This document shows, piece by piece, positions 1 to 64,000 of a stretch of 64,000 bases of DNA (position 1 is the stretch's first letter; each line of letters starts with the position of its first letter). The stretch spans positions 62,001 to 126,000 of the forward strand of contig NZ_CP119560.1 of NCBI RefSeq assembly GCF_029278565.1, in the 5' to 3' direction. A model generated the notes under the pieces. The model did no database searches and had not been told where the DNA came from. It worked only from the letters and a program-made list of their open reading frames with translations. A program made the translations under genes and the position numbers. Source of the stretch: Haloarcula halophila (lineage in GTDB: Archaea; Halobacteriota; Halobacteria; Halobacteriales; Haloarculaceae).

Positions 1-263
1 CCGGTGTCGAAGTGTTCGTCTCGGGATTGGACTGGTTGAGTCGGTCACCGCTTCCAGACGACGATACCGAGATCAGTCGGCTGTTACTGGCCGACCGTGA
101 GGCGATTTTGGTGAGTTCGTTCACCGAAACGAGTGCAGACGGTCGTGAGCACGAACAAGGCGTCTTTGGCCGCGGATTCGACAACGGGCTGGTCGCGATC
201 ACGCGACGGCTGATGGCGACGGGATTGCTGTCTACAAACGATCCCGAAACTGAGGAGAGTTAG
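1..263 (+). CDS. TrmB-family transcriptional regulator, C-terminal end (cut by window edge)
   Basis: The frame is open from the first bases of the window, so only the last ~85 residues are present; the GTG at 12 is internal. The visible part contains GVEVFVSGLDWL, then LLLADREAILVSSF and FGRGFDNGLVAITRRLMATGLL, which resembles the C-terminal effector domain of haloarchaeal TrmB-like regulators (DNA-binding N-terminus with a ligand or effector C-terminus). The DNA-binding part lies outside the window, so the target and ligand are unknown. The family call rests on remembered C-terminal motifs and is moderately secure. Confidence 0.6.
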   Translation, partial: GVEVFVSGLDWLSRSPLPDDDTEISRLLLADREAILVSSFTETSADGREHEQGVFGRGFDNGLVAITRRLMATGLLSTNDPETEES

Positions 264-318
264 GACCCGCTCGTGAGCGTCGGAGAGAACGTCATATCAG
301 TGGCCGGGAACAACAGAC

Positions 319-764
319 GTGTCCCCGATGGCACCAGCTGCCGTCTCTCGACGCGACGTCTTCCGTTCGATAGCGACAACGGAGTATCTCGACTGGCCGG
401 CGTATGACTTGACGCCGCTGTACGGCCTGAGTCCACTGACGGCGCTCATTGAGGATTTCCGGACCGTCTCGGGTGTCTGGTTCGAGCACGACGCCCACGA
501 CTTCGTGACCGCTCGATTGAACAGATCCGAGAGATGTACCGGCAGACCATCACTCGGCTCCTGAGCGAAGTTGCTGAGACAGAGCAGTTTTTTCGAGCTG
601 GAATCGTCGTAGTCGACATTACCGAAGCTACCCCCTTCACCGGCGATAGAACGGGCTACGAAGACGAAATCGTCGGTACGAAGGAGAAGACCGACGAATA
701 CGCCTATCAGTGGGCGACGGTCCAGTTGGTCGGGAATGCCGTCCCGATTGTGCTCAACTGTCAC
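319..764 (+). pseudogene. IS4-type transposase remnant
   Basis: Two pieces in different frames match the intact transposase at 28164-29840. The first (319 to ~510: SRRDVFRSIA, WPAYDLTPLYG, FRTVSGVWFEHDAHD) corresponds to its N-terminus. The second (~515-764: QIREMYRQ, DITEATPFTGDRTGYEDEI, GTKEKTDEYAYQWATVQLVG) corresponds to its middle. About 200 codons between them are missing, the join shifts frame, and the copy stops after NAVPIVL. It cannot encode an active enzyme. Nothing else convincing lies between 264 and 856. Confidence 0.85.
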
Positions 765-818
765 AGTTGCAGATAAGTTGAGACTGGCCATCTCAATGCA
801 TATGGCATTCTGGCGCAG

Positions 819-830
819 TTCATAAATAGT
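819..830 (+). promoter_or_regulatory. Probable TATA box of the antitoxin gene
   Basis: An AT-rich TTCATAAATAGT stretch ends about 27 bases before the ATG at 857. That is the spacing expected for a leaderless or nearly leaderless haloarchaeal transcript. It was assigned by position and composition only. Confidence 0.4.
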
Positions 831-856
831 ATGAAGGCGTAGTCTAGAGTAGAACG

Positions 857-1231
857 ATGGCTCGAATCACCGGCTCCTATCCAGACGATCTCGATCTCCT
901 CATCGAGGGCGCTGTTGAGGCTGGTGTGTTCAGTGGCAAGAGCGATGCGTTGCGCGAGTTCGTGCGTGAATACTTCGAGGACCACAAAAGCCAGCGTATT
1001 GCAGCTGCAGTCGCCCTCTACGAACACGAGCGAATCACACTCGGTGATGCTGCGAGACTCGCTGCTGTCGATCGGTGGACAATGCGGGATATCCTCCGTG
1101 AGCACGGTGTTGAGCTCCGCCTCGGACTCGTTGACGAAGACGACGCAACCTACGAAGCAGAGGCAGCAAGCGAACTCGAATTCGGTGACGAGGACTCGTC
1201 TGATGAGGAGTCACAGGTAAATAACAGGTGA
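857..1231 (+). CDS. UPF0175/RHH-type antitoxin
   Basis: A 124-residue acidic protein. The N-terminal ~45 residues (MARITGSYPDDLDLLIEGAV, then SDALREFVREYFE) look like a ribbon-helix-helix or ParD-like DNA-binding and dimerisation part. Residues ~50-90 (ALYEHERITLGDAARLAAVDRWTMRDILREHGV) form the small helical UPF0175 motif typical of PIN-toxin antitoxins. The last ~30 residues are an Asp/Glu-rich tail. It overlaps the frame of the following PIN toxin, as toxin-antitoxin pairs usually do. Its expected role is to bind and neutralise the toxin and repress the operon. The toxin partner here appears to be broken. Confidence 0.75.
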   Translation: MARITGSYPDDLDLLIEGAVEAGVFSGKSDALREFVREYFEDHKSQRIAAAVALYEHERITLGDAARLAAVDRWTMRDILREHGVELRLGLVDEDDATYEAEAASELEFGDEDSSDEESQVNNR

Positions 1232-1726
1232 CGACATTCCAGCGAACCTGAGCGTCCTGAACACGACTGTCTTCTCGAATTTCGCCTACATCGACCAGCT
1301 GTGGGTAGTTACTGACCGCTCTGGAATCTGTACGGTGCCAGCCGTTCGAAAGGAACTCGAACACGGCGTTGATGGCCATCCGTATCTTCAGTCAGCACTG
1401 GATATACTTGACGACGAGATTCCAGTCGCGACGATTTCTGACACCGTCGCAAACAGAGAAGCGGTTGTCGGTGACCATCTCGATCCCGGTGAAGCACAGG
1501 CGTTTGCCTTGGCAGACACTGAGAACGGTCGTCTACTGACCGACGACGGAGATTCCCGATCGTTTGCGAAAGACCAGGGCGTGACCGTTGGGGGTCGGTC
1601 GGGGTTCTGTTGGCTGCGATCGATGCTGGAAAGATTGATGAGCCAACTGCCGATGGGTGGCTGTCGACGTGGATCGATGAAATCGGCTACTACGTGCCAT
1701 ACCAGTCGGTTTCGGAATATCGGTGA
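1221..1726 (+). pseudogene. PIN-domain toxin, decayed (start lost, one-base deletion)
   Basis: The reading frame after the antitoxin encodes a PIN-like nuclease: NTTVFSNFAYIDQ with the first acidic/Asn region, VPAVRKELE, then DPGEAQAFALADTENGRLLTDD with the central acidic cluster. Two lesions are seen. The codon where an ATG is expected (1221, overlapping the antitoxin stop) is ATA, and no other good start precedes the conserved NTTVFSNF. Near 1589 one base is missing, so GVTV runs into another frame. The expected C-terminus (GVLLAAIDAGKIDEPTADGW ... YVPYQSVSEYR, stop at 1726) continues in the shifted frame. A rare ATA start or a sequencing error cannot be excluded. Confidence 0.72.
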
Positions 1727-1806
1727 CCACACATGCCGTCTCCTCCATATCGGGTATAGTCTCAATGGATGGACGACAGGGCGTGCCTGAGTACTGGCCA
1801 TCCCTC

Positions 1807-3228
1807 CTATTGTGACATCACGAGCTCGAACCGCGCCCCGCCCTCAGACCCGTCTGTCACAGACACCGTCCACCCGTGAGCTTCTACGATCCGCTTCACG
1901 ATGGTTAGTCCGAATCCGGTGCCGCAACTCGTCGAGGAATGGCCCGGTTCAAAAATCTCCTCGCGCCGATCTGCGGGGATCCCAGACCCATCGTCTTCGA
2001 CGTAGATAGTGTCTTCATCGACACGTCCGACACGAACGGTCACGTCCGTGCCACCGTGTTCGATAGCGTTTCGGAACAGATTCTCGAACACGTGCCGTAA
2101 TCGGTCGCGATCGCCCTGGAAGGTCATTTTATCAGTTATCTCGAGGGTCGCTGCGTCTGTGTCTACCGTTCCCCAGCACTTCCCGACGAGATCGGTCAGA
2201 CTGACCGACTCCGTTTCGTCTATCGTCTCGCCCTGCCGAGCGAGCGTCAACGTGTCCGTGATGATCGCCTCCATCCGGTTGAGTGATCGTAAGAGTGGAT
2301 CCAGGTGCTCGCTCTCTGTTTGTTCATCGAGGATCGTTGCGCGGCCCTGTGCGACGTTGAGCGGGTTGCGCAGGTCGTGGGAGACGACGCTCGCAAACTC
2401 GTCGAGCCGCTCCTTTTGCCGACGAAGCTGTCGTTCCCGTTCGACGCGGTCGGTGACGTCCCGGGTAATTCCCACGAGACGGGTTACGTAGCCGTCAGTG
2501 AGTACTGGCGCGAGATTCGTCTGCCAGATGCGTGCCTCCTCATCGATTTCTAACTCTTCCTGATACGAGATCGGCTCGCGTGCTTTGACACACCGGTGAT
2601 AGTTCGCTTCGAGGTCGGCTCCCTCTTGCTCACCGAATACATCACGAGGCGTTTCTCCCCGGACCTCTTCGGTCATAAGGCCGGTTTGTCGCTCGTATGC
2701 CGGGCTGAGCCGGTCGAATTCGAACGTAACGTCGTCGTCTGAAGCGTCGACATCGACGAAGAAGATTGCGTCCTCTGCATTGTTGAGGAGGGCCCCGTAC
2801 TCTCCAGCCAGTTCCCGGAGTTCGCGTTCCTGTTCTTTCCGCTCGGTAATCTCCCGGCTGTTGAGTAGAATACCGTCGATGACATCGTCTTCGAGCCGGT
2901 TCCGCATCGTGGCTTCGATCCAGCACCACGACCCGTCGGCGTGTTTGAATCGGACTTCGACGGTCTGGGGTTCGTCCGGAGTCTCAAGAACAGCTTCGAC
3001 CGCCTCAGCGTTTTTGTCCCGATCGTCGGGATAGACGTATTCGTAGCCAGAGTTCCCGACTAACTCCTCAGCATCGTAGCCGAGCACTCGGGTGACCGCG
3101 GGGCTCACGTACCTTATCGTTCCGTCAGTGTCGATGATCGTGGCGACGTCGTTCGACTCTTCAACGAGCATCCGATACCGATCCGTCTGATTCTCGCTCC
3201 GTGTGTCCGAAGTCTCAGTGTCTTCCAT
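1807..3228 (-). CDS. PAS-domain sensor histidine kinase
   Basis: A soluble kinase of 473 residues with no membrane segment. PAS domain 1 is at ~17-130 and PAS domain 2 at ~145-260, followed by a HisKA dimerisation helix with the phospho-acceptor His284 in VVSHDLRNPL. The HATPase_c domain has an N box (FENLFRNAIEHGG), G1 (DDGSGIP) and G2 (GTGFGLTIV). It begins 3 bases after the stop of the LOV kinase upstream, so it is the last gene of the signalling operon that starts at 11522. It has no receiver of its own. The signal sensed by its PAS domains is unknown. Confidence 0.9.
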   Translation of the reverse strand: MEDTETSDTRSENQTDRYRMLVEESNDVATIIDTDGTIRYVSPAVTRVLGYDAEELVGNSGYEYVYPDDRDKNAEAVEAVLETPDEPQTVEVRFKHADGSWCWIEATMRNRLEDDVIDGILLNSREITERKEQERELRELAGEYGALLNNAEDAIFFVDVDASDDDVTFEFDRLSPAYERQTGLMTEEVRGETPRDVFGEQEGADLEANYHRCVKAREPISYQEELEIDEEARIWQTNLAPVLTDGYVTRLVGITRDVTDRVERERQLRRQKERLDEFASVVSHDLRNPLNVAQGRATILDEQTESEHLDPLLRSLNRMEAIITDTLTLARQGETIDETESVSLTDLVGKCWGTVDTDAATLEITDKMTFQGDRDRLRHVFENLFRNAIEHGGTDVTVRVGRVDEDTIYVEDDGSGIPADRREEIFEPGHSSTSCGTGFGLTIVKRIVEAHGWTVSVTDGSEGGARFELVMSQ

Positions 3229-3231
3229 TGG

Positions 3232-5454
3232 TCAGTGGTGTTCGACGGGCGTTCCCCGAACGGATGAGTCTGCGGACATCCGAGGAAGGTTCAATACGAC
3301 GCCTGTTCCACGCGGTGAGTTATCCACGAATGTGACTTCGCCACCGTACAGCGAGACAGTCCAGTAGACGATCCAGAGCCCGAGTCCGGTGCCGTGCTGG
3401 AGCGGCGTTTCCTCGCCCTGTTTGATCGTCTCCAGTTCTTGGTCTGGGATGCCCGGTCCGTTATCCACAATTTCGATGTCGATCCACTGTTCAGATTGCT
3501 TTTCTCTGGACGGTCTGGTGGTGACCGTCACCTCGGGTTTGGGTTGGTCGTTGTGGACGACAGCATTATCCAGCAGTTCCTTCACTGCCACCTTCAACCG
3601 GCTATCCGCTCGAACGTAGAGTGGGTCAGAATCGTCGACATCGAATGAAGCGGTCGAATACTCCTCAGAAACGGTGGTAACGACATCGCTAACTAACTCC
3701 GTTACGTTGGTAGCGGTCTCAGCGGACACTTCGTTTTCGAACAGCGAGCGCACAGTTCCGGCTTTGTCACCCAGCGTCGCCAGAGCGTCTGCCCGTTCTT
3801 CGATCGCCCGGACGTTCGCCCGATGTTCGTCATCGCCCAGCGATTTACGGAGTAGTTCTGCCCGGCCCTGAATAACAGTCGTTCCGTTCTTGAGATTGTG
3901 GCGCAAGACGCGATTGAGAACGTCGAGTTGCTGTTTGCGCAACCGACGATTCGTTACGTCGGACTCGATCGTGACGAAGTGCGTAATCTCTCCGTCGCCG
4001 CTCGCGATGGGCGAGATCGTCTGGTCGACGTGGTACAGCTCGCCGTTTTTGCGCTGATTGATGAGATTTGCATTCCACTGCTCGCCAGAAAGGATCGTCT
4101 GCCACATCCGGTCGTAGAACGCCGCGTCCTGTTTGCCCGACTTGAGGATGCGGGGGGTTTTACCGACAGCTTCCTCACGAGTATAGCCGGTTCGGGCTTC
4201 GAATTTCGGATTCACGTACTCGATAGTGCCCTCCCTGTCAGTGATGAAGACCGCATGTCCTGCGTTCTCGACGGCTTTTTTGAACAGCTGTAAGTCCATT
4301 TCGCGCTCTCTGCGCTCGGAAACGTTCTCCTGGAACCCGACGTAATTCTCGACGGTTCCGGCGTCGTCTCTCACCGGCGCGATACTGACGCGGTTCCAGA
4401 ACTGACTGCCGTCCTTCCGGTAGTTCCGGAGTTCCACGGACACCGGCTCGTCCTTCTCAACTGCCTTCCGCATTTCGGCGACTAGTTCTTCCCGAGTTGC
4501 CTCACCTTGGAGGAACCGACAGTTGCGGCCGAGCGATTCCGACTCAGAATACCCAGTCAGCGCTTCGAATCCCTCGTTTACGTAGATCATCGGATTGTCC
4601 TCTCGGTTGGGATCGGTGATGGTGATCCCGACGGGCGCTTTGTCCATCGCCTGAGATTTCAGTTCGAGCTCGCGGGCGTACGTTTTCCGGTCTGTCACGT
4701 CGCGTGCAGAGAGGATTATCGGTGACTGGTCGGAATCCTCAAGCGTCGCAGCCGACACCTCCAACTGTCGCGTTTCTCTTTCCTTCGTCTGACACGTGAG
4801 GTCGTCGGTCGATCCCTGTCCCGCCTCCTGTACCTGCTGGAGGAAAGACCGGAACCGCTCGCGATCGTCGGCGTGGATTGTCTGTGTCGGCGAGACGGAG
4901 AGCAATTCGTCACGTGAGTATCCCACGAGGTCACACGCCGCGGGGTTGCACTCGGTGATCTCGTCGCCAGATGGAGCAACAACGAAGATCGCGTCGTTCG
5001 TCGAATCGAACAGCCGCTGAAATCGAATCTGCACGTCCTCGTAGCGCGTGGACAACTCCACCGACTGCTCACGCCTGGCTAACAAATTCCCCACACGACG
5101 AAACAGGGTCGTCCGGTCGACAGGTGCTGACACGACCTCGTCGACGAGCGGTGGCCCGTCGCCGTTCTGCTCGGACGGCAACGGGACCGTTCCCCTCGAC
5201 CCTTCCTGTTGAATCAACAGGACGGGCGTGAAGGTCGGGTGGGCCTCTTTTTTATGCTCTCGCAACGTGTCGCGGTACGTCGGCACCATCTGTTCACCAA
5301 CGACATAACAATCGACGGGCTGGAGGGTGTCATCGGCGACGACGTCGTACCGTTCGTCAAGAAATTCTTCGAGCGCTTCCCGGTCGTTATCTCCGTGTAT
5401 CAGGAGTTGTATGGTGTGTCGCTCACTCACTTCGCGACTCGAATGGGCGGTCAT
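3232..5454 (-). CDS. Multi-PAS histidine kinase with a LOV-type (blue-light) domain
   Basis: A 740-residue cytosolic kinase. Residues ~12-125 resemble a receiver fold without the phospho-Asp (pseudo-receiver). PAS1 spans ~145-258. PAS2 at ~265-382 carries the LOV hallmark GRNCRFLQG with the flavin-adduct cysteine Cys312, plus ELRNYRKDGSQFWN and YVGFQENVSE, whose Gln is the conserved flavin-contacting position. PAS3 spans ~388-503. The kinase core has His519 (VLRHNLKN) with N box LLDNAVVHND, DNGPGIP and GTGLGLWIV. The start codon overlaps the kaiC stop (ATGA). FMN photochemistry is inferred from motif conservation. PAS1 and PAS3 lack the LOV cysteine. Confidence 0.9.
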   Translation of the reverse strand: MTAHSSREVSERHTIQLLIHGDNDREALEEFLDERYDVVADDTLQPVDCYVVGEQMVPTYRDTLREHKKEAHPTFTPVLLIQQEGSRGTVPLPSEQNGDGPPLVDEVVSAPVDRTTLFRRVGNLLARREQSVELSTRYEDVQIRFQRLFDSTNDAIFVVAPSGDEITECNPAACDLVGYSRDELLSVSPTQTIHADDRERFRSFLQQVQEAGQGSTDDLTCQTKERETRQLEVSAATLEDSDQSPIILSARDVTDRKTYARELELKSQAMDKAPVGITITDPNREDNPMIYVNEGFEALTGYSESESLGRNCRFLQGEATREELVAEMRKAVEKDEPVSVELRNYRKDGSQFWNRVSIAPVRDDAGTVENYVGFQENVSERREREMDLQLFKKAVENAGHAVFITDREGTIEYVNPKFEARTGYTREEAVGKTPRILKSGKQDAAFYDRMWQTILSGEQWNANLINQRKNGELYHVDQTISPIASGDGEITHFVTIESDVTNRRLRKQQLDVLNRVLRHNLKNGTTVIQGRAELLRKSLGDDEHRANVRAIEERADALATLGDKAGTVRSLFENEVSAETATNVTELVSDVVTTVSEEYSTASFDVDDSDPLYVRADSRLKVAVKELLDNAVVHNDQPKPEVTVTTRPSREKQSEQWIDIEIVDNGPGIPDQELETIKQGEETPLQHGTGLGLWIVYWTVSLYGGEVTFVDNSPRGTGVVLNLPRMSADSSVRGTPVEHH

Positions 5455-6968
5455 GATTGGTCCGTTGTCTGGTGGTACTCATCTGGAACGCGATGCGTTG
5501 AACTACCCTGCATGATCCCCCGAACGGTATCGAACGGTCCTTCGATAACCAGCCCCTCGCCGGGCTCGATAGCAAACTGGTGGAACCGGCTGTCGAAATC
5601 CCCGAGTCGCTTTTTTATAACTCCGATCGCTCGGTCTAGCTCGCCGTCGACTTCCACATACGTGAGAAACACAATGTTGTCCGCGATGTAGCTGGTGTTC
5701 GTGCTCGTGGCTTCCGGGATGCCGGTGAGGCGGTCCGCCTCGTCCGTGATAATGACTGCAATACCGCGATTCTTGAGAACCCTGGTGAGGCCGTGTAACC
5801 GGCGAACAAGTCGCTGGTCGTCGCCCTGGAGCGAGATCTTGTAGCCCGAGAGCCCGTCGACGAACACTGCGTCCGGCGCGTGCTCGTCGACCTGGTCGAG
5901 GACGTGCCGATCGAACTCCTCGGCCGAACGCACGAGCGGTTCGGTCTCTGTCAGCGCCAGTGATCCCTGCGCCCGCATCTCGGAGATCGGGAGTCCGAGG
6001 GTTTCCGAGCGATGGGCGAACTGGTCGATCGACTCCTCGAAGAGGTATCCGAGCGCTGTCCCACCATCCTCAACGATGCCCGAAAGTATCTGTGCGCCAG
6101 TGGTCGATTTGCCGATGCCGGTCGGTCCGCTGATAAACGAGACGGTCCCGCGTTCGATCCCGCCACCGAGGAGTCCGTCGAGAGCTTCGTGCCCGGTCGG
6201 GATCAGTTCCGGGTCGAACGTTCGGTCGTCGTGTTTCGGGATGGTCTGTGGGTAGACTTCGATCCCGTGTTCGCGGATTTCCAGTCCGTGGGTCCCGTCG
6301 ATCTGGCCGAGACCACGGTGTTTCGGGACGGCGATCCGGCGCTCGTGCTCGTCGAGAGACAGGTTGACGACGCCGTCGCTCAGCGATTCGAAATCGTCGT
6401 GTCTGGTCTCGCGAGTGCGCTCCCTGTCGAGCGTTCGCGTCGCGACTGTCGTGACCTGTCGGTCCCGAAGGAACCGGATGAGCGACTGCAACCGCTTCCG
6501 GTACTGGTATTCGTCCCGTTCCACGTACTGGAGTTGTGTGATCGGATCGATGAGAATTCGGGCCGGATCCACCTCCTCGATTACGTGTTTGATATCCTGT
6601 GTGAACTGTTCGGATTCGACTTCTGTCGCCTCGACCAGGTTGTAGGACTTGTCCTCGGCGAAAAAGTCTGTTCCGGGCCCGATGTCCAAAAACTCGGCGT
6701 CCCGAATGTCGACATCGAGCCGTGCTGCGTTGACGAGAATGTCGTGTCTGGACTCTTCACCGTGGATGTAGACGACTGTCTCGTCGGCATCGAGCCCCGC
6801 TCGCAGGAAGTGCTGACCGAGCAGCGACTTCCCCGTTCCCGAACCGCCCTGGACGAGGTACGTCCGACCCCGAACGAGCCCTCCGTTGAGTAGTTCGTCC
6901 AATTCGGGGATACCTGACGCCACCAGATCGATTTCCTCGGTCGGCGTGTCACGGGAGCGGTCAGACAT
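5451..6968 (-). CDS. KaiC-like double RecA-fold ATPase
   Basis: Two tandem KaiC/RadA-type domains. Domain 1 has Walker A GGSGTGKS at 41-48, the paired glutamates of HGEES at 71-72, and Walker B ARILIDP. Domain 2 has Walker A GPTGIGKS at ~281-288, LFEES at ~309-313, and Walker B DAVFVDGLSGY. At 505 residues it is close to cyanobacterial KaiC. In archaea such proteins usually act in signal transduction rather than in a full clock, and no kaiA or kaiB lies in the window. The start at 6968 (MSDRSRD) is preferred over a longer form reaching 7046, whose extra 26 residues look non-conserved. Its operon position between kinases suggests it integrates or times their output. Confidence 0.88.
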   Translation of the reverse strand: MSDRSRDTPTEEIDLVASGIPELDELLNGGLVRGRTYLVQGGSGTGKSLLGQHFLRAGLDADETVVYIHGEESRHDILVNAARLDVDIRDAEFLDIGPGTDFFAEDKSYNLVEATEVESEQFTQDIKHVIEEVDPARILIDPITQLQYVERDEYQYRKRLQSLIRFLRDRQVTTVATRTLDRERTRETRHDDFESLSDGVVNLSLDEHERRIAVPKHRGLGQIDGTHGLEIREHGIEVYPQTIPKHDDRTFDPELIPTGHEALDGLLGGGIERGTVSFISGPTGIGKSTTGAQILSGIVEDGGTALGYLFEESIDQFAHRSETLGLPISEMRAQGSLALTETEPLVRSAEEFDRHVLDQVDEHAPDAVFVDGLSGYKISLQGDDQRLVRRLHGLTRVLKNRGIAVIITDEADRLTGIPEATSTNTSYIADNIVFLTYVEVDGELDRAIGVIKKRLGDFDSRFHQFAIEPGEGLVIEGPFDTVRGIMQGSSTHRVPDEYHQTTDQS

Positions 6969-7063
6969 GGTATCTCGTATAATCACAACGGGTTCGAGGT
7001 GAATAAGTCGGCGGTCTAGATAACGGGATTCGATGGAACGAGGCACCTGAACGATGGTACGGT

Positions 7064-8869
7064 TCAGTCCGTCACTTCGACGCCAGTGATCTCGAAGCGT
7101 GCGCCGCCCGACTCGCTGTCAGTCACGCGGATTTCCCAGCCGTGTGCCTCCACAATTTCTTTGACGATCGCGAGACCGAATCCAGTGCCATCGTCGGCGG
7201 TCGAATAGCCGGCCTCGAAAATATTGTCGCGTTCTTCGTCGGGGATTCCCGCGCCATCGTCCGCGACGTAGAACCCGTCAGCGATCTCCCCGACGGTCAC
7301 CGTCACCTCACCGCCGCCGTGGTTGACGGCGTTCCTGAAGAGATTCTCGAACAACTGCTGAAGTCGGCTCCGGTCAGACGATATCGTCTGGTCTGTTTCG
7401 ACAGCGAGCGTTGCGTCCGCACTCGGCGTCGTCTGCCAACACTCCTCGGCCAGTTCCGACAGGGTGACAGGTTCCGCCGTCCCGACTGCGTTCCCACTCT
7501 GGGCAAGTGCCAATAGATCATCGATGAGCGCCTGACAGCGATCGACCGCGTCACCCACCTCATCGAGGTGAGGGGAGTCACAATCGGCCTGTGCCAGTTC
7601 GAGGCGACCCTGGGCAGTCATGAGCGGGTTGCGGAGTTCGTGGCTGACGATGCTTGCGTACTCCTCAAGACGGGCGTTTTGCCGTTCGAGTTCCCATGCA
7701 CGCTCTTTGCACCCTGTGATATCTCGGAGTGTCCCGACTGACCCGTCGAACTCGTCACCTTCGTAGGGAAGGACACCCATGTTATCCTCACAGGCGATCG
7801 AGGCGCCGTCACATGGCTGAATCGTCACTTCGAATTTTACCGTCTGCGGGCCGTCACTCGACAGCAACCGACCCAAGTGGTGTTCTGCCCGTTTGACGCC
7901 ATCCTCGTCCTTGATAAGTGACGGCGTGCTTCCGAGAATGGTTTCCCGGTCGTAGCCGACCAACTCGACGAGTTCGTCGCTGACAAACGTGAATCGCCCC
8001 TCCTTGTCGAGCACGTACACGGCGTCGGTCAACGCCTCGATGATCGTCTCGTACTTTTCGAGTTCCTGCCGACGCTCCTTGCGGTCGGTGATATCGTGAC
8101 CAGCTCCACGGAGTTTCGTTACCCTCCCACCGGATTCTACGACGGGAGTGATCGTCATTTCTATCAGACGCTCGTCGCCGTCCCTTGGCTGAAGTCGCCA
8201 CGTGTTGTGCAGTTCCTCGCCCGTCTCGAAGGCCCTGGTGAGTGTGTGCCGAATGTCTACGCGGTCGTCCGGGTGGAACAGTGCTATCGCCTCCTCCAGG
8301 GGGATCTCGGCCTGGTCAGGACGACCGATGATTCGCCGGGAGCCAGCCGTCAGCAGAACGGTCCCACTCTTTCTGTCCAGTTCCCATCCACCGGTGTTGC
8401 CCGCAAACTCCGTCAGCCGCGCCAGTTGTCGCTGTCTGTCGACCTGCTGTGCCCTGCGTCGCGCCCGGACGGAATTACGGATCCGGTTGGCCAAGAGTTC
8501 GTACTGCTCGGTGCCGGAGCCCTTCTGGAGATAGTCGGTAACGCCGGCAGAAATGGCGTCGCTGGCGATGGCCTCGCTTCCCTTGCCGGTAAACAGGATG
8601 AACGGGAGGTCGGGATACCGCTCTCGGACAGTTTGCAAGAACTCGAGCCCGTTCATGCCAGGCATGTTGTAATCCGAGACGACACAATCGGGCCGACGAT
8701 CATCTATCCTCTCTAATCCGTCGTCGGCGGTCGTCGCTGTCTCGACAGTGAACTGGTCGTCCTCTCGTTCGAGGAACGTCGCGGTGAGATCAGCAAAATC
8801 AGATTCATCCTCAACGTGAAGAACCTCTATCAGTTCTACGGTCTCACTCTGGACTTTTGCCTCACTCAT
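7064..8869 (-). CDS. Receiver-PAS-PAS histidine kinase (hybrid sensor)
   Basis: A 601-residue soluble protein. The N-terminal receiver domain (10-125) has acidic residues in HVEDES, the phospho-acceptor Asp66 in VVSDYNMPGMNG, and Lys96 in FTGKG. PAS domains follow at ~150-262 and ~272-388. HisKA carries His410 in IVSHELRNPL, and HATPase_c has FENLFRNAVNHGG, DDGAGIP and GTGFGLAIV. The start overlaps the cheW stop (ATGA), so translation is probably coupled. The receiver-first order means it may be controlled by an upstream phosphodonor such as CheA, which is not in this window. Confidence 0.9.
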   Translation of the reverse strand: MSEAKVQSETVELIEVLHVEDESDFADLTATFLEREDDQFTVETATTADDGLERIDDRRPDCVVSDYNMPGMNGLEFLQTVRERYPDLPFILFTGKGSEAIASDAISAGVTDYLQKGSGTEQYELLANRIRNSVRARRRAQQVDRQRQLARLTEFAGNTGGWELDRKSGTVLLTAGSRRIIGRPDQAEIPLEEAIALFHPDDRVDIRHTLTRAFETGEELHNTWRLQPRDGDERLIEMTITPVVESGGRVTKLRGAGHDITDRKERRQELEKYETIIEALTDAVYVLDKEGRFTFVSDELVELVGYDRETILGSTPSLIKDEDGVKRAEHHLGRLLSSDGPQTVKFEVTIQPCDGASIACEDNMGVLPYEGDEFDGSVGTLRDITGCKERAWELERQNARLEEYASIVSHELRNPLMTAQGRLELAQADCDSPHLDEVGDAVDRCQALIDDLLALAQSGNAVGTAEPVTLSELAEECWQTTPSADATLAVETDQTISSDRSRLQQLFENLFRNAVNHGGGEVTVTVGEIADGFYVADDGAGIPDEERDNIFEAGYSTADDGTGFGLAIVKEIVEAHGWEIRVTDSESGGARFEITGVEVTD

Positions 8870-9291
8870 GTTTCAACCGAGATAGTTTCCGGATCGATCC
8901 AGACGATGTGTCCATCCTCTCGGGCGACGAGGCCGTTGACCATCTCTTCATCGACCGCTTCAACAGAGTCGGGGTCGATCGTCAGGATCCGGCGCACCTC
9001 CGTTACCCCCCAGCCGGAACGCCCGCCCGTTGTCATTTCGGTATCGAAGACGATCATCCTGTCCTGGTTGATCCCGGTGTCTTCGTGTCCGTTTTGCAAG
9101 AGTCTGGCACTCGGATCGATGATTCTCGTCGTCTCGCCACGGAGATCGATCGCCCCTTCGACGTGAGGGGGCGAATCCGGGATCGAAGTCACGTCTTTTT
9201 CCGAGCGGCTCACGACCTCGGTGACGGACTCGATATCGATGCAGTACTGTTCCTCCCCGAGTATGAACTCAAAGACTTGGTGTGCTCCCAT
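8866..9291 (-). CDS. cheW: CheW chemotaxis coupling protein
   Basis: A 141-residue CheW-type SH3-like domain: VFEFILGEEQYCIDIESVTEVV, then PPHVEGAIDLRGETTRIIDPSA, VFDTE and GWGVTEVRRIL. CheW bridges methyl-accepting transducers to the CheA kinase. The ATG at 9291 is chosen because a GGAG lies eight bases before it; a GTG at 9297 overlapping the transducer stop is possible. It sits directly between the transducer and the receiver-kinase gene, so it probably serves as the dedicated coupler of that transducer. No cheA, cheY or cheB is visible nearby. Confidence 0.92.
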   Translation of the reverse strand: MGAHQVFEFILGEEQYCIDIESVTEVVSRSEKDVTSIPDSPPHVEGAIDLRGETTRIIDPSARLLQNGHEDTGINQDRMIVFDTEMTTGGRSGWGVTEVRRILTIDPDSVEAVDEEMVNGLVAREDGHIVWIDPETISVET

Positions 9292-9293
9292 GT

Positions 9294-11522
9294 TCACATC
9301 TCCCCGTCGTGGTCTGACGTCCGACCCTCCGTATCAGATGTGTGATGGCCGCCGTCGGCTGCAGCCGCCGGCCCCGCTGACGCCTCGATTCCGGGACCGG
9401 CGCCTGACCCGCTGTCGAAATCCGACACCTGGTCGTGCAGGTCTTCAGCGAGACCGGACAGTTGCTGGATGTTCTCCGAGGCCTCGGAGAGGGAGGCGGT
9501 CTGTTCTTCTGTCGCGGCAGAGACGTTGCTCGCCTCGGCTGCGGTCTGCTGACTGACGCTGGAGACTTCGTCGACCATCGAAACCACTTCCTCCGAAGAG
9601 GCCGCTTGGTCGTCGGTGGCGTCGCTGATTTCTCGGATACCGCTTTCGGCCTCCTGAACCGCGCTGGCGATCTCGTCGAACATCTCGATGGCGTCCTCGA
9701 TCGTATCAGACCCGCGTTGCACCTGATCGCTCATCTGTTGCATCCCCTCGACGGTATCCTCCGTCGTCTCCTGGACTTCTTCGATGCGCTGTTCGATGTC
9801 GGCGGTCGCCTCGGCAGCCTCCTCTGCCAGGGATTTGATTTCGTTTGCCACGACCCCGAATCCTTCACCTGCTTCGCCGGCCCGGGCGGCCTCAATGGAG
9901 GCGTTCAACGCGAGCATATTGGTCTGTTCGGCGATGTCGGTGATCATCTCGACCACTTCGCCGATCTGGTCCATCTTCTCGTCGAGCGCTTCGACCTGCG
10001 TCGCTGCCTCGTCGGTCCGGGTTTCGATGGACTGGATCTCCTCGGTCGCCTCCGATGCGTACTTTCGTCCCGTCTCGCCACGCTCGACGGCCGTGCTGGC
10101 AGTCGAAGCTACCTCTTCGGCCGAGGAGGCGATTTCCTCGACGGTCGCCGACATGTCGTTCATTTCGCTTGCCACCTCCTGGAGGTTCTCGCTCTGCGTG
10201 TCCGCACCGCGGGAGATCTCTTCGACGGACTCCGCGACCTGCTCGCTGGCCTCTTCGATCTCCTCCGAACTGCTCGCCACTTCCTCGCTCGACGTCGCGA
10301 CGTCGTCTGCGATCGCCTGGACGCGTTCGACGCTGGCGTTCAGCTGGCCGATTCCGTCCTCCAGATCACGCAATGCCGTTCCGAACGACCCCGGGTAGTC
10401 GGTGTCGATGTCCTGGTCGAGCCGTCCGTCTTTGAGGCCCTGGCTCGCGGCCGAGATCTGTGTGAAGCTCTCGGACAACTGGGTGGTCCCGGTCGCAAGG
10501 TCTTCCAGCACTTCGCCGTACTGCCCGGGTCGGTCGGTATCGACATCCTGATCGATGACGCCCTGCTGGAGGTCGTCACTCACTCCCCGTATCTCCTCGA
10601 AACTCCCGGCAAGTTCGTCGGCACCCGCTTCGAGATTATCGATGGTCTCCCCGTATTGGCCCGGATAGTCAGCCTCGAACTCCCAGCCCAGGTCGCCCTG
10701 CCGCAAGCCACTGCTGGCGGTCCCGATCTGCGAGAATACTCCCCGGAGGTTCGTCTGCATCTCGGTAAACGCCTCGATCATCCGGCCGATTTCGTCGTCT
10801 TCGACGTGATTGTCGACCTTGGCGCTGAGGTCGCCATCACTCATAGCCTGCGAGGCCTCGGAGAGTTGTTTGATCGGGGTGGTGATGCGGCTGGCGACGA
10901 AAAGGCCGATGACGACGGCCGCGACGAATGCCCCGATAGTCAGTCCGATAATCATCAGGTGGCTATTGTTCGTCGTCGTCGCCGCCGACGCAACCGAGGC
11001 TTCCATTTTCGCGTCGGCATCTTCCTCGAAACTCGTGGTGTCCTCGTCGAGTTCAGCGTAGACGCTGTCTAGCTCGTCCATCTGCTGGTTTGCGCGCTTC
11101 TCGTCTCCAGCCTCCATCGCGGTGATGATTTCCTCACCTTTGGTTTTCGCCTCTTCGTGTTCGGCTTTCATCTCCGAAAGCAACTGCTGTTGCTCCTCGG
11201 TGAGGTCGTCACGTTCTGCCAGCGTCGTGTACCATTCCTCGAAGTCCGCCTGGGAGGCCCGGAACTCCTCGGCTGCCTCCATCTCGCCGGTGAGGATTTC
11301 GTGCAGGGCCAGCCGCTCCGACTCGAGGTCGTACTTCATCTCCATCGCTGCGTCTGCCTCGGCGACGTCGTCGTGGACGACGGATTCGAGTTGGTTATCG
11401 ACGTTGCTGACACTCGTATACCCGACGAATCCCGTCACACCTACCAGCATGGCGACGAGCACGAACACGAGGATAAGTTTCGGCCGCAGGTCGAACCGGT
11501 CAAGTTTCACCTTCTCGATCAT
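9294..11522 (-). CDS. Methyl-accepting chemotaxis transducer (Htr-type) with repeated HAMP-like region
   Basis: 742 residues. TM1 is at ~15-36 ([20 protein letters not shown]), followed by an extracytoplasmic helical domain (~37-187) and TM2 at ~188-212 ([20 protein letters not shown]). HAMP ([21 protein letters not shown]) comes next, then three related ~50-residue units each containing a YPGQYGE/RPGQYGE/YPGSFGT motif. The long methyl-accepting coiled coil has the hairpin tip [20 protein letters not shown], where CheA and CheW bind. It is the first gene of the minus-strand signalling operon, and divergent hemAT starts about 210 bases away. The ligand is unknown. The four-helix periplasmic domain suggests a small-molecule or partner-protein input. 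Confidence 0.92.
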
Positions 11523-11733
11523 GTGTCAACCTCTCACGACCAACCTAATAGTTAGCGACTCTAGATAACAGGATGAGTATCGCAGCTGATAACCGGCGCC
11601 CGTCTCGCTCGCCCACGACCGCGTTCGACCACGTTCATTGGAGTCGCATCCGAGAACAGTTTCCGGGCCGCGCCCGGAGAGTATATTATTATCTAGATGG
11701 GGGACTTATCATAACTCGATTTATAATACGTCC

Positions 11734-13491
<1,758 letters not shown>

Positions 13492-13580
13492 TGACGGACA
13501 CGAATTGCGAGATACAATAAACCCATCTCGATGACAGAAAAGATCAGACTACCGATGCATCCACAACGGTGACCTACTGA

Positions 13581-14357
13581 ATGTCTACCAATTCGGAGCA
13601 CACGATGGATATTCGGGAGTGCATCGAGTTTATCAGATACAACGAGAAGGAACTCCGCCTGTTCAATGGCGACCCGACTGATTCGCTGCGGGCGGACCTC
13701 GAGACCTATTTCCAGACACAGAACGTACGAATCACCGAGAGTCGAACGGCTTCGGGTGCTCCCAAAGACATCGCAGTTCTCAGCAACTCGGCTGAAGTGC
13801 TCGCTGTCGTGGATGTCTCGACGCTGCGGGCGTTACTTGAGGATGTCCCCACAGGAGCCGACGAACTTGGCATTGCCGACATGCAATACGAGAGTGTCCT
13901 CGGCCCTCTCAAAGAGACTACTTTCACCTCCTACGACACCGCACAGTTGTTGCACGCCTCGCGAGAAATCGAAGACCGGGCGCGCCGGGTCGGGAATGGG
14001 TCGCTTCACGCTGGGTTCCAGCAGTTTTCGATCATGGCAGACCAGCGTCAGGTATACATGGACCTCGCTCGCCGAGGCGTCGCTGTGCGCGCTTACGGTG
14101 TCCCGGACACCGAGCCACCTGATTTCGGCTCCGCCCAAATCCAGGCAATCCAGACAGACGAGATTGCCGAGACGTGGTTCGTCGTCTTCGACGGCGGTGG
14201 CAACGACGCCCAGAAGAGTGCCTTACTCGCCCAGGAACGCGACGAGAACTCGTTTTACGGCGCTTTGACGTACGACCCGGGATTCGTCGACCACATCCTC
14301 GCATATTTGAATCGGACTTACGGCTCCTCTTCCGACGACGTGCTGTCCGGCCTCTGA
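13581..14357 (+). CDS. DICT-domain sensory protein
   Basis: 258 residues. The fold pattern (GAPKDIAVLSNSAEVLAVVD, then a long alpha/beta stretch ending in WFVVFDGGG and YDPGFVDHILAYLN) resembles the DICT domain. That domain is found alone or fused to diguanylate-cyclase and two-component proteins, and in haloarchaea it occurs as a free sensory or regulatory protein. The gene starts 89 bases after hemAT on the same strand and is followed by the Bat-like regulator, suggesting a role in the same sensing pathway. An alternative start is the ATG at 13605. The ligand is unknown. Confidence 0.7.
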   Translation: MSTNSEHTMDIRECIEFIRYNEKELRLFNGDPTDSLRADLETYFQTQNVRITESRTASGAPKDIAVLSNSAEVLAVVDVSTLRALLEDVPTGADELGIADMQYESVLGPLKETTFTSYDTAQLLHASREIEDRARRVGNGSLHAGFQQFSIMADQRQVYMDLARRGVAVRAYGVPDTEPPDFGSAQIQAIQTDEIAETWFVVFDGGGNDAQKSALLAQERDENSFYGALTYDPGFVDHILAYLNRTYGSSSDDVLSGL

Positions 14358-14503
14358 CGCCAATAAATCGAGATTTCATACCAACGTCGGGCATCCCGAT
14401 ACAGAAACTGACAAACACTCGGTTGGTGGTGCTATCGGAGCATTCTAAGAATATGAAATCAACAGGCTGTTATTTATATCTGGGTGAACGACAATGATGG
14501 AGA

Positions 14504-16957
14504 ATGGTAGAACAGAACCGGCAAAGAGGAGATGAGGAAGGGAAGAAGTCGAACCACGCCGAATCTGTCGAGACCGGTTCTGTTTCGTGGCGTGATACCT
14601 TCGTGTCCGAAGAGCCCACACAGGAGAGCGCCGGCACAGCAGACGATGGCCACGGGCTCGGAGAGTTGGAAGCTAGGCGAGAACTGCGAGCGCGATCGAA
14701 AGCACTGGAGGCACTCAAACGGGCGAGTGACCTCTTCGTCGGTTTGTCCGCCCCTGTTGACGAGAGTATCCGTACGCTCGTCACCGAACTCCCACAGTGG
14801 TTCCAGCATCCTGAAACCATCGAGGTCAGAATGCGAGTCGGAAATGACCTGTTCGAAACCGACGGCTTCCAGCGGACCGGTGATCCTCTGACGGCGGAGG
14901 CCCGAACACGCACTGGCACGGCTGTCTCGATAACGGCCGTGTGCACTGACCAGCGACCCGACACCGGAGAGCGAGAGTGGCTCCCACCAGAACGAGAACT
15001 GGTCGAGGCGCTCGTTTCACTCGTCAAAGAGGGCATCGATCGATGGGAGATAGACAGCCTGAAGCGCGTGTCCGATGGTATTGCTGTACTCGACAGTAAC
15101 CTCAACTACACGTACGTGAACCAGCAGGCTGCACAGCTTCTCGGTCAAGACAGCGAGGAACTGCGTGGCGAGTGCGTCTGGGACGTTTTTCCCGAAGCGG
15201 CAGACACCATCGCCGAAGAGAAAATCCAGACGACTCTCGACACGCAGTCGTCGACATCCTTCGAGCGATATAACGCCGAGAAAAAGCAGTGGGTCGAAGC
15301 CAGAGTCCACCCGAGCAACGACGGCGTCATTATCGTCTTCTCAGAAATCACCGACAGGAAGGTAGTCGAACGAGAACTGGATCACGTTCTGGAAGCGACC
15401 CCTGTGGGAATCGTCCTCCTGAACGCTGAGGGAGATATCACTCGCGCAAACACCCGTGCCGAAGAGTTACTTGGCCTGTCCAGACACAAGATGGACGGAA
15501 AGGCGTATAACCACCCCGACTGGGATATCTGGGACGAGGCGGGCAATCCGATCCCGCGCGACGACCATCCGATCACGCGTGTCTTCGAAACCGGCGAGAC
15601 TATTACGGGGTTCACCCACGGAATCACGCTCCCGGACGGCTCCGAACGGTGGCTGTCGAGTAACGTCGCCCCGATCAAAACTGAGGACGGCTCCACTGAG
15701 CAGATCATTGTTGCACTGGAAGATGTCACCGTTACCAAACGTCTCGAACAGCTCATCGAGACGGTCCAGCCAGTTAACGAGATTCTCAACAGCGCAACCG
15801 ATGAGGAGGAGACCAAACAGGCCATCTGTGAGTTGCTGACGGACACGCGGGGATACCAGTACGCACGGATCAGTGAGTACACTCCAGGCACAGCACCAAC
15901 CGAGTCGGATCTCCGGGAGGGGACGGGGGCTTTCGCTGCCAACGAGTCGGTGCCCCTCCCGATACAATCGCAGACAGAGATCGCTCCGGCTGAGGTCGCT
16001 GTTGAAACAGGCGATGTACAGGTCGTTACGAGGAACCGAACCGACTCACGATTTGACCGGTGGCGAGCACACACACTCAACCAGGGATTCCAGGGCGGAG
16101 CTATCGTTCCTATTCAGCATAGGGGACGCGTCTACGATCTACTCGTCCTGTATACAGACCGTGGAGAGGCGTTCGGGAGCCGCGAGCAGACACTCCTGAC
16201 GACGCTCGGCGAGCGGATTGGGCAAGTTCTTCACTCACTTGCGACAGAGCGCATTCTCCATGCCGACAAAGTGGCCGAGCTCACGTTCGAGAGCACTGAC
16301 TCGGCGTCGTTTTTCATCTCCGCTTCCGAACAGCTGGGTTGTACGATCGAGATCAAGGACACGATTCCGGCCTCGGATGAGATGCTCGTCCACTATGCGT
16401 CGGTTCAGGACGCTTCGTTGGATGCTCTGGAGGATATCGCGGAGAACGGAGATTGGGCCGCCCAGGTGCGACAGATCCGTCACACTGAGGACCCGCCAGG
16501 TGGAGAGGTCGAAATCGGACTGCACCGACAATCCCTGGCCCAGACACTCGTCACAGAGGGTGCAGTCGTCACGACGGATACGGTAACTGACGGCCAAGCC
16601 GAAATCGTCTGCGAAGTACCATTCGGTACCGATATTGGTTCGTTCGTGACGCGTGTCCAGGAGTCGTTCCCGGAAACGACGTTGGTCTCAAAACGTGAAT
16701 ACACTCCCGGGGCGAAGTCGAATGCACACGCAGTCGGTCGGATGCTTGGAGACATCTTCGAAACCGAACTTACGGATCGGCAACAACAAGTCCTGCGAGC
16801 GGCGATGTACGGTGGGTACTTCCAGTCGCCGCGACGAAGTACGGCAACCGAGATCGCCAACGCGCTCTCACTGACCCAATCGACCTTCTCCTATCATCTG
16901 CGAAACGCGCAACAAACGCTTTTTGAGGGGCTATTCGACCAATTACAACGACAATGA
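14504..16957 (+). CDS. PAS/GAF bacterio-opsin-activator-like (Bat, HTH_10) regulator
   Basis: 817 residues. The N-terminal ~170 residues are helical/GAF-like. PAS domains follow at ~185-295 (RVSDGIAVLDSNLNYTYVNQ) and ~295-415 (VLEATPVGIVLLNAEGDITR), then a GAF domain at ~420-580. A Bat-type region (~590-760) precedes a C-terminal helix-turn-helix, ELTDRQQQVLRAAMYGGYFQ ... TATEIANALSLTQSTFSYHL. This is the architecture of Bat, the light- and oxygen-responsive activator of bacteriorhodopsin genes. Its place after hemAT and opposite a LOV/KaiC signalling operon fits a redox or light input. The target genes cannot be deduced. Confidence 0.88.
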   Translation: MVEQNRQRGDEEGKKSNHAESVETGSVSWRDTFVSEEPTQESAGTADDGHGLGELEARRELRARSKALEALKRASDLFVGLSAPVDESIRTLVTELPQWFQHPETIEVRMRVGNDLFETDGFQRTGDPLTAEARTRTGTAVSITAVCTDQRPDTGEREWLPPERELVEALVSLVKEGIDRWEIDSLKRVSDGIAVLDSNLNYTYVNQQAAQLLGQDSEELRGECVWDVFPEAADTIAEEKIQTTLDTQSSTSFERYNAEKKQWVEARVHPSNDGVIIVFSEITDRKVVERELDHVLEATPVGIVLLNAEGDITRANTRAEELLGLSRHKMDGKAYNHPDWDIWDEAGNPIPRDDHPITRVFETGETITGFTHGITLPDGSERWLSSNVAPIKTEDGSTEQIIVALEDVTVTKRLEQLIETVQPVNEILNSATDEEETKQAICELLTDTRGYQYARISEYTPGTAPTESDLREGTGAFAANESVPLPIQSQTEIAPAEVAVETGDVQVVTRNRTDSRFDRWRAHTLNQGFQGGAIVPIQHRGRVYDLLVLYTDRGEAFGSREQTLLTTLGERIGQVLHSLATERILHADKVAELTFESTDSASFFISASEQLGCTIEIKDTIPASDEMLVHYASVQDASLDALEDIAENGDWAAQVRQIRHTEDPPGGEVEIGLHRQSLAQTLVTEGAVVTTDTVTDGQAEIVCEVPFGTDIGSFVTRVQESFPETTLVSKREYTPGAKSNAHAVGRMLGDIFETELTDRQQQVLRAAMYGGYFQSPRRSTATEIANALSLTQSTFSYHLRNAQQTLFEGLFDQLQRQ

Positions 16958-17027
16958 CCAACGCCCTGCTCGAGGTGCGGAATTCCCTGAAGAAGAATAC
17001 CGGATTCTGGCCTGCTGAAAAGAACTT

Positions 17028-17393
17028 CTAGAAGGGTGCGGTCGGGGGGCCATCGTCGCCTCCGCCGCTTTCTCTGCTGTCGGTTGTTTCTCCAGCGAAC
17101 GAAGGACTCTCGCCGCCGTGGCCACCCCCTCCACTACCTCCGGTATTAGCGTGTACGGTCTCTATTTCGCCAATCTCGTTCACCATCCGTTTCTTGATGG
17201 CCTGTATCGTCATCGGGGAGATACCGCACCCGCTGCACGCACCCCCGAGTTGGATGGACACCTCGCCGCTTTCCCGGTCAAGGTTCTGGATCGCTGCCGA
17301 CCCGCCGTGCATTTCGATCTGCGGAAAGTTCTTCTGTAGGAAGGTATCGATTTCCTCGCGCAGGTCATCCTCACTTTTCGCTTCGGAACTCAT
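17028..17393 (-). CDS. NifU C-terminal domain Fe-S scaffold protein
   Basis: 121 residues. Residues ~8-80 form a NifU C-terminal (Nfu) domain, with FLQKNFPQIEMHGGSAAIQN and the cluster-binding CxxC in GGACSGCGISPMTIQAIKKR. The last ~40 residues are Gly/Ser/Asp-rich and apparently disordered. Nfu proteins receive and deliver Fe-S clusters to client proteins. The gene opens the Fe-S cluster of this window (KorB, ferredoxin, SufB, HesB) but is transcribed alone. Confidence 0.88.
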   Translation of the reverse strand: MSSEAKSEDDLREEIDTFLQKNFPQIEMHGGSAAIQNLDRESGEVSIQLGGACSGCGISPMTIQAIKKRMVNEIGEIETVHANTGGSGGGGHGGESPSFAGETTDSRESGGGDDGPPTAPF

Positions 17394-17573
17394 ACCCCGC
17401 TGTTTCGACTCTGGCCGTATAACTCTGAATCAATATGATTTTTGAGATGTTCTAAAGTGATATCATCAGCGGTATAATTGGTGCCCCGACTCTTGAGTGG
17501 CCGGGGGTGGGGATGTAATCCCTGCCAGGTCCGGGCACTGAATCTTTTATTTCTTCCGCCCGTCGATCCAGTG

Positions 17574-17894
17574 ATGACCGAATTCGACCCGGAGAAATTC
17601 GAAGACAAATACGTCCATTACTTCGAAGAACTGGAGACGGCATACTCGAATGCGTACCAGCAACTCCACGGACAGGCCGACTCGGAGGTTCTTCGCGCCA
17701 TCGACCGGCAGGTGCTCAACGAGAGTGAACCGGTCTACGCGGGCGATGGACAATTCCGTATCACCTTACCTGACGATATTGAAGAGCGGAAACAGACCTT
17801 GCCCGGCGACGAGGAGACTTTTGATGCCCTTCTTACTGAATTCGTCGATCGGATCGAAGATGAATTGCGCCAGATCTTCGGATTTGAAGAGTAA
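17574..17894 (+). CDS. DUF5783 family protein
   Basis: A 106-residue acidic cytosolic protein starting MTEFDPEKFEDKYVHYFEEL, with AIDRQVLNESEPVYAGDGQFRITLPDD and the C-terminus FVDRIEDELRQIFGFEE. This matches a widespread haloarchaeal family of unknown function. The ATG at 17574 is chosen; the upstream in-frame extension to 17478 lacks the family pattern. No catalytic motif is visible. Confidence 0.82.
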   Translation: MTEFDPEKFEDKYVHYFEELETAYSNAYQQLHGQADSEVLRAIDRQVLNESEPVYAGDGQFRITLPDDIEERKQTLPGDEETFDALLTEFVDRIEDELRQIFGFEE

Positions 17895-18019
17895 GCGCGG
17901 GGCAGGGTCCCTTGATCTGGAGGGTGGATCAAAAAATAGTCGCCACGAATACAGCGGTAGTGATATCGTTGTGCTCTCGCCCCCTGAGCTACTGAAGTCA
18001 ACTGCCACGCACATGGTGG

Positions 18020-18240
18020 CGCTGGGCTTGTCAGTGAACTCGACCTCTGACCCAAGTGGGTGGACTGGTGTATCCAGCCAACTCGGCGTCCTTGCTCCTG
18101 ACTTCAGAGCGTATTGACTGACGCTCCTCCGACCGGACGGCTGATGGCCCCGCCGGAGATACAACTCTGCAACCCCGGATCGGGGAGTGTCGTCGTCTAC
18201 GCGATTCAGAATAGCCGCAATGTTGATCAGATCGTCCGCG
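18020..18240 (-). pseudogene. TnpB (IS200/IS605-type OrfB) C-terminal remnant
   Basis: Read on the minus strand, ~18173 to 18021 gives LYLRRGHQPSGRRSVSQYALKSG followed by TPSWLDTPVHP. This resembles the C-terminal tail that follows the zinc finger in haloarchaeal TnpB proteins (RGxQSSRRTG.SQLALKSG). The zinc finger and the RuvC residues are absent. The surrounding 17895-18317 interval has no other gene, so this is a fossil of an IS1341-type element. Confidence 0.6.
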
Positions 18241-18317
18241 CACCCACGATAGTTCGACACGACACCGGTTAGGACAGCGGGTGAACGGTGAACCGACATG
18301 TCAGTATCTGTCATCGC

Positions 18318-19181
18318 TCAGTAGAACTCCCGGACGAGGTCCATCGCGTCGTCCGGGGCGCCAGCGGGGATGTCGGCCATGTTCTCGGTGAGTCCTTCGC
18401 GCTGTTCCCAGGGGGTGGAGTTCTCGTCTCGGTAAATGATGCCCTGATACTCTTTGTCGGCGTCGAGGATGGCATCTTTGGCATCGTCGTAGTCGGTGGG
18501 GTCGTGGTCGCTTTCTTGTAGGTCGACGATGGAGTCTCTGAAGTAGTCGTAGGTGTCCACATCGTTGAACGTCACACACGGCGAGTAGACGTTGACGAAG
18601 CCAAAGCCGTCGTGTTCGACCGCCTGCTGCACGATCTCGGTGTGGCGCTGTGCGTCCGACGAGAACGACTGGGCAATAAACGTCCCGCCGGCAGCCAGCG
18701 CGAGCGCGAGTGGGTTGACCGGCGGCTGTTTCGGCCCATCAGGCGTCGTCGACGTCTCGAAGTCCTCACGCGACGTCGGCGAGGCTTGGCCCTTCGTCAG
18801 CCCGTAGATGCGGTTGTCCATGACGATGTAGCTCATATCGACGTTGCGGCGGACGGCGTGGATGAAGTGGCCCGCACCGATCGAGTAGCCGTCACCGTCA
18901 CCACCGGCGACCATGACCTCCAAATTCGGGTTGGCCAGCTTCGTCCCAATGCCCACAGGGAGCGCGCGGCCGTGGACACCGTGGAGCGCGTAGCTGTGCA
19001 TGTAGGTGCCGATCTTCCCCGAGCACCCGATACCGGCGACGACGAACGTGTTGTCCGGGTCATTGCCCGTGTTCGCGAGCGCTTTCATCATCCCGTTCAT
19101 CGTCCCGAAATCACCGCAACCGGGACACCAGGTTGGCTGCTTGTCGGATTTGAAGTCGGTGAATCTGACGTCTGAGCTCAT
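18318..19181 (-). CDS. korB: 2-oxoacid:ferredoxin oxidoreductase beta subunit
   Basis: 287 residues, thiamine-diphosphate and [4Fe-4S] subunit. The cysteines appear in TWCPGCGDFG, GIGCSGK and YSPCVTFND; the ThDP/Mg motif is GDGDGYSIGAGHF with VMDNRIYGLTKGQ. The family converts 2-oxoacids (2-oxoglutarate or pyruvate) plus CoA to acyl-CoA, CO2 and reduced ferredoxin, together with an alpha subunit. No alpha-subunit gene (korA/porA) is adjacent; the upstream neighbours are a zinc-ribbon protein and a ferredoxin. The ATG at 19181 (MSSDVRFTDF) is preferred over the GTG-type extension to 19205. It may be an orphan paralogue pairing with an alpha subunit elsewhere. Confidence 0.9.
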   Translation of the reverse strand: MSSDVRFTDFKSDKQPTWCPGCGDFGTMNGMMKALANTGNDPDNTFVVAGIGCSGKIGTYMHSYALHGVHGRALPVGIGTKLANPNLEVMVAGGDGDGYSIGAGHFIHAVRRNVDMSYIVMDNRIYGLTKGQASPTSREDFETSTTPDGPKQPPVNPLALALAAGGTFIAQSFSSDAQRHTEIVQQAVEHDGFGFVNVYSPCVTFNDVDTYDYFRDSIVDLQESDHDPTDYDDAKDAILDADKEYQGIIYRDENSTPWEQREGLTENMADIPAGAPDDAMDLVREFY

Positions 19182-19277
19182 GTTGTTATCCTCTCTGTCT
19201 CCCAATCTTGACAGCTGGATTCGCCGGCGTATTGTTTCTCATTCCCGGTCACCAGTCGCTCAAGTGATTGCTTGTCA

Positions 19278-19664
19278 TCACTTCGATTGTTTGGGTGTAT
19301 TGGGATCTACTCGTTCAATTCCTGCGTCAGCGAGTTCGGTGTTCACTGCCGGGGGAAGCGTTTCGAGTGTCTCGTCTACTTGTGGCGCAACTGATATACC
19401 GTCGACTCTCAGTGCTACTAACTTTCCACGGTTGCCCTGTGCGGCGACCTCGAATTCGAACGGGCGATCTCGTTCGTCGAGCGCATACACCCAGACTTTC
19501 GAGAGGCCGTTTGCGCTCTCCCAGTAAGCGCTGTTGAGGACGCTGAGACTCCCTGCAGGGGGAACACACGGCGAGCCACACGCCTGGCACTGGCCTGGGT
19601 GAGGCGAGGTGCCAACGTACTCGTAGTCGGCCCCGCACCGGTAACACTGTAATGTCAGAATCAT
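19278..19664 (-). CDS. Zinc-ribbon protein of unknown function
   Basis: 128 residues. The N-terminal zinc ribbon is CYRCGADYEYVGTSPHPGQC with a following CxxC partner (QCQACG). Residues ~45-100 are a small beta-rich region (SKVWVYALDERDRPFEFEV, GKLVALRVDGISV). It lies between korB and the ferredoxin gene, all on the minus strand, so it probably belongs to the same redox unit. I do not recognise a named family. Rubredoxin-like metal binding is possible, but the spacing is more typical of structural zinc. Confidence 0.7.
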   Translation of the reverse strand: MILTLQCYRCGADYEYVGTSPHPGQCQACGSPCVPPAGSLSVLNSAYWESANGLSKVWVYALDERDRPFEFEVAAQGNRGKLVALRVDGISVAPQVDETLETLPPAVNTELADAGIERVDPNTPKQSK

Positions 19665-19688
19665 CGTCAGCGCCCCTCCTCTCGGGGG

Positions 19689-20027
19689 TCAGAGCCTCCC
19701 AGCACGTCCCGGGTCAACGTCGATGGCGTCGACAGGGCAGACATCGACACAGAGCATACAGTCGATGCACTGGTCCTCATAGGTAGGATCGGCCTTGATT
19801 TCGGATTCGGGGTGGTCAGGGGTATCAGTCCACTCGAACACGTCAACGGGGCAGTCCTCCAGACAGGCCCCGTCCGCAATACAGATGTCGAAATCCACTG
19901 CGACATGGGTTCCGTGGATGCCCTGTTTGTCCTCCGTTGGTTCCTCGCCATCTGTCGTCCATACCCGGTGGTCCTCGTGACGGTCAACTTCCTCGTGGGT
20001 GTTCTCGAAATTCGGATCGATAGCCAT
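19689..20027 (-). CDS. Zinc-containing dicluster (7Fe-type) ferredoxin
   Basis: 112 residues. Cluster motif 1 is CIADGACLEDCP (the second cysteine replaced by Asp, as in [3Fe-4S] sites) and motif 2 is CIDCMLCVDVCP ([4Fe-4S]). The N-terminal extension carries several histidines (NTHEEVDRHEDHRVW, GIHGTHV), like the zinc-binding extension of Sulfolobus/Thermoplasma ferredoxins. Such ferredoxins accept electrons from 2-oxoacid:ferredoxin oxidoreductases, and korB lies two genes downstream. Haloarchaea normally use a plant-type [2Fe-2S] ferredoxin for this reaction. The ATG at 20027 (MAIDPNF) is chosen over 20045. Confidence 0.85.
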   Translation of the reverse strand: MAIDPNFENTHEEVDRHEDHRVWTTDGEEPTEDKQGIHGTHVAVDFDICIADGACLEDCPVDVFEWTDTPDHPESEIKADPTYEDQCIDCMLCVDVCPVDAIDVDPGRAGRL

Positions 20028-20073
20028 CGAGATATCCTCTTGCACGTTGTGTAGCGTTCAGCCGCCCTGGTCA

Positions 20074-21504
20074 CTACCCGAGCGATCCCTCCATCTCGAG
20101 TTCGATGAGTCGGTTCATTTCGACCGCGTACTCGATGGGCAGTTCCTCCGTGAGCGGCTCGATGAACCCCGCGACGATCATCTGCTTTGCGTCGTCGTCG
20201 TCCAGCCCACGTGATTCGAGGTAGAAGACGTCCTCGTCGCCGATCTTCCCGACTGTGGCCTCGTGGGCCACGTCGACCTTGCTCTCCTGAATCTCCATGT
20301 ACGGCATCGTGTCCGACGTTGACTCGTTGTCGAACATCAGGGCGTCACACTCGACGGAGGTGGAGGCGTTCTCGGCGCCGTCGGCGATGTGGACGAGGCC
20401 GCGGTAGTTGGTGCGGCCGCCGTCTTTCGAAATGGACTTGGACTCGATAGTCGACTTCGTGTCAGGCGCGTTGTGGTAGACCTTCGCGCCGGTGTCGATG
20501 TTCTGTCCTTCGCCAGCCATGGCGATGGTGATGTGGTTGTCCGTCGCGCCCGGACCCTTGAGGATGGTCGACGGGTACAACATCGTGGCTTTCGAGCCCA
20601 TCGACCCCGACACCCACTCCATCGTGGCGTCCTTTTCGGCGATGGCGCGTTTGGTGTTGAGGTTGTAGGTGTTTTTGGACCAGTTCTGCACGGTCGAGTA
20701 CTGGACGTGCGCGTTCTCCTTGACGAACACCTCGACGCCACCGCTGTGCAGATTGAACGCCGAGTACTTCGGCGCCGAACAGCCCTCGATGTAGTGTACT
20801 TCGGAGTTCTCCTCGGCGACGATGAGCGTGTGTTCGAACTGGCCCATCCCCTCGGAATTCATCCGGAAGTACGCCTGGACGGGCATGTCGACGTTCGTGT
20901 CCTCGGGGACGTAGACGAACGAGCCGCCCGACCAGATCGCGCCGTGGAGCGCCGCGAACTTGTTGTCGCTCGGTGGCACGGCCTTGGTCATGAAGTACTC
21001 CTTGACGATGTCTTCATGCTCCTGGACGGCCTTGTCCATGTCACAGAAGATGACGCCCTTGTCCTCCCAGCGCTCTTGCATGTTCTGGTAAACGATCTCG
21101 GACTCATACTGGGCGCCGACGCCCGATAGGGCGTTCTTCTCCGCCTCGGGAATGCCCAGTTTGTCGAAGGTGTCCTGAATCTCCTCGGGAAGGTCTTCCC
21201 AGTTCTCGGCGCCGCCGCGCGTCTCGATGTCCGGGCGAATGTAGGGGACGATCTCGTCGATGTCGACTTCCGAGAGGTCCGGCTGACCGGGCCAGTCGGT
21301 CGGCATCGGCATCTCCTGGAACTGCTTCAGTGCTCGCAGCCGGCGCTGGAGCATCCACTCGGGCTCGTCTTTGTCTTCCGAGATCAGGCGGATGGTCTCC
21401 TCGGTGAGCCCTTTCTCAGCCTCGAAGGCCGACTTCTCCTCCTTCTTGAACTCGAAGCGAGCTTCGGTATCGGTGTCCTGAAGATGGTCTTGTTCTGAAC
21501 TCAT
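20074..21504 (-). CDS. sufB: Fe-S cluster assembly protein SufB (solitary)
   Basis: A full-length SufB of 476 residues. The right-handed beta-helix core includes HYIEGCSAPKYSAFNLHSGG and YNLNTKRAIAEKDATMEWVS. The key residues are the cysteine of SVECDALMFDN, equivalent to the essential E. coli Cys405, and the HEAT motif (His/Glu pair) in VDVAHEATVGKIG. SufB normally works as the SufBC2D scaffold, but neither sufC nor sufD is adjacent. The start at 21504 (MSSEQDHL) fits a TATA box ~29 bases upstream and a leaderless transcript. It is very conserved, so it is likely functional and perhaps a paralogue using SufC/SufD from another locus. Confidence 0.93.
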   Translation of the reverse strand: MSSEQDHLQDTDTEARFEFKKEEKSAFEAEKGLTEETIRLISEDKDEPEWMLQRRLRALKQFQEMPMPTDWPGQPDLSEVDIDEIVPYIRPDIETRGGAENWEDLPEEIQDTFDKLGIPEAEKNALSGVGAQYESEIVYQNMQERWEDKGVIFCDMDKAVQEHEDIVKEYFMTKAVPPSDNKFAALHGAIWSGGSFVYVPEDTNVDMPVQAYFRMNSEGMGQFEHTLIVAEENSEVHYIEGCSAPKYSAFNLHSGGVEVFVKENAHVQYSTVQNWSKNTYNLNTKRAIAEKDATMEWVSGSMGSKATMLYPSTILKGPGATDNHITIAMAGEGQNIDTGAKVYHNAPDTKSTIESKSISKDGGRTNYRGLVHIADGAENASTSVECDALMFDNESTSDTMPYMEIQESKVDVAHEATVGKIGDEDVFYLESRGLDDDDAKQMIVAGFIEPLTEELPIEYAVEMNRLIELEMEGSLG

Positions 21505-21833
21505 GAACTTACGTTGAGACTCTGGCCCCATAAGTTTGATTCATAACTATCTTTGATAGCGCTCTAAGCAAACAATCTCTCAAACTACAATTTTGAGTAT
21601 TCAAATTGGTAATCGATTTTTGCGATATAAAAACTTACTATCGCACAGATTCAAAAGCGGCATATGGTATCATTATCCACCGCTCGTCAGTCCAGGAAGC
21701 AGTCTGATAGCCGACCTCCGCTCAGAGTCGGTATACCCAGCCCGTATGGTACTTTTCGGAGTTGCCGGGTTTGGGATATCCGCTTGTCCCGCCGGCAGCG
21801 ACGCTCCCGCTCTGGTATCGGGGGGAGCTGAAC
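21505..21833 (+). other. AT-rich intergenic region between sufB and tfb, with a possible leader ORF
   Basis: The region is markedly AT-rich compared with its flanks. It contains a strong TATA-like GATATAAAAAC at ~21623-21633. About 30 bases downstream, an ATG at 21664 opens a 55-codon frame rich in Arg and Ser that ends at 21831, three bases before the tfb GTG. The peptide resembles nothing I know, so it may be a translated leader coupling into tfb or chance. A GGGGGGAG ribosome-binding sequence precedes the tfb start. Confidence 0.35.
21526..21537 (-). promoter_or_regulatory. Probable TATA box of sufB
   Basis: Minus-strand AACTTATGG preceded by a purine-rich ATCA (BRE-like), centred about 29 bases from the ATG at 21504. 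The spacing predicts transcription starting at or next to the start codon. Confidence 0.4.
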
Positions 21834-22826
21834 GTGACTGAGTCATTTACTACGCCAAGGGTGCGCGAAGAAGGCTCTCCCGAGGAACACGGTGAGACGG
21901 CCGAAGAAGAGCAGAATGACCTGTCGGCCAAAACGTGTCCGGAGTGCAGTGGAAGCATCGTTCACGACGAGGCACAAGCCGAAACCCACTGTCAAGACTG
22001 TGGTCGCGTACTCGAATCAGATCAGATTGACCGCGGACCTGAATGGCGTGCGTTCGATTCGCGCGAAAAGAATGACAAGTCGCGGGTCGGAGCCCCCCAA
22101 ACCCAGCAATTACACGATGGCGGCCTGTCGACGGTTATCGACTGGCGAGACGAAGACGCGTATGGACGGTCGCTCTCGTCTCGTCAGCGAAAGAAAATGC
22201 GACGTCTTCGGAAATGGGACGAGCGGTTCCGGACGAAAAACGACCGAGAACGGAATCTAAAGCATGCGCTGGGAGAGATCAATCGGATGGCCTCCGCGCT
22301 TGGATGTCCCGATCCGATCAGGGAAACGACGAGTGTGTTGTACCGACAGGCACTGGAAGAGGACATGCTCCGGGGGCGCTCGATCGAAGGAATGGCAACG
22401 GCAGCCCTCTACGCCGGGTCTCGTCTGGAGAATGCACCCCGGACACTCGATGAAGTTGCTGCTGTGAGTCGTGTCGATAAAATCGAGATCGAGCGTGCCT
22501 ATCGCTATCTGGCAGACGAGCTGGAGTTGGAAGTGGCCCCGACGAATCCTGAAGCATACATTGCTCGGTTCGCTTCCGAGCTGGGATGTCCCGACGAAAC
22601 GGAGCACCGAAGTCGGGAACTGACTCAAGCCGCGGTCGAGGCGGGCGTTCACAGTGGGCGAAACCCTGTCGGGATTGCAGCATCAGCGCTATATGCAGCT
22701 GCCAAACTCACAAACCAAGACGTCATCCAGGACGATCTGGCCGAAATCGCTAACGTGAGCAAGGTCACGATTCGGAACCGGTACACGGAAATTCTTGAAG
22801 CGGCAGACGAGGTGTCAAGTGGGTGA
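21834..22826 (+). CDS. tfb: Transcription initiation factor TFB (TFIIB homologue)
   Basis: 330 residues. The N-terminal zinc ribbon is CPECSGSIVHDEAQAETHCQ with CxxC partner QDCG. The B-finger/linker region is GPEWRAFDSREKND...SRVGAP. Two cyclin-like repeats (~130-225 and ~230-325) bind TBP-DNA. The GTG at 21834 is chosen because GGGGGGAG lies just upstream. Haloarchaea carry many TFB paralogues with partly specialised promoters, and this is one of them. It forms a coupled pair with a 49-residue zinc-ribbon gene whose GTG overlaps its stop. Confidence 0.93.
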   Translation: MTESFTTPRVREEGSPEEHGETAEEEQNDLSAKTCPECSGSIVHDEAQAETHCQDCGRVLESDQIDRGPEWRAFDSREKNDKSRVGAPQTQQLHDGGLSTVIDWRDEDAYGRSLSSRQRKKMRRLRKWDERFRTKNDRERNLKHALGEINRMASALGCPDPIRETTSVLYRQALEEDMLRGRSIEGMATAALYAGSRLENAPRTLDEVAAVSRVDKIEIERAYRYLADELELEVAPTNPEAYIARFASELGCPDETEHRSRELTQAAVEAGVHSGRNPVGIAASALYAAAKLTNQDVIQDDLAEIANVSKVTIRNRYTEILEAADEVSSG

Positions 22827-22972
22827 ATAGATCTAAGCGGAAAGCAGTCCTCTTCTGTTCGTCATGTGGGCACGAAAGCCCCATTGAATGCGATTGGAAC
22901 GTTCCTTCTGATGGTGGCCAGTACCGGATCGAATGCCCAAACTGTGGATTTCGACTATCCGCCTCTAGCTAG
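22823..22972 (+). CDS. Small CPxCG-type zinc-ribbon protein (49 residues)
   Basis: The GTG at 22823 overlaps the tfb stop codon (GTGA). The 49-residue product begins MNRSKRKAVLFCSSCGHESP and ends with YRIECPNCGFRLS, giving two CxxC knuckles. This is the pattern of the abundant haloarchaeal one-domain zinc-finger micro-proteins, several of which are regulators. It is translationally coupled to TFB, suggesting a transcription-related role. The stop is TAG at 22970. Confidence 0.75.
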   Translation: MNRSKRKAVLFCSSCGHESPIECDWNVPSDGGQYRIECPNCGFRLSASS

Positions 22973-23033
22973 ATGGATCATAGAAACAATCATAGACGGG
23001 GAGGCTTTTCACAATGGATTATGCTCTATCGGT

Positions 23034-23423
23034 ATGCCCGAACGAAATGTCCTTGGCGAGGAACTTGCCACCTGTAGCACTGATCCAAGGACTGGTTTCA
23101 CCCGCGATGGCTGCTGTGGAACTCATCCCAACAGTCGAGGCAGACACGAGCTTTGTTCGGTCATGACCGACGAATTTCTGTCGTTCAGTAAAGAACAGGG
23201 CAACGACCTTGTGACGCCGCGTCCGGAGTTGGAATTTCCCGGGCTCGACCCCGGTGATCGCTGGTATCTCTGTCTCGGACGGTGGATTGAGGCGCTTGAA
23301 GCCACGCAAGCCAAACGTCTCCCGGAGACGACCGTCCCACCCGTAGTTCTCGAAGCAACCAATGAGGCAGTGTTGGAGTCCGTGGATCTGGAGACGCTCG
23401 AAAGCCACTCCTACGACGCGTGA
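23034..23423 (+). CDS. DUF2237 family protein
   Basis: 129 residues with the family hallmark NVLGEELATCSTDPRTGFTR followed by DGCCGTHPNSRGRHELC, then LCLGRWIEAL and PPVVLEATNEAVLESV. Members are widespread in bacteria and haloarchaea, conserve several cysteines, and have no established function. The ATG at 23034 (MPERNVLG) is chosen. The longer open frame from 22866 covers the micro-protein gene in a different frame and is not conserved. Confidence 0.85.
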   Translation: MPERNVLGEELATCSTDPRTGFTRDGCCGTHPNSRGRHELCSVMTDEFLSFSKEQGNDLVTPRPELEFPGLDPGDRWYLCLGRWIEALEATQAKRLPETTVPPVVLEATNEAVLESVDLETLESHSYDA

Positions 23424-23554
23424 GCGTCCAACGGACATGAGATCGTGCGATTATACACGGTAACTTCGACTGCTCCCGCTTCGGAGTTCCTCCTCAATGG
23501 TGTGATGACCGTTCTACGACACCCTGTCTCGTGAGTATTTGTAATTGGTGCAGG

Positions 23555-23908
23555 CTACTCTGGAGCGTATTCTTCGTGAATCCGATCCATGCGCGCCGCC
23601 ATTACGAAGTCAGTCTTGTGCAGTCCGTCGATTTTGTGCGTCCACATTTCGACTCGCACCTCGCCCCATTGAAGCGAGATATCTGGGTGATGCCACTCTT
23701 GTTCAGCAAGTTCCCCGATCTCGTACGTGAACTCGAGTGCATCGCGGAAATCTTCGAACGGATACTCCCCCTCAAGATGATGGTCATTAACGACTTCCCA
23801 GACATCATCGTCGATTTCAGTTAGGTACTCGGCGTACTCTGCCTCTGTGAGCGGTTCGTCCTCTGATGTACAGGCCTCACATGCTTCGTCGGCAAGTGAT
23901 GATGCCAT
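23555..23908 (-). CDS. Pterin-4a-carbinolamine dehydratase-like protein
   Basis: 117 residues. The C-terminal two thirds carry the PCD fold motif [20 protein letters not shown], then [20 protein letters not shown] and [18 protein letters not shown], with the catalytic His-His-Pro and the second His. The enzyme dehydrates 4a-hydroxy-tetrahydropterin or assists molybdopterin/pterin chemistry. The N-terminal ~40 residues are acidic with two cysteines ([11 protein letters not shown]), an unusual extension. The start at 23908 is chosen over longer forms to 23914 or 23983. Confidence 0.88.
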
Positions 23909-24467
23909 GCCCATACGTTCGACGCGCTCGATACTTGTGTGTTCGTTCTTCGGTCCCACTACGCTACAGAAGATCGATCTCACCAGATATCTCAGAGCGT
24001 TCCAACCCTGCTGAGAACTCTACCGAAGTCCGGAGGAAAAACACTCGAACACGCTGTCGAAGCCACTCTCTGAATCAACAATGTGCTCGAGAAGAGCGTT
24101 CGTCAAATCCGGGGTTGATCCCGATGTTTTAGATTGACGGGGCACAGTCAACGAGCGATCGAAGTCAGGGGTTCTGTTCCCCGGGTCCGAACCTTAGGAA
24201 TGTAGGCGGGTGTGGAAGCACTAGCCGACAACCGATGATAGAGTAGCGCTAATCGACCTTCTCCTCGAAAACTGGACGGGCTCTTGCCTAATCTGGTGAA
24301 ATAATCATAGAGTGCGTGATATTGGTACTGAGTAGCGTGCAAGATATAGAGCGTCGTGCAGTATGGGAGTCGGAATTATTCTGTCTCGATTGGACTGAAT
24401 ACGCTGCTCGATTTATTTACCGATACTTCAATAACACTCATAGTATCATATCTACATAGACTGACTA
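23909..24467. other. Intergenic region without a convincing gene
   Basis: About 560 bases between the divergent pterin dehydratase and the 7TM kinase. Codon-like bias is weak in all frames. A 64-codon minus-strand frame at 24148-24342 has no recognisable motif. An AT-rich block at ~24405-24465 just before the kinase ATG probably contains its promoter. No tRNA, repeat or mobile remnant is recognised. Confidence 0.5.
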
Positions 24468-26162
24468 ATGGCTGGTCAGTGGACACTCTTTTTTATTCCA
24501 CTCCTCGCAGGTGCCGGGATTCTGTTCAGTCTCGCTGCCCTTGCGTTCAAGAACAGTGACACACGTGGCGCGACGCCGCTGGGAGGGTATCTCGTTGCAA
24601 CGGGCCTGTACAACGTTTTCTACGCGCTGCAACTGTGGACTACGACTCCCGAAGGGAGTCTCTTCTGGTCACAGATGCAACTGCCGATGTGGAGCTCGGC
24701 TGCCGTGTTCGGCCTCCTCTTCGGGATCGAATACACGAACCGAGAAACGTGGCTCCGTCGCTCCCGTGCTGGCGCGCTGTTCATTCCCCCAGCCATCGCA
24801 ACCGTCCTCTACTTTCTCCAGCCCGAGCTATTTTTCGCAAACGTACGCATGCGAGAGGAACTGTCACTCGTGGTTATGGCCGCCGACAAACAGACTGCCT
24901 GGTGGCTCATCATCGCGTACGGCTACGGTGTTGTTCTGCTCGGGGCGGCACTCATCAGTCTTCGATTCTTCCGTTCGATTCGCGTCGGTCAGTTTCGCGG
25001 GCAGGCACTGTTACTCGTGGTCGGGTTCGCAGCCACGATCGGGGCTAATGCACTCCAGAACAGTCTCGGTTTCCAAGTGTCATTTGCGTCGCTCGGCTTC
25101 GCCGTGACTGGAATCATCGTGTACCTGGCAGTCTTCAGGTTTGGACTGTTTACTTCGGTGCCCGTCGCCAGGCGGAAAGTCTTGGGAGACATGGCAGATG
25201 GGTTTCTCGTGGTCGATACAGGGAACCAGATTATCGACGCGAACCAGCAGGCGAGGGAAATATTCGGCGGTAGACCAGTCATCGATGAACCGATCGAAGC
25301 GGTCTATCCAGCGTACGAACAGGAGCGAGCCCAGGAAAACAGCCAGTCGAGTCACGAATACCGCCGACGCGTTGGCGACCGTGATCGATTCTTCGATGTT
25401 CAGGTCTCTCCAGTATCTGGCATCGGTGGACGTGTTGATGCTCACGTCGTCCGTTTCAGCGATATCACCGAGCGCAAAGAGCGCGAGCGGGAACTGGAAG
25501 CGACGAAACGTAAGCTCGAACGGTCCAACGAGAAACTTGACCAGTTTGCCGGCATGGTGAGTCACGATTTACGGAACCCACTGAATGTGATCATGGGTCG
25601 GGCAGAACTCCTTCGAGCAGAGGCACCAGTCGAACACGTCGAACCAATCGAGCGCAACGTCGAACGGATGGAGACGATGATCGACGACTTGCTGACGCTG
25701 GCCCGAGCGGGTGAAAGCGTCGATGACCCCGAACCCATCCCACTGGCGAACGTCGTCGCCGACAGCTGGGCGGCCGTCAGTAGCGACGATGTCGAACTCG
25801 ACATGGATATTCCGGACGACGAGGTTGTGGAGGCGGATGATGACCGCCTCCGACACGTCTTCGAGAATCTCTTTCGCAATGCCATCGAACACAACGACTC
25901 ACCAGTCACGATTCGTGTGGGGACGCTCTCGGATGAGGGGGAATCTGTGTCGAGATTTTATATTTCGGACGACGGTACCGGAATCCCAAAATCGGATCGT
26001 GAGCAAGTGTTCGAGCACGGCTATACGACGAACACTGACGGAACGGGCTTCGGTCTCTCGATCGTCGAGGAAATCGTTGAGGCCCACGGGTGGAATATCT
26101 CGGTCGGCGAGAGTGACGCGGGCGGTGCCCGCTTCGACGTTCACACGACTGGCCAGAGCTAA
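24468..26162 (+). CDS. 7TM-sensor PAS histidine kinase
   Basis: 564 residues. The N-terminal ~225 residues contain seven hydrophobic segments (for example FFIPLLAGAGILFSLAALAF, LLLVVGFAATIGANAL and FAVTGIIVYLAVFRFGLF), the HisKA_7TM sensor type. A PAS domain at ~235-338 follows. HisKA has His366 in AGMVSHDLRNPL, and HATPase_c has FENLFRNAIEHND, DDGTGIP and GTGFGLSIV. It is a membrane receptor with a cytoplasmic kinase. No adjacent response regulator is seen. The start lies right after an AT-rich promoter-like block. Confidence 0.9.
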   Translation: MAGQWTLFFIPLLAGAGILFSLAALAFKNSDTRGATPLGGYLVATGLYNVFYALQLWTTTPEGSLFWSQMQLPMWSSAAVFGLLFGIEYTNRETWLRRSRAGALFIPPAIATVLYFLQPELFFANVRMREELSLVVMAADKQTAWWLIIAYGYGVVLLGAALISLRFFRSIRVGQFRGQALLLVVGFAATIGANALQNSLGFQVSFASLGFAVTGIIVYLAVFRFGLFTSVPVARRKVLGDMADGFLVVDTGNQIIDANQQAREIFGGRPVIDEPIEAVYPAYEQERAQENSQSSHEYRRRVGDRDRFFDVQVSPVSGIGGRVDAHVVRFSDITERKERERELEATKRKLERSNEKLDQFAGMVSHDLRNPLNVIMGRAELLRAEAPVEHVEPIERNVERMETMIDDLLTLARAGESVDDPEPIPLANVVADSWAAVSSDDVELDMDIPDDEVVEADDDRLRHVFENLFRNAIEHNDSPVTIRVGTLSDEGESVSRFYISDDGTGIPKSDREQVFEHGYTTNTDGTGFGLSIVEEIVEAHGWNISVGESDAGGARFDVHTTGQS

Positions 26163-26412
26163 ATTTGGTTTCTCCACCTTCGTCGATGTGCGAAATCAAG
26201 TGAGGTTCGACTTCGGCTCGTGTTTTTCAATCAAATATTGCATCGGCCCGTTTCGCACTCGAAAGTCGGTCTCAGTTCCGTGCGGGATACGCGCGTTGTA
26301 TGCAGCAGCGTCTTCAACGCCTCATCACTATCTGTCAGTAGCTGCGGGACCGATACAGAAGATGGAGAGTTGATTCAGCAAAGTTTAGTAAATCTCTCCG
26401 CATAGCATCTTT

Positions 26413-26625
26413 ATGGGCGAAACTACACTTGACACGGTTGACGAATTACTGGAAGGTGCTTTTGATGATGTGGACGACCCGGACGTACGATATAAACTCC
26501 GGAGTGCTCGACAACTTGTCCAGGTGGTTAAACAGCGTCACGATACTCTTGATGAAGCCATCGACGAAGCCGTTGATGATGAGGCAATTATGAACAATCT
26601 CCGTGACCTCGGCTATATCGAATAG
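26413..26625 (+). CDS. Small acidic haloarchaeal protein, unknown function
   Basis: 70 residues, strongly acidic and probably all-helical (LDTVDELLEGAFDDVDDPDV, then YKLRSARQLVQVVKQRHDTL, ending NNLRDLGYIE). Codon use and acidity match real haloarchaeal genes, and TAGCATCTTT precedes the ATG. I do not recognise a family. It is monocistronic between the 7TM kinase and a gene fragment. Confidence 0.65.
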   Translation: MGETTLDTVDELLEGAFDDVDDPDVRYKLRSARQLVQVVKQRHDTLDEAIDEAVDDEAIMNNLRDLGYIE

Positions 26626-26753
26626 TCCGTTATCATCACGGCAACGCACGGGACAATCTATTCCAAATAAACTGTTTGCTGACTATGCGCGTTCTATTCA
26701 CCACGAGCGATTTTGACACAAATCAGAGAGTACTGTTTCACTGAGTTTGGTAA

Positions 26754-26996
26754 GAGCCACTGGACGAACTCCCGTATTACGTCTGCAACCTCCTCCCCCG
26801 AGTCGACACGTTCCGAGTCGTGGGCCGTGACATCGATGGTGCTATCACGCCTTCAAACCGGAACGTCACCCGGTACACGGCGTATCATCGGGTTGATAGC
26901 AAATTCGGATCTGCGCGGTACCGCTGTCGTGGGGTAGATCTCGGTACGGCCACCTTCGCCGTATTCCCACTATCCACGTTGAACCGTCTTATTTGA
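26754..26996 (+). pseudogene. Start-less gene fragment, unknown family
   Basis: After a TAA at 26751, an 80-codon frame runs EPLDELPYYVCNLLPRVDTF, RVVGRDIDGAITP, RYTAYHRVDSKFGSARYRC, GVDLGTATFAVFP, stop at 26996. Composition and third-position bias look coding, but there is no start codon near its beginning. It is probably the 3' end of a truncated gene. The rest of the interval 26626-26988 shows nothing else. Confidence 0.4.
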
Positions 26997-27417
26997 GCCG
27001 TTCTTGAAGAACAGCCGGGCAAGCCGTGGTCACGCCCTGAATGGAGAGGATCTGATCGCTAACGATCTTATTCAGCTCGGTACTTCCTGTCGCCTCGAGT
27101 TCGGCCATCAACATGTGGTCCCCGGTCGCGGTATATAACGCAGTCAGCGAGTCGAGATCCCTGAGTTCACTCGTCGCCTCGACGTACTGGTCGCTCTCGA
27201 CGTCAATTCCCACCATCGCAATGCTCTGGTGGTTGACTTTCTTTGGATCGATTTCGACAGTGTAACCGACGATAGCGCCTTCTTCCTCGAGTTTCTCGAT
27301 ATACTTCCGGGCAGTAGGTCGCGCGACGCCAGCCTGGTCGGCGATCTCTCCGAGAGAAGCTTTCGGATCCTCTTTGAGAATGGAGAGCAGACGATGCTCG
27401 AGTTCCTCAGCGTCCAT
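26989..27417 (-). CDS. Lrp/AsnC-family transcriptional regulator
   Basis: 142 residues. The N-terminal winged helix-turn-helix (LEHRLLSILKEDPKASLGEI, ADQAGVARPTARKYIEKLEE) is followed by the RAM ligand/oligomerisation domain (~65-142, SIAMVGIDVESDQY, LYTATGDHMLMAELEATGST). It is a typical full-length archaeal Lrp protein controlling amino-acid or metabolic genes. The 48-base gap to the HesB gene on the same strand upstream makes co-transcription possible. Confidence 0.92.
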   Translation of the reverse strand: MDAEELEHRLLSILKEDPKASLGEIADQAGVARPTARKYIEKLEEEGAIVGYTVEIDPKKVNHQSIAMVGIDVESDQYVEATSELRDLDSLTALYTATGDHMLMAELEATGSTELNKIVSDQILSIQGVTTACPAVLQERLK

Positions 27418-27465
27418 TGTATCTGATTTTATATGAAGCGGAGATCATCGTGCTGGCAGTCGTGT

Positions 27466-27828
27466 TCAGGTGCGGAAAGATTCGCCACAGCCACACTCCG
27501 AAACGATGTTGGGATTTTCAACATCAAAGCCTGCGCCTTGGAGACCCGTCTCATACTCAACGACACTCCCCGCAATATATTGGATACTCGCGGGATCAAC
27601 GAACACTCGCAGGCCGTGGTGCTCGTAGACGATATCATCTTCGTCAGGACTCGTATCGAACCGCATACCATATGATAGACCCGCGCATCCTCCTTGCTGG
27701 ACGAACAGCCGAAGTCCTGCCGTGTCAGTGTCCAAGCTTTCTTCCTCTAAGAGAGCGAGAGCCTTATTCGAGGCAGCTTCTGAAACTTCGATTTCAGGTT
27801 GTTCACTCTCCTGGGCCGTCGTACTCAT
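27466..27828 (-). CDS. HesB/IscA A-type Fe-S carrier
   Basis: 120 residues. It carries the A-type carrier fold with the three conserved cysteines: first in FVQQGGCAGLSYGMRF, the other two in SECGCGESF at the C-terminus. It delivers Fe-S clusters from the Suf scaffold to clients. The ATG at 27828 (MSTTAQESE) is chosen over the extension to 27870. Together with the NifU-like protein and SufB it gives this region three of the main Suf-pathway activities. Confidence 0.9.
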   Translation of the reverse strand: MSTTAQESEQPEIEVSEAASNKALALLEEESLDTDTAGLRLFVQQGGCAGLSYGMRFDTSPDEDDIVYEHHGLRVFVDPASIQYIAGSVVEYETGLQGAGFDVENPNIVSECGCGESFRT

Positions 27829-28163
27829 ACGTTGAGTTGATTGGGCCAGGGTGTTAACCATGACGCTCAAAACTGTGACGTAGAGTTAAGGCTCGAAATT
27901 GTCGAGAGGCAGCTATACGCGTGGCCTCAGAGCGGTAGATTCCGCTGAAGACTGCCAGCGCCGGACATCATAGAAATCGATCGTCGGACCGAGTTGACCG
28001 GATCATGGGCCGTGAGGCGACAAGCCACCCTATTTCAATGTGATATCCGGCACATCGAATCGGGGGACGAACGCAGACACAGAGGATGCCTTGTAATAGT
28101 CGTCTTCAGAATCTCATGACGATTGGGACGGATTCTTGAGCGCGTGTTGCTCAGTATCCCGTA
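27829..28163. other. Intergenic region upstream of the IS4-type transposase
   Basis: No coding frame with haloarchaeal character is seen. The hesB promoter must lie at its left end. The left terminus of the insertion element should lie within it, but I could not identify matching terminal inverted repeats by eye. Confidence 0.35.
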
Positions 28164-29840
28164 GTGTGTTCGACTCCTGTGTCTCGCCGAACCGTCTTTC
28201 GACGGATCGCCCAACGACAATACGGTGAGTGGCCGGCGTATAATTCGACACCGCTGTACGATCGAACGTCACTCGCCGGACTGGAATCCGATATCCGGAC
28301 AGTCTCAGAGACGTGGTTCGATCACGATAGTCACGACTCCGTGGAGGGGTTCGTCTGTGCACTCCCGCTAGCCTACTTCCGGTTCAGCGCCCACGATCGA
28401 TATGCGGGGCCGACACGCTACCAGATGGCCACTCTCTTCCGGGTGTTCGTCCTGCAAGAATGCCACGGGTGGGAACACGAAACCGCACTCGTCGACTATC
28501 TCGGGAATCGTCCTGACCTCTGCGAGCAACTGGGTTTCGGGACGATCCCGGACCAGTCGACACTGTGGCGAAGCTGGCACGAGCGGTTCACCCCTGACCT
28601 CCGAGAGACAGTGGAGACAGCCGCTCGAACGATCCTCATCAAAGCCCAGAATGCAGGTGTCGGGGTTCCGCGTGAACCGACACGAAAGCTCCGATACCAC
28701 GGGAACGAGTCTGGTGAGTCAGACCCGGACAATCAAACTACGTTGGAGCAGGCAGAGAAGGTCACCGACCACGTCAGCCGCGTCGTCTTCCCGGCATTTT
28801 CGCTGGATCGTGGGGACGGCTGCGAGATCCACGAGAACGCCTACTGGGACTTACAGACGTATCTGGGGCTTCGCGAGCGGCTGGCTGCTAACGAGGGCGC
28901 TCGTAGCTTCACCTACGAGTCAACTCGAAACCGGACGCCGTTAGGTCACGCCCATCGCGAGCAGATTCGTAATCTCTCGGTATCAGAGACTCGCGAGATG
29001 TACCGACAGGCCGTCAACACGCTCCTGAGCGAAGTCGAGGAGACAGAGGAGTTCTTCCGAGCCGGAATCATCGCCATCGATATCACCGAGGCCAACCCCT
29101 TCACCGGTGATAGAACGGGCCACGAAGACGAAATCATCGGGACGAAGGAGAAGACCGACGAGTACGCCTACCAATGGGCGACAGTCCAGTTGGTCGGCAA
29201 CGCTATCCCACTCGTGCTTGATGCCCGCCCGGTACGGAAAGGCGAGTCACGCAAGGAGATTGTCGGGGATTTGCTGGATTCAGCTGAAGAGCTCGTCCAC
29301 GTCGATAACGTGCTGATGGACCGAGAGTTCGATAGTCAGCACGTCCTGGAGATGCTTAGCCAGCGTGGCTTGTCGTATGTCGTGCCGAAGCGGATGCAGA
29401 CCAGCGAGAAAGCCCAAGCCAAGCGATTACTCCAGCGGGACCAAGGCCGGTATGAAACCGACCGGAAGCTCCATCTGGGCAAGAACGAGTGGCACGAAAC
29501 GACGCTGGTCTACCGCCGAGATGAAGACTCCAAGCACGACGATCACCGGCAGTACTCGGTGTTAATAACGAATTGCGGGAGTGGGCACCTCACGGAGTAT
29601 GTCTATCGCTGGGAGATCGAGAGTGGGTACAGGTCGATTAAACGGTTCATGGCAGCGACGACGTCGAAGGATTTCGGGCTTCGATTCTTCTACTTCGCGT
29701 TTGCGTGTCTTCTGTACTCGATCTGGCGCGCTGTTGATCTGCTCGTGCAGGTTGAGTTAACTGGTGAGTACGAACATTCGCCGATCGTAACAGCCGACAA
29801 TACGCTGACACTGCTGAAGAAGGAGACTGGAATCGGGTAG
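28164..29840 (+). CDS. IS4-type (DDE_Tnp_1) transposase, apparently intact
   Basis: 558 residues uninterrupted. The DDE core shows Asp in IIAIDITEANPFTGDRTG, Asp in VHVDNVLMDREF, and the C-terminal signature YRWEIESGYRSIKRFM containing the catalytic Glu and the Y-R-E-K pattern of IS4-related enzymes. The start could be the GTG at 28164 or at 28179 (VSRRTVFRR). It is related to the deleted copy at 319-764, so the same element family inserted twice. No accessory gene is seen, and exact element ends were not determined. Confidence 0.88.
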   Translation: MCSTPVSRRTVFRRIAQRQYGEWPAYNSTPLYDRTSLAGLESDIRTVSETWFDHDSHDSVEGFVCALPLAYFRFSAHDRYAGPTRYQMATLFRVFVLQECHGWEHETALVDYLGNRPDLCEQLGFGTIPDQSTLWRSWHERFTPDLRETVETAARTILIKAQNAGVGVPREPTRKLRYHGNESGESDPDNQTTLEQAEKVTDHVSRVVFPAFSLDRGDGCEIHENAYWDLQTYLGLRERLAANEGARSFTYESTRNRTPLGHAHREQIRNLSVSETREMYRQAVNTLLSEVEETEEFFRAGIIAIDITEANPFTGDRTGHEDEIIGTKEKTDEYAYQWATVQLVGNAIPLVLDARPVRKGESRKEIVGDLLDSAEELVHVDNVLMDREFDSQHVLEMLSQRGLSYVVPKRMQTSEKAQAKRLLQRDQGRYETDRKLHLGKNEWHETTLVYRRDEDSKHDDHRQYSVLITNCGSGHLTEYVYRWEIESGYRSIKRFMAATTSKDFGLRFFYFAFACLLYSIWRAVDLLVQVELTGEYEHSPIVTADNTLTLLKKETGIG

Positions 29841-30217
29841 AGAGACACACTGTCTAGGTTAGCGCGCCGTCTGAGTGGCTACACTGTTGGAAGTCGCGAA
29901 AATTCGCCCATACGATTGGGAATATGACAGGAATGGTCGCTTGGGGAGTGATTTGAGGTGGTTTGCGCTGACTGAATCGGCCAAATTCACGCATCAAAGC
30001 CCCGCTAAATCCGGTGTAGTCTCAACTTCAGGAGTTGCACTTTCTGTATAGCGTTATATAGTTTATAGACCTGGATTTCAGTTCTTCGGGCGGCGTAGCG
30101 GGTGTTTTCAGGGGTTCTTACTATTCCCCGTGTTACTGCACATTACTGCGATAATGTGCTGTGGATTGGAGGGGGATGCCGCCCTCGGGGAACCACGACT
30201 GCTGTAACCTGACGCTG
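29841..30217. other. Intergenic region right of the transposase
   Basis: About 375 bases with no convincing gene. The sequence AGTCTCAACTT at ~30020 is the inverse complement of AAGTTGAGACT found at ~775 beside the transposase remnant. It may therefore be part of the element's terminal repeat. The AT-rich GCGTTATATAGTTTATAG follows at ~30050. Confidence 0.4.
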
Positions 30218-30613
30218 TCAGGCTTCGACCCACTCGCTACTGAGCTCGTACCGCGTGACATCCTCGGTGTCGATAGTGAGGGGGAACTCCAGGGACGTCG
30301 ACTCCCCGACGTCGACCGGCTGGACCAGTTGTCTACCGGCCTCGTGGAGCGTCTCGCCGGCATCATCCAGAAACGTACAGGTGATGTTCGGGACTTGGCC
30401 GTCCGGTGTGATCTGTTCGTCGCCGCCGTTCTCTGCGGTAACGTCGACGTAGACGCGGGTTCCGGAGGGCGTCGCCTGCGTCGTGTACTCGTGAGAGAAG
30501 ACCAGGGGCGTCTCGTTCGACGCCACCTGGCCGTCGATCCGTGACCCGGAGCAACCGGCCAGCAGTGTCCCCGTTCCTGCTCCCAGCGTCCCGAGGAACC
30601 TCCGTCGGTGCAT
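30218..30613 (-). CDS. Tat-exported lipoprotein, unknown function
   Basis: 131 residues starting MHRRRFLGTLGAGTGTLLAG and then Cys. This is a twin-arginine signal peptide with a haloarchaeal lipobox (LAGC). The mature part looks like a small beta-sandwich with FSHEYTTQATPSGTRVYVDV, a typical FxLYD/immunoglobulin-like pattern (LEFPLTIDTEDVTRYELSS). The long upstream extension of the frame lies over the HAD gene and is not real. It lies downstream of the phn minus-strand operon, ~60 bases after the HAD gene, so it may be co-transcribed. Confidence 0.8.
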   Translation of the reverse strand: MHRRRFLGTLGAGTGTLLAGCSGSRIDGQVASNETPLVFSHEYTTQATPSGTRVYVDVTAENGGDEQITPDGQVPNITCTFLDDAGETLHEAGRQLVQPVDVGESTSLEFPLTIDTEDVTRYELSSEWVEA

Positions 30614-30672
30614 ATTTCGGTTGGAGCGAGGTCGGACCTCAATGTATCGTCCGTAGAGTCCGGACTCGGGGA

Positions 30673-31341
30673 TCACACGCGGCGCTCGGTGGCGGGTATC
30701 CGCTCGACCAGCGCCTCCAGGTCCGGCACCTCGAAGGTCGGTTCGGTCGTGAGTGTCACGTCCGCGGCGTGGTCGCGACGCAGGTAGGCAGCGTCGATGC
30801 CGGCCCGCTGTGCGGCGACCACGTCTTTCTCCGAGTCCCCGACGTACAGGGCGTTCTCGGCACCCAACTCCGCCAGCGCCGTCTCGACGTAATCCGGTTC
30901 GGGCTTGCGCGCGGCGGCTCCCGCCAGCGTAGGCCGGCGTCCGTGCGCGACCTCGAACGCCGGCAGGTCGTGGTAGGCCAGGAGGAACTCGATGGTGGCG
31001 TGCTGGTTGTTGCTCACCAGACCGAGCGGGCACCCGATCCCGTCAAGGGCGGCTACGTCGTCGTAGACGGGTTTGCCGCGGTCCCGGACGTGGGCCTGCT
31101 GGGCGAGGCTGGCGGTGAGTTCACGGTAGTGCCAGAACGCCTCGGGGTCGATACCGTGGTCGCGGGCCGTCTCGGCCGGGACGATATCCTCGGTGACCGA
31201 CCGACGGGCGACAGAGCGGTCGACATCGACGCCGAACGCGTCGAACGCGTCGACGACGGCGTCGACCAGTACCGCGGTGTCGGTCGGCTCGACCAGCACG
31301 CCGTCACAGTCGAAAACGACTGATTCGTAGCGGTCAGTCAC
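30673..31341 (-). CDS. HAD-family phosphatase in the phn operon
   Basis: 222 residues. Motif I is FDCDGVLVE, motif II is LGLVSNNQ, the motif III lysine is in ARKPEPDY, and motif IV is LYVGDSEKDVVAAQRAG. It is a subfamily I HAD hydrolase acting on a small phosphorylated substrate. The GTG at 31341 overlaps the isomerase stop by eight bases, so it is the last metabolic gene of the C-P lyase operon. It may dephosphorylate or interconvert ribose phosphates formed downstream of PhnJ. That role is inferred from context only. Confidence 0.85.
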   Translation of the reverse strand: MTDRYESVVFDCDGVLVEPTDTAVLVDAVVDAFDAFGVDVDRSVARRSVTEDIVPAETARDHGIDPEAFWHYRELTASLAQQAHVRDRGKPVYDDVAALDGIGCPLGLVSNNQHATIEFLLAYHDLPAFEVAHGRRPTLAGAAARKPEPDYVETALAELGAENALYVGDSEKDVVAAQRAGIDAAYLRRDHAADVTLTTEPTFEVPDLEALVERIPATERRV

Positions 31342-32143
31342 CGGGAGATCCCCCCGTCTCCGGCGGCGCGTGATCGACACCGACGGTCCGAGCAACGTCC
31401 GCGACGGACTTCATCTCGAAGACGAAGGCGTCCGCCGGGACGGCTTCGGCGACGGACTCGTACTCGGGGAACGGGCGATGCTGGTCCGTGGTGCCGTCGT
31501 TGTCGTGGAGGTGACAGACGCGGATGCGGTCGCCGAATCGGTCGACGAACGCCCGCCAGTCGTGGCCGTTGACCTTCGCGTGGCCGACGTCGAGTGTGAG
31601 GCTGAGGTACTCGGGTGGCACGTCGACGGCGTCGATCATCGTGGCAAGGTCCGACGGCGTCGTCGTGTAGCGCCGCTTGTCCTCGTCGATCGGTTGGTTC
31701 TCTAGACAGAGTGAAACGCCGACCAGTTGAGCGTACTCGGCACACTCGGCGAGCGAGCGTCGCGCGTTCTCTCGGGCCTGCTCCTGGACCCACTCCGGGT
31801 ATCGACGGGGAACCGAACCGCCGTGGACGACGACACCGGTCGCCCCCGCTGTGGCCGCGTCGTCGAGCGTCTGTTTGACACGCTCGACGGAGTCTTGCCG
31901 GACCGTCTCGTCGTAGCTTCCCACGTTCCAGTCCCGAAACGGGGCGTGGTAGGTGACGGTGACGCCGTAAGACTCGGCCAGTTCCTGCACCCGTTCGGGG
32001 CCGGGCGTATCGGGGTGTCCGGCGAGGTACTCACGCCTGAACTCGACGTGGTCCAACCCGATGTCCGTGACGTACTCCACGAACTCCTCGACGCTCGCGG
32101 CGAACCGGATGTCCATTGCCGCCCCCAGACGGTGGTCCGTCAT
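31334..32143 (-). CDS. Sugar-phosphate isomerase/epimerase-like TIM-barrel protein in the phn operon
   Basis: 269 residues of the xylose-isomerase-like AP endonuclease 2 fold. Metal-ligand motifs are ATGVVVHGG, SLCLENQP, LSLTLDVGHAKVNG and RVCHLHDNDG, and VFEMKS supplies a last Glu. The ATG at 32143 overlaps the phnM stop (ATGA), arguing for a function in C-P lyase product handling. It could process the ribosyl cyclic phosphate or ribose phosphate made after C-P cleavage. The exact reaction is not known. Confidence 0.85.
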   Translation of the reverse strand: MTDHRLGAAMDIRFAASVEEFVEYVTDIGLDHVEFRREYLAGHPDTPGPERVQELAESYGVTVTYHAPFRDWNVGSYDETVRQDSVERVKQTLDDAATAGATGVVVHGGSVPRRYPEWVQEQARENARRSLAECAEYAQLVGVSLCLENQPIDEDKRRYTTTPSDLATMIDAVDVPPEYLSLTLDVGHAKVNGHDWRAFVDRFGDRIRVCHLHDNDGTTDQHRPFPEYESVAEAVPADAFVFEMKSVADVARTVGVDHAPPETGGSPGD

Positions 32144-33312
32144 CGTCGCCCTCCCGCGGTGGCATCGGCCCGGTACGCCGGCCGTCCGGCGACCAGCGCG
32201 CTCGTGACCGTCGGCGCTGGCTCCCGGTCGACGACGATCAGATCCGCACGCCCGCCCGCCTCGATCCGTCCCCGATCGGAGAACCCCGCGGCGTCGGCGG
32301 GGGTCGCGCTGACGCGGGCCACCCGCTCCGGGAGTGACTCCCCTGTATCGACGAACACCGACGCCAGTAGCGACGGTGGGTGGTAGTCCGCGACCAGAGT
32401 GTCGACGACGCCGGCGTCGATACCTTCGGCTGTCGCGAGGTTGCCCCACTGGCTCCCCCCACGGACGAGATTCGGTGCGCCCATCGCCGTGGTCATCTCC
32501 TCGTCGGCCGCCGCTTTGGCGGTCTCAAGCGTGATTGGGTACTCGGTGATGTCGACGCCGGAGGCCGCGAGACGCCTGACCGCCTCGGGGTTCTCGTCGT
32601 CGTGAGAGGCCGTCACCGCGCCGGCCGCGTGGGCGCGTTCGACCACGCGGTCGATCCGTTCACGTATCGTTGCCACCGGGATATCGGTACGCTCCGAGAT
32701 GAGTTCTTCGGCCTCCTCGACCGTCCGGTCGTCGGCGTTCTCGTAGTACTCCCGGAATGTCTCGACGTCTCGGAACTGCCCCTTTCCCGGGACGTGACTC
32801 ATCACCGACACCAGGTCGGCGTCACCGTTGTCGACGACGTCGAGGACTGCCTCGACACACCGCTTCTGGGTGACCTCACACCGGGCGTGCAGGCGGTGGT
32901 CGGCCAGTAGGTCCGTTGTCCCCGAGATGGCGTCGGTCAGCGCCGCCGCCAGTTCCGGCGAGCGGTCGGCCGCCTCGTCCTGTTCGAAGGAGATGGCGTG
33001 GAACTTCGTGGTGATGCCCGCCGCGACGTTCGCGCGGTCGGCGGACGCCAGGGCCAGCGGGATGTCCATCCGCGCCCCGGACCGCGGGTGAAGGTGGCCC
33101 TCGATATCATCGCCGTGGAGGTCGATCAGTCCGGGCAACACCAGGCGGCCGTCGACATCGATCACGGTGTCGGCGTCCGTGTCCACGTCGCCGACGTCGA
33201 CGATACGGTCGCCCTCGATTCGGACGCCCCCCTCGATCACTGCGTCGGGCGTGACGAGGCGACCGCCGACGACCGCGACGGTGGCCTCGGCGGCCCGGGC
33301 GGCCGAACTCAT
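32140..33312 (-). CDS. phnM: alpha-D-ribose 1-methylphosphonate 5-triphosphate diphosphatase PhnM
   Basis: 390 residues, amidohydrolase fold. The metal site LIDLHGDDIEGHLHPRSGAR is the PhnM signature, with later SHVPGKGQF, AVTASHDDENPEAV and the C-terminal barrel closure. PhnM removes pyrophosphate from the nucleotide-derived triphosphate to give the 5-phosphate substrate of PhnJ. Its length is close to the E. coli enzyme. It overlaps phnL by four bases upstream and the isomerase gene downstream. Confidence 0.93.
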   Translation of the reverse strand: MSSAARAAEATVAVVGGRLVTPDAVIEGGVRIEGDRIVDVGDVDTDADTVIDVDGRLVLPGLIDLHGDDIEGHLHPRSGARMDIPLALASADRANVAAGITTKFHAISFEQDEAADRSPELAAALTDAISGTTDLLADHRLHARCEVTQKRCVEAVLDVVDNGDADLVSVMSHVPGKGQFRDVETFREYYENADDRTVEEAEELISERTDIPVATIRERIDRVVERAHAAGAVTASHDDENPEAVRRLAASGVDITEYPITLETAKAAADEEMTTAMGAPNLVRGGSQWGNLATAEGIDAGVVDTLVADYHPPSLLASVFVDTGESLPERVARVSATPADAAGFSDRGRIEAGGRADLIVVDREPAPTVTSALVAGRPAYRADATAGGRR

Positions 33313-34040
33313 CGGACCACCTCGCCGTCGAACGCCTCGACCGGCAGGACCTCCCGGATACGTCCGTCGTCCAGCACGACGACGCGGTCGGCGACGGCCT
33401 CGACCACGTCCGTATCGTGGAAGACGCCGACGACGGTGGTTCCGCGTCCGAGAGCCGTCTCCAACAGGTCGATCGCTTCCCGACGAGTCTCCGGGTCGAG
33501 CGCGCTGGTGGGTTCGTCAAGCAACAGCAGGTCCGGGTCGGGCGCGAGCGCCTGCGCGAGGTTGACCCGCTGGCGCTCGCCGCCGGAGAAGGTCGCGGGG
33601 TAGGCGTCCCACAGTTCCTCGGGGACCGAGAGGGTCGCGAGCAACTCACGGGCGCGTTCCCTCGCCGGCTCCGTTTGCCTCCCCTGTTCGACCAGCGGTC
33701 GGGCGACCACGTCGACGGCCGGGACGCGCGGGATCTCGTCGAGGAACTGGGACGTGTAGCCGATGGCGTCACCTCTGAGTGCCATCACGGTGCGGTCGTC
33801 ACACGCGGCCAGGTCGACCTCGTCGTCGCCGTGGTAGCGGACCCGGCCGTCGGTCGGTTCGTAGGTCCGGTAGAGACACTTCAACAGCGAGGACTTCCCG
33901 CTGCCGGACTCCCCGACGACCGCGAGGAACTCGCCCGCTCGGACGTCGAACGATACGCTGTCTAGCCCGACGACCTGGGTGTCGTCGAGCACGTGGACGT
34001 CGAAGGTCTTCGAGAGCCCTTCGACCGATAGGACTGTCAT
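33309..34040 (-). CDS. phnL: C-P lyase ABC-type protein PhnL
   Basis: 243 residues. Walker A is GESGSGKSSLLK, the signature is FSGGERQRVNLAQ, Walker B is DLLLLDEP, and the switch His is in GVFHDTD. PhnL is an ABC-fold subunit associated with the C-P lyase core rather than a transporter. The ATG at 34040 (MTVLSVEGLSKTF) overlaps phnK. The open frame continues upstream to 34448 but only over phnK in another frame. Confidence 0.92.
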   Translation of the reverse strand: MTVLSVEGLSKTFDVHVLDDTQVVGLDSVSFDVRAGEFLAVVGESGSGKSSLLKCLYRTYEPTDGRVRYHGDDEVDLAACDDRTVMALRGDAIGYTSQFLDEIPRVPAVDVVARPLVEQGRQTEPARERARELLATLSVPEELWDAYPATFSGGERQRVNLAQALAPDPDLLLLDEPTSALDPETRREAIDLLETALGRGTTVVGVFHDTDVVEAVADRVVVLDDGRIREVLPVEAFDGEVVR

Positions 34041-34867
34041 AGTACTGAGTTGATGAGGGTCTGCGTGTACTCGTGGTGCGGGTCCTCCATGACGCGGTCG
34101 GTGAGGCCCGACTCGACGATTCGACCGTGGCGCATCACCAGCGTCCGGTCGGCGAGCAGGCGGACGACGCCGAGGTCGTGGGAGACGACGATAGCCGCGA
34201 CGCCCTCCTCGCGCTGGACGCGGCGGAAGGTGTCGAGGACACGCGCCTGGACGCTGACGTCCAACCCCGTCGTCGGTTCGTCGAGGACGATCAGGTTCGG
34301 GTCGGTCGCCAGGGCTCGGGCGATCTGGACACGGCGCTGCATCCCGCCCGAGTAGGTCCGCGCGGGGTCGTCCATCCGGGCGACCGGGACCTCCGTCTCC
34401 TCGAACAACTCCCGGACGCGCGCTCGCACGTCCTCGTAGGAGCGCCACCCGGCCGAGAGGAGTTTCTCGGCGACGTTACCGCCGCCGGTAAACGTCAGGT
34501 CGAGGCCGTCGCGGATGTGCTGGTGGACCAGAGAGATGTCACGGCTCCGCAGTTCGTGGCGCGTCTGGTAGTCCACTGCCAGTAGGTTCCCGTCGTGCCC
34601 GGCGTAGGACACCTCGCCGTCGACGGTCGCCTCCGGGTCGCGTTCCAGGGCCAGCGCCTCCGCGAGGCTTGACTTACCCGACCCCGATTCGCCGACGATA
34701 CCGAGCACCTCGCCCGCTTCGACGTCGAGGTCGGCTTCGGCACAGGCGACGACGGTGCCACAGTGGGGACACTGGTTCGTCCCGGCGCGGTCGCCGGTCG
34801 CGTCGAGACAGTCCGGACAGCCGTCGCCGTACACCGTCTCCACACCCGACGCTTCCAGGAGCGTCAC
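34037..34867 (-). CDS. phnK: C-P lyase ABC-type protein PhnK with zinc-ribbon insertion
   Basis: 276 residues. It has Walker A GESGSGKSSLAE, signature YSGGMQRRVQIARAL, Walker B NLIVLDEPTTGLD and VVSHDLGVVRLLADR. Residues ~17-45 contain an inserted zinc-ribbon-like CPDCLDATGDRAGTNQCPHC between strand 1 and the P-loop, which is absent from E. coli PhnK. PhnK binds the PhnJ dimer on the C-P lyase core. The ATG at 34867 overlaps phnJ by four bases. Confidence 0.92.
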   Translation of the reverse strand: MTLLEASGVETVYGDGCPDCLDATGDRAGTNQCPHCGTVVACAEADLDVEAGEVLGIVGESGSGKSSLAEALALERDPEATVDGEVSYAGHDGNLLAVDYQTRHELRSRDISLVHQHIRDGLDLTFTGGGNVAEKLLSAGWRSYEDVRARVRELFEETEVPVARMDDPARTYSGGMQRRVQIARALATDPNLIVLDEPTTGLDVSVQARVLDTFRRVQREEGVAAIVVSHDLGVVRLLADRTLVMRHGRIVESGLTDRVMEDPHHEYTQTLINSVL

Positions 34868-35934
34868 GCGTTCTCACCCCCGTCGGGTGTCGCGGGTCCC
34901 CAGTCGACTCCGGAGCGGTCGAGGTGATGATCCTTCGGCAGGTCCGGGTCCTCGCGGCGCTTGGCACAGAAGCTCGAATCGTTGCAGGCGTAGCGTGTCT
35001 CGAAGCCCGCGCCCCCTCCGTCGTCCGGGTCATCACTTCCCTCACTCGCCGTCGATCCGTGTTCCTCGGAGACTTCGACGAGGTAGGTGTCGGTCGATCC
35101 ACAGGCGTGACAGGCCTGCTCCGGGAAGCGCTCGACGGTGAACGCCCGATCGTCGAAGGCCAGCGGTTCGACTGACGTGTGCGGTGGGACGGCGTAGATG
35201 CGAGCCTCTCTCCCCGCAGCGAGTATCGTCACGTGATCGGCGTCGTCGAGTTTCGGGACGTCCCACCGCGGGATGGGCGAGGGGTCCATCAGATACCGCC
35301 CCGCGACTAGCGTCGGGTAGCGCGAGGCGATGTTGATCTCGCCGTACTCGACGACGTTCTCGTAGAGGTGGACCCACATCTTCCCGTAGTTCTTGTGGGC
35401 GTGTCGCCGCCGGTTCGCGGCGTCGGAGGGGTCAACCTTCCGCAGGGCGTCGGTGATGGGCACCTGCAACACGAGGCGCTGGTCGTCGGTCAGTACCTCC
35501 TCGGGGATGCGGTGGCGGCTCTGGATCAGGTCCGCCTCGGTGGTGTCGGCAGTCGTCGCCACTTCGGCCGTGTTCTCCGCGAGTCGCCGGATGTTGGCGG
35601 CGTTGACGCTCTCGTCCGCGCCCTGGTCGATCACCTTGAGCGTCTCATCCGGTCCGAGAAGCGACAGCGACGCCTGGATGCCGCCGGTCCCCCATCCGCG
35701 GGCGAGGGGCATCGGCCGCGAGGCGTATGGCACCTGATGACCGGGAATTGCGACGGCTTTCAGCATCGACCGGCGGACCTCTCGCTTGGTGTGCTCGTCG
35801 AGGTAAGCGTAGTTGTACCCCGAGAGCCCGTCGGTCTCTACCGCGGTGAGCGCGGCGTCGACGGAGTCGGTCGGCACCGGCGTTCCGGCACCGGTCGATC
35901 CGTCGCTCGGGTGGGTCGTCGGTTCCTCAGTCAT
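34864..35934 (-). CDS. phnJ: alpha-D-ribose 1-methylphosphonate 5-phosphate C-P lyase PhnJ
   Basis: 356 residues, against ~281 in E. coli. The radical-SAM cysteines appear as CxxC (ACHACGS) and CX5C (YACNDSSFC), the PhnJ-specific arrangement. They are separated by a longer acidic Gly/Ser-rich insert than usual. Upstream core motifs include FYNYAY-like SGYNYAYLDEHTKREVRRSM, MPLARGWGTGGIQASLSLLG and RYLMDPSPIPRW. It cleaves the C-P bond to release methane (or another alkane) and a cyclic ribose phosphate. The ATG at 35934 overlaps phnI. Confidence 0.94.
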   Translation of the reverse strand: MTEEPTTHPSDGSTGAGTPVPTDSVDAALTAVETDGLSGYNYAYLDEHTKREVRRSMLKAVAIPGHQVPYASRPMPLARGWGTGGIQASLSLLGPDETLKVIDQGADESVNAANIRRLAENTAEVATTADTTEADLIQSRHRIPEEVLTDDQRLVLQVPITDALRKVDPSDAANRRRHAHKNYGKMWVHLYENVVEYGEINIASRYPTLVAGRYLMDPSPIPRWDVPKLDDADHVTILAAGREARIYAVPPHTSVEPLAFDDRAFTVERFPEQACHACGSTDTYLVEVSEEHGSTASEGSDDPDDGGGAGFETRYACNDSSFCAKRREDPDLPKDHHLDRSGVDWGPATPDGGENA

Positions 35935-37066
35935 TGTCGCTCGCCTCCGCGATCGGCTGACGGTCGGCGGATTCGTCGTCGGCGGGATCATCTCGGCCCG
36001 CTTCGGCTGTGCCCCCGCGCTCCCGGATCGCTCGGATCCGATCCAGGATTGACTGGAAGGTGACGTAGTGAGGGAGTTTGAGGTGTTCGATGAAGCCAAA
36101 GGAGTCCATGCCGTCGATGGTATCGAGGACGAACTCGGCGTTCTCGGCAGGTTCGTCGTCGCCGTCCAGCTGGATCGAGGCGTCGAGGACGGTCATCCCG
36201 ATGGCCTTGCGCTCGTTGCGGCCGAACGTCAGGCCGTAGCCGAACGCGAACTGCGGGTCTTCCCGCTTCTCGTAGACGGGGACGACCGCCTCGGACTCGG
36301 TCACGTCCGCGTGGGTGACCGTCACCTCGTCGCCGGTGTAGGGATGCTCGATCCGAACTGGGAGCCGACCCACCCGGACCTCCGCCAGTGTCGGGTGGAC
36401 CTGGCCGTAGCCCCGGAGCGCCGAGTAGCCCAGCGCGGTCACCGCGCCCGTCTCACCGCGGGCGAGTTCCTGGAGCACCGCGTCCCTCTCCGGCGGGTGC
36501 GTTACCGACTCCCGGGTGGTGTCCGTCGGGTCGTCCACGTCGGGTTCGTCCGGTTCGTGAAGCAGCCCCTCCGAGCGCAGGAGTTCCGTGACAGTGGTCA
36601 ACCGCTCGGGATCGCCCTCGTCGGCGAGGTCCCAGTCCTCGGTCGGGTCCGCCGACTCCCCGTCGACGAGGTCGAAATCCAGCAGCCGCTGGGTGTAGTC
36701 CTTCGTCGCCCCGAGGATCTGCCCGCCTGGCACGTCTTTGAACGCCGGGGACACCCGCCGGGTAGCGATCATCTCACTCGGATCGACAGCCGGCGTCTCG
36801 TCGAACCGCTCCAGCGTCGAGCGGTAGGCCCGAAGCAGGAAGGCGGCCTCGACGGTATCCCCCTGGGCCTGTTTGACTGCCAGGGCCGCCAATCGGGGCG
36901 CGTACAGGCCCCCCTCGCTCATCGCCTGGGCGGTGAGGCGTCCGAGTTGGTCGTCCAGTTGGTCGACGTCGAGGCCCTCGCTGTCGCCGGCGAGACGCTG
37001 CTTCTCGAACAGGTCTGCCGCGCGCTCGATGATCTCTTCGCCGGCAGTGACGGCGACGTAGCCCAT
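35927..37066 (-). CDS. phnI: C-P lyase subunit PhnI (nucleosidase)
   Basis: 379 residues starting MGYVAVTAGEEIIERAADLF. The conserved parts include QLGRLTAQAMSEGGLYAPRL, YSALRGYGQVHPTLAEVRVG and FAFGYGLTFGRNERKAIGMT. PhnI with PhnG/H/L exchanges the adenine of ATP for the phosphonate, forming ribose 1-phosphonate 5-triphosphate. Its start codon follows the phnH stop directly (TGAATG), so coupling is tight. Confidence 0.94.
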   Translation of the reverse strand: MGYVAVTAGEEIIERAADLFEKQRLAGDSEGLDVDQLDDQLGRLTAQAMSEGGLYAPRLAALAVKQAQGDTVEAAFLLRAYRSTLERFDETPAVDPSEMIATRRVSPAFKDVPGGQILGATKDYTQRLLDFDLVDGESADPTEDWDLADEGDPERLTTVTELLRSEGLLHEPDEPDVDDPTDTTRESVTHPPERDAVLQELARGETGAVTALGYSALRGYGQVHPTLAEVRVGRLPVRIEHPYTGDEVTVTHADVTESEAVVPVYEKREDPQFAFGYGLTFGRNERKAIGMTVLDASIQLDGDDEPAENAEFVLDTIDGMDSFGFIEHLKLPHYVTFQSILDRIRAIRERGGTAEAGRDDPADDESADRQPIAEASDND

Positions 37067-37609
37067 TCAGGTCACCTCCATCGTCACCGACCGCGGGACG
37101 GCGGCGAGTCGATCGGTCCCCGAGAGGACAGCGTCGATACCGCGCGGGTACTCCGACTGGGCCTCGGCCAGCGCCGCGAGCGCCGACTCGGGCAGCGACA
37201 CCGACAGCGTCGCGGTGCCGTCGACGCCGGGACCAGAGAGCGTCACCGTCGTCCCCGGTCCGGAGCCGGCTGCGACAGAATCGACGCGGTAGACGACTGT
37301 CGCGCCCTCGCTGGGTTCGACCAGCGATCCGCGCTTGCACGCCCGCACGTCGACAGAGTGGTCCCTGACGTGAACGATATCGGCCTCCTCCAGAGCAGCC
37401 GGTTCGAGGCGACCCTGTCCGGAGAGGGCGTCCCGGAGCGACTCGTCTGCCGTCGCTATCGTCACCTCGTGGTCGACGAGGGTTGCGACGACGGCGTGGT
37501 CGGCGGGGGCGGGCACCTCGTGGACGGTCCCCGGCCGACTCATCGCCGACAGGAGCCCGTCGAACGTCCGGCGCGTGTCGTGGACCGGATCAAACTCGAG
37601 CGCTCTCAC
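37067..37609 (-). CDS. phnH: C-P lyase subunit PhnH
   Basis: 180 residues (E. coli ~194). Motifs are FDPVHDTRRTFDGLLSAMSR, PGTVHEVPAP and SEYPRGIDAVLSGTDRLAAV followed by the C-terminal PRSVTMEV. It is a structural subunit of the PhnGHIJ core. The GTG at 37609 overlaps the phnG stop (GTGA). Longer frames upstream run over phnG. Confidence 0.9.
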   Translation of the reverse strand: MRALEFDPVHDTRRTFDGLLSAMSRPGTVHEVPAPADHAVVATLVDHEVTIATADESLRDALSGQGRLEPAALEEADIVHVRDHSVDVRACKRGSLVEPSEGATVVYRVDSVAAGSGPGTTVTLSGPGVDGTATLSVSLPESALAALAEAQSEYPRGIDAVLSGTDRLAAVPRSVTMEVT

Positions 37610-38049
37610 TGCTGGTCCTCCATCGTCTCGAACTCGACGGCGGTGTGTTTGCTCTCGGCCCACGCCCGCTGGCGCTGTTCTCGCTGACGGGCCGCCGCGT
37701 CTTCGAGGGCGCTGACGATAGCCGGTGTCCGCTCGTGGTCGGCAGCCACCGCCGCGTCGACGATGGCCCCCGAGAGGGCGGCGCGTTCGGCCTTTCCGGG
37801 GACCATTGCGAACCCGCGGTGGCCGGCCAGGTCGACCTCCGCAGGGGTGACCAGGACCTCACCGAGATTGAACGGGCGGCGCTCGACCGGTTCCTCGACG
37901 CGTTGCATCAGCAACTGCGGCCGCGGTTCCTGGCGGACCGACAGCGGTGGGTCGTCTTCGAGTACCTCGTTGGCGAACCGGGCGAGCGTCGCCGCCTCAC
38001 TGGCAGCGATCAACTCGAACCGATCCGATCTGTCGTGTGGATCAACCAT
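37606..38049 (-). CDS. phnG: C-P lyase subunit PhnG
   Basis: 147 residues (E. coli ~150). Conserved stretches are PQLLMQRVEEPVERRPFNLG, EVLVTPAEVDLAGHRGFAMV and PGKAERAALSGAIVDAAVA. It is the first gene of the minus-strand phnGHIJKLM operon. The ATG at 38049 (MVDPHDRSD) is chosen over 38082. It is transcribed away from the palindrome at 38151. Confidence 0.9.
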   Translation of the reverse strand: MVDPHDRSDRFELIAASEAATLARFANEVLEDDPPLSVRQEPRPQLLMQRVEEPVERRPFNLGEVLVTPAEVDLAGHRGFAMVPGKAERAALSGAIVDAAVAADHERTPAIVSALEDAAARQREQRQRAWAESKHTAVEFETMEDQQ

Positions 38050-38150
38050 GCACTCGACGGAGACACGCCCCAACGGTCGCATAAGACTTCGCTCGGTACT
38101 CTCTGGTCTCTATCGGACGTAGGGGTTCGTTCCCCCTCCCACGGTTCGGT

Positions 38151-38168
38151 GTCCGGACTAGTCCGGAC
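38151..38168. promoter_or_regulatory. Perfect 18-base palindrome between the divergent phn operons
   Basis: GTCCGGACTAGTCCGGAC is identical to its reverse complement. It sits in the 223-base gap between phnG (minus) and phnD (plus), about 100 bases from each start. Its position and symmetry suggest a dimeric regulator binding site controlling both arms. TATA-like stretches are only weak: CTTATGC near 38092 for phnG and CGTTATTCG near 38245 for phnD. Confidence 0.6.
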
Positions 38169-38272
38169 GGACCGTGCCGGGTCGTTGCTCTGGCCACGAT
38201 CGACGGAGTGGTACCCTGACGGGTTGGACTCTACCCAGCCAACCGTTATTCGACCCGTTTGCCAGTCCTGAG

Positions 38273-39298
38273 ATGATGTCTGAGAACCCGAGCGGACGTG
38301 AGGGGGTACCGATACCGACCGACAGTACACCGATCAGCCGCCGCAAGTTCATCGCCGGTAGCGCCGCTACGGCCGTCACGGCGGGCCTGGCGGGCTGTGG
38401 CGGCGCCACGGGGGATAGTGGTTCCTCCGGGGAGACCGTCACAATGCTGCTCACACCCGGCACGCCGGGCGACATCCGGCCGCGGTACGAGCCGGTCGTC
38501 AGGATGCTCAACGACGAGGTCGACGGTGCCCAAGTCGAGATGGAGGTGCCACAGAACTACTCGGCGATCAAGCCGGCGCTGGAGAGCGAACAGGCCGAGA
38601 TCGGGATGGACGACGTGACGCTCATCTCGAACCCCGATATCATGGACGTCTACGGGACGAACGTCACCGACGGGTCGGCCTTCTATTTCTCGATGATGCT
38701 CGTCCCGCTGGATTCGGAGATCGAGAAACGCACCGACGTCGAGGGCAAGACCTGGGCGTTCGCGGACCGCCTGTCAACCAGTGGCTCGATCTTCGCGCTC
38801 TACACGCTCCAGGAGGCCGGCCTCGACATCGGCGAGGCACCCGAGGAGCAGCCGAACGACTTCAAGGGGAGTTGGACCGACCACAACCAGGCGATCCAGC
38901 GCGTCGCCAACGGCAAGGCCGACGGTGCGACGACCTGGGGCGGCAACGGCTTCCCACACGTCCCCGAGAAGTTCGAGTCGGAGTTCCCCGAACGGGTCAA
39001 CGAGAAGAGTTCCTTCCTCGGGGACGTCGGTACCGAGCAACCGGAGCTGCGACCGATCTGGTTCTCGTTCCCGATCCCGAAACAGCCGTGGTACGCCCGC
39101 AAGACCTGGGAGTCCCCGGTCAAAGCAGAGATCGGCGAGGTGCTGCGTAACTCCAGCGAGGAGAAGATAAGCGAGTACTATCCGGACGACTACAACACGG
39201 ACAGCCCCGCGTTCACGACGCTGCGTGACACCTCGATGGAGACCTACCAGCCCGTTATCAAACGGATGAACGCGGTCGGCATCGACCCCGCGGCGTAA
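38273..39298 (+). CDS. phnD: Phosphonate ABC transporter substrate-binding lipoprotein PhnD
   Basis: 341 residues. The Tat/lipoprotein signal has SRRKFIAGSAATAVTAGLAG and the lipobox cysteine at ~residue 43. The mature periplasmic-binding fold carries TPGTPGDIRPRYEPVVRMLN, VPQNYSAIKPALESEQAEIG and a PhnD-type C-terminal lobe. It captures phosphonates at the outside of the membrane. A second ATG at 38276 is equally possible. It begins the plus-strand phnD-C-E operon. Confidence 0.92.
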   Translation: MMSENPSGREGVPIPTDSTPISRRKFIAGSAATAVTAGLAGCGGATGDSGSSGETVTMLLTPGTPGDIRPRYEPVVRMLNDEVDGAQVEMEVPQNYSAIKPALESEQAEIGMDDVTLISNPDIMDVYGTNVTDGSAFYFSMMLVPLDSEIEKRTDVEGKTWAFADRLSTSGSIFALYTLQEAGLDIGEAPEEQPNDFKGSWTDHNQAIQRVANGKADGATTWGGNGFPHVPEKFESEFPERVNEKSSFLGDVGTEQPELRPIWFSFPIPKQPWYARKTWESPVKAEIGEVLRNSSEEKISEYYPDDYNTDSPAFTTLRDTSMETYQPVIKRMNAVGIDPAA

Positions 39299-39326
39299 CC
39301 CCTCGCGATCAGCGATTTTCACTCCA

Positions 39327-40151
39327 ATGAGTACACTCAAGATAGAGAACCTCTCGAAGCAGTACGGCGACGTGACGGCTCTCGAAGACGTATCCTTCGA
39401 GATCGAAGACGAGTTCGCGGTGTTGCTCGGCGAGTCCGGTGCCGGCAAGTCCACGATGCTGCGGTGTATCAACGGGTTGACCGAACCGACCGAGGGGAGC
39501 ATCACTCTCGACGGGGAGGAGGTCGGCGGTTCCCATACGGACGTGGGGATGATCTTCCAGCAGCACAACCTCGTCGAAGGCGTCTCCGCGTATCTCAACG
39601 CGCTCACCGGCTCGCTCGATCGCGTCTCGTTGCTGAAGAGCATGCTCCAGTGGCAGTCCCGCGAGGACAAACTCCGGGCGCTGGAGGCCTTAGAGACCGT
39701 CGGGTTGCTGGAGGAGAGCCACCAGCGAGTCTCCCAGATGTCCGGCGGCCAACAGCAGCGTGTCGGTATCGCTCGCGCTCTCGTACAGGACCCGCGGCTG
39801 CTGCTCGCGGACGAACCGGTCGCCAGTCTCGACCCCTCGAGTGCCGAGACGGTAATGGGCTACCTCCGCAAGGCAGCCGCCGAACACGACGTCACCGCGC
39901 TGGTGAGCCTCCACCAAGTGAACATCGCCGCGTACTTCGGCGACCGGTTCATCGGGCTCAAGGACGGCGAGAAACTGTTCGACGTCCGTCGCGAAGGGCT
40001 CACGCCCGAACTGATCGACACGCTCTACGGCAACGTCGAGACCGTCGGCCTCGCCGAGCAAGAGGAGACCGTCGGGGCGATACTGAACGACGGCGAGGAC
40101 CCGGACGACACCGCGCGACCGGGGGTCGTGACAGAGGAGCTCGAAGCATGA
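39327..40151 (+). CDS. phnC: Phosphonate ABC transporter ATP-binding protein PhnC
   Basis: 274 residues. Walker A is GESGAGKSTMLRCINGL, the Q-loop region is IFQQHNLVEGVSAYLN, the signature is MSGGQQQRVGIARALVQDP, Walker B is LLLADEPVASLDP, and the switch His is in SLHQVN. The length and the LNALTGSLDR region match PhnC. It is 28 bases after phnD and overlaps phnE (ATGA). Confidence 0.93.
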   Translation: MSTLKIENLSKQYGDVTALEDVSFEIEDEFAVLLGESGAGKSTMLRCINGLTEPTEGSITLDGEEVGGSHTDVGMIFQQHNLVEGVSAYLNALTGSLDRVSLLKSMLQWQSREDKLRALEALETVGLLEESHQRVSQMSGGQQQRVGIARALVQDPRLLLADEPVASLDPSSAETVMGYLRKAAAEHDVTALVSLHQVNIAAYFGDRFIGLKDGEKLFDVRREGLTPELIDTLYGNVETVGLAEQEETVGAILNDGEDPDDTARPGVVTEELEA

Positions 40152-41188
40152 GTACACCACGGCCCTATGGCAACTCGATAGCGAGGTACTTCGGGTACGG
40201 GGAGGTCGGCGAGGACGACGCCGAACAGAAGCTACAGGACCTGAAGCGCCACAAGACCAAGCGGCGTCTCTGGACGCTCGCGAGCGTGATCGGTGGTGGG
40301 GTGGTGTTTTATTTCAGTCTCGTCGTCATCGAGTTCGATCTGGCGATGCTGTTCAACCAGATCCCGCAGTTCGTCGACGCGCTCTACGGACAGAACAACT
40401 ACTTCCCACCGGGGGAGCTCTTCGGGATTCCGTTCGTCGATCTGGGCGCGTACTGGTCGTTCATGATGGAGGAGAACCTCATCCTCACCATCGAAGGCGG
40501 CCGGATCATCTGGGGTGCGATGTTCGTCACGCTGGCGGTGGCGTTCGCGGGGTCAGTGCTGGGACTGCCCACGGCACTGGTGTTCGGGGTGATGGCCAGC
40601 GAGCGGGTCATCCCCTACCCGTTCAACTTCGCCTTCCGTGCGACGATGAGTCTCATTCGGGCCATCCCCGGGCTGGTGTGGTTCCTCATCCTGATCCCGC
40701 TGGGCGGGGTCGGACCGTTCACCGCGGCGCTCGCCATCATGATCGACACCACCGGATACCTGGGTCGGCTGTTCACCGACGAACTCGAAGAGATCGAAGA
40801 CGGCCCCATCGAGGGCATCCGTTCGACGGGAGCGAACCGCTCGCAGGTCGTCTCCTTCGGGATGCTCAGCCAGGTGTTCAGGCAGTTCATCGCCTGGATC
40901 GCCTTCGACCTCGAACACAACGTCCGTGCCGCTATCGGACTGGGCCTCATCGGCGGCGGTGGCCTGGGGCTGGAACTGTACGTCCAGCGCCAGACGTTCC
41001 ACTACACGAACATGATGGCGTGTATCATCCTGATCTTCCTGCTGGCCGGCTCGGTCGAACTGATCAGCCAGCGCGTCCGGTCGTACCTCCGTGAGGAAGA
41101 CGACGTCGAGAAGTCGGGCGTCATGGAGGCCCTTATCAACGCGCCCAAGAACATCCTCTCCTCTACGATGGGACGGCGCGGGCGATGA
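40148..41188 (+). CDS. phnE: Phosphonate ABC transporter permease PhnE
   Basis: 346 residues with about six membrane segments ([55 protein letters not shown]) and the permease EAA-like loop ([20 protein letters not shown]). It is the membrane channel of the PhnCDE importer. The ATG at 40148 overlaps phnC. The long upstream extension of this frame is over phnC and not real. Confidence 0.92.
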
Positions 41189-41856
41189 CCTACTACGAGG
41201 ATTACGGGCCGGACCGGACGCGGACGCTCGGCCCCGAGCCGACGCTCCACGAACCGGTCTCGATCACCGAGAGCGAACTCGGCGCGTGGACCGAGGTCCG
41301 AGGGCACGCACGCCTGCACGAGTCGGAGATCGGCGACTACACGTATCTGATGGAACGCGTCCAACTGGACTACGCGACCGTCGGAAAGTTCGGCAACGTC
41401 GCCGCCGACGCGCGACTGGGGCCGACGAATCACCCCATCGACCGCCCTTCCGCCCACCACTTCACCTACCGGACGGCGATGTACGACCTGGGCGAGGACG
41501 ACGATTCGGTCTTCGAGTGGCGGGCCGACCAGCCGGTCGAGGTCGGTCACGACGTGTGGATCGGCCACGGTGCCATCGTCCTTCCGGGCGTCACCATCGG
41601 CAACGGTGCCGTCGTCGGGGCCGGCGCGGTCGTCGCCGACGACGTCGACCCTTACACCGTCGTCGCGGGCGTCCCGGCGGAACCGATCCGTCGGCGATTT
41701 TCGACGGACGTGGCCGAGCGCATCGAGGCGACCGAGTGGTGGCACTGGGACCACGAGACGCTGGCCGAGCGTGTCGGGGCGTTCCGTGACATCGAGCGGT
41801 TTCTCGCGGCGTTCGCTCCCGAAGACGGTCGCCAGCGCGGACAGACCGACGCGTGA
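41185..41856 (+). CDS. Hexapeptide-repeat transferase of phosphonate metabolism
   Basis: 223 residues with a left-handed beta-helix: [20 protein letters not shown], then [20 protein letters not shown] and [17 protein letters not shown], with the catalytic-type His in [18 protein letters not shown]. It matches the phosphonate-associated acyltransferase family (TIGR03308 type) found in C-P lyase operons. An N-acetylating role on aminophosphonates is plausible but unproven for this subfamily. It overlaps the phnE stop (ATGA). Confidence 0.85.
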
Positions 41857-41926
41857 AGACCGAGCAGGTCGACGCCACGTGTGAACGCCGGCTCGGGCCG
41901 TTCGTCGGTTCGCTGGCCGGAACCGC

Positions 41927-42799
41927 TCAGATCGAAGTGTGATCGGGTCGGACACCCGAATGGAGCTGAACGGCCAGTTCGGCGGCGTCCACCCAGTAGT
42001 AGATAGCCCGTTCGAGTGCCCGGGTGACGGTGACGAGGTAGCCGTACATCTCGGGGTCGTATGCAGTCACCAGCTCGAACAGTTCGTCCAAGTCGCGGTG
42101 GACCGTCTCCTCCTGGTCGCGGAGCGTCTCGTGGACGGAGAGCTCACAGTCGAAGAGTATCGCCGAGAAGTAGTCGTTGATACGCGCGCCGGACTCGAAG
42201 ATGTCGGCCATCCGTTCGCCGACGATACCCGTCGTGTCGGTGTCCTCGCGGTCGACGACGTCTGCGATGAAACACGCCCGGTCGCCAATGATCTCCAGGT
42301 TCGTGGCGATGGTCGCCAGATCCGAGGCGACGCGGTTGCCCGGCCAGTCCGTGGTCAGGGTGTAGGATTTGAGCTCCGAGAGGACCGCGGAGTAGCGCTC
42401 GTTGGTCAGCGACTCCAGTGTTTCGGCGGACCGGTCGACCGACTCGCCCGCGAAGGCGGCCCGTGCGGCGTCGTACTGCCGAGTCGTTACCGACTCCAGC
42501 CGATCCAGAAGCTCCAGAACGTCCGTCCCGGAGTCCTCGTTCCCTCCGCCGCTTAGCTCTGTGACGTGGTCGGCACTGGCGTACAACGCGTCGTCGTCGA
42601 CGACGTACCCCTTCCGGACAGAGCCCTCGGTTTTCAATTCCTGGAGCAACTCGGAGAGGTACTGCTCGGAGATACCGACGGCCTGTGCGAGTTCCGACTT
42701 CGTCTGTGGTGCCGTCCTGTCGATCGCTTCGACGATCTGTACACGCGTCGCCTCACGACCGCCGACACCCAGCGAGCGCCCGTACATCTGGCGGGACAT
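41927..42799 (-). CDS. HTH-PhoU domain regulator
   Basis: 290 residues. A winged helix-turn-helix sits at ~20-75 (TKSELAQAVGISEQYLSELL, QELKTEGSVRKGYVVDDDAL) and is followed by a PhoU-like helical bundle (~90-275, with VASDLATIATNLEIIGDRAC and DYFSAILFDCELSVHETLRD). PhoU domains sense phosphate transporter status, and the HTH suggests direct transcription control. It is divergent from the AbrB-PhoU gene and convergent with the phnDCE arm, so it is a candidate regulator of phosphonate or phosphate uptake. Confidence 0.85.
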   Translation of the reverse strand: MSRQMYGRSLGVGGREATRVQIVEAIDRTAPQTKSELAQAVGISEQYLSELLQELKTEGSVRKGYVVDDDALYASADHVTELSGGGNEDSGTDVLELLDRLESVTTRQYDAARAAFAGESVDRSAETLESLTNERYSAVLSELKSYTLTTDWPGNRVASDLATIATNLEIIGDRACFIADVVDREDTDTTGIVGERMADIFESGARINDYFSAILFDCELSVHETLRDQEETVHRDLDELFELVTAYDPEMYGYLVTVTRALERAIYYWVDAAELAVQLHSGVRPDHTSI

Positions 42800-42916
42800 G
42801 CCTGCCCGTCTCGATTACCTGGCATAGGTGTACCCCACAGACATTCCGGACCAGTATGTACTCGGCCGGGCTGGACCGAGAGAAACGGGCGGCCGGGCGA
42901 GATATCGCCCGTCGCA

Positions 42917-42934
42917 GTACGGAGTCCTCCGTAC
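42917..42934. promoter_or_regulatory. Inverted repeat between divergent PhoU-domain genes
   Basis: GTACGGAG-TC-CTCCGTAC has two 8-base arms with a 2-base spacer. It sits in the 190-base gap between the HTH-PhoU gene and the AbrB-PhoU gene, 56 bases before the latter's ATG. It is a likely operator, possibly for autoregulation by either neighbour. An AT-richer TTCATATCAA follows at ~42947. Confidence 0.5.
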
Positions 42935-42989
42935 CGGTATGGACCGTTCATATCAACGATTAGGCGTCGCCTGGTCGTCACGACCCCGT

Positions 42990-44006
42990 ATGGAGACACG
43001 GAAAGTCCAGCTCTCCGGGGGAACGACCTACACCGTCTCGCTGCCGAAATCGTGGGCGAACGAACACGGGATCGACGCCGGGTCCATCCTGTCGCTGTAC
43101 CCCAACGACGATGGGACATTGCTGGTCGAGGCGGACGCCGACATCTCGACGGATACCCGCTCGGCGACCGTCGACGTCTCGACGGCGTCGGAAGACGCGG
43201 TCCGGCAGCGGATCCACGCCCTCCACGCTGTCGGCTTCGACTCGGTGACACTGGTCGACAGAGCGGGCCACGCCGACGAGGTACGCGCCCTCGTCGAGAA
43301 CACCGTCTCGAACCTCTCCGGGTTCGAGTTGCTGGAGGCCGGGGAGACACGGATCAAGTTGACAAATCTCATCGACGCCGACAACGTCGACATCCGGAAA
43401 TCGACGCTTCGGCTTCGCCTCGTCATGCTCGGAATGCACCGGGACGCAGTGAGTGCAGTGCTGGACGGCGACGAAGCGCTCGCCCGGCGAGTCGTCGACC
43501 GGGACAGCGAGGCGGACAAACTGTTCGCGATGGTCACACGGCACTTCCGGCGAGCGTTGACGAATCTCCAGGAGGTCGAGAAACTGGGCGACGGCCGTGA
43601 CGAACTCTTCGAGTACTACTACGTGTGTCGGCAGTTCGAACGGATCGCAGACCACGCCGAGAAGATCGCCCGATTCGCGATCGATCCGGAGGCGACGGTC
43701 CCTGCCGACCTCGCCGAACGGATCGACGCGGTGGCCGCCAGCGCCAGGCAGGTCGTCGACACGGCGGCGGACGTCGTCCTCGCCGACGCCGATATCGAGA
43801 GCGCACACACGGCGCTGGCAACCCGGGCGGAGCTGACGGCGGAACTCCGGGCGATCGATCGCGACCTCTACGCACACGACGACCCCGCCGAAGCGTACGT
43901 CGTAGGACTCCTGCTCGACAGCATCCGGCGGACGGCCGAGTACGGCGGTAACGTCGCCGACATCGCGATACAGCAGGTCACACGGGAGTGTAACTGCGTC
44001 GAGTGA
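42990..44006 (+). CDS. AbrB-PhoU domain regulator
   Basis: 338 residues. The N-terminal SpoVT/AbrB-type DNA-binding motif METRKVQLSGGTTYTVSLPK (with SWANEHGIDAGSILSLYPN) precedes two PhoU bundles (~110-215 and ~230-330; YYYVCRQFERIADHAEKIAR is a typical metal-binding PhoU helix). This family is common beside archaeal phosphate transporters as a combined transporter modulator and DNA-binding protein. The ATG at 42990 is chosen because the conserved AbrB motif starts there. Confidence 0.88.
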   Translation: METRKVQLSGGTTYTVSLPKSWANEHGIDAGSILSLYPNDDGTLLVEADADISTDTRSATVDVSTASEDAVRQRIHALHAVGFDSVTLVDRAGHADEVRALVENTVSNLSGFELLEAGETRIKLTNLIDADNVDIRKSTLRLRLVMLGMHRDAVSAVLDGDEALARRVVDRDSEADKLFAMVTRHFRRALTNLQEVEKLGDGRDELFEYYYVCRQFERIADHAEKIARFAIDPEATVPADLAERIDAVAASARQVVDTAADVVLADADIESAHTALATRAELTAELRAIDRDLYAHDDPAEAYVVGLLLDSIRRTAEYGGNVADIAIQQVTRECNCVE

Positions 44007-44264
44007 CCGGGACCCGGCTCCGGATCGCCGACTCGCCTTCCCGGAGGTATCGGCGGAACCCGCGCACTCCGCTGGGGGAGCATCAGCTGCCGCGCTGTTC
44101 GAGAGCGTCCGTCGAGGCTGCCTAAGAACGAACCTGTGTACAGAGTCACTGAGACGAACAAGCTACTCGGGAGGTATAGACTACACAGCGGGCGACCGGC
44201 AGGACTGGTCCCCGGGCACTCGCTCCGCCGTCAGCGCTAACTGTTCGTCCGTCCTACGACCGAC

Positions 44265-44969
44265 ATGGGACTGATTGCGGAGTTCCGGATGGCCTCCGAG
44301 CAGCTGCCACTGGTCGACGTAGCGGAGGCCGTGTCCGAAGCAACCGTCGAGTTCGAGTCGGTCCAGGGGCGCCCGTCGGGGGCGCCAACGTTCATCGTGC
44401 GGATCGTGGGGGCCGACGCCGACCCGATAGAGGCGGCGTTTGCCGACGCCGACTCGGTGACCGACTACTCGCTGCTCGTCGCCGACGGGACGACGCGGCG
44501 CTACCGCTGTCGGCCGGCCGGCGACCCGCCGACTGACGTGGAACTGCTCGCGGACAACGGGTCGATCCCCGACCGGGTGCTCGTCACGCCGAACGGCTGG
44601 GAAGAGCGCCGCTGGTTCGCCAACCGTGAGGAGTTCGACCAGTTCCGGACGTTCTGTCGGGCCAACGACTACGGACTCCGACTGGACCGCCTCGTGGAGA
44701 CCGACGAGAGATCGGACGGGAGGGAGACCGATCCGTTCGGGAACGGCGACCGCTCCCGGCCGCGCGAGATGACCGACGCTCAGCGGGAGGCGCTCGTCAC
44801 CGCCCACGAGATGGGCTACTTCGACACGCCGCGGACCGCCACGATGGCCGACGTCGCCGACGAACTCGGCGTCTCGTCCGCGTCGCTCTCCGAGCGACTG
44901 CGACGCGCACAGACCCACCTCGTCGCGGAGTTTCGACGCAGTACCGGAATAAAACCCCGAACAAATTAG
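44265..44969 (+). CDS. Bat-like (HTH_10) regulator
   Basis: 234 residues. The N-terminal ~150 residues are the small alpha/beta BAT-type input domain (MGLIAEFRMASEQLPLVDVA). The C-terminal helix-turn-helix is MTDAQREALVTAHEMGYFDT and VADELGVSSASLSERLRRAQ. This is the short, PAS-less class of haloarchaeal HTH_10 regulators. It lies 18 bases upstream of the damaged ABC exporter operon and may control it. Confidence 0.88.
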   Translation: MGLIAEFRMASEQLPLVDVAEAVSEATVEFESVQGRPSGAPTFIVRIVGADADPIEAAFADADSVTDYSLLVADGTTRRYRCRPAGDPPTDVELLADNGSIPDRVLVTPNGWEERRWFANREEFDQFRTFCRANDYGLRLDRLVETDERSDGRETDPFGNGDRSRPREMTDAQREALVTAHEMGYFDTPRTATMADVADELGVSSASLSERLRRAQTHLVAEFRRSTGIKPRTN

Positions 44970-44987
44970 GGTACGGACTACGGGTCC

Positions 44988-45858
44988 GTGGTCACAAAGA
45001 TCCCTGTGATCGACGACACGCTACGGACGGACGGGCGCGGTGCCGCCATCGATGCCGAAGGCGTGGAACTCACCTACGCCGACGGGACGGAGGCGGTGAA
45101 GGGGATCGACCGTCGACGAGGAACTCACCGCCCGCGAGAACATCCGCTTCGCCGCTCAGGCCTACGGCGTCCCCAAGAACGAGCGCGCCGAGCGCATCGA
45201 CGAACTGCTCGACTTGGTCGACCTGTCGGACGTGGGCGACAAGCAAGCCGGCGAGTTCTCCGGCGGGATGAAGAAGCGACTGGACGCCGCGACGGCCCTC
45301 GTCCACAACCCGCCGCTCGTCTTCCTCGACGAACCGACGACCGGGCTGGACCCGAAGGCACGCAACCGCCTCTGGGACTATTTCGAGCGCATCAACGAGC
45401 GCGGAACGACGCTGTTTCTCACCACGCAGTACCTCGAAGAAGCCGACCAGCTCTGTGATCGCATCGCCGTCATCATGGACGGCGAGATCGTCGCCACGGG
45501 CTCGCCCGCGGAGTTGAAACGGCGAGTCGGCGGGGAGATCCTCGACGTGGAGGTCCCCGCCGGAGCGGACGCCCGTGAACACGCCGCCGAGATCGCCCGC
45601 GAAGGCGACCTCTTCGACGCAGACGCGGCCGTGACCGTCACCGACGACGGAATCAGCGTCACCGCCGAGCGAGCACGCGAGCACGGAACGGACCTGCTCG
45701 TCGCCCTGCGCGACGCCGGGATCACCGTCACTGGGTTCAATATCCGCGCGCCGACGCTCGACGACGTCTTCCTCGCGATCACCGGGGAGGCACTCGACTC
45801 CGAGGAACGGTCGGCCGACCCCGCTGACGTGACGGAACCGGAGGTGACCGCCGAATGA
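44988..45858 (+). pseudogene. ABC-2 exporter ATP-binding gene, P-loop deleted and frameshifted
   Basis: The 5' part reads AAIDAEGVELTYADGTEAVK and GID, as in drug-exporter (NatA/DrrA-type) ATPases. At about 45107 the frame changes and the sequence resumes at VDEELTARENIRFAAQAYGV, then signature FSGGMKKRLDAAT, Walker B PLVFLDEPTTGLDP and switch LTTQYLEEAD. The ~65 residues normally in between, including Walker A, are absent. A GTCGACGAG-like repeat at the join hints at deletion by microhomology. The 3' part (45214-45858) could be translated but would lack ATP-binding ability. Confidence 0.82.
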
Positions 45859-46757
45859 GCGAACCCCCGGGAGATCGGGCCGCCGACAGGCCCTGCGCGG
45901 ATGGTGGGCACGTCCGCACGACGCCGTCGAGCAACTCCGTTCTCAGCGACTTCTGGGTGAACTTCGTCCGCTGGAACCTGAAGGCGATACGTAATCCGTT
46001 CGTCGTCGTCGGGTCGCTCGTCCAGCCGATCATCTTCCTCGTCCTGTTCACACAGGTTTTCGGCCAGCTCGCGACGAGCGCGCTCGGTGGCGGGGCGGGG
46101 AGCATCACCTACGAGACGTTCCTACTGCCCGCTATCGCGATGCAGGTGTCGCTGGCGGCCGCCGCGGGGTCGGGGATCGGCCTCGTCAACGACATGGAAG
46201 AGGGGATGTTCGAGAAGACGCTCGTGATGCCGATGAGCCGTTCGGCGATGTTTTTGGGCAAGACCGCCGCCGAGATCCTCCGGATCGTCGTCCAGATCGC
46301 GATCATCCTCGCGCTTGGCACGTTCCTCGGCGCGAACGTCGCCACCGGGTTCGTCGGCGCCGTCGGGATCCTCGGCATCGGGGTCCTCTTCTCGCTGTGG
46401 TTCATCGCCCTCTCGAACATCATTGCGGTCGTCACCCGCGATCAGGAGTCGACGATCATCGGCGCGAACCTCCTACAGTTCCCCCTGCTGTTCGTCTCGA
46501 CGGCTTTCCTCCCGCTGGACGCGATGCCCGACTGGATCGAGGTCGTCGCGACGTTCAACCCGATCACCTACGGCGTCGACGCCGCCCGTGCGCTCATGCT
46601 TGGCCAGGACGTCATGACCGTCGTCAAGGTCACCCGCTTCGGCGGGATCTGGAACACGCTCGTCCCGGCGATTGCTGTCTTGCTCGTCCTCGACATCGTA
46701 TTCGGCGGGGCCATGGTCTACCTGCTCAACCGCGCGTCGAGTTCCACTGTGCAGTGA
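45855..46757 (+). CDS. ABC-2 type exporter permease
   Basis: 300 residues with six membrane segments (for example IIFLVLFTQVFGQLATSALG, VVQIAIILALGTFLGANVAT, FVGAVGILGIGVLFSLWFIA, IAVLLVLDIVFGGAMVYLL) and the ABC-2 motif GLVNDMEEGMFEKTLVMPMS. It belongs to the DrrB/NatB-like group that pairs with the preceding ATPase, whose stop it overlaps (ATGA). The permease is intact although the ATPase has lost its P-loop, so transport probably fails unless another ATPase substitutes. Confidence 0.9.
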   Translation: MSEPPGDRAADRPCADGGHVRTTPSSNSVLSDFWVNFVRWNLKAIRNPFVVVGSLVQPIIFLVLFTQVFGQLATSALGGGAGSITYETFLLPAIAMQVSLAAAAGSGIGLVNDMEEGMFEKTLVMPMSRSAMFLGKTAAEILRIVVQIAIILALGTFLGANVATGFVGAVGILGIGVLFSLWFIALSNIIAVVTRDQESTIIGANLLQFPLLFVSTAFLPLDAMPDWIEVVATFNPITYGVDAARALMLGQDVMTVVKVTRFGGIWNTLVPAIAVLLVLDIVFGGAMVYLLNRASSSTVQ

Positions 46758-47237
46758 GACCCACGTTGTCGGCGTTCGCCCTAGGACTGCGGGCGAGAGT
46801 GTACCCACGATGGGCACCTCTCCCCCTGGACGCTGAACATCGGACAGCTATCGACGAACGGACCACGACACTGTACAGAACCGAGAGGAGGTTCGTCGAC
46901 GAGCGGACGTACTGTCGATGGAGAACCGCTTGCGAACACGGAGTCGTCGCTGCGGGGAGCCGTCCGCTCGTGGCGCCTATCGACGGACTCGGCGAGGTCG
47001 ACGAATGACAAGCCAGAATACGCTGTACCGTCGCGAACAGCCGGACACACTGGTGATTCTCGGCGGTAGCGACATCACCGAAACGTTCCCCACATTGCCC
47101 GGGAACGCCACGAGGTCTACACCGGCCACTGGGCAACGGCTGTCGACGACGGTCAATTCGGCAATACGTCTCTCTGGTCGGCAACACACTCGACAGCGAC
47201 GCTCCAGCACGTCGTCCGCTACGCCGAGGAGCGCGAC
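46758..47237 (+). other. Intergenic region with a possible degraded gene
   Basis: No intact gene is seen. From the ATG at 47005 a frame reads MTSQNTLYRREQPDTLVILG. After ~47095, with a shift of frame, it continues as RERHEVYTGHWATAVDDGQF and LQHVVRYAEERDL to ~47240. The composition looks coding and suggests a frameshifted gene of unknown family. The part from 46758 to 47004 shows nothing recognisable. Confidence 0.35.
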
Positions 47238-47780
47238 TTACGATGTCGATCCCATCTCCACTGTTGTGAGTTTGTAAGTGGTATCGCCCTCTGGCTCCCC
47301 CGGATTAACACCCTCGACTGAGACGCTCGTCCAGTAGATGGAGACAGTGACGCCGTCAGCAGTTCCGTCGGGATCGACGTAGATCGTCTCCCCCGCGTCC
47401 CACGTATCTCCGATCCCGACCTGTGGTGGATTGCTCCCGCTTGCCTCGGTGAACTTCTCTCGCCTGCTTGCGTACGCATCGTTCGCAGGTGTGGAACTGC
47501 TGTTGGGGCGGCCACCGATATCGAGTGGTTTCGATCCAGACACGTAGAGCTGTTCGGTCTGTGCCGGGTCACCTGCGAGGTGCGTGATCGCGATAGCCTG
47601 TTCGCCGGCGTCCACGGCTTCCACAAACTCGCCCGATACCTCGACGTACGGTGCTTCCGACTGGATGTTAGAACCGAGGTCGAACGCGAAGACGCTGATA
47701 GTTGCACTGAGTACAACAACGACAGCGACCAGAAGAACAGTCGAGATAATCGAAGAAACAGCACGATGCCGGTGAGACAT
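47238..47780 (-). CDS. Archaeal type IV pilin-like protein
   Basis: 180 residues. The class III signal is MSHRHRAVSSIISTVLLVAV: a basic N-terminus, predicted prepilin-peptidase cleavage before AVSSIIS, and a hydrophobic helix running to ~33. The C-terminal beta-rich domain includes YVEVSGEFVEAVDAGEQAIA and TVSIYWTSV. It is an archaeal pilin N-terminal domain protein, probably a surface adhesive pilin subunit. No pilB/pilC assembly genes are nearby, so it would depend on machinery elsewhere. Confidence 0.85.
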   Translation of the reverse strand: MSHRHRAVSSIISTVLLVAVVVVLSATISVFAFDLGSNIQSEAPYVEVSGEFVEAVDAGEQAIAITHLAGDPAQTEQLYVSGSKPLDIGGRPNSSSTPANDAYASRREKFTEASGSNPPQVGIGDTWDAGETIYVDPDGTADGVTVSIYWTSVSVEGVNPGEPEGDTTYKLTTVEMGSTS

Positions 47781-47904
47781 ATCACAACGTATCTGCCGTT
47801 ATGGTAAATAACTTGTAGGCTACTGGTGGGTCGCACTACGAGAGTGAATGAATCGGACGCGTTCTGCGTGTCTATGTCCGGATTCGACCGGCTCAGTGAC
47901 GTAT

Positions 47905-48140
47905 CGAGTTGATCGACGCGTCGTTTGTCGAGCGGCGGACTCCCGAGTGGGCGAGTCGAGTGGGCATCCGGTGTCAGTTGGCAGTCATATCGTTTCTCGG
48001 TTCAAGGAAAATTTCCGTAGGTTCGTCGTCAACGGCAGTCAGATCTCGATTCACGAGTGGATTCACAAGGTCGATCTACAGCCGAAGCCGGGGGTGACCG
48101 CGGAGCAGACGACGCGATTGGTCCTGGCCGAGCGCCACCA
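47905..48140 (+). pseudogene. IS6-type transposase remnant
   Basis: From ~47905 the frame reads LIDASFVERRTPEWAS and GIRCQLAVIS, then switches frame at about 48000 to ISIHEWIHKVDLQPKPGVTA and EQTT. This matches the N-terminal part of haloarchaeal IS6-type transposases (IDxSFVER.xTPE..., IHxWVHKADLQP). The copy is frameshifted and ends before the DDE core. The interval 47781-48439 holds no other clear gene; an 80-codon minus-strand frame at 48076-48318 is unassigned. Confidence 0.65.
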
Positions 48141-48439
48141 CCGATGACAGGGGAACGACGTGCCGTTTCTCGTTGGTGATGCGGATTATCTCGGTCCCGT
48201 TATCGCTGAAAACGGCTCCCGATTTCAGACCCTCGCAGATGAAAGGGCGAATCTCGTCAAACGAGATCATTCCGACATACAGAGTCAAACATTGTCGGTT
48301 GCGGATGTTTTCAGTCATGTCGGGCTAGAGATAGCTCGAAACTGGCTCGAAGCGTTCGCTGTCCACCCAGTTCACGCCGAACTGACCACGCTAGTTCGCA
48401 TACCAATAGTACATATCTCGACTCCCCCAACGGTCCGCT

Positions 48440-49081
48440 ATGTCGTACCGAGACCTGACACAACCGGTTCGTGACGGGATGCTAGTCTTCCCCGGTGATC
48501 CAAAAGTCACACTCGACCGACACGCGACGGTGGCGGCCGATGGGTACCAGGTTCACACGCTGAACTGCGGCTCACATACAGGGACGCATGTCGACGCGCC
48601 GAGCCATTTCCTGAGCGACGGGGAGCATATCGATACGTTCCCCACCGAGCGGTTCGTCCTGGACGCGATCCTGGCCGACTGTAGCGGACGGCAACGGCGG
48701 GAACCGATCGGTCCGGAGTCGTTGCCCGCCTCCGACGCCGATGTCGTCGTTGTTCGGACCGACTGGAGCGATCATTGGGACGACCAGCAGTACCTGGAGC
48801 ACCCGTATCTGACGCCCGCTGCCGCGGAGTTCTGTGTCGAACAGGGGTACGACGTGGCTATCGATACACTCAATCCCGATCCGACACCGACAGAGCGGGC
48901 CGACAGCACGGAGCCATCGGGATTTCCCGTCCACCGACAGCTCCTGAGCGAGCGATTGTTGATATTCGAGAACCTGACCGGTCTCTCCGAGCTTCCGGAC
49001 CGATTCGAACTCGTCGCGTTCCCGCTCAAGCTGGCCAATAGCGACGGTGCTCCGGTTCGTGCGGTCGCTCGACTCGACTAA
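48440..49081 (+). CDS. Cyclase-family (kynurenine formamidase-like) hydrolase
   Basis: 213 residues with the metal-binding signature SHTGTHVDAPSHFLSDGEHI, plus VVVVRTDWSDHW and the C-terminal AFPLKLANSDGAPVRAVARL. These enzymes hydrolyse N-formyl or cyclic amide substrates with a divalent metal. No tryptophan-degradation genes are adjacent, so the substrate is open. It begins SYRDLTQPVRDGMLVFPGDP, typical of the family start, supporting the ATG at 48440. Confidence 0.88.
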   Translation: MSYRDLTQPVRDGMLVFPGDPKVTLDRHATVAADGYQVHTLNCGSHTGTHVDAPSHFLSDGEHIDTFPTERFVLDAILADCSGRQRREPIGPESLPASDADVVVVRTDWSDHWDDQQYLEHPYLTPAAAEFCVEQGYDVAIDTLNPDPTPTERADSTEPSGFPVHRQLLSERLLIFENLTGLSELPDRFELVAFPLKLANSDGAPVRAVARLD

Positions 49082-49352
49082 CAGGCGGAGTCGGATTCTA
49101 AACCGTGAGGGCTTCGTCGGTAGGAGCGTAGAGTGCATCGGCCCCTCGCGTCGAGTTTACACGGAGTATTTACGTGTTGGAGTCGAATCATATGATATCC
49201 GAAAAACGCGTTGTCCCCGGGCGGGTCGTAGAACGCATACGCCTCACTGTGGCACCTCTCGATTCCACGCCACTGTCAGCCGTTCTTACCTGCTCTCCTG
49301 CTGAAGGCGCGCTCAGGGGCGAGTTCTGGGACTGCTCTGATCGGCTCTACAT

Positions 49353-50699
49353 ATGGAAATTGAAATCGCGACCGTTGGCGGGTACGAGGAAGTCGGACGA
49401 CAGATGACAGCAGTGCGTGCGGGCGACGATATCGTGATCTTCGATATGGGACTCAACCTTTCGAAGGTCTTGATTCACGACAATCTCCGGACGGAAGGCA
49501 TGCACTCACTGGACCTCATCGACATGGGTGCGATTCCCGACGACAGAATTCTCTCGGATCTCGATGGGACTGTCCAGGCGATCGTCCCGACACACGGCCA
49601 CCTCGATCATATCGGGGCCATCTCGAAACTCGCACATCGATACGACGCACCGATCGTTTCGACGCCGTTTACCTCGGCGCTCGTCGAAGAAGAGATCGAC
49701 GACGAGGACAAGTTCCACACCGACAACGACGTCGTGCAGATGAACGCCGGCGGGACGATGTCGATCGGCGAGCGGTGTGAACTCGAGTTCGTCAACGTCA
49801 CACACTCGATCATCGACGCGATCAACCCGGTCCTCCACACGCCGGAAGGTGCGATCGTCTACGGGCTCGACAAACGGATGGATCACACCCCCGTTATCGG
49901 TGACCCGATCGATATGAAGCGGTTCCGGGAGATCGGCCGGGAGGGCGAGGGTGTCCTCTGTTACATCGAGGACTGTACGAACGCGAACAAGAAGGGGCGG
50001 ACTCCGAGTGAGGCCGTCGCCCGTGAGCAACTCGAAGACGTCATGCTGAGTCTGGAAGACTACGACGGCGGGATCGTCGCGACGACGTTCTCCAGCCACA
50101 TCGCACGTGTCACGTCGATCGTCGAGTTCGCCGAGCGTATCGGTCGGCAACCGGTGTTGCTCGGCCGGTCGATGGAACAGTACTCCGGGACCGCCGAGCG
50201 ACTCGGAATCGTCGACTTTCCGGACGATCTCGGAATGTACGGTCACAGTCGCTCGGTCGATCGCGCGTTCGAGCGCGTCATGAACGAGGGCAAAGAGAAC
50301 TATCTCCCCGTCGTCACCGGCCATCAGGGCGAACCGCGTGCGATGCTCACACGGATGGGCCGCGGTGAGACGCCGTACGAACTCTATCAGGGAGACAAGG
50401 TCATCTTCTCGGCACGGGTCATCCCCGAGCCGACGAACGTGGGTCAGCGCTACCAGTCCGAGAAACTGCTCGGGATGCAGGGGGCTCGGATCTACGACGA
50501 CGTCCACGTCTCCGGGCACCTCCGGCAGGAAGGACACTACCAGATGCTCGACGCACTGCAACCACGGCACGTGATCCCGGCACACCAGGATATGGCCGGC
50601 TTTTCGGGCTACGTCGAGTTGGCCGGCAACCAGGGGTACAAACTCGGTCGGGACCTTCACGTGACATCGAACGGGAACACGATACAGTTGGTCGGCTGA
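49353..50699 (+). CDS. rnj: Ribonuclease J (beta-CASP metallo-beta-lactamase)
   Basis: 448 residues. The metal site is [13 protein letters not shown] beta-CASP insertion follows ([20 protein letters not shown] in shortened form, [15 protein letters not shown]). Later motifs are [14 protein letters not shown] and [20 protein letters not shown], ending in IPAHQDM. Archaeal RNase J is a 5'-3' exoribonuclease in RNA decay. The housekeeping copy in haloarchaea usually sits in an isoprenoid synthesis neighbourhood; here it stands alone, so this may be a paralogue. There is a 270-base non-coding gap upstream. Confidence 0.9.
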
Positions 50700-51097
50700 G
50701 TCGTCAGACGGTTCTCCGGTGGAACCGCGTCGGTGGGCTCGCATATGCGATCTGACTGAGAACAGTGGGTTCCGGGATCGATCACGACGCTAGCCAACTG
50801 TGACAGTGGTCCAGAGGCAAGAGAGCGGACCGAAGCGCTGTCCGAGCGCCCGGTCTCGACATGCCCGATGCATGCGGTACCATCACTTTAGGCGGTGTCT
50901 GGCACCAGTTCCCTCAGCCGTGAGCGGCCTCATCGGGCGTCACGTCACGCGAGTAACGAAGTGGGTACACGTACCGACCCGGAGCATTTATCGGTTTCGT
51001 TCCGGTATCGGTCACGAGTTCATCGGCGCCCTGTGGTGCGAGACCTCCCTCGCTGACGGCGAACGCTCGGCGGACTGAGCAGGGGTTCGTCGGACTG
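50700..51097. other. Intergenic region, possible small ORF only
   Basis: About 400 bases between convergent genes. A GTG at 50921 opens a 52-codon plus-strand frame (LIGRHVTRVTKWVHVPTRSI ... GIGHEFIGALW) ending at 51078, with no motif and no clear ribosome-binding site. No repeat or RNA gene is recognised. Confidence 0.3.
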
Positions 51098-53215
51098 TTA
51101 CATCTCCGAACGCTTGATGAGTGCGTACAGTACCAACCCGCTGAGGATGACACTCAGATACACCTCTACTGCGACGAGAATCCGGGCTCCCCATCCGACG
51201 GGACCGATGTTTCCGTACCCGATCGTCAGGAACGAGATATAGCTAAAGGAGAGGAGCTTGTAGAAGGCCGCCTGGCCTTCCGGCGTCGTGAGCGCCGCAG
51301 TGACCGACACCGGCTGCGTTGCACTCGTCGAGAAGACTTGCCCACCGAACGCATAGAACAACGAGAACAGCGCCGGCGTGATGGCAAAGACGCCGAAGAT
51401 CCGGAAGATCCGCATCCCGTAGCCACAGGAGATCCCCAAGAACGCGTTTTCGACGGCTCTGATCCCGTTTTTCGCGCGTGCGGTCGTCCCGGCTGACCCG
51501 TCCAGCGCGATGTTGATGTGTTTCTTCCGGGCGTACTGCTGGCGTTTGACGCGGAACTCTCCGGCGGCTTTCATGTCGCCGGCGGCCGAAGCACTGTTTT
51601 TCGCACGGAGATACGTCGCCTCGATCGCCTCCGGTGTCATCTCGACGGCGTAGCCTCGTTCGACGGGGTCCTGGAAAGTGTGGATTTTCCATTCGTTTCG
51701 GTCCAGGTAGTCGGTGTGGGCCTCGAAGTCGAACTCGTTACCGTCGAACTCGTCGAAGATGGTCTCACAGAACCGGAAGTAGTCGAACAGTTCGCGGTGG
51801 TCGCGCTCCCGCTCCGCCGAGAGGTCGATATCGCCGAGACTGACTCTGGTGAAGTCGTATCTGACCCATCCCTCGGTCGGTTGTGTGATCGATCCGCCCT
51901 GGATCGAAGCGCCGGTGAAGTTCACGTACGGGTCGTCGCCGACAGCGCGCAACAGGAACCGGGCGTCGTCGGTGAAATCTGTCCCGGAGAAATCCATCGT
52001 GGCTGTGAACTCGGTGTCGCCGAAGGAGACCGATCTGAACTTCGCTCCGGTGAACTCGGCCGCGTCGGCGAACCTGGCCCGGTCGAAGGAGACGTTCTGT
52101 TCCAGTTGGTTCGCGTGGCCCTCGAACTCGGCACCGCGGAAGTGTGCCTGCCCGTCGAAGACGCTGTCGGTGAAGAGGGCCTCCTGGTGGAACCGGGTCT
52201 CGTCGAAGTCGGCCAGGCCCGAAAAGCGTGCCTCGGTGAAGTCGGCGTCCCCGCGGAACCGCGTCTCCTGAAACGTCGTGTCGGCATCGAACGTGGTCCG
52301 TGTGAAGTTGCTGTACCGGAATTGGGCTTCCGTAAACGTCGTCGCTCCTTCGAAGGTGGCCCCTTCGAAGGAGGCGTCGTCTTCCATCGTCCGCGCCCCG
52401 CCGTTGAACACCGCACCGCGGAACTGTACCGTTCCCTGCCAGTGCGTATCGCTGAAATCAGCGTCCTCGTTGCACTCGATCTCGTCGAAGGTGGCGTCGG
52501 CTTCGAAGACGACGCCCTCGAACTCGGTGTCGTGGTCGAAGAGCACCTCGGTGAACACTACCGGGGCCTGGAACGTGGCGCCGTCGAACCGGTTGGCCTC
52601 GAAGTGGGCCTGCTCGAAGGTCGTCTCGGACTCGAAGACCGCACCGGCGAAAGAGACGTTGTCGTCGAGTTCGTTCGACTCGCCCTCGAACTGGGACCCG
52701 CGGAAGGAGGCCGGCGCCTCGAACCGAGCGTCGGCGAAGCTCGTGTCGTCGTAGAACCCCGTCTCGATGAGGTCGACCGTGTCCTCGAAGACGGCGTCGT
52801 CGAACTCCGCGTCCTGTTCGAACCGGGTCTCGTCGGCCTGGACGGTCCCGGTGAACGTCGACCCGTCGAACTCGACGTCGTACTCGAACCGTGCGTGGTA
52901 GAGAAACAGGTCGTCGATCGTACAGTCGTGAAACCGGAGAGGCATGTCGATGTCCGCCTTCTCGGCGCTGATCCCCTCCTCGAACGTACAGTTCTCGAAG
53001 ACAGCGGGGTGGTTGTCGGCGCCGTGGACCACTTCGTAATCCAGGTTCAGCCCCGGGAAGGTACAGCCCTCGAAGGTCTTCTCGTCGGCCGTTCCATCGC
53101 GGAGAACCGTCTTCAGGGCGTCGTTGACCGCCTCGGTCCCGATGCCCTCGTTCTCACGCTCCTGGGGCGAGCGCGTGAGGACGGCGCGGGCCCGTGTGAC
53201 GTCAGAGTCTGGCAT
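51098..53215 (-). CDS. Pentapeptide-repeat protein fused to a K+-channel-type pore
   Basis: 705 residues. The N-terminal ~460 residues are a long pentapeptide-repeat beta-helix of the xxF type (ADFTEARFSGLADFDETRF, ASFEGATFEGATTFTEAQF), many coils in tandem. A helical linker follows (EATYLRAKNSASAAGDMKAA). The C-terminal ion-channel module has TM1 (YGMRIFRIFGVFAITPALF), a pore helix with selectivity-filter-like SFLTIGYGNIGP, and TM2 (VEVYLSVILSGLVLYALIKR). TIGYGN resembles the TVGYG filter, so K+ conduction is inferred. The start at 53215 (MPDSDVTRAR) is preferred over 53242. The large cytosolic solenoid may gate or scaffold the pore. Confidence 0.88.
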   Translation of the reverse strand: MPDSDVTRARAVLTRSPQERENEGIGTEAVNDALKTVLRDGTADEKTFEGCTFPGLNLDYEVVHGADNHPAVFENCTFEEGISAEKADIDMPLRFHDCTIDDLFLYHARFEYDVEFDGSTFTGTVQADETRFEQDAEFDDAVFEDTVDLIETGFYDDTSFADARFEAPASFRGSQFEGESNELDDNVSFAGAVFESETTFEQAHFEANRFDGATFQAPVVFTEVLFDHDTEFEGVVFEADATFDEIECNEDADFSDTHWQGTVQFRGAVFNGGARTMEDDASFEGATFEGATTFTEAQFRYSNFTRTTFDADTTFQETRFRGDADFTEARFSGLADFDETRFHQEALFTDSVFDGQAHFRGAEFEGHANQLEQNVSFDRARFADAAEFTGAKFRSVSFGDTEFTATMDFSGTDFTDDARFLLRAVGDDPYVNFTGASIQGGSITQPTEGWVRYDFTRVSLGDIDLSAERERDHRELFDYFRFCETIFDEFDGNEFDFEAHTDYLDRNEWKIHTFQDPVERGYAVEMTPEAIEATYLRAKNSASAAGDMKAAGEFRVKRQQYARKKHINIALDGSAGTTARAKNGIRAVENAFLGISCGYGMRIFRIFGVFAITPALFSLFYAFGGQVFSTSATQPVSVTAALTTPEGQAAFYKLLSFSYISFLTIGYGNIGPVGWGARILVAVEVYLSVILSGLVLYALIKRSEM

Positions 53216-53312
53216 TGCTATATAGTTCAACAGAACCGTCAAAAGTGTTTTTCCGTGACGGGAAAGATTTCTGCGGTCACGGTCGAAATCTGTTCCCCCA
53301 ACGGGTGCCTCG

Positions 53313-54278
53313 CTACTCTAGCGCGTCGCGCCGTTCGTCCTCGGAAAGGGAGACGTGGCCGGGCGCGTGGTGACTGCAGTGCTCACACTCGTAGGAGATA
53401 CCGCCGTCGTCGTAGGTTCTGACCGGGACTTTGAGCAGGAACAGCGCGTCTCGCTGTTTCCGTTCGATGACGGCGTCGGCGTTGCTACCACAGTTGGGAC
53501 ACCAGTCCTTGTCCGTTGCCGGTTCCTGCCAGGTGAGTTTGTGCCGGCCGAAGACGGCGTCGCTGTGGGCCTCGGATTTCGAGGTCTGGATGACCGCCTC
53601 GGGCGGGAGCGGGTCGGCATCCACTGCGTTGTCGAACCCGCTCTCGGCTGCCAGCGACTGCGAGAGATACGGACCGACACTGACAGTGTTGTCGCGGCCG
53701 ACGAAAAACACCGTCACGTCGGCGTTCCGCCCCTCGATGCGGACCTCGTTGTCCCAGCCGACGACGTATACCGTGAGGTCGTGTGTCGCCTCCCTGATCG
53801 TCACCTCGTTTTTCGCACCGACGACTGAGACGCCGTCGCGGGGATCGGTCGCTTCCTTCGTGTGGTTCCAGCCGTTGACCGTGACTTCGTACTGTTCGGG
53901 GGCTTTCGTCGGTGCCGCCGAGTCGTCGTGAAAGACCTGTTCGACGCCGCCGGCGGTGACTTGTTCGGCCCCACCGTACTGGACGAACGCGTCCTCGATC
54001 TCGGTGATGACCACGTCGTCGGTGACGTCGTCGACGTAGCCGTCTTCCAGGTTCCCGGTCACAGCCGTGTCGACATCGGACCCGCCCAGCGATGGAGACC
54101 CCTCTACTGCGACATCGGTGAAGACGTACTCCGCATCGAGAAACGCCAGTTCGCCGTCGACGGCGTCGCCACGGACGTACACGTCCTCGGCTCCCCGGAG
54201 TCCGATCGTCTCCTCGCGGTGTTGCAGTCGTACGTCGCCGGAGAACTCGTCGGTTGGGGCGTTCCAATCGCCAGCCAT
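53313..54278 (-). CDS. Beta-solenoid-like protein with C-terminal zinc ribbon
   Basis: 321 residues. The central part shows regularly spaced repeats, VTVNGWNHT, VSVVGAKNEVTI, VYVVGWDNEVRI and VFFVGRDNTVSV, like the Asn-ladder repeats of DUF3060-type solenoids. The C-terminus is a treble or ribbon metal site, WCPNCG ... YECEHCSHHAPGHVS. There is no signal peptide. It lies 97 bases upstream of the pentapeptide-channel gene on the same strand and may be co-transcribed. The start at 54278 (MAGDWNAP) is chosen. I do not recognise a named family for the whole protein. Confidence 0.72.
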   Translation of the reverse strand: MAGDWNAPTDEFSGDVRLQHREETIGLRGAEDVYVRGDAVDGELAFLDAEYVFTDVAVEGSPSLGGSDVDTAVTGNLEDGYVDDVTDDVVITEIEDAFVQYGGAEQVTAGGVEQVFHDDSAAPTKAPEQYEVTVNGWNHTKEATDPRDGVSVVGAKNEVTIREATHDLTVYVVGWDNEVRIEGRNADVTVFFVGRDNTVSVGPYLSQSLAAESGFDNAVDADPLPPEAVIQTSKSEAHSDAVFGRHKLTWQEPATDKDWCPNCGSNADAVIERKQRDALFLLKVPVRTYDDGGISYECEHCSHHAPGHVSLSEDERRDALE

Positions 54279-54380
54279 ACTTACCCCATCTACCGAAGCA
54301 CGACACTTCAAACGGGGGGAAGATGATCGCCAGTTGAGATAAACGGAACTTATTTACCCCTGTACATACGTGGATGGAAT

Positions 54381-55091
54381 ATGGACAGACGATCGTTCCT
54401 CCGAAGCAGTTCGGCGTTGGTCGGAGGAGCCGCCCTGAGTTCCCTCGCCGGCTGTTTCGGCGGTAGCGGCAGCAGCTCCCCTCCACCCCGACGGGCACAG
54501 GTGTTCGAAGACGTCTCGCTGGACGGACGGCAGTTGCAGATCCAGTTCGTCTCGGACCCCAGAGTCGAATCTCGCGTCGAGACGACCGAGGGATCGCTGG
54601 CAGTGGGTCAGCTCTCCCCGGTCGGCGTCGCCAGTGGACAGAAAGGCGGCGGTGGCGCGGCGCGCGGGTCCGGATCCTACAGCAGCGCCCCGCGAGGCCG
54701 GCACGGCTGGGCGGTCTGGCACGCCGGCAACGACGACGACGACTGGCGGGAGAACCACCAAGACGAACTGCGAATGTACCCGGCCATGATCGGCGCGGCC
54801 GGCGTCGCCTATCTGGGCAGCGACCAGCGCTACGAGGACGACCCGCCGGACGCGGGGCCAGTCCCGTGGGACAAGAAGTGGGAGAACCAGCAGGACGGCG
54901 AGTCCCACACGGTCCCCCTCTCCGAAGCCGCACCCTCGGACGCCCCCCGGGAGGGGTGGTATCGCGTCGGGACGAAACTCGTCGGCGAGGAGTCCGGTAC
55001 CGACTTCGGCTGGCAGGGTGCTGACTTCGAGATCGACAACGAGGGGACCTGGCAGATCGACAAGGCCTGGCACGTCCGGCCGCGCGTGTGA
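54381..55091 (+). CDS. Tat-exported lipoprotein of unknown function
   Basis: 236 residues. The twin-arginine signal MDRRSFLRSSSALVGGAALS continues to SLAGC (lipobox). A Gly/Ser-rich stretch follows (GQKGGGGAARGSGSYSSAPR), then GRHGWAVWHAGNDDDDWREN and an aromatic-rich C-terminus (GWYRVGTKLVGEESGTDFGW). It precedes the membrane spermidine-synthase-like gene by 12 bases, so it is operonic with it. In bacterial counterparts of this neighbourhood a small lipoprotein (DUF4247 class) occupies a similar position; homology was not established. Confidence 0.78.
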   Translation: MDRRSFLRSSSALVGGAALSSLAGCFGGSGSSSPPPRRAQVFEDVSLDGRQLQIQFVSDPRVESRVETTEGSLAVGQLSPVGVASGQKGGGGAARGSGSYSSAPRGRHGWAVWHAGNDDDDWRENHQDELRMYPAMIGAAGVAYLGSDQRYEDDPPDAGPVPWDKKWENQQDGESHTVPLSEAAPSDAPREGWYRVGTKLVGEESGTDFGWQGADFEIDNEGTWQIDKAWHVRPRV

Positions 55092-55103
55092 ACCTCACCC
55101 CGG

Positions 55104-56867
55104 ATGTCCCAGTCCGCGACCGACAGCAAGAACCAGATGGACAGTCCTGATTCTCCCCGGCGGTCGACGGTGACAGACCGGCGGTTCAAGCTCGGCTTGA
55201 CCGTCGTCGTCGCCTTCTGTTCGATCGCGTACGAACTCGTCTACTCACAGTTTTTGACCGTCTTCTACGGCGGGACGGTGGTTCGGTACTCCATCACCAT
55301 CGGGCTGTACATGTTCTCGCTGGGCATCGGCGCGTTGCTGTCGGGCCAGCTCGACGATCCCGAATCGAACCTCCTGCGGACCGAGGTGTATCTCTCCGTG
55401 GCCGGGCCGGTCGGGGCAGGGTTCATCATCGCGTTGAATTCCTTTCCGAACGTCGCCTTCCCGGGGAAATACACCGTCACGCTCGTCGCGGCACACCTGC
55501 CGATCATCGTGGTCGGTGTCCTCTCGGGGTTCGAGATTCCCCTGCTCGATTCACTCGTCGAGGACCGCGAGGGGTCACTGTTCTCGGCGATGGGGAGTCT
55601 CTACCCCCGCCGAGTCGTTCGTCGTGTCATGGGGCTGTTCTTCAGCGTCTCGGACTCGGAAGGCCGGTCGCTGTCCGAGGTCCTCGGCGCGGACTACATC
55701 GGGAGCCTCCTCGGGACTGTCGTCTACGCACTCGTGTTGTATCCCCGACTGGGGCTTGTCGTGACAGTGCTCGTGTTGGGGCTGCTCAACGCTCTTGCGG
55801 CCCTGGCGTTCGCGGCCTGGACGCTGACCGGCCGCTCGGAGACACTCTCCAGGCCGACCGTCGGAAACTGGCGTGCCGTACTCGTCGTTGGCCTGCTGGT
55901 GACGGGGACCTACGGCGGGCTGGTCGCCAACGGCGACGCGGTCGACCGGACGGTCACCGGTGCGTACATGGGCGATCGGATCGCCGACGAGTACCGTCCC
56001 GGTTCGGTCGAGATCGACGTACAGAGCTACGATACGACCGCCTACCAGCGGGTTACGATGTACGAGCGGCGCGTCTCGACCCACGCCGGCCCCGAGCAAT
56101 GCCTGCGTCTCGATAGCGCCCTCCAGTTGTGTGATAGCTGGGTCGACTCCTACCACAGCGGTCTCGTCGACGTGCCCATGTCGATGTACGACGACCAGTC
56201 GTCGGTCGACGTGTTGCTCGTCGGCGGCGGTGACTACATCGCGGTGAACCATCTCCGGGACTACAACGTCTCGGTCGATCAAGTCGACATCGACGGGGAG
56301 TTCCTCGAATACACCAAGAACCGGAGCTACTTCGAACAGTTCCACGACGACGCCTACGAGTACGATCGACTGAACACCACCGTCGGTGACGCCTACACCT
56401 ACCTCCGTGGAACCGACAAGGAGTACGATCTGATACTGCTTGACGTTCCCGGCGCGCGTAGCGACGACGCGCTCCCGTTGTACTCCCAGGAGTTCTACAC
56501 GCTCTTGGATCAGCATCTGACCGATCGTGGCGTCGTCGTCTCTTGGGTGTACTCAGAGTACACCTACCCACAGCACAACAAGGCGTATCACAACACCGTC
56601 GCCGCCGCAGGATTCGACCGACACCTGCCGTACTCCGTGGTCGAGGACCTCGACGGTGACGGGGAGTACGAACGCGGGGAGCAGTTCTACGTCCTCTCGG
56701 ACGGTCCCACGCCACGGCCGGATCTGGAACACGCCCGCGGAGCGTACGTCAGGAACAACGCGGATCGGTTGGGTCCCTTCGAGTGGCAGCGCCTCGCGAC
56801 GTATCGTGGTATCAAGCCAAACAGCGTCTTCGATCCCAACTACGACATCATCGTCGGCTACACATGA
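55104..56867 (+). CDS. Membrane-anchored spermidine-synthase-like aminopropyltransferase
   Basis: 587 residues. Six to eight hydrophobic segments occupy ~30-275 (LGLTVVVAFCSIAYELVYSQ, LYMFSLGIGALLSG, LGLVVTVLVLGLLNALAALA). A soluble spermidine-synthase Rossmann domain follows, with nucleotide motif VDVLLVGGGDYIAVNHLRDY, acidic VDQVDIDGEFLEY, and LILLDVPGARSDDALPLYSQ with EFYTLLDQHL. The GGGDY motif replaces the usual GGGDG. The predicted chemistry is transfer of an aminopropyl group from decarboxylated SAM, but the substrate is unknown. It overlaps DUF2617 (ATGA). Confidence 0.87.
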   Translation: MSQSATDSKNQMDSPDSPRRSTVTDRRFKLGLTVVVAFCSIAYELVYSQFLTVFYGGTVVRYSITIGLYMFSLGIGALLSGQLDDPESNLLRTEVYLSVAGPVGAGFIIALNSFPNVAFPGKYTVTLVAAHLPIIVVGVLSGFEIPLLDSLVEDREGSLFSAMGSLYPRRVVRRVMGLFFSVSDSEGRSLSEVLGADYIGSLLGTVVYALVLYPRLGLVVTVLVLGLLNALAALAFAAWTLTGRSETLSRPTVGNWRAVLVVGLLVTGTYGGLVANGDAVDRTVTGAYMGDRIADEYRPGSVEIDVQSYDTTAYQRVTMYERRVSTHAGPEQCLRLDSALQLCDSWVDSYHSGLVDVPMSMYDDQSSVDVLLVGGGDYIAVNHLRDYNVSVDQVDIDGEFLEYTKNRSYFEQFHDDAYEYDRLNTTVGDAYTYLRGTDKEYDLILLDVPGARSDDALPLYSQEFYTLLDQHLTDRGVVVSWVYSEYTYPQHNKAYHNTVAAAGFDRHLPYSVVEDLDGDGEYERGEQFYVLSDGPTPRPDLEHARGAYVRNNADRLGPFEWQRLATYRGIKPNSVFDPNYDIIVGYT

Positions 56868-57376
56868 CACGAGAAACGCTCACGTTCGTCCACAGTTCGA
56901 CCCCACCCACCGACGAGGTTACCGTCTACGACGAACTGACCCGGTCTTTCGTCGGTACCCAGTTCCGCTTCCGGGTGATCGGAAGCTCACACTACGTGAG
57001 CGCGTCGGAGTACGACTTCTACGAACTCTCGTCGTGTGATCCCGTCGACAGCAGTGGTGCGGTGATCCCCCTTGATACGGGTGGGGAGCGCCGCCGACTC
57101 AGCCACGAGACTGACCGGGTCAAATGCCAGACGGTGATCGAACACGAACCACTGGCAGCGTTCCCGTCCGAAGCGTCCTTCGACCTGGCGTACTGGTTCG
57201 GAGAGGACGCGGTCACGGCGATCGATCTCGGTGAGAACGGTTACGAGACCTACCACACGTATCCGGAGTACGATCTGACGCTGTACAGCCAAACCAGGTT
57301 CGTTCGACTTCCCGAGCGGGGGGAGGAACTGGTCAATGAGAGCGAGCGAACCGAACTCGCCAATCGGCCGGAGTGA
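56864..57376 (+). CDS. DUF2617 family protein
   Basis: 170 residues starting MTRETLTFVHSSTPPTDEVT. Motifs FRFRVIGSSHYVSASEYDFY, ELSSCDPV and YETYHTYPEYDLTLYSQTRF follow the DUF2617 pattern as remembered. No catalytic residues are obvious. It overlaps the spermidine-synthase-like gene, and this pairing also recurs in bacterial gene neighbourhoods with ion channels, supporting a shared pathway. Confidence 0.75.
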   Translation: MTRETLTFVHSSTPPTDEVTVYDELTRSFVGTQFRFRVIGSSHYVSASEYDFYELSSCDPVDSSGAVIPLDTGGERRRLSHETDRVKCQTVIEHEPLAAFPSEASFDLAYWFGEDAVTAIDLGENGYETYHTYPEYDLTLYSQTRFVRLPERGEELVNESERTELANRPE

Positions 57377-57388
57377 GCGCCTGGCGGT

Positions 57389-57799
57389 TCACTCGGCCCC
57401 GACTGGGACGATCGTCACGGGAACGGTCGCCTCGTCCACGACGGCGAAGGCAGTGTTGCCCTGGGTGATGTTCTCGACGACACCTTTCGGGAGGTGGCCC
57501 ATGACGATGTGGGAGATGTCGACATCGGCCGCGATATCGAGCAGTTCCTTCGCAGTCCGGGTGGCGTTGCGGTTCCCCTGGTGGGTGATGTACTCGACGG
57601 AGATGGTCGAAACGACTGTCTCGTCGCCGATGCGGTCCCGGGTCTCCTCACGGACCCGACGGGCGTCCGGGTTCGCGTCCGTCTGCTCGACGAGATGGAC
57701 GATGTAGAGCTCCCGGTTCAGCCCGGCTCCCAACTCCGTCGCCACTTCGAGGACCCGATCACGCGCAGCGTCGTCAGCGATTGCTACGAGGATGGTCAT
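57389..57799 (-). CDS. Universal stress protein (UspA family)
   Basis: 136 residues, single Usp domain. It begins MTILVAIADDAARDRVLEVA and has the ATP-binding-like motif MGHLPKGVVENITQGNTAFA, a GxxxxGxxx variant, then VVDEATVPVTIVPVG. Its role is in stress or energy-state response. The ATG at 57799 is chosen over 57844. It is convergent with the DUF2617 gene, with a 12-base gap. Confidence 0.9.
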   Translation of the reverse strand: MTILVAIADDAARDRVLEVATELGAGLNRELYIVHLVEQTDANPDARRVREETRDRIGDETVVSTISVEYITHQGNRNATRTAKELLDIAADVDISHIVMGHLPKGVVENITQGNTAFAVVDEATVPVTIVPVGAE

Positions 57800-58053
57800 G
57801 TACGGGTGTTTGTCCCGGAGGCGCATATCTCTGCTGTCGTCCAAGCAGGGACGGGCGTCGCTGTATCCCGTCCGGTGCTGTGTCTTGGTACCACTGGGTT
57901 TAATATACGAAATAATATAATAGACGTTCGGGCACGTTCCCGATATTGCGTATATACCTATAATCCGGGAGTCTGAACTGTCATCGTCGTTCGGTCACAA
58001 CATATCAAAGATAGAAAAGGTACTTACGAGTGGGGCCCGTTTTCTCTGTTACA

Positions 58054-58161
58054 ATGAACTGGAAACACCGCCGCAACGAGACCACGGCAGCACAGAAGCA
58101 GACAGAAACCCGCAGCGGGACGAAGTGGTCGTTCATCGCAGCGGCGACCGCCATCGCGTGA
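58054..58161 (+). CDS. Possible 35-residue protein
   Basis: The ATG at 58054 follows an AT-rich region (ACATATCAAAGATAGAAAAG) that could hold a promoter about 50 bases upstream. The product begins MNWKHRRNETTAAQKQTETR and ends FIAAATAIA, a basic head with a short hydrophobic tail. The function is unknown and chance occurrence is possible. Confidence 0.25.
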   Translation: MNWKHRRNETTAAQKQTETRSGTKWSFIAAATAIA

Positions 58162-58217
58162 CGGCCTCACAGACACGCGGTTTTTGAGACAGCGTCGTCG
58201 CTCGGTGAGTGGCTACA

Positions 58218-59072
58218 TTACCGGGAGACGCCACGATGGTACGCTCTTTCCGTCGTATTTGTATCGGAAGTCGTCCGCTCGCTCTGTTGTCCGACCCCAC
58301 TTGGAGTCGGTGGTGTCCCGGCGTCTGGCTCCCAGTGACGGACGTGCTCGGCGAGTCCCCCGAACTCCTCGCTCGCGTCCCCGGACGCCGGTGTGACACC
58401 GACGAGCATCACCAGATCACCCTCGTGGATCACCCTGGCGACGTAGACGGTAACGTTGACCGGATCAGCCTCGGGTGAGGCGACGACAGAGCCACCGAGC
58501 CGAGACATCTGAGTGTCCTGTCCGACCATCCGGACGGGGCTGTCGCTACGGACAGTCAGGTCCGTGACGTTGGTCACGTTCGACGGCAAGTAGGCCTCTC
58601 CCTGGTCGATGAAGAATCCGGACTGGTTCAAGACACGAGGGTCCGACCCATAGACCAGTGGGTTGAACGCGACCGGCCCGAGTTCGAGCGAGGACATCGA
58701 GACGACCGTCACCACAGAGGTGTTTGCCACGTCGACCGTCGCGTTCCCACTGGTCGGTGTCTCCGAGGGGGGACCTGCCGTCTGGTTCTCCGTCGAGAGT
58801 CCAGTTACGTACGTACTCACCCAGACTCTGAGACTCACGTTTCGGCCGACCCCCGGGACCGGGCTGTAGCTGGCGTTGAACGACGTGGTGTTCAACGACG
58901 TGTACCCCGCCTCGGAAACTGCCGGTTCTTCCACTGTCGCCGGTCGCGAATCGTAGAAGAGCAGCGGGCTGTCGTCGGTGACGACCAGCCAGCCGCCGAC
59001 GAACACGGTCGCGATCACTACCAGAAACCCGACGGCGATCCCGAGGAAGAGGAGTTTCCAGTTCATACCCAT
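58218..59072 (-). CDS. Membrane-anchored DUF6517-like protein
   Basis: 284 residues. A single N-terminal membrane helix (WKLLFLGIAVGFLVVIATVF) is followed by an external beta-rich domain with several N-glycosylation-type Asn-X-Ser/Thr sites (SLNTTSFNASYS, NVTNVTDLTV). The region RPATVEEPAVSEAGYTSLNT ... SMSSLELGPVAFNPL resembles DUF6517 proteins of haloarchaea. The C-terminal ~40 residues are low-complexity Thr/Ser/Gly. The ATG at 59072 (MGMNWKLL) is chosen over 59123. Its function is unknown. Confidence 0.68.
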   Translation of the reverse strand: MGMNWKLLFLGIAVGFLVVIATVFVGGWLVVTDDSPLLFYDSRPATVEEPAVSEAGYTSLNTTSFNASYSPVPGVGRNVSLRVWVSTYVTGLSTENQTAGPPSETPTSGNATVDVANTSVVTVVSMSSLELGPVAFNPLVYGSDPRVLNQSGFFIDQGEAYLPSNVTNVTDLTVRSDSPVRMVGQDTQMSRLGGSVVASPEADPVNVTVYVARVIHEGDLVMLVGVTPASGDASEEFGGLAEHVRHWEPDAGTPPTPSGVGQQSERTTSDTNTTERAYHRGVSR

Positions 59073-59221
59073 GGTATCACTCCCCAAGGGTATGACGTTT
59101 ATCTGTGACAATACCCAAACCACACGGTATCACCGCGATAAGCGGGAGCAAAGGTCGTCTAGACAGGAAAGACGTATATAGAAGGTCCGGCGTACCATGC
59201 TCAGTAAGTACCGGCCCGATT

Positions 59222-59851
59222 ATGGCACCAGAGATGAACGAAGACAGGATCACCACTGCATTGCTCTCCGACTCAGCGTATGAGCGCGTCCGCTACGAGC
59301 GACACTCGTACTTCCGGCAGACAGTCCCGCGGACACTCGCGCTGCAGAGTGCGTCGCTCGGGATGCTAGCGCTTGTCCTCCCGATGTACGGACTCTATCC
59401 GACCAGCGCGACACAGTTCCTCCCGGCGATCGACCCAGTAGTCGCCTCACCGAAGGTCCTGTTGATGGGCGTGTTCGGCGGTCTCTTTCAGCTTATCGGT
59501 GCTGTACTGCTCGTCGGATCGGTATTCTATCGGGTCTCGAAGGCACCGTTGACAGAGGAGCAGGCCCACAGCGTCCTCAACGTGGAGGACTTCGCCCGGT
59601 ACGTGGCGTTGGGTACGGGTGGAGTGGCGATCCTCGTAGCCACGCTGCTCTTTGCGATCGGCCTCGGCGGAGCCAGTGCGATCGAGTCCTACGTCGCAGT
59701 GATGGGACGGAACCCGTTCGCGGCGTCCGGACTAGGGATCTCGGTCAGTACCGTTTCGCTCCTGGCGTTCGTCTCTAGTGTCGTCGTCTTCTACGCCGGT
59801 CGGTTCCTGGCTGTCGAGATCGCTCTGTCACGTCTCAATCGACAGAACTGA
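59222..59851 (+). CDS. Four-helix integral membrane protein, unknown function
   Basis: 209 residues with four predicted membrane segments: ALQSASLGMLALVLPMYGLY, LLMGVFGGLFQLIGAVLLVG, LGTGGVAILVATLLFAIGLG and VSTVSLLAFVSSVVVFYAGR. No known family motif was recognised. The start is ATG at 59222 or 59234 (MNEDRIT). The 126-base gap that follows contains an origin-box-like repeat. Confidence 0.72.
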   Translation: MAPEMNEDRITTALLSDSAYERVRYERHSYFRQTVPRTLALQSASLGMLALVLPMYGLYPTSATQFLPAIDPVVASPKVLLMGVFGGLFQLIGAVLLVGSVFYRVSKAPLTEEQAHSVLNVEDFARYVALGTGGVAILVATLLFAIGLGGASAIESYVAVMGRNPFAASGLGISVSTVSLLAFVSSVVVFYAGRFLAVEIALSRLNRQN

Positions 59852-59887
59852 CTCCTGTGTCCCGTTACGACGCTGAGAGTGATGATT

Positions 59888-59909
59888 TACACTTCGATAG
59901 AGGGGTGTG
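59888..59909 (+). repeat. Distal origin-recognition-box-like repeat
   Basis: TACACTTCGATAGAGGGGTGTG matches the 22-base origin consensus AACACWTCGATAGAGGKGTGTG at all but one position. It is about 3 kb left of the main origin, in the promoter gap before the DUF5789 gene. Confidence 0.7.
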
Positions 59910-59977
59910 CCCTCCGGAGAGATTCTGGACCGTGTCCCGACCACAGACCTATCAGTCTTGGGAACGTATCAATCAGG

Positions 59978-60577
59978 ATGGCAGACGATAAGAGCGGCCG
60001 AGACAAGCAAGCACGAGACGCCGAGGAACGCCAGCGGGAACGTGAACTCGCTACGGAACTGGAGCGTGGCGACGAAGTAGAACCACCGGTGGACCCGGCG
60101 GAACTCACCGGGTTCGAGGCGGAACTCGAAGCGCTGACGTTCCCAACGACGGGGGTAGCGGTTGTGGCCGCGATCGGCGATCACGAGATCGAATCCACCG
60201 GGGGACGCTACAGTATCGCAGAGCTACTCCCCGAGACGGACGTGGAGACGTTTGACTCCCCGGATGCCATCCGGGTACAGGTACAGCGGCCGACAGTCGC
60301 CGCAGCGATGAAACAGGTCGTAGAAGCCAGCGAGACGGTTCGGAATGCGGAGTTCAGTTGGTCACAGCGCAAGGCCTACGAGAAGACCTTCGAGGAACTC
60401 GAATCGATCGACGCCGATGACGACGACGAGGGAATCCAGGTCATCAGCGATTGGATCACCGAGCGAGTTCGTGACAAAGAACGACTCCCGTCTTCCCGGG
60501 CGGTACGCCGAGAAGCGGCGAAATTCTGTCGGACGAACGGCTATCAGGTACGAGACGACGAGTGGCTCGGGGTATAA
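59978..60577 (+). CDS. DUF5789 family protein
   Basis: A 199-residue acidic soluble protein. The N-terminal part is a charged coiled segment (GRDKQARDAEERQRERELAT). The core has LTFPTTGVAVVAAIGDHEIE, the DUF5789-type pattern (Y/FPTT, dyE.E...G). The C-terminal ~60 residues are helical (WSQRKAYEKTFEELESIDAD). The origin-box-like repeat at 59888-59909 lies 69 bases before its ATG, so the initiator could influence its promoter. Confidence 0.7.
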   Translation: MADDKSGRDKQARDAEERQRERELATELERGDEVEPPVDPAELTGFEAELEALTFPTTGVAVVAAIGDHEIESTGGRYSIAELLPETDVETFDSPDAIRVQVQRPTVAAAMKQVVEASETVRNAEFSWSQRKAYEKTFEELESIDADDDDEGIQVISDWITERVRDKERLPSSRAVRREAAKFCRTNGYQVRDDEWLGV

Positions 60578-60649
60578 CCCGACGATGTCCGTCGTTACTC
60601 GGTTGGAATCGTCTGTGGGCTTTATTGTGTTACCGGCGAAATCAGTTGT

Positions 60650-61123
60650 ATGACACTCGATATAGCTGTCCCGGAACCACCGGATCTCTCGAACCGAGGA
60701 ACCCCACGCGGGTTTGAGTGGGAAGAGGAGACACTCGGCTCGGAGGACTTCTACCGCGAGGACATCGAGGATCTGCTTCAGGAAGGAGCGTGGAAGGAGG
60801 GGTTCAGCGAATGGGCCGAGTACACGAGTCTCGATGAAACGCACGGGCGAACTGTCGACGATCTCGGCCTGTTCCAATCGTTCGACTTCTATTGGGACCC
60901 GAGCGAGGATCGCCTTCGCTTCGACGCCCCCACGATCTCGGACGACTGGCGGGAGCAGGAGGCGACCGAGTCGCTCGATTCGAGCACAGTTTCGATGATC
61001 GACGGTGAGTTGGACGATCTCGGCCGAGCGGTACAGGAGATGCTGGAAGACTACCTCGAACGGAACGACGAGGAGTCCGACTACGGGTGGGGTGAAGACA
61101 CAGCCGGCAACCGCGAGGAGTGA
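60650..61123 (+). CDS. Acidic soluble protein of unknown function
   Basis: 157 residues, very acidic, with Trp/Phe-rich segments (GFEWEEETLGSEDFYREDIE, WKEGFSEWAEYTSLDETHGR, LFQSFDFYWDPSEDRL). No family recognised. It follows the DUF5789 gene by 72 bases on the same strand and may be co-transcribed. It is convergent with orc1. Confidence 0.68.
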   Translation: MTLDIAVPEPPDLSNRGTPRGFEWEEETLGSEDFYREDIEDLLQEGAWKEGFSEWAEYTSLDETHGRTVDDLGLFQSFDFYWDPSEDRLRFDAPTISDDWREQEATESLDSSTVSMIDGELDDLGRAVQEMLEDYLERNDEESDYGWGEDTAGNREE

Positions 61124-61279
61124 GTCCAGTCGTCATAGCGGTTTCGGCGGCCGCCATCGAAGCGACGACAGCACCGTCATCGAATCCGAACCTCCCGAAT
61201 CCCGGATGGGCTCCGAGTTGACGGGGTCTGCTCGGAGGGTCGATAGGCGCTCCCACACAGCGTGCTCGGGAGCCGGCCG

Positions 61280-61301
61280 AACACATCGATAGAGGGGTCT
61301 C
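61280..61301 (+). repeat. Origin-recognition-box-like repeat downstream of orc1
   Basis: AACACATCGATAGAGGGGTCTC is direct orientation, matching the consensus except near the end. It lies in the convergent gap between the acidic protein gene and orc1. Confidence 0.7.
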
Positions 61302-61347
61302 CCGAACCCGGAGTCGTTCACTGATGGGAAACGACCCGGTGAAACGG

Positions 61348-61369
61348 AACACTTCGATAACGGTGTGTG
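61348..61369 (+). repeat. Degenerate origin-recognition-box-like repeat
   Basis: AACACTTCGATAACGGTGTGTG is direct orientation, with the GAGG core changed to ACGG. It is 68 bases from the preceding copy. Confidence 0.55.
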
Positions 61370-61413
61370 TCAGACACAAATCGGCGTCAAGAGCATACAC
61401 CCACAGCAACGAC

Positions 61414-62925
61414 TCACGTTTCGTTGCGGAGTTGCGCGGTGACGACACTCTGTACTTCGTCGGAGGCGGCGACTTCGATCCGGGAATCCTCCCGGAGCGT
61501 CTCTAGGATCGTTGCCGGTCGCTCACCGAACTGGAATTCCAGAAACATCCCGGAGCTCGGACCGTGGCTTCGGCGCTCGAAGTCGACCAGCGAGTAGGTC
61601 GTCATCTCTTTCATCTTGTTGACGTAGGTCTCCTGATGATACTGGTCGGCGTCGATCGACTCAGTAAGGAATTGGTACACCTTGTAACCAGTCGTGCTAC
61701 GGGCCGTACCGTCTTCCGTCTGTTCTGCGACGGCCGCTGTAGCGTAGAGACAGAGTTTCTTTTGCTGGCTGATCCCTCGAACGACCTCCAGAACGCGGTT
61801 TTTCTCGACCTTGTCCTGGGCAGCCCTGACGTGTCGTTCACGGACCCGCTCGTCACCTTGGCGCTCTGCGAGTTCGCCGGCGACCCGCATGAGGTCGATC
61901 GCCTTACGCGCGTCGCCGTGAGTCTGTGCGGCGAACGCCGCCGCGAGCGGAATGACGTCGTCGTCCAGGACGTCTTCGTGGAAGGCATCACGCCGCCGAC
62001 GGAGGATCGCCTGGAGTTGATTGGCGTCGTAGTCGTCGAAGTGGACGTCCTCCGGCGTGAACGAGCTCAGTGCGCGGCTCCCGACGGACTCCATCATCTT
62101 CGTGTCGTTCGAGATCGCGACGACGGAAAGATACGCCGTCAGTTCGTCGTTGGCACCCGCCCGCGAGAGTTGATAGAGAAGGCGGGAAAACGCCGGTTCC
62201 TGTTTGTCGCGACGACCGACGAGCATATCTAACTCGTCGAGGACGAAGACGACCGAGTCGAAGTTCTCGTTGACGATCCGGAACAGTTCGTCCCACTTCT
62301 CTTTGGTCGCGACACCGTGTTTCGGGACCTCTACCTCGACGCCCGCTTCGTCTGCTGCACGGCAGGCGAGTTCGTAGACACCGACGCCCAGCGTGTCGAT
62401 GTCCTGGCAGTTCACTTCGACGGTTCCGAACCGGATATCCCGGGACTCACAGATCCGACTGATGTTTTTACAGACTGCCTTGGTTATCAGCGATTTGCCG
62501 GTCCCCGAGGGACCGTATAGAAAGAGGTTCGGCGGCCGGTTGTCCCCGAGCGCGACCCTGAGCATCTTGGTGACTTCCTGCAGTTGCCTGTCCCGGCCGA
62601 CGATCCGGTCTTCCGCAACGACGTGGTTCGGGTCGATGAGCGATCGATCCCGGATCAGTCCTTCCTGTTCGTCGAACTCCAGAAGCATCTCCTCGATCGA
62701 CTGAGATCCAGTGTCCGACTGTGACTCCGATTCGGCCGATAGCTCGTCGGGCGACGAGTCGACGGTCGCTTCCGACGAGTCGACAGCATCCTGTTGCTCC
62801 GTAGGTGGCGGATCGGACTGTTCCTCCGAACTACCGATCCGCTCCGAGAGACTCGTCTGTTCCCCGTCCCCCCCGTTCGACGCCGCACGGCCCTCGGTGT
62901 TGTCCTGGGCGTCGTCCGTGTCCAT
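61414..62925 (-). CDS. orc1: Orc1/Cdc6 replication initiator
   Basis: 503 residues. The N-terminal ~80 residues are a disordered Ser/Asp/Glu-rich extension. The AAA+ core has Walker A YGPSGTGKSLITKAVCKN, Walker B VVFVLDELDMLVG, sensor 1 SVVAISNDTKMM and a C-terminal lid; a winged-helix DNA-binding domain (~410-500) contains KEMTTYSLVDFERRSHGPSS. It recognises origin boxes and loads the MCM helicase. The ATG at 62925 is preferred to a TTG at 62937. The origin repeats lie immediately upstream (62961-63898), the usual orc1-origin arrangement, so this protein most likely reads those boxes. Confidence 0.94.
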   Translation of the reverse strand: MDTDDAQDNTEGRAASNGGDGEQTSLSERIGSSEEQSDPPPTEQQDAVDSSEATVDSSPDELSAESESQSDTGSQSIEEMLLEFDEQEGLIRDRSLIDPNHVVAEDRIVGRDRQLQEVTKMLRVALGDNRPPNLFLYGPSGTGKSLITKAVCKNISRICESRDIRFGTVEVNCQDIDTLGVGVYELACRAADEAGVEVEVPKHGVATKEKWDELFRIVNENFDSVVFVLDELDMLVGRRDKQEPAFSRLLYQLSRAGANDELTAYLSVVAISNDTKMMESVGSRALSSFTPEDVHFDDYDANQLQAILRRRRDAFHEDVLDDDVIPLAAAFAAQTHGDARKAIDLMRVAGELAERQGDERVRERHVRAAQDKVEKNRVLEVVRGISQQKKLCLYATAAVAEQTEDGTARSTTGYKVYQFLTESIDADQYHQETYVNKMKEMTTYSLVDFERRSHGPSSGMFLEFQFGERPATILETLREDSRIEVAASDEVQSVVTAQLRNET

Positions 62926-62960
62926 GTCAGTTCCCAACGACGCTGGGCTTAAATAACTTC

Positions 62961-62981
62961 CCCACCCCTATCGATATGAAA
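62961..62981 (-). repeat. Origin recognition box, degenerate, inverted
   Basis: CCCACCCCTATCGATATGAAA is the inverted form with a two-base loss in the CTCT tract. It is nearest to the orc1 start (36 bases), so it may also serve autoregulation. Confidence 0.5.
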
Positions 62982-63090
62982 TACCGCTTCTCAGGAGGTT
63001 CACAGTCATTTCAGACGAGTGTGAGCGAGAGGGGCGGTAGATACGAGGGGTGGTCCGACGATGTGTGTCCTCCTGATGGGTGGGAACAGA

Positions 63091-63112
63091 CACACCCCTC
63101 TATCGATGTGTT
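63091..63112 (-). repeat. Origin recognition box, inverted
   Basis: CACACCCCTCTATCGATGTGTT is the exact reverse complement of the copy at 63571. Confidence 0.85.
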
Positions 63113-63122
63113 CGGGAGTAAT

Positions 63123-63134
63123 GGGGGGGAGGGG
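63123..63134 (+). other. G-string beside the origin boxes
   Basis: GGGGGGGAGGGG lies 11 bases from the box at 63091. Long G-strings occur at haloarchaeal chromosomal origins; whether this one acts there is unknown. Confidence 0.4.
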
Positions 63135-63337
63135 TCAAAACGTCCGTCCAAACGGAGGGAACGTTCCAACTAGATCTACGATACGCGAGGGATACCAGGC
63201 CTGAAAGGGATGTTTCGGGTGTTCTCCGGAGTGAACCTATACTTCTAAATCAGCCAGTGAAGCGCTCTCTCTCCGGTCTTATCTCGTTCGTTCTTCTTCT
63301 AGTCGGTTCTAGCTAGCTAGTTCTAGTAGTGGACCCA

Positions 63338-63359
63338 CACACACCTCTATCGAAGTGTT
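63338..63359 (-). repeat. Origin recognition box, inverted
   Basis: CACACACCTCTATCGAAGTGTT is the reverse complement of the consensus with T at the variable position, the closest left-arm box to the AT-rich centre. Confidence 0.85.
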
Positions 63360-63570
63360 CAATCTGTACCTCCCTTCGTGTATCTCCATGGACAGACCAC
63401 TGGACTCATCCATCTCTCACTCCATCATTCTCAACACTCCAAAGTTGCTTTGCTAGGTCTGCTACTGCCTATTATATACACTCTGTTTATCCTTCCCGGT
63501 TCTGCCCGTCCCTTCCATCTGACTAGTCGGCCCGGACCGGTGCCATCGTCCGACCCACACGATCGTCCTG

Positions 63571-63592
63571 AACACATCGATAGAGGGGTGTG
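63571..63592 (+). repeat. Origin recognition box, direct
   Basis: AACACATCGATAGAGGGGTGTG, the first box of the right arm and a reference copy of the consensus. Confidence 0.85.
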
Positions 63593-63768
63593 TCTGTGCC
63601 GGCCGTCTCTCCATCGGTGGACGGGCAATCCCTCGACCAGACACCGTACTCACCAGTTTTGCCGTTTGAACCAGTGGTTTTCACCTCTGGCCTCTTTGTC
63701 GAGAAGACGTTCTCTGACTCTCCAACTGCTTCGGATCGCTCGTGAGTCTCTGTCTGATTCGATACGGC

Positions 63769-63790
63769 GACAGATCGATAGAGGTGTGTG
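63769..63790 (+). repeat. Origin recognition box, direct, partly degenerate
   Basis: GACAGATCGATAGAGGTGTGTG has an altered 5' end and an intact core and G-rich end. Confidence 0.75.
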
Positions 63791-63823
63791 GCCCTCCCTC
63801 TATCCCGGGAAAATACCCGTTGG

Positions 63824-63845
63824 AACACTTCGATAGAGGTGTGTC
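63824..63845 (+). repeat. Origin recognition box, direct
   Basis: AACACTTCGATAGAGGTGTGTC begins 55 bases after the start of the previous box. Confidence 0.85.
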
Positions 63846-63876
63846 TGGTGGGTCTGGACGGACCCACTCGTATCCG

Positions 63877-63898
63877 AACACATCGATAGAGGTGTGTG
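63877..63898 (+). repeat. Origin recognition box, direct
   Basis: AACACATCGATAGAGGTGTGTG begins 53 bases after the start of the previous box; the last three boxes therefore recur at ~53-55-base spacing, about five helical turns. Confidence 0.85.
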
Positions 63899-63920
63899 GC
63901 GGTCGCCGTTGGCGGATAGC

Positions 63921-63961
63921 TTAACCAACAAGCCCGGATTGTCCCGGAGATTGTTGGTTAA
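63921..63961. repeat. Perfect 11-base inverted repeat at the origin edge
   Basis: TTAACCAACAA (63921-63931) and TTGTTGGTTAA (63951-63961) are exact inverse complements with a 19-base spacer. It could be an operator, a partition site or a second binding element. The gene to its right is outside the window. Confidence 0.65.
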
Positions 63962-64000
63962 CACTTCACTCCCGATCTACCACCTCCCGATAGCGTCTTA

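Follow-up and report, generated by a model that had tools for sequence, protein, structure and literature searches.

A five-gene module in the 64,000-nucleotide window analysed here, part of a 525-kb haloarchaeal replicon (G000:C2), contains a DUF2617 gene whose product is very probably a homologue of AdoMet decarboxylase (AdoMetDC), as judged from profile comparisons and a predicted structure. The module itself is real with practical certainty, and we moderately favour reading it as a self-contained haloarchaeal system for membrane aminopropyl transfer in which DUF2617 would supply decarboxylated AdoMet. The homology is probably a new point: the family stands in Pfam as a DUF, the preliminary description of this DNA had missed the relationship, and the PSP paper lists DUF2617 merely as a “predicted enzymatic domain” with no specific function (PMC11237479).

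Gene A (51098-53215, minus strand) encodes a pentapeptide-repeat beta-helix (Pentapeptide_3, E 2e-52) fused to a two-transmembrane (2TM) K+-type pore (Ion_trans_2, E 3e-5), whose selectivity filter TIGYG (51212-51226, minus strand) reads TIGYGN with the following residue. Gene B (53313-54278, minus strand) encodes a DUF3060-type Asn-ladder solenoid with a C-terminal zinc ribbon (CPNCG...CEHC), and gene C (54381-55091, plus strand) a Tat-exported lipoprotein with a GC lipobox followed by PPPR. All five genes that the preliminary description had grouped around one divergent gap are present, with B and C diverging from a putative promoter gap of 102 bp (54279-54380, no strand); on the C side of this gap, a TATA-like CTTATTTACC (54349-54358) lies upstream of that gene and is a candidate promoter element. 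Gene D (55104-56867, plus strand; alternative start at 55137 by comparison with locus L066) combines an N-terminal TM domain with a Spermine_synth domain in a membrane aminopropyltransferase-like enzyme. Gene E (56864-57376, plus strand) encodes the DUF2617 protein, a predicted compact two-half AdoMetDC homologue; comparison with relatives moved its start from 56783 to 56864, and the D stop and E start overlap as ATGA in the window. Across loci, the starts of C and E were set by alignment, as some first-start frames (L075 9787-11589, L123 and others) overrun neighbouring genes on GC-rich DNA.

When 194 haloarchaeal genomes were searched with each gene, E was found in 33 of them (about one in six; 18 genera), and close homologues of D, C and B occurred in exactly the same 33. 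Under independence of the genomes, which does not hold, a single such coincidence would have a probability of about 5e-38; despite genome kinship, the 18 genera and the changing neighbourhoods place the linkage far beyond chance. The order and strand of C-D-E are constant across all 35 loci compared, in one of which the convergent stops of B and E overlap, and A and B take at least six placements around them, the window's included. Channel gene A adjoins the module in 32 of the 33 genomes and sits on another contig in the remaining one (G113). Retrieving loci a second time, along another route, yielded 44, many of them from the same species and 36 with all five genes; A was not seen adjoining the module in a few loci of this set, for example in Haloferax elongans, Halocatena and two metagenome genomes. 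The linkage of the families is thus conserved across 18 haloarchaeal genera and extends beyond this genome. The closest annotated relative of the window's D, 97% identical, lies on a Haloarcula plasmid, and a plasmid of Haloarcula sp. GH36 has identical five-gene content and order. The window's D shows 68% identity to D from genomes of another family versus 47% to some D of its own genus, a pattern that suggests horizontal transfer.

Recurrent flanking families are confined to single genera, and because flanking genes are not conserved we regard the five genes as the complete module. Among the neighbours in the window, frames at 58218-59123 and 57389-57844 (both minus strand) encode a DUF6517 protein and a universal stress protein that are also present in L066 and do not recur in the flanks of other genomes. 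An RNase J family beta-CASP ribonuclease (49353-50699, plus strand; MG423 family, 422.9 bits) is not conserved with the module. An Orc1/Cdc6-type protein (61414-62937, minus strand) is encoded nearby and annotated so at the matching place in L066, and in Haloarcula sinaiiensis (L069) the module likewise has an orc1/cdc6 gene in its vicinity; a replicon origin near the module is possible.

The window's E scores 21.3-21.6 bits against PF10936 (E 2.5e-4; cut-off 22.3), all 29 sampled relatives match DUF2617, and most of those checked exceed the cut-off, with up to 33.7 bits. The first hint of a further relationship came from weak AdoMetDC matches of the E profile in Pfam and the PDB. We distinguish alignment A1, which was not selected by motif, from A6, retrieved through its HTYPE pattern, and A9, cut from A6; invariance in A6 and A9 is partly by construction, and A1 is free of this. 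The sole PDB match of the A1 profile was the AdoMetDC 2iii, weakly (E 0.41), and four AdoMetDC chains led the search with a profile of the second half of E (half 2; best 2iii, E 0.0027), in the register FxPxxxT...HTYPE against FxPxGxS...HTWPE of SpeD. By hhalign, A1 scored 35.6 against SpeD, whereas none of 200 column shuffles exceeded 19.2 and reversing the alignment gave 11.5. The C and B profiles gave no such signal. This profile similarity was detected for half 2 only: half 1 scored 14.4 against SpeD, within the shuffle range, and its sequence comparison with half 2 did not rise above shuffles. The SpeD of Novosphingobium, as a single sequence, fell into the correct register on A6 but at a low probability (prob 3.5), and Pfam AdoMet_dc gave a weak match in one E member and otherwise none.

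The AF2 model of E (pLDDT 90.5) consists of two similar strand-turn-strand units. Foldseek of this model returned no match at E<0.001 against the PDB and none against predicted viral structures, where one phage AdoMetDC stood at rank 27 (prob 0.72). The AdoMetDC rows come from a second look with VIA, in which they took all of the top four places: the human proenzyme 1msv (Z 7.7, 137 residues aligned over 1-150), T. brucei 6bm7 (6.1) and T. maritima 1vr7 (5.5) and 1tmi (5.3; both over residues 2-74), with the first unrelated row at Z 4.7 and with the tool's own note that Z < 8 can be a common arrangement and not proof. The result gains its weight from the fact that sequence had pointed to AdoMetDC beforehand; the C model put through the same procedure gave no AdoMetDC.

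The residues of the two halves can be placed on those of known enzymes. The half 2 motif F112-x5-T118-x12-H131-TYP-E135 (57197-57268, plus strand), in the register given by HMMER and hhalign, sets F112 at Phe49, T118 at Ser55, H131 at His68 and E135 at E72 of SpeD; Thr118 replaces Ser55, and the pyruvoyl position of this half is mostly Gly. In human AdoMetDC, Ser68 becomes the pyruvoyl group and Ser229 and His243 are required for processing, Ser55 of the T. maritima enzyme being equivalent to human Ser229 (PMC3975893). The half 1 motif from Ser42 to Cys58 (56987-57037, plus strand) would contribute the pyruvoyl precursor (Ser42) and the proton donor (Cys58): its pattern IGxS42H...E54xxxC58 resembles SES63H...D79xxxC83 of SpeD, and a weak hhalign match aligns Ser42 with the pyruvoyl Ser. 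Residue pattern, register and model suggest this half 1 assignment, for which the sequence score is not significant. The set of residues expected of an AdoMetDC, namely an internal Ser, a Cys proton donor and a processing His, is present in E, with predicted roles. Like the halves of the eukaryotic enzyme, each appears to retain residues that are gone from the other, and we infer with good support from sequence and model that the two compact halves together form a single active site, with Ser42 and Cys58 from half 1 and Phe112, Thr118, His131 and Glu135 from half 2.

E thereby resembles two known classes and differs from both. It shares with class 1b SpeD (T. maritima 1vr7/1tlu, Aquifex 2iii) the F49/S55/H68/E72 positions and the S63...C83 pattern, but joins its two halves in a single chain of about 150 residues, and neither half has the catalytic residues of the other. 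The eukaryotic class 2 enzyme (human 1msv) is the best structural match to the whole model and likewise has complementary catalytic residues in two halves, whereas E is half as long, shows 10% identity over the structural alignment and gives no match to it in sequence searches.

Conservation of the predicted catalytic residues bears on whether E is an active enzyme. S42, H43, E54, C58 and H131 are invariant in 29 haloarchaeal sequences not chosen by motif, and S42, H43, E54 and C58 are also conserved in the Pfam DUF2617 profile. A search for bacterial DUF2617 on plasmids found no bacterial homologue, and conservation in bacteria was read indirectly, from how far residue changes lowered the Pfam score. 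Changing H43 or H131 cost 7.2 bits each, C58 5.8, E54 5.1 and S42 3.2, while T118, E135 and a control site cost less than 1 bit each, which marks Thr118 and Glu135 as poorly conserved across the broader Pfam family. The high cost at H43 and H131 fits the two conserved His residues of DUF2617 noted before (PMC11237479). On sequence and model together, we think it fairly likely that E is an active AdoMetDC. E might instead have the fold and no decarboxylase activity: comparable to the trypanosome prozyme, it would be a dead subunit that binds AdoMet or decarboxylated AdoMet and serves to sense AdoMet or to regulate D. Such a subunit would agree with half 2 retaining the adenine/ribose-side residues while half 1 is very divergent, and with nearly all sampled haloarchaea being without any SpeD; catalytically dead AdoMetDC paralogues are known (PMC6221367). 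We nevertheless hold it to be rather unlikely, since Ser42, His43 and Cys58 are invariant and conserved in the family as catalysis predicts, and since D would have no donor.

The Spermine_synth match of D (PF01564) has E 4e-16 and 59.5 bits, and the C-terminal part of D matches solved aminopropyltransferases (PDB 1uir, E 6e-22). Four sites, GGGD377, D395, D429 and D447, are invariant in 29 sequences, at positions that we take to bind decarboxylated AdoMet or to be catalytic in spermidine synthase. Like PRK03612 (NCBIfam NF002956), D has a TM domain and a Spermine_synth domain and retains these residues on the side of decarboxylated AdoMet, but it scores 222 bits against an equivalog cut-off of 472 and has DxPGA in place of DxxDP, with G450 invariant in 29 sequences where the known enzyme has DLTDP. 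Because the second Asp of DxxDP is missing, D is filed as aminopropyltransferase-like and not as a spermidine synthase; by its sequence it is probably an aminopropyltransferase, and the DxPGA motif means that ordinary diamines may not be used and that the acceptor may be unusual. A second, distant spermidine-synthase-like family, mostly in frames of 520-690 aa, occurs separately from the module at G000:C1:2437317-2437988 and in about 70 other haloarchaeal genomes.

Aminopropyltransferases require decarboxylated AdoMet. SpeD (PF02675) was found in two of the 194 haloarchaea, neither of which has DUF2617, although among 120 genomes of the phylum the search recovered it in 43. Among 14 control genomes, DUF2617 occurred in two and SpeD in eight with no overlap, Haloferax volcanii being one that carries DUF2617. 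The two haloarchaeal SpeD loci are L181 (G139:C2:78495-79823) and L182 (G090); in G139, SpeD adjoins a short aminopropyltransferase-like frame (about 318 aa) an arrangement resembling a simple SpeD-SpeE pair. The alignment of D with the aminopropyltransferase of a Novosphingobium operon spans the whole protein, TM region included; that operon has the order SPFH-DUF4178-DUF4178-DUF350-aminopropyltransferase-FAD oxidoreductase-SpeD, and its combination of SpeD with a full-length homologue of D supports E as the maker of the donor. SpeD homologues have repeatedly turned into ornithine or arginine decarboxylases (PMC10407285), and E could similarly be a pyruvoyl decarboxylase of ornithine, arginine or another substrate. 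This we consider improbable, because E adjoins an aminopropyltransferase-like enzyme in an operon type that has SpeD in a bacterium, and because the genomes already have a pyruvoyl arginine decarboxylase, a source of agmatine present in all nine searched.

In A, the filter residues T, G, Y and G are invariant in all 36 aligned sequences, and two TM peaks (protein residues 607-625 and 674-702) flank the TxGYG filter, as expected of a K+ channel together with the Ion_trans_2 match; selectivity is predicted. Frames of 1,100-1,500 aa that match the C-terminal region of A occur in genomes without the module (G027, G042, G111, G133, G153 and others), and judged from these matches the channel type also lives outside it. 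DUF3060 was matched in 29 of 30 B members, and the zinc-ribbon residues Cys260, 263, 298 and 301 are invariant in the 30 sequences. In eight loci (L081, L088, L089, L092, L118, L124, L134 and L135), B is cut to about 200 aa and reversed beside E, with the final turns of the solenoid and the zinc ribbon retained. C has invariant RR, GC and PPR residues, and its AF2 model (pLDDT 77) predicts a generic beta-sandwich that matched only generic Ig/FnIII-like folds in the PDB and nothing specific.

The module has its nearest counterparts in bacterial PspA/SPFH-linked polyamine operons with a 7TM spermidine-synthase-like enzyme, DUF350, DUF4178, DUF4247 and DUF2617 (PMC11237479). Common to both are a membrane aminopropyltransferase, a lipoprotein and a beta-rich protein, along with the channel of some bacterial variants and the DUF2617 of one. 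The haloarchaeal module differs in showing no PspA, SPFH, DUF350, SpeD or polyamine oxidase, in having a pentapeptide-2TM fusion as its channel, and in the DUF3060 solenoid with zinc ribbon that is its B; neither PspA/CesT nor SPFH with DUF350 appeared in the annotated module neighbourhoods examined. The preliminary description had seen here an archaeal version of the bacterial system and had linked B to DUF4178 and C to DUF4247. Its general relation to operons with an aminopropyltransferase, DUF2617 and a channel (PMC11237479) stands, together with the full-length homology of D, while DUF4178, DUF4247, DUF350 and PspA have found no counterpart. DUF4178 was absent among the 25 families shown for 30 B members, and hhalign overlapped it by at most 10 residues, at the zinc ribbon; DUF4247 matched none of 29 C members in a profile search up to E 5. 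That the module simply reproduces in archaea the polyamine/DUF350/DUF4178/DUF4247/ion-channel system of bacteria, with polyamine-gated ion flow and no role assigned to DUF2617, would account for the homology of D to the bacterial operon enzyme and for the recurrence of DUF2617 and a channel in bacterial variants (PMC11237479). We give it little credence, as no DUF350 or PspA is seen in the module, B has no DUF4178 match and C no DUF4247 match.

In the mechanism that we propose, E would likely cleave itself at Ser42 to become a pyruvoyl enzyme and would likely make decarboxylated AdoMet, standing in for the SpeD that these archaea lack. The membrane-embedded D would transfer the aminopropyl group from decarboxylated AdoMet to an acceptor, speculatively agmatine or a membrane component, lipid or protein being equally possible; agmatine is plausible given the pyruvoyl arginine decarboxylase in all nine genomes. 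From domain type we guess that A acts as channel, B as cytoplasmic scaffold and C as surface sensor. Also speculatively, the product of D might set the opening of the K+-type channel A, or lipoprotein C and scaffold B might sense a stress that does so. Control of A by the product or pathway is conceivable if doubtful, and involvement in ion balance or envelope stress is reasonable because the bacterial operons pair polyamine enzymes with a K+ channel (PMC11237479). Our most inclusive proposal, which we put forward tentatively and with a little less than even confidence, is that DUF2617 is an active compact two-half AdoMetDC of archaea and actinobacteria, an unrecognised architectural class that supplies decarboxylated AdoMet where there is no SpeD. 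In haloarchaea it would provide this donor to a membrane aminopropyltransferase, and the product of that enzyme would act in control of a K+ channel or of the membrane.

If this is true, organisms that have an aminopropyltransferase and no SpeD would have in DUF2617 a candidate for their missing AdoMet decarboxylase, and a two-half archaeal relative would bear on the origin of the eukaryotic enzyme. Early work cited in PMC8394153 reported no polyamines in halobacteria, which speaks against our reading; the module in turn would question the view of haloarchaea as being without aminopropyl chemistry. For the bacterial puzzle of why polyamine enzymes occur next to ion channels and genes of envelope stress, it would also provide an archaeal version, one that is genetically tractable as Haloferax volcanii has DUF2617.
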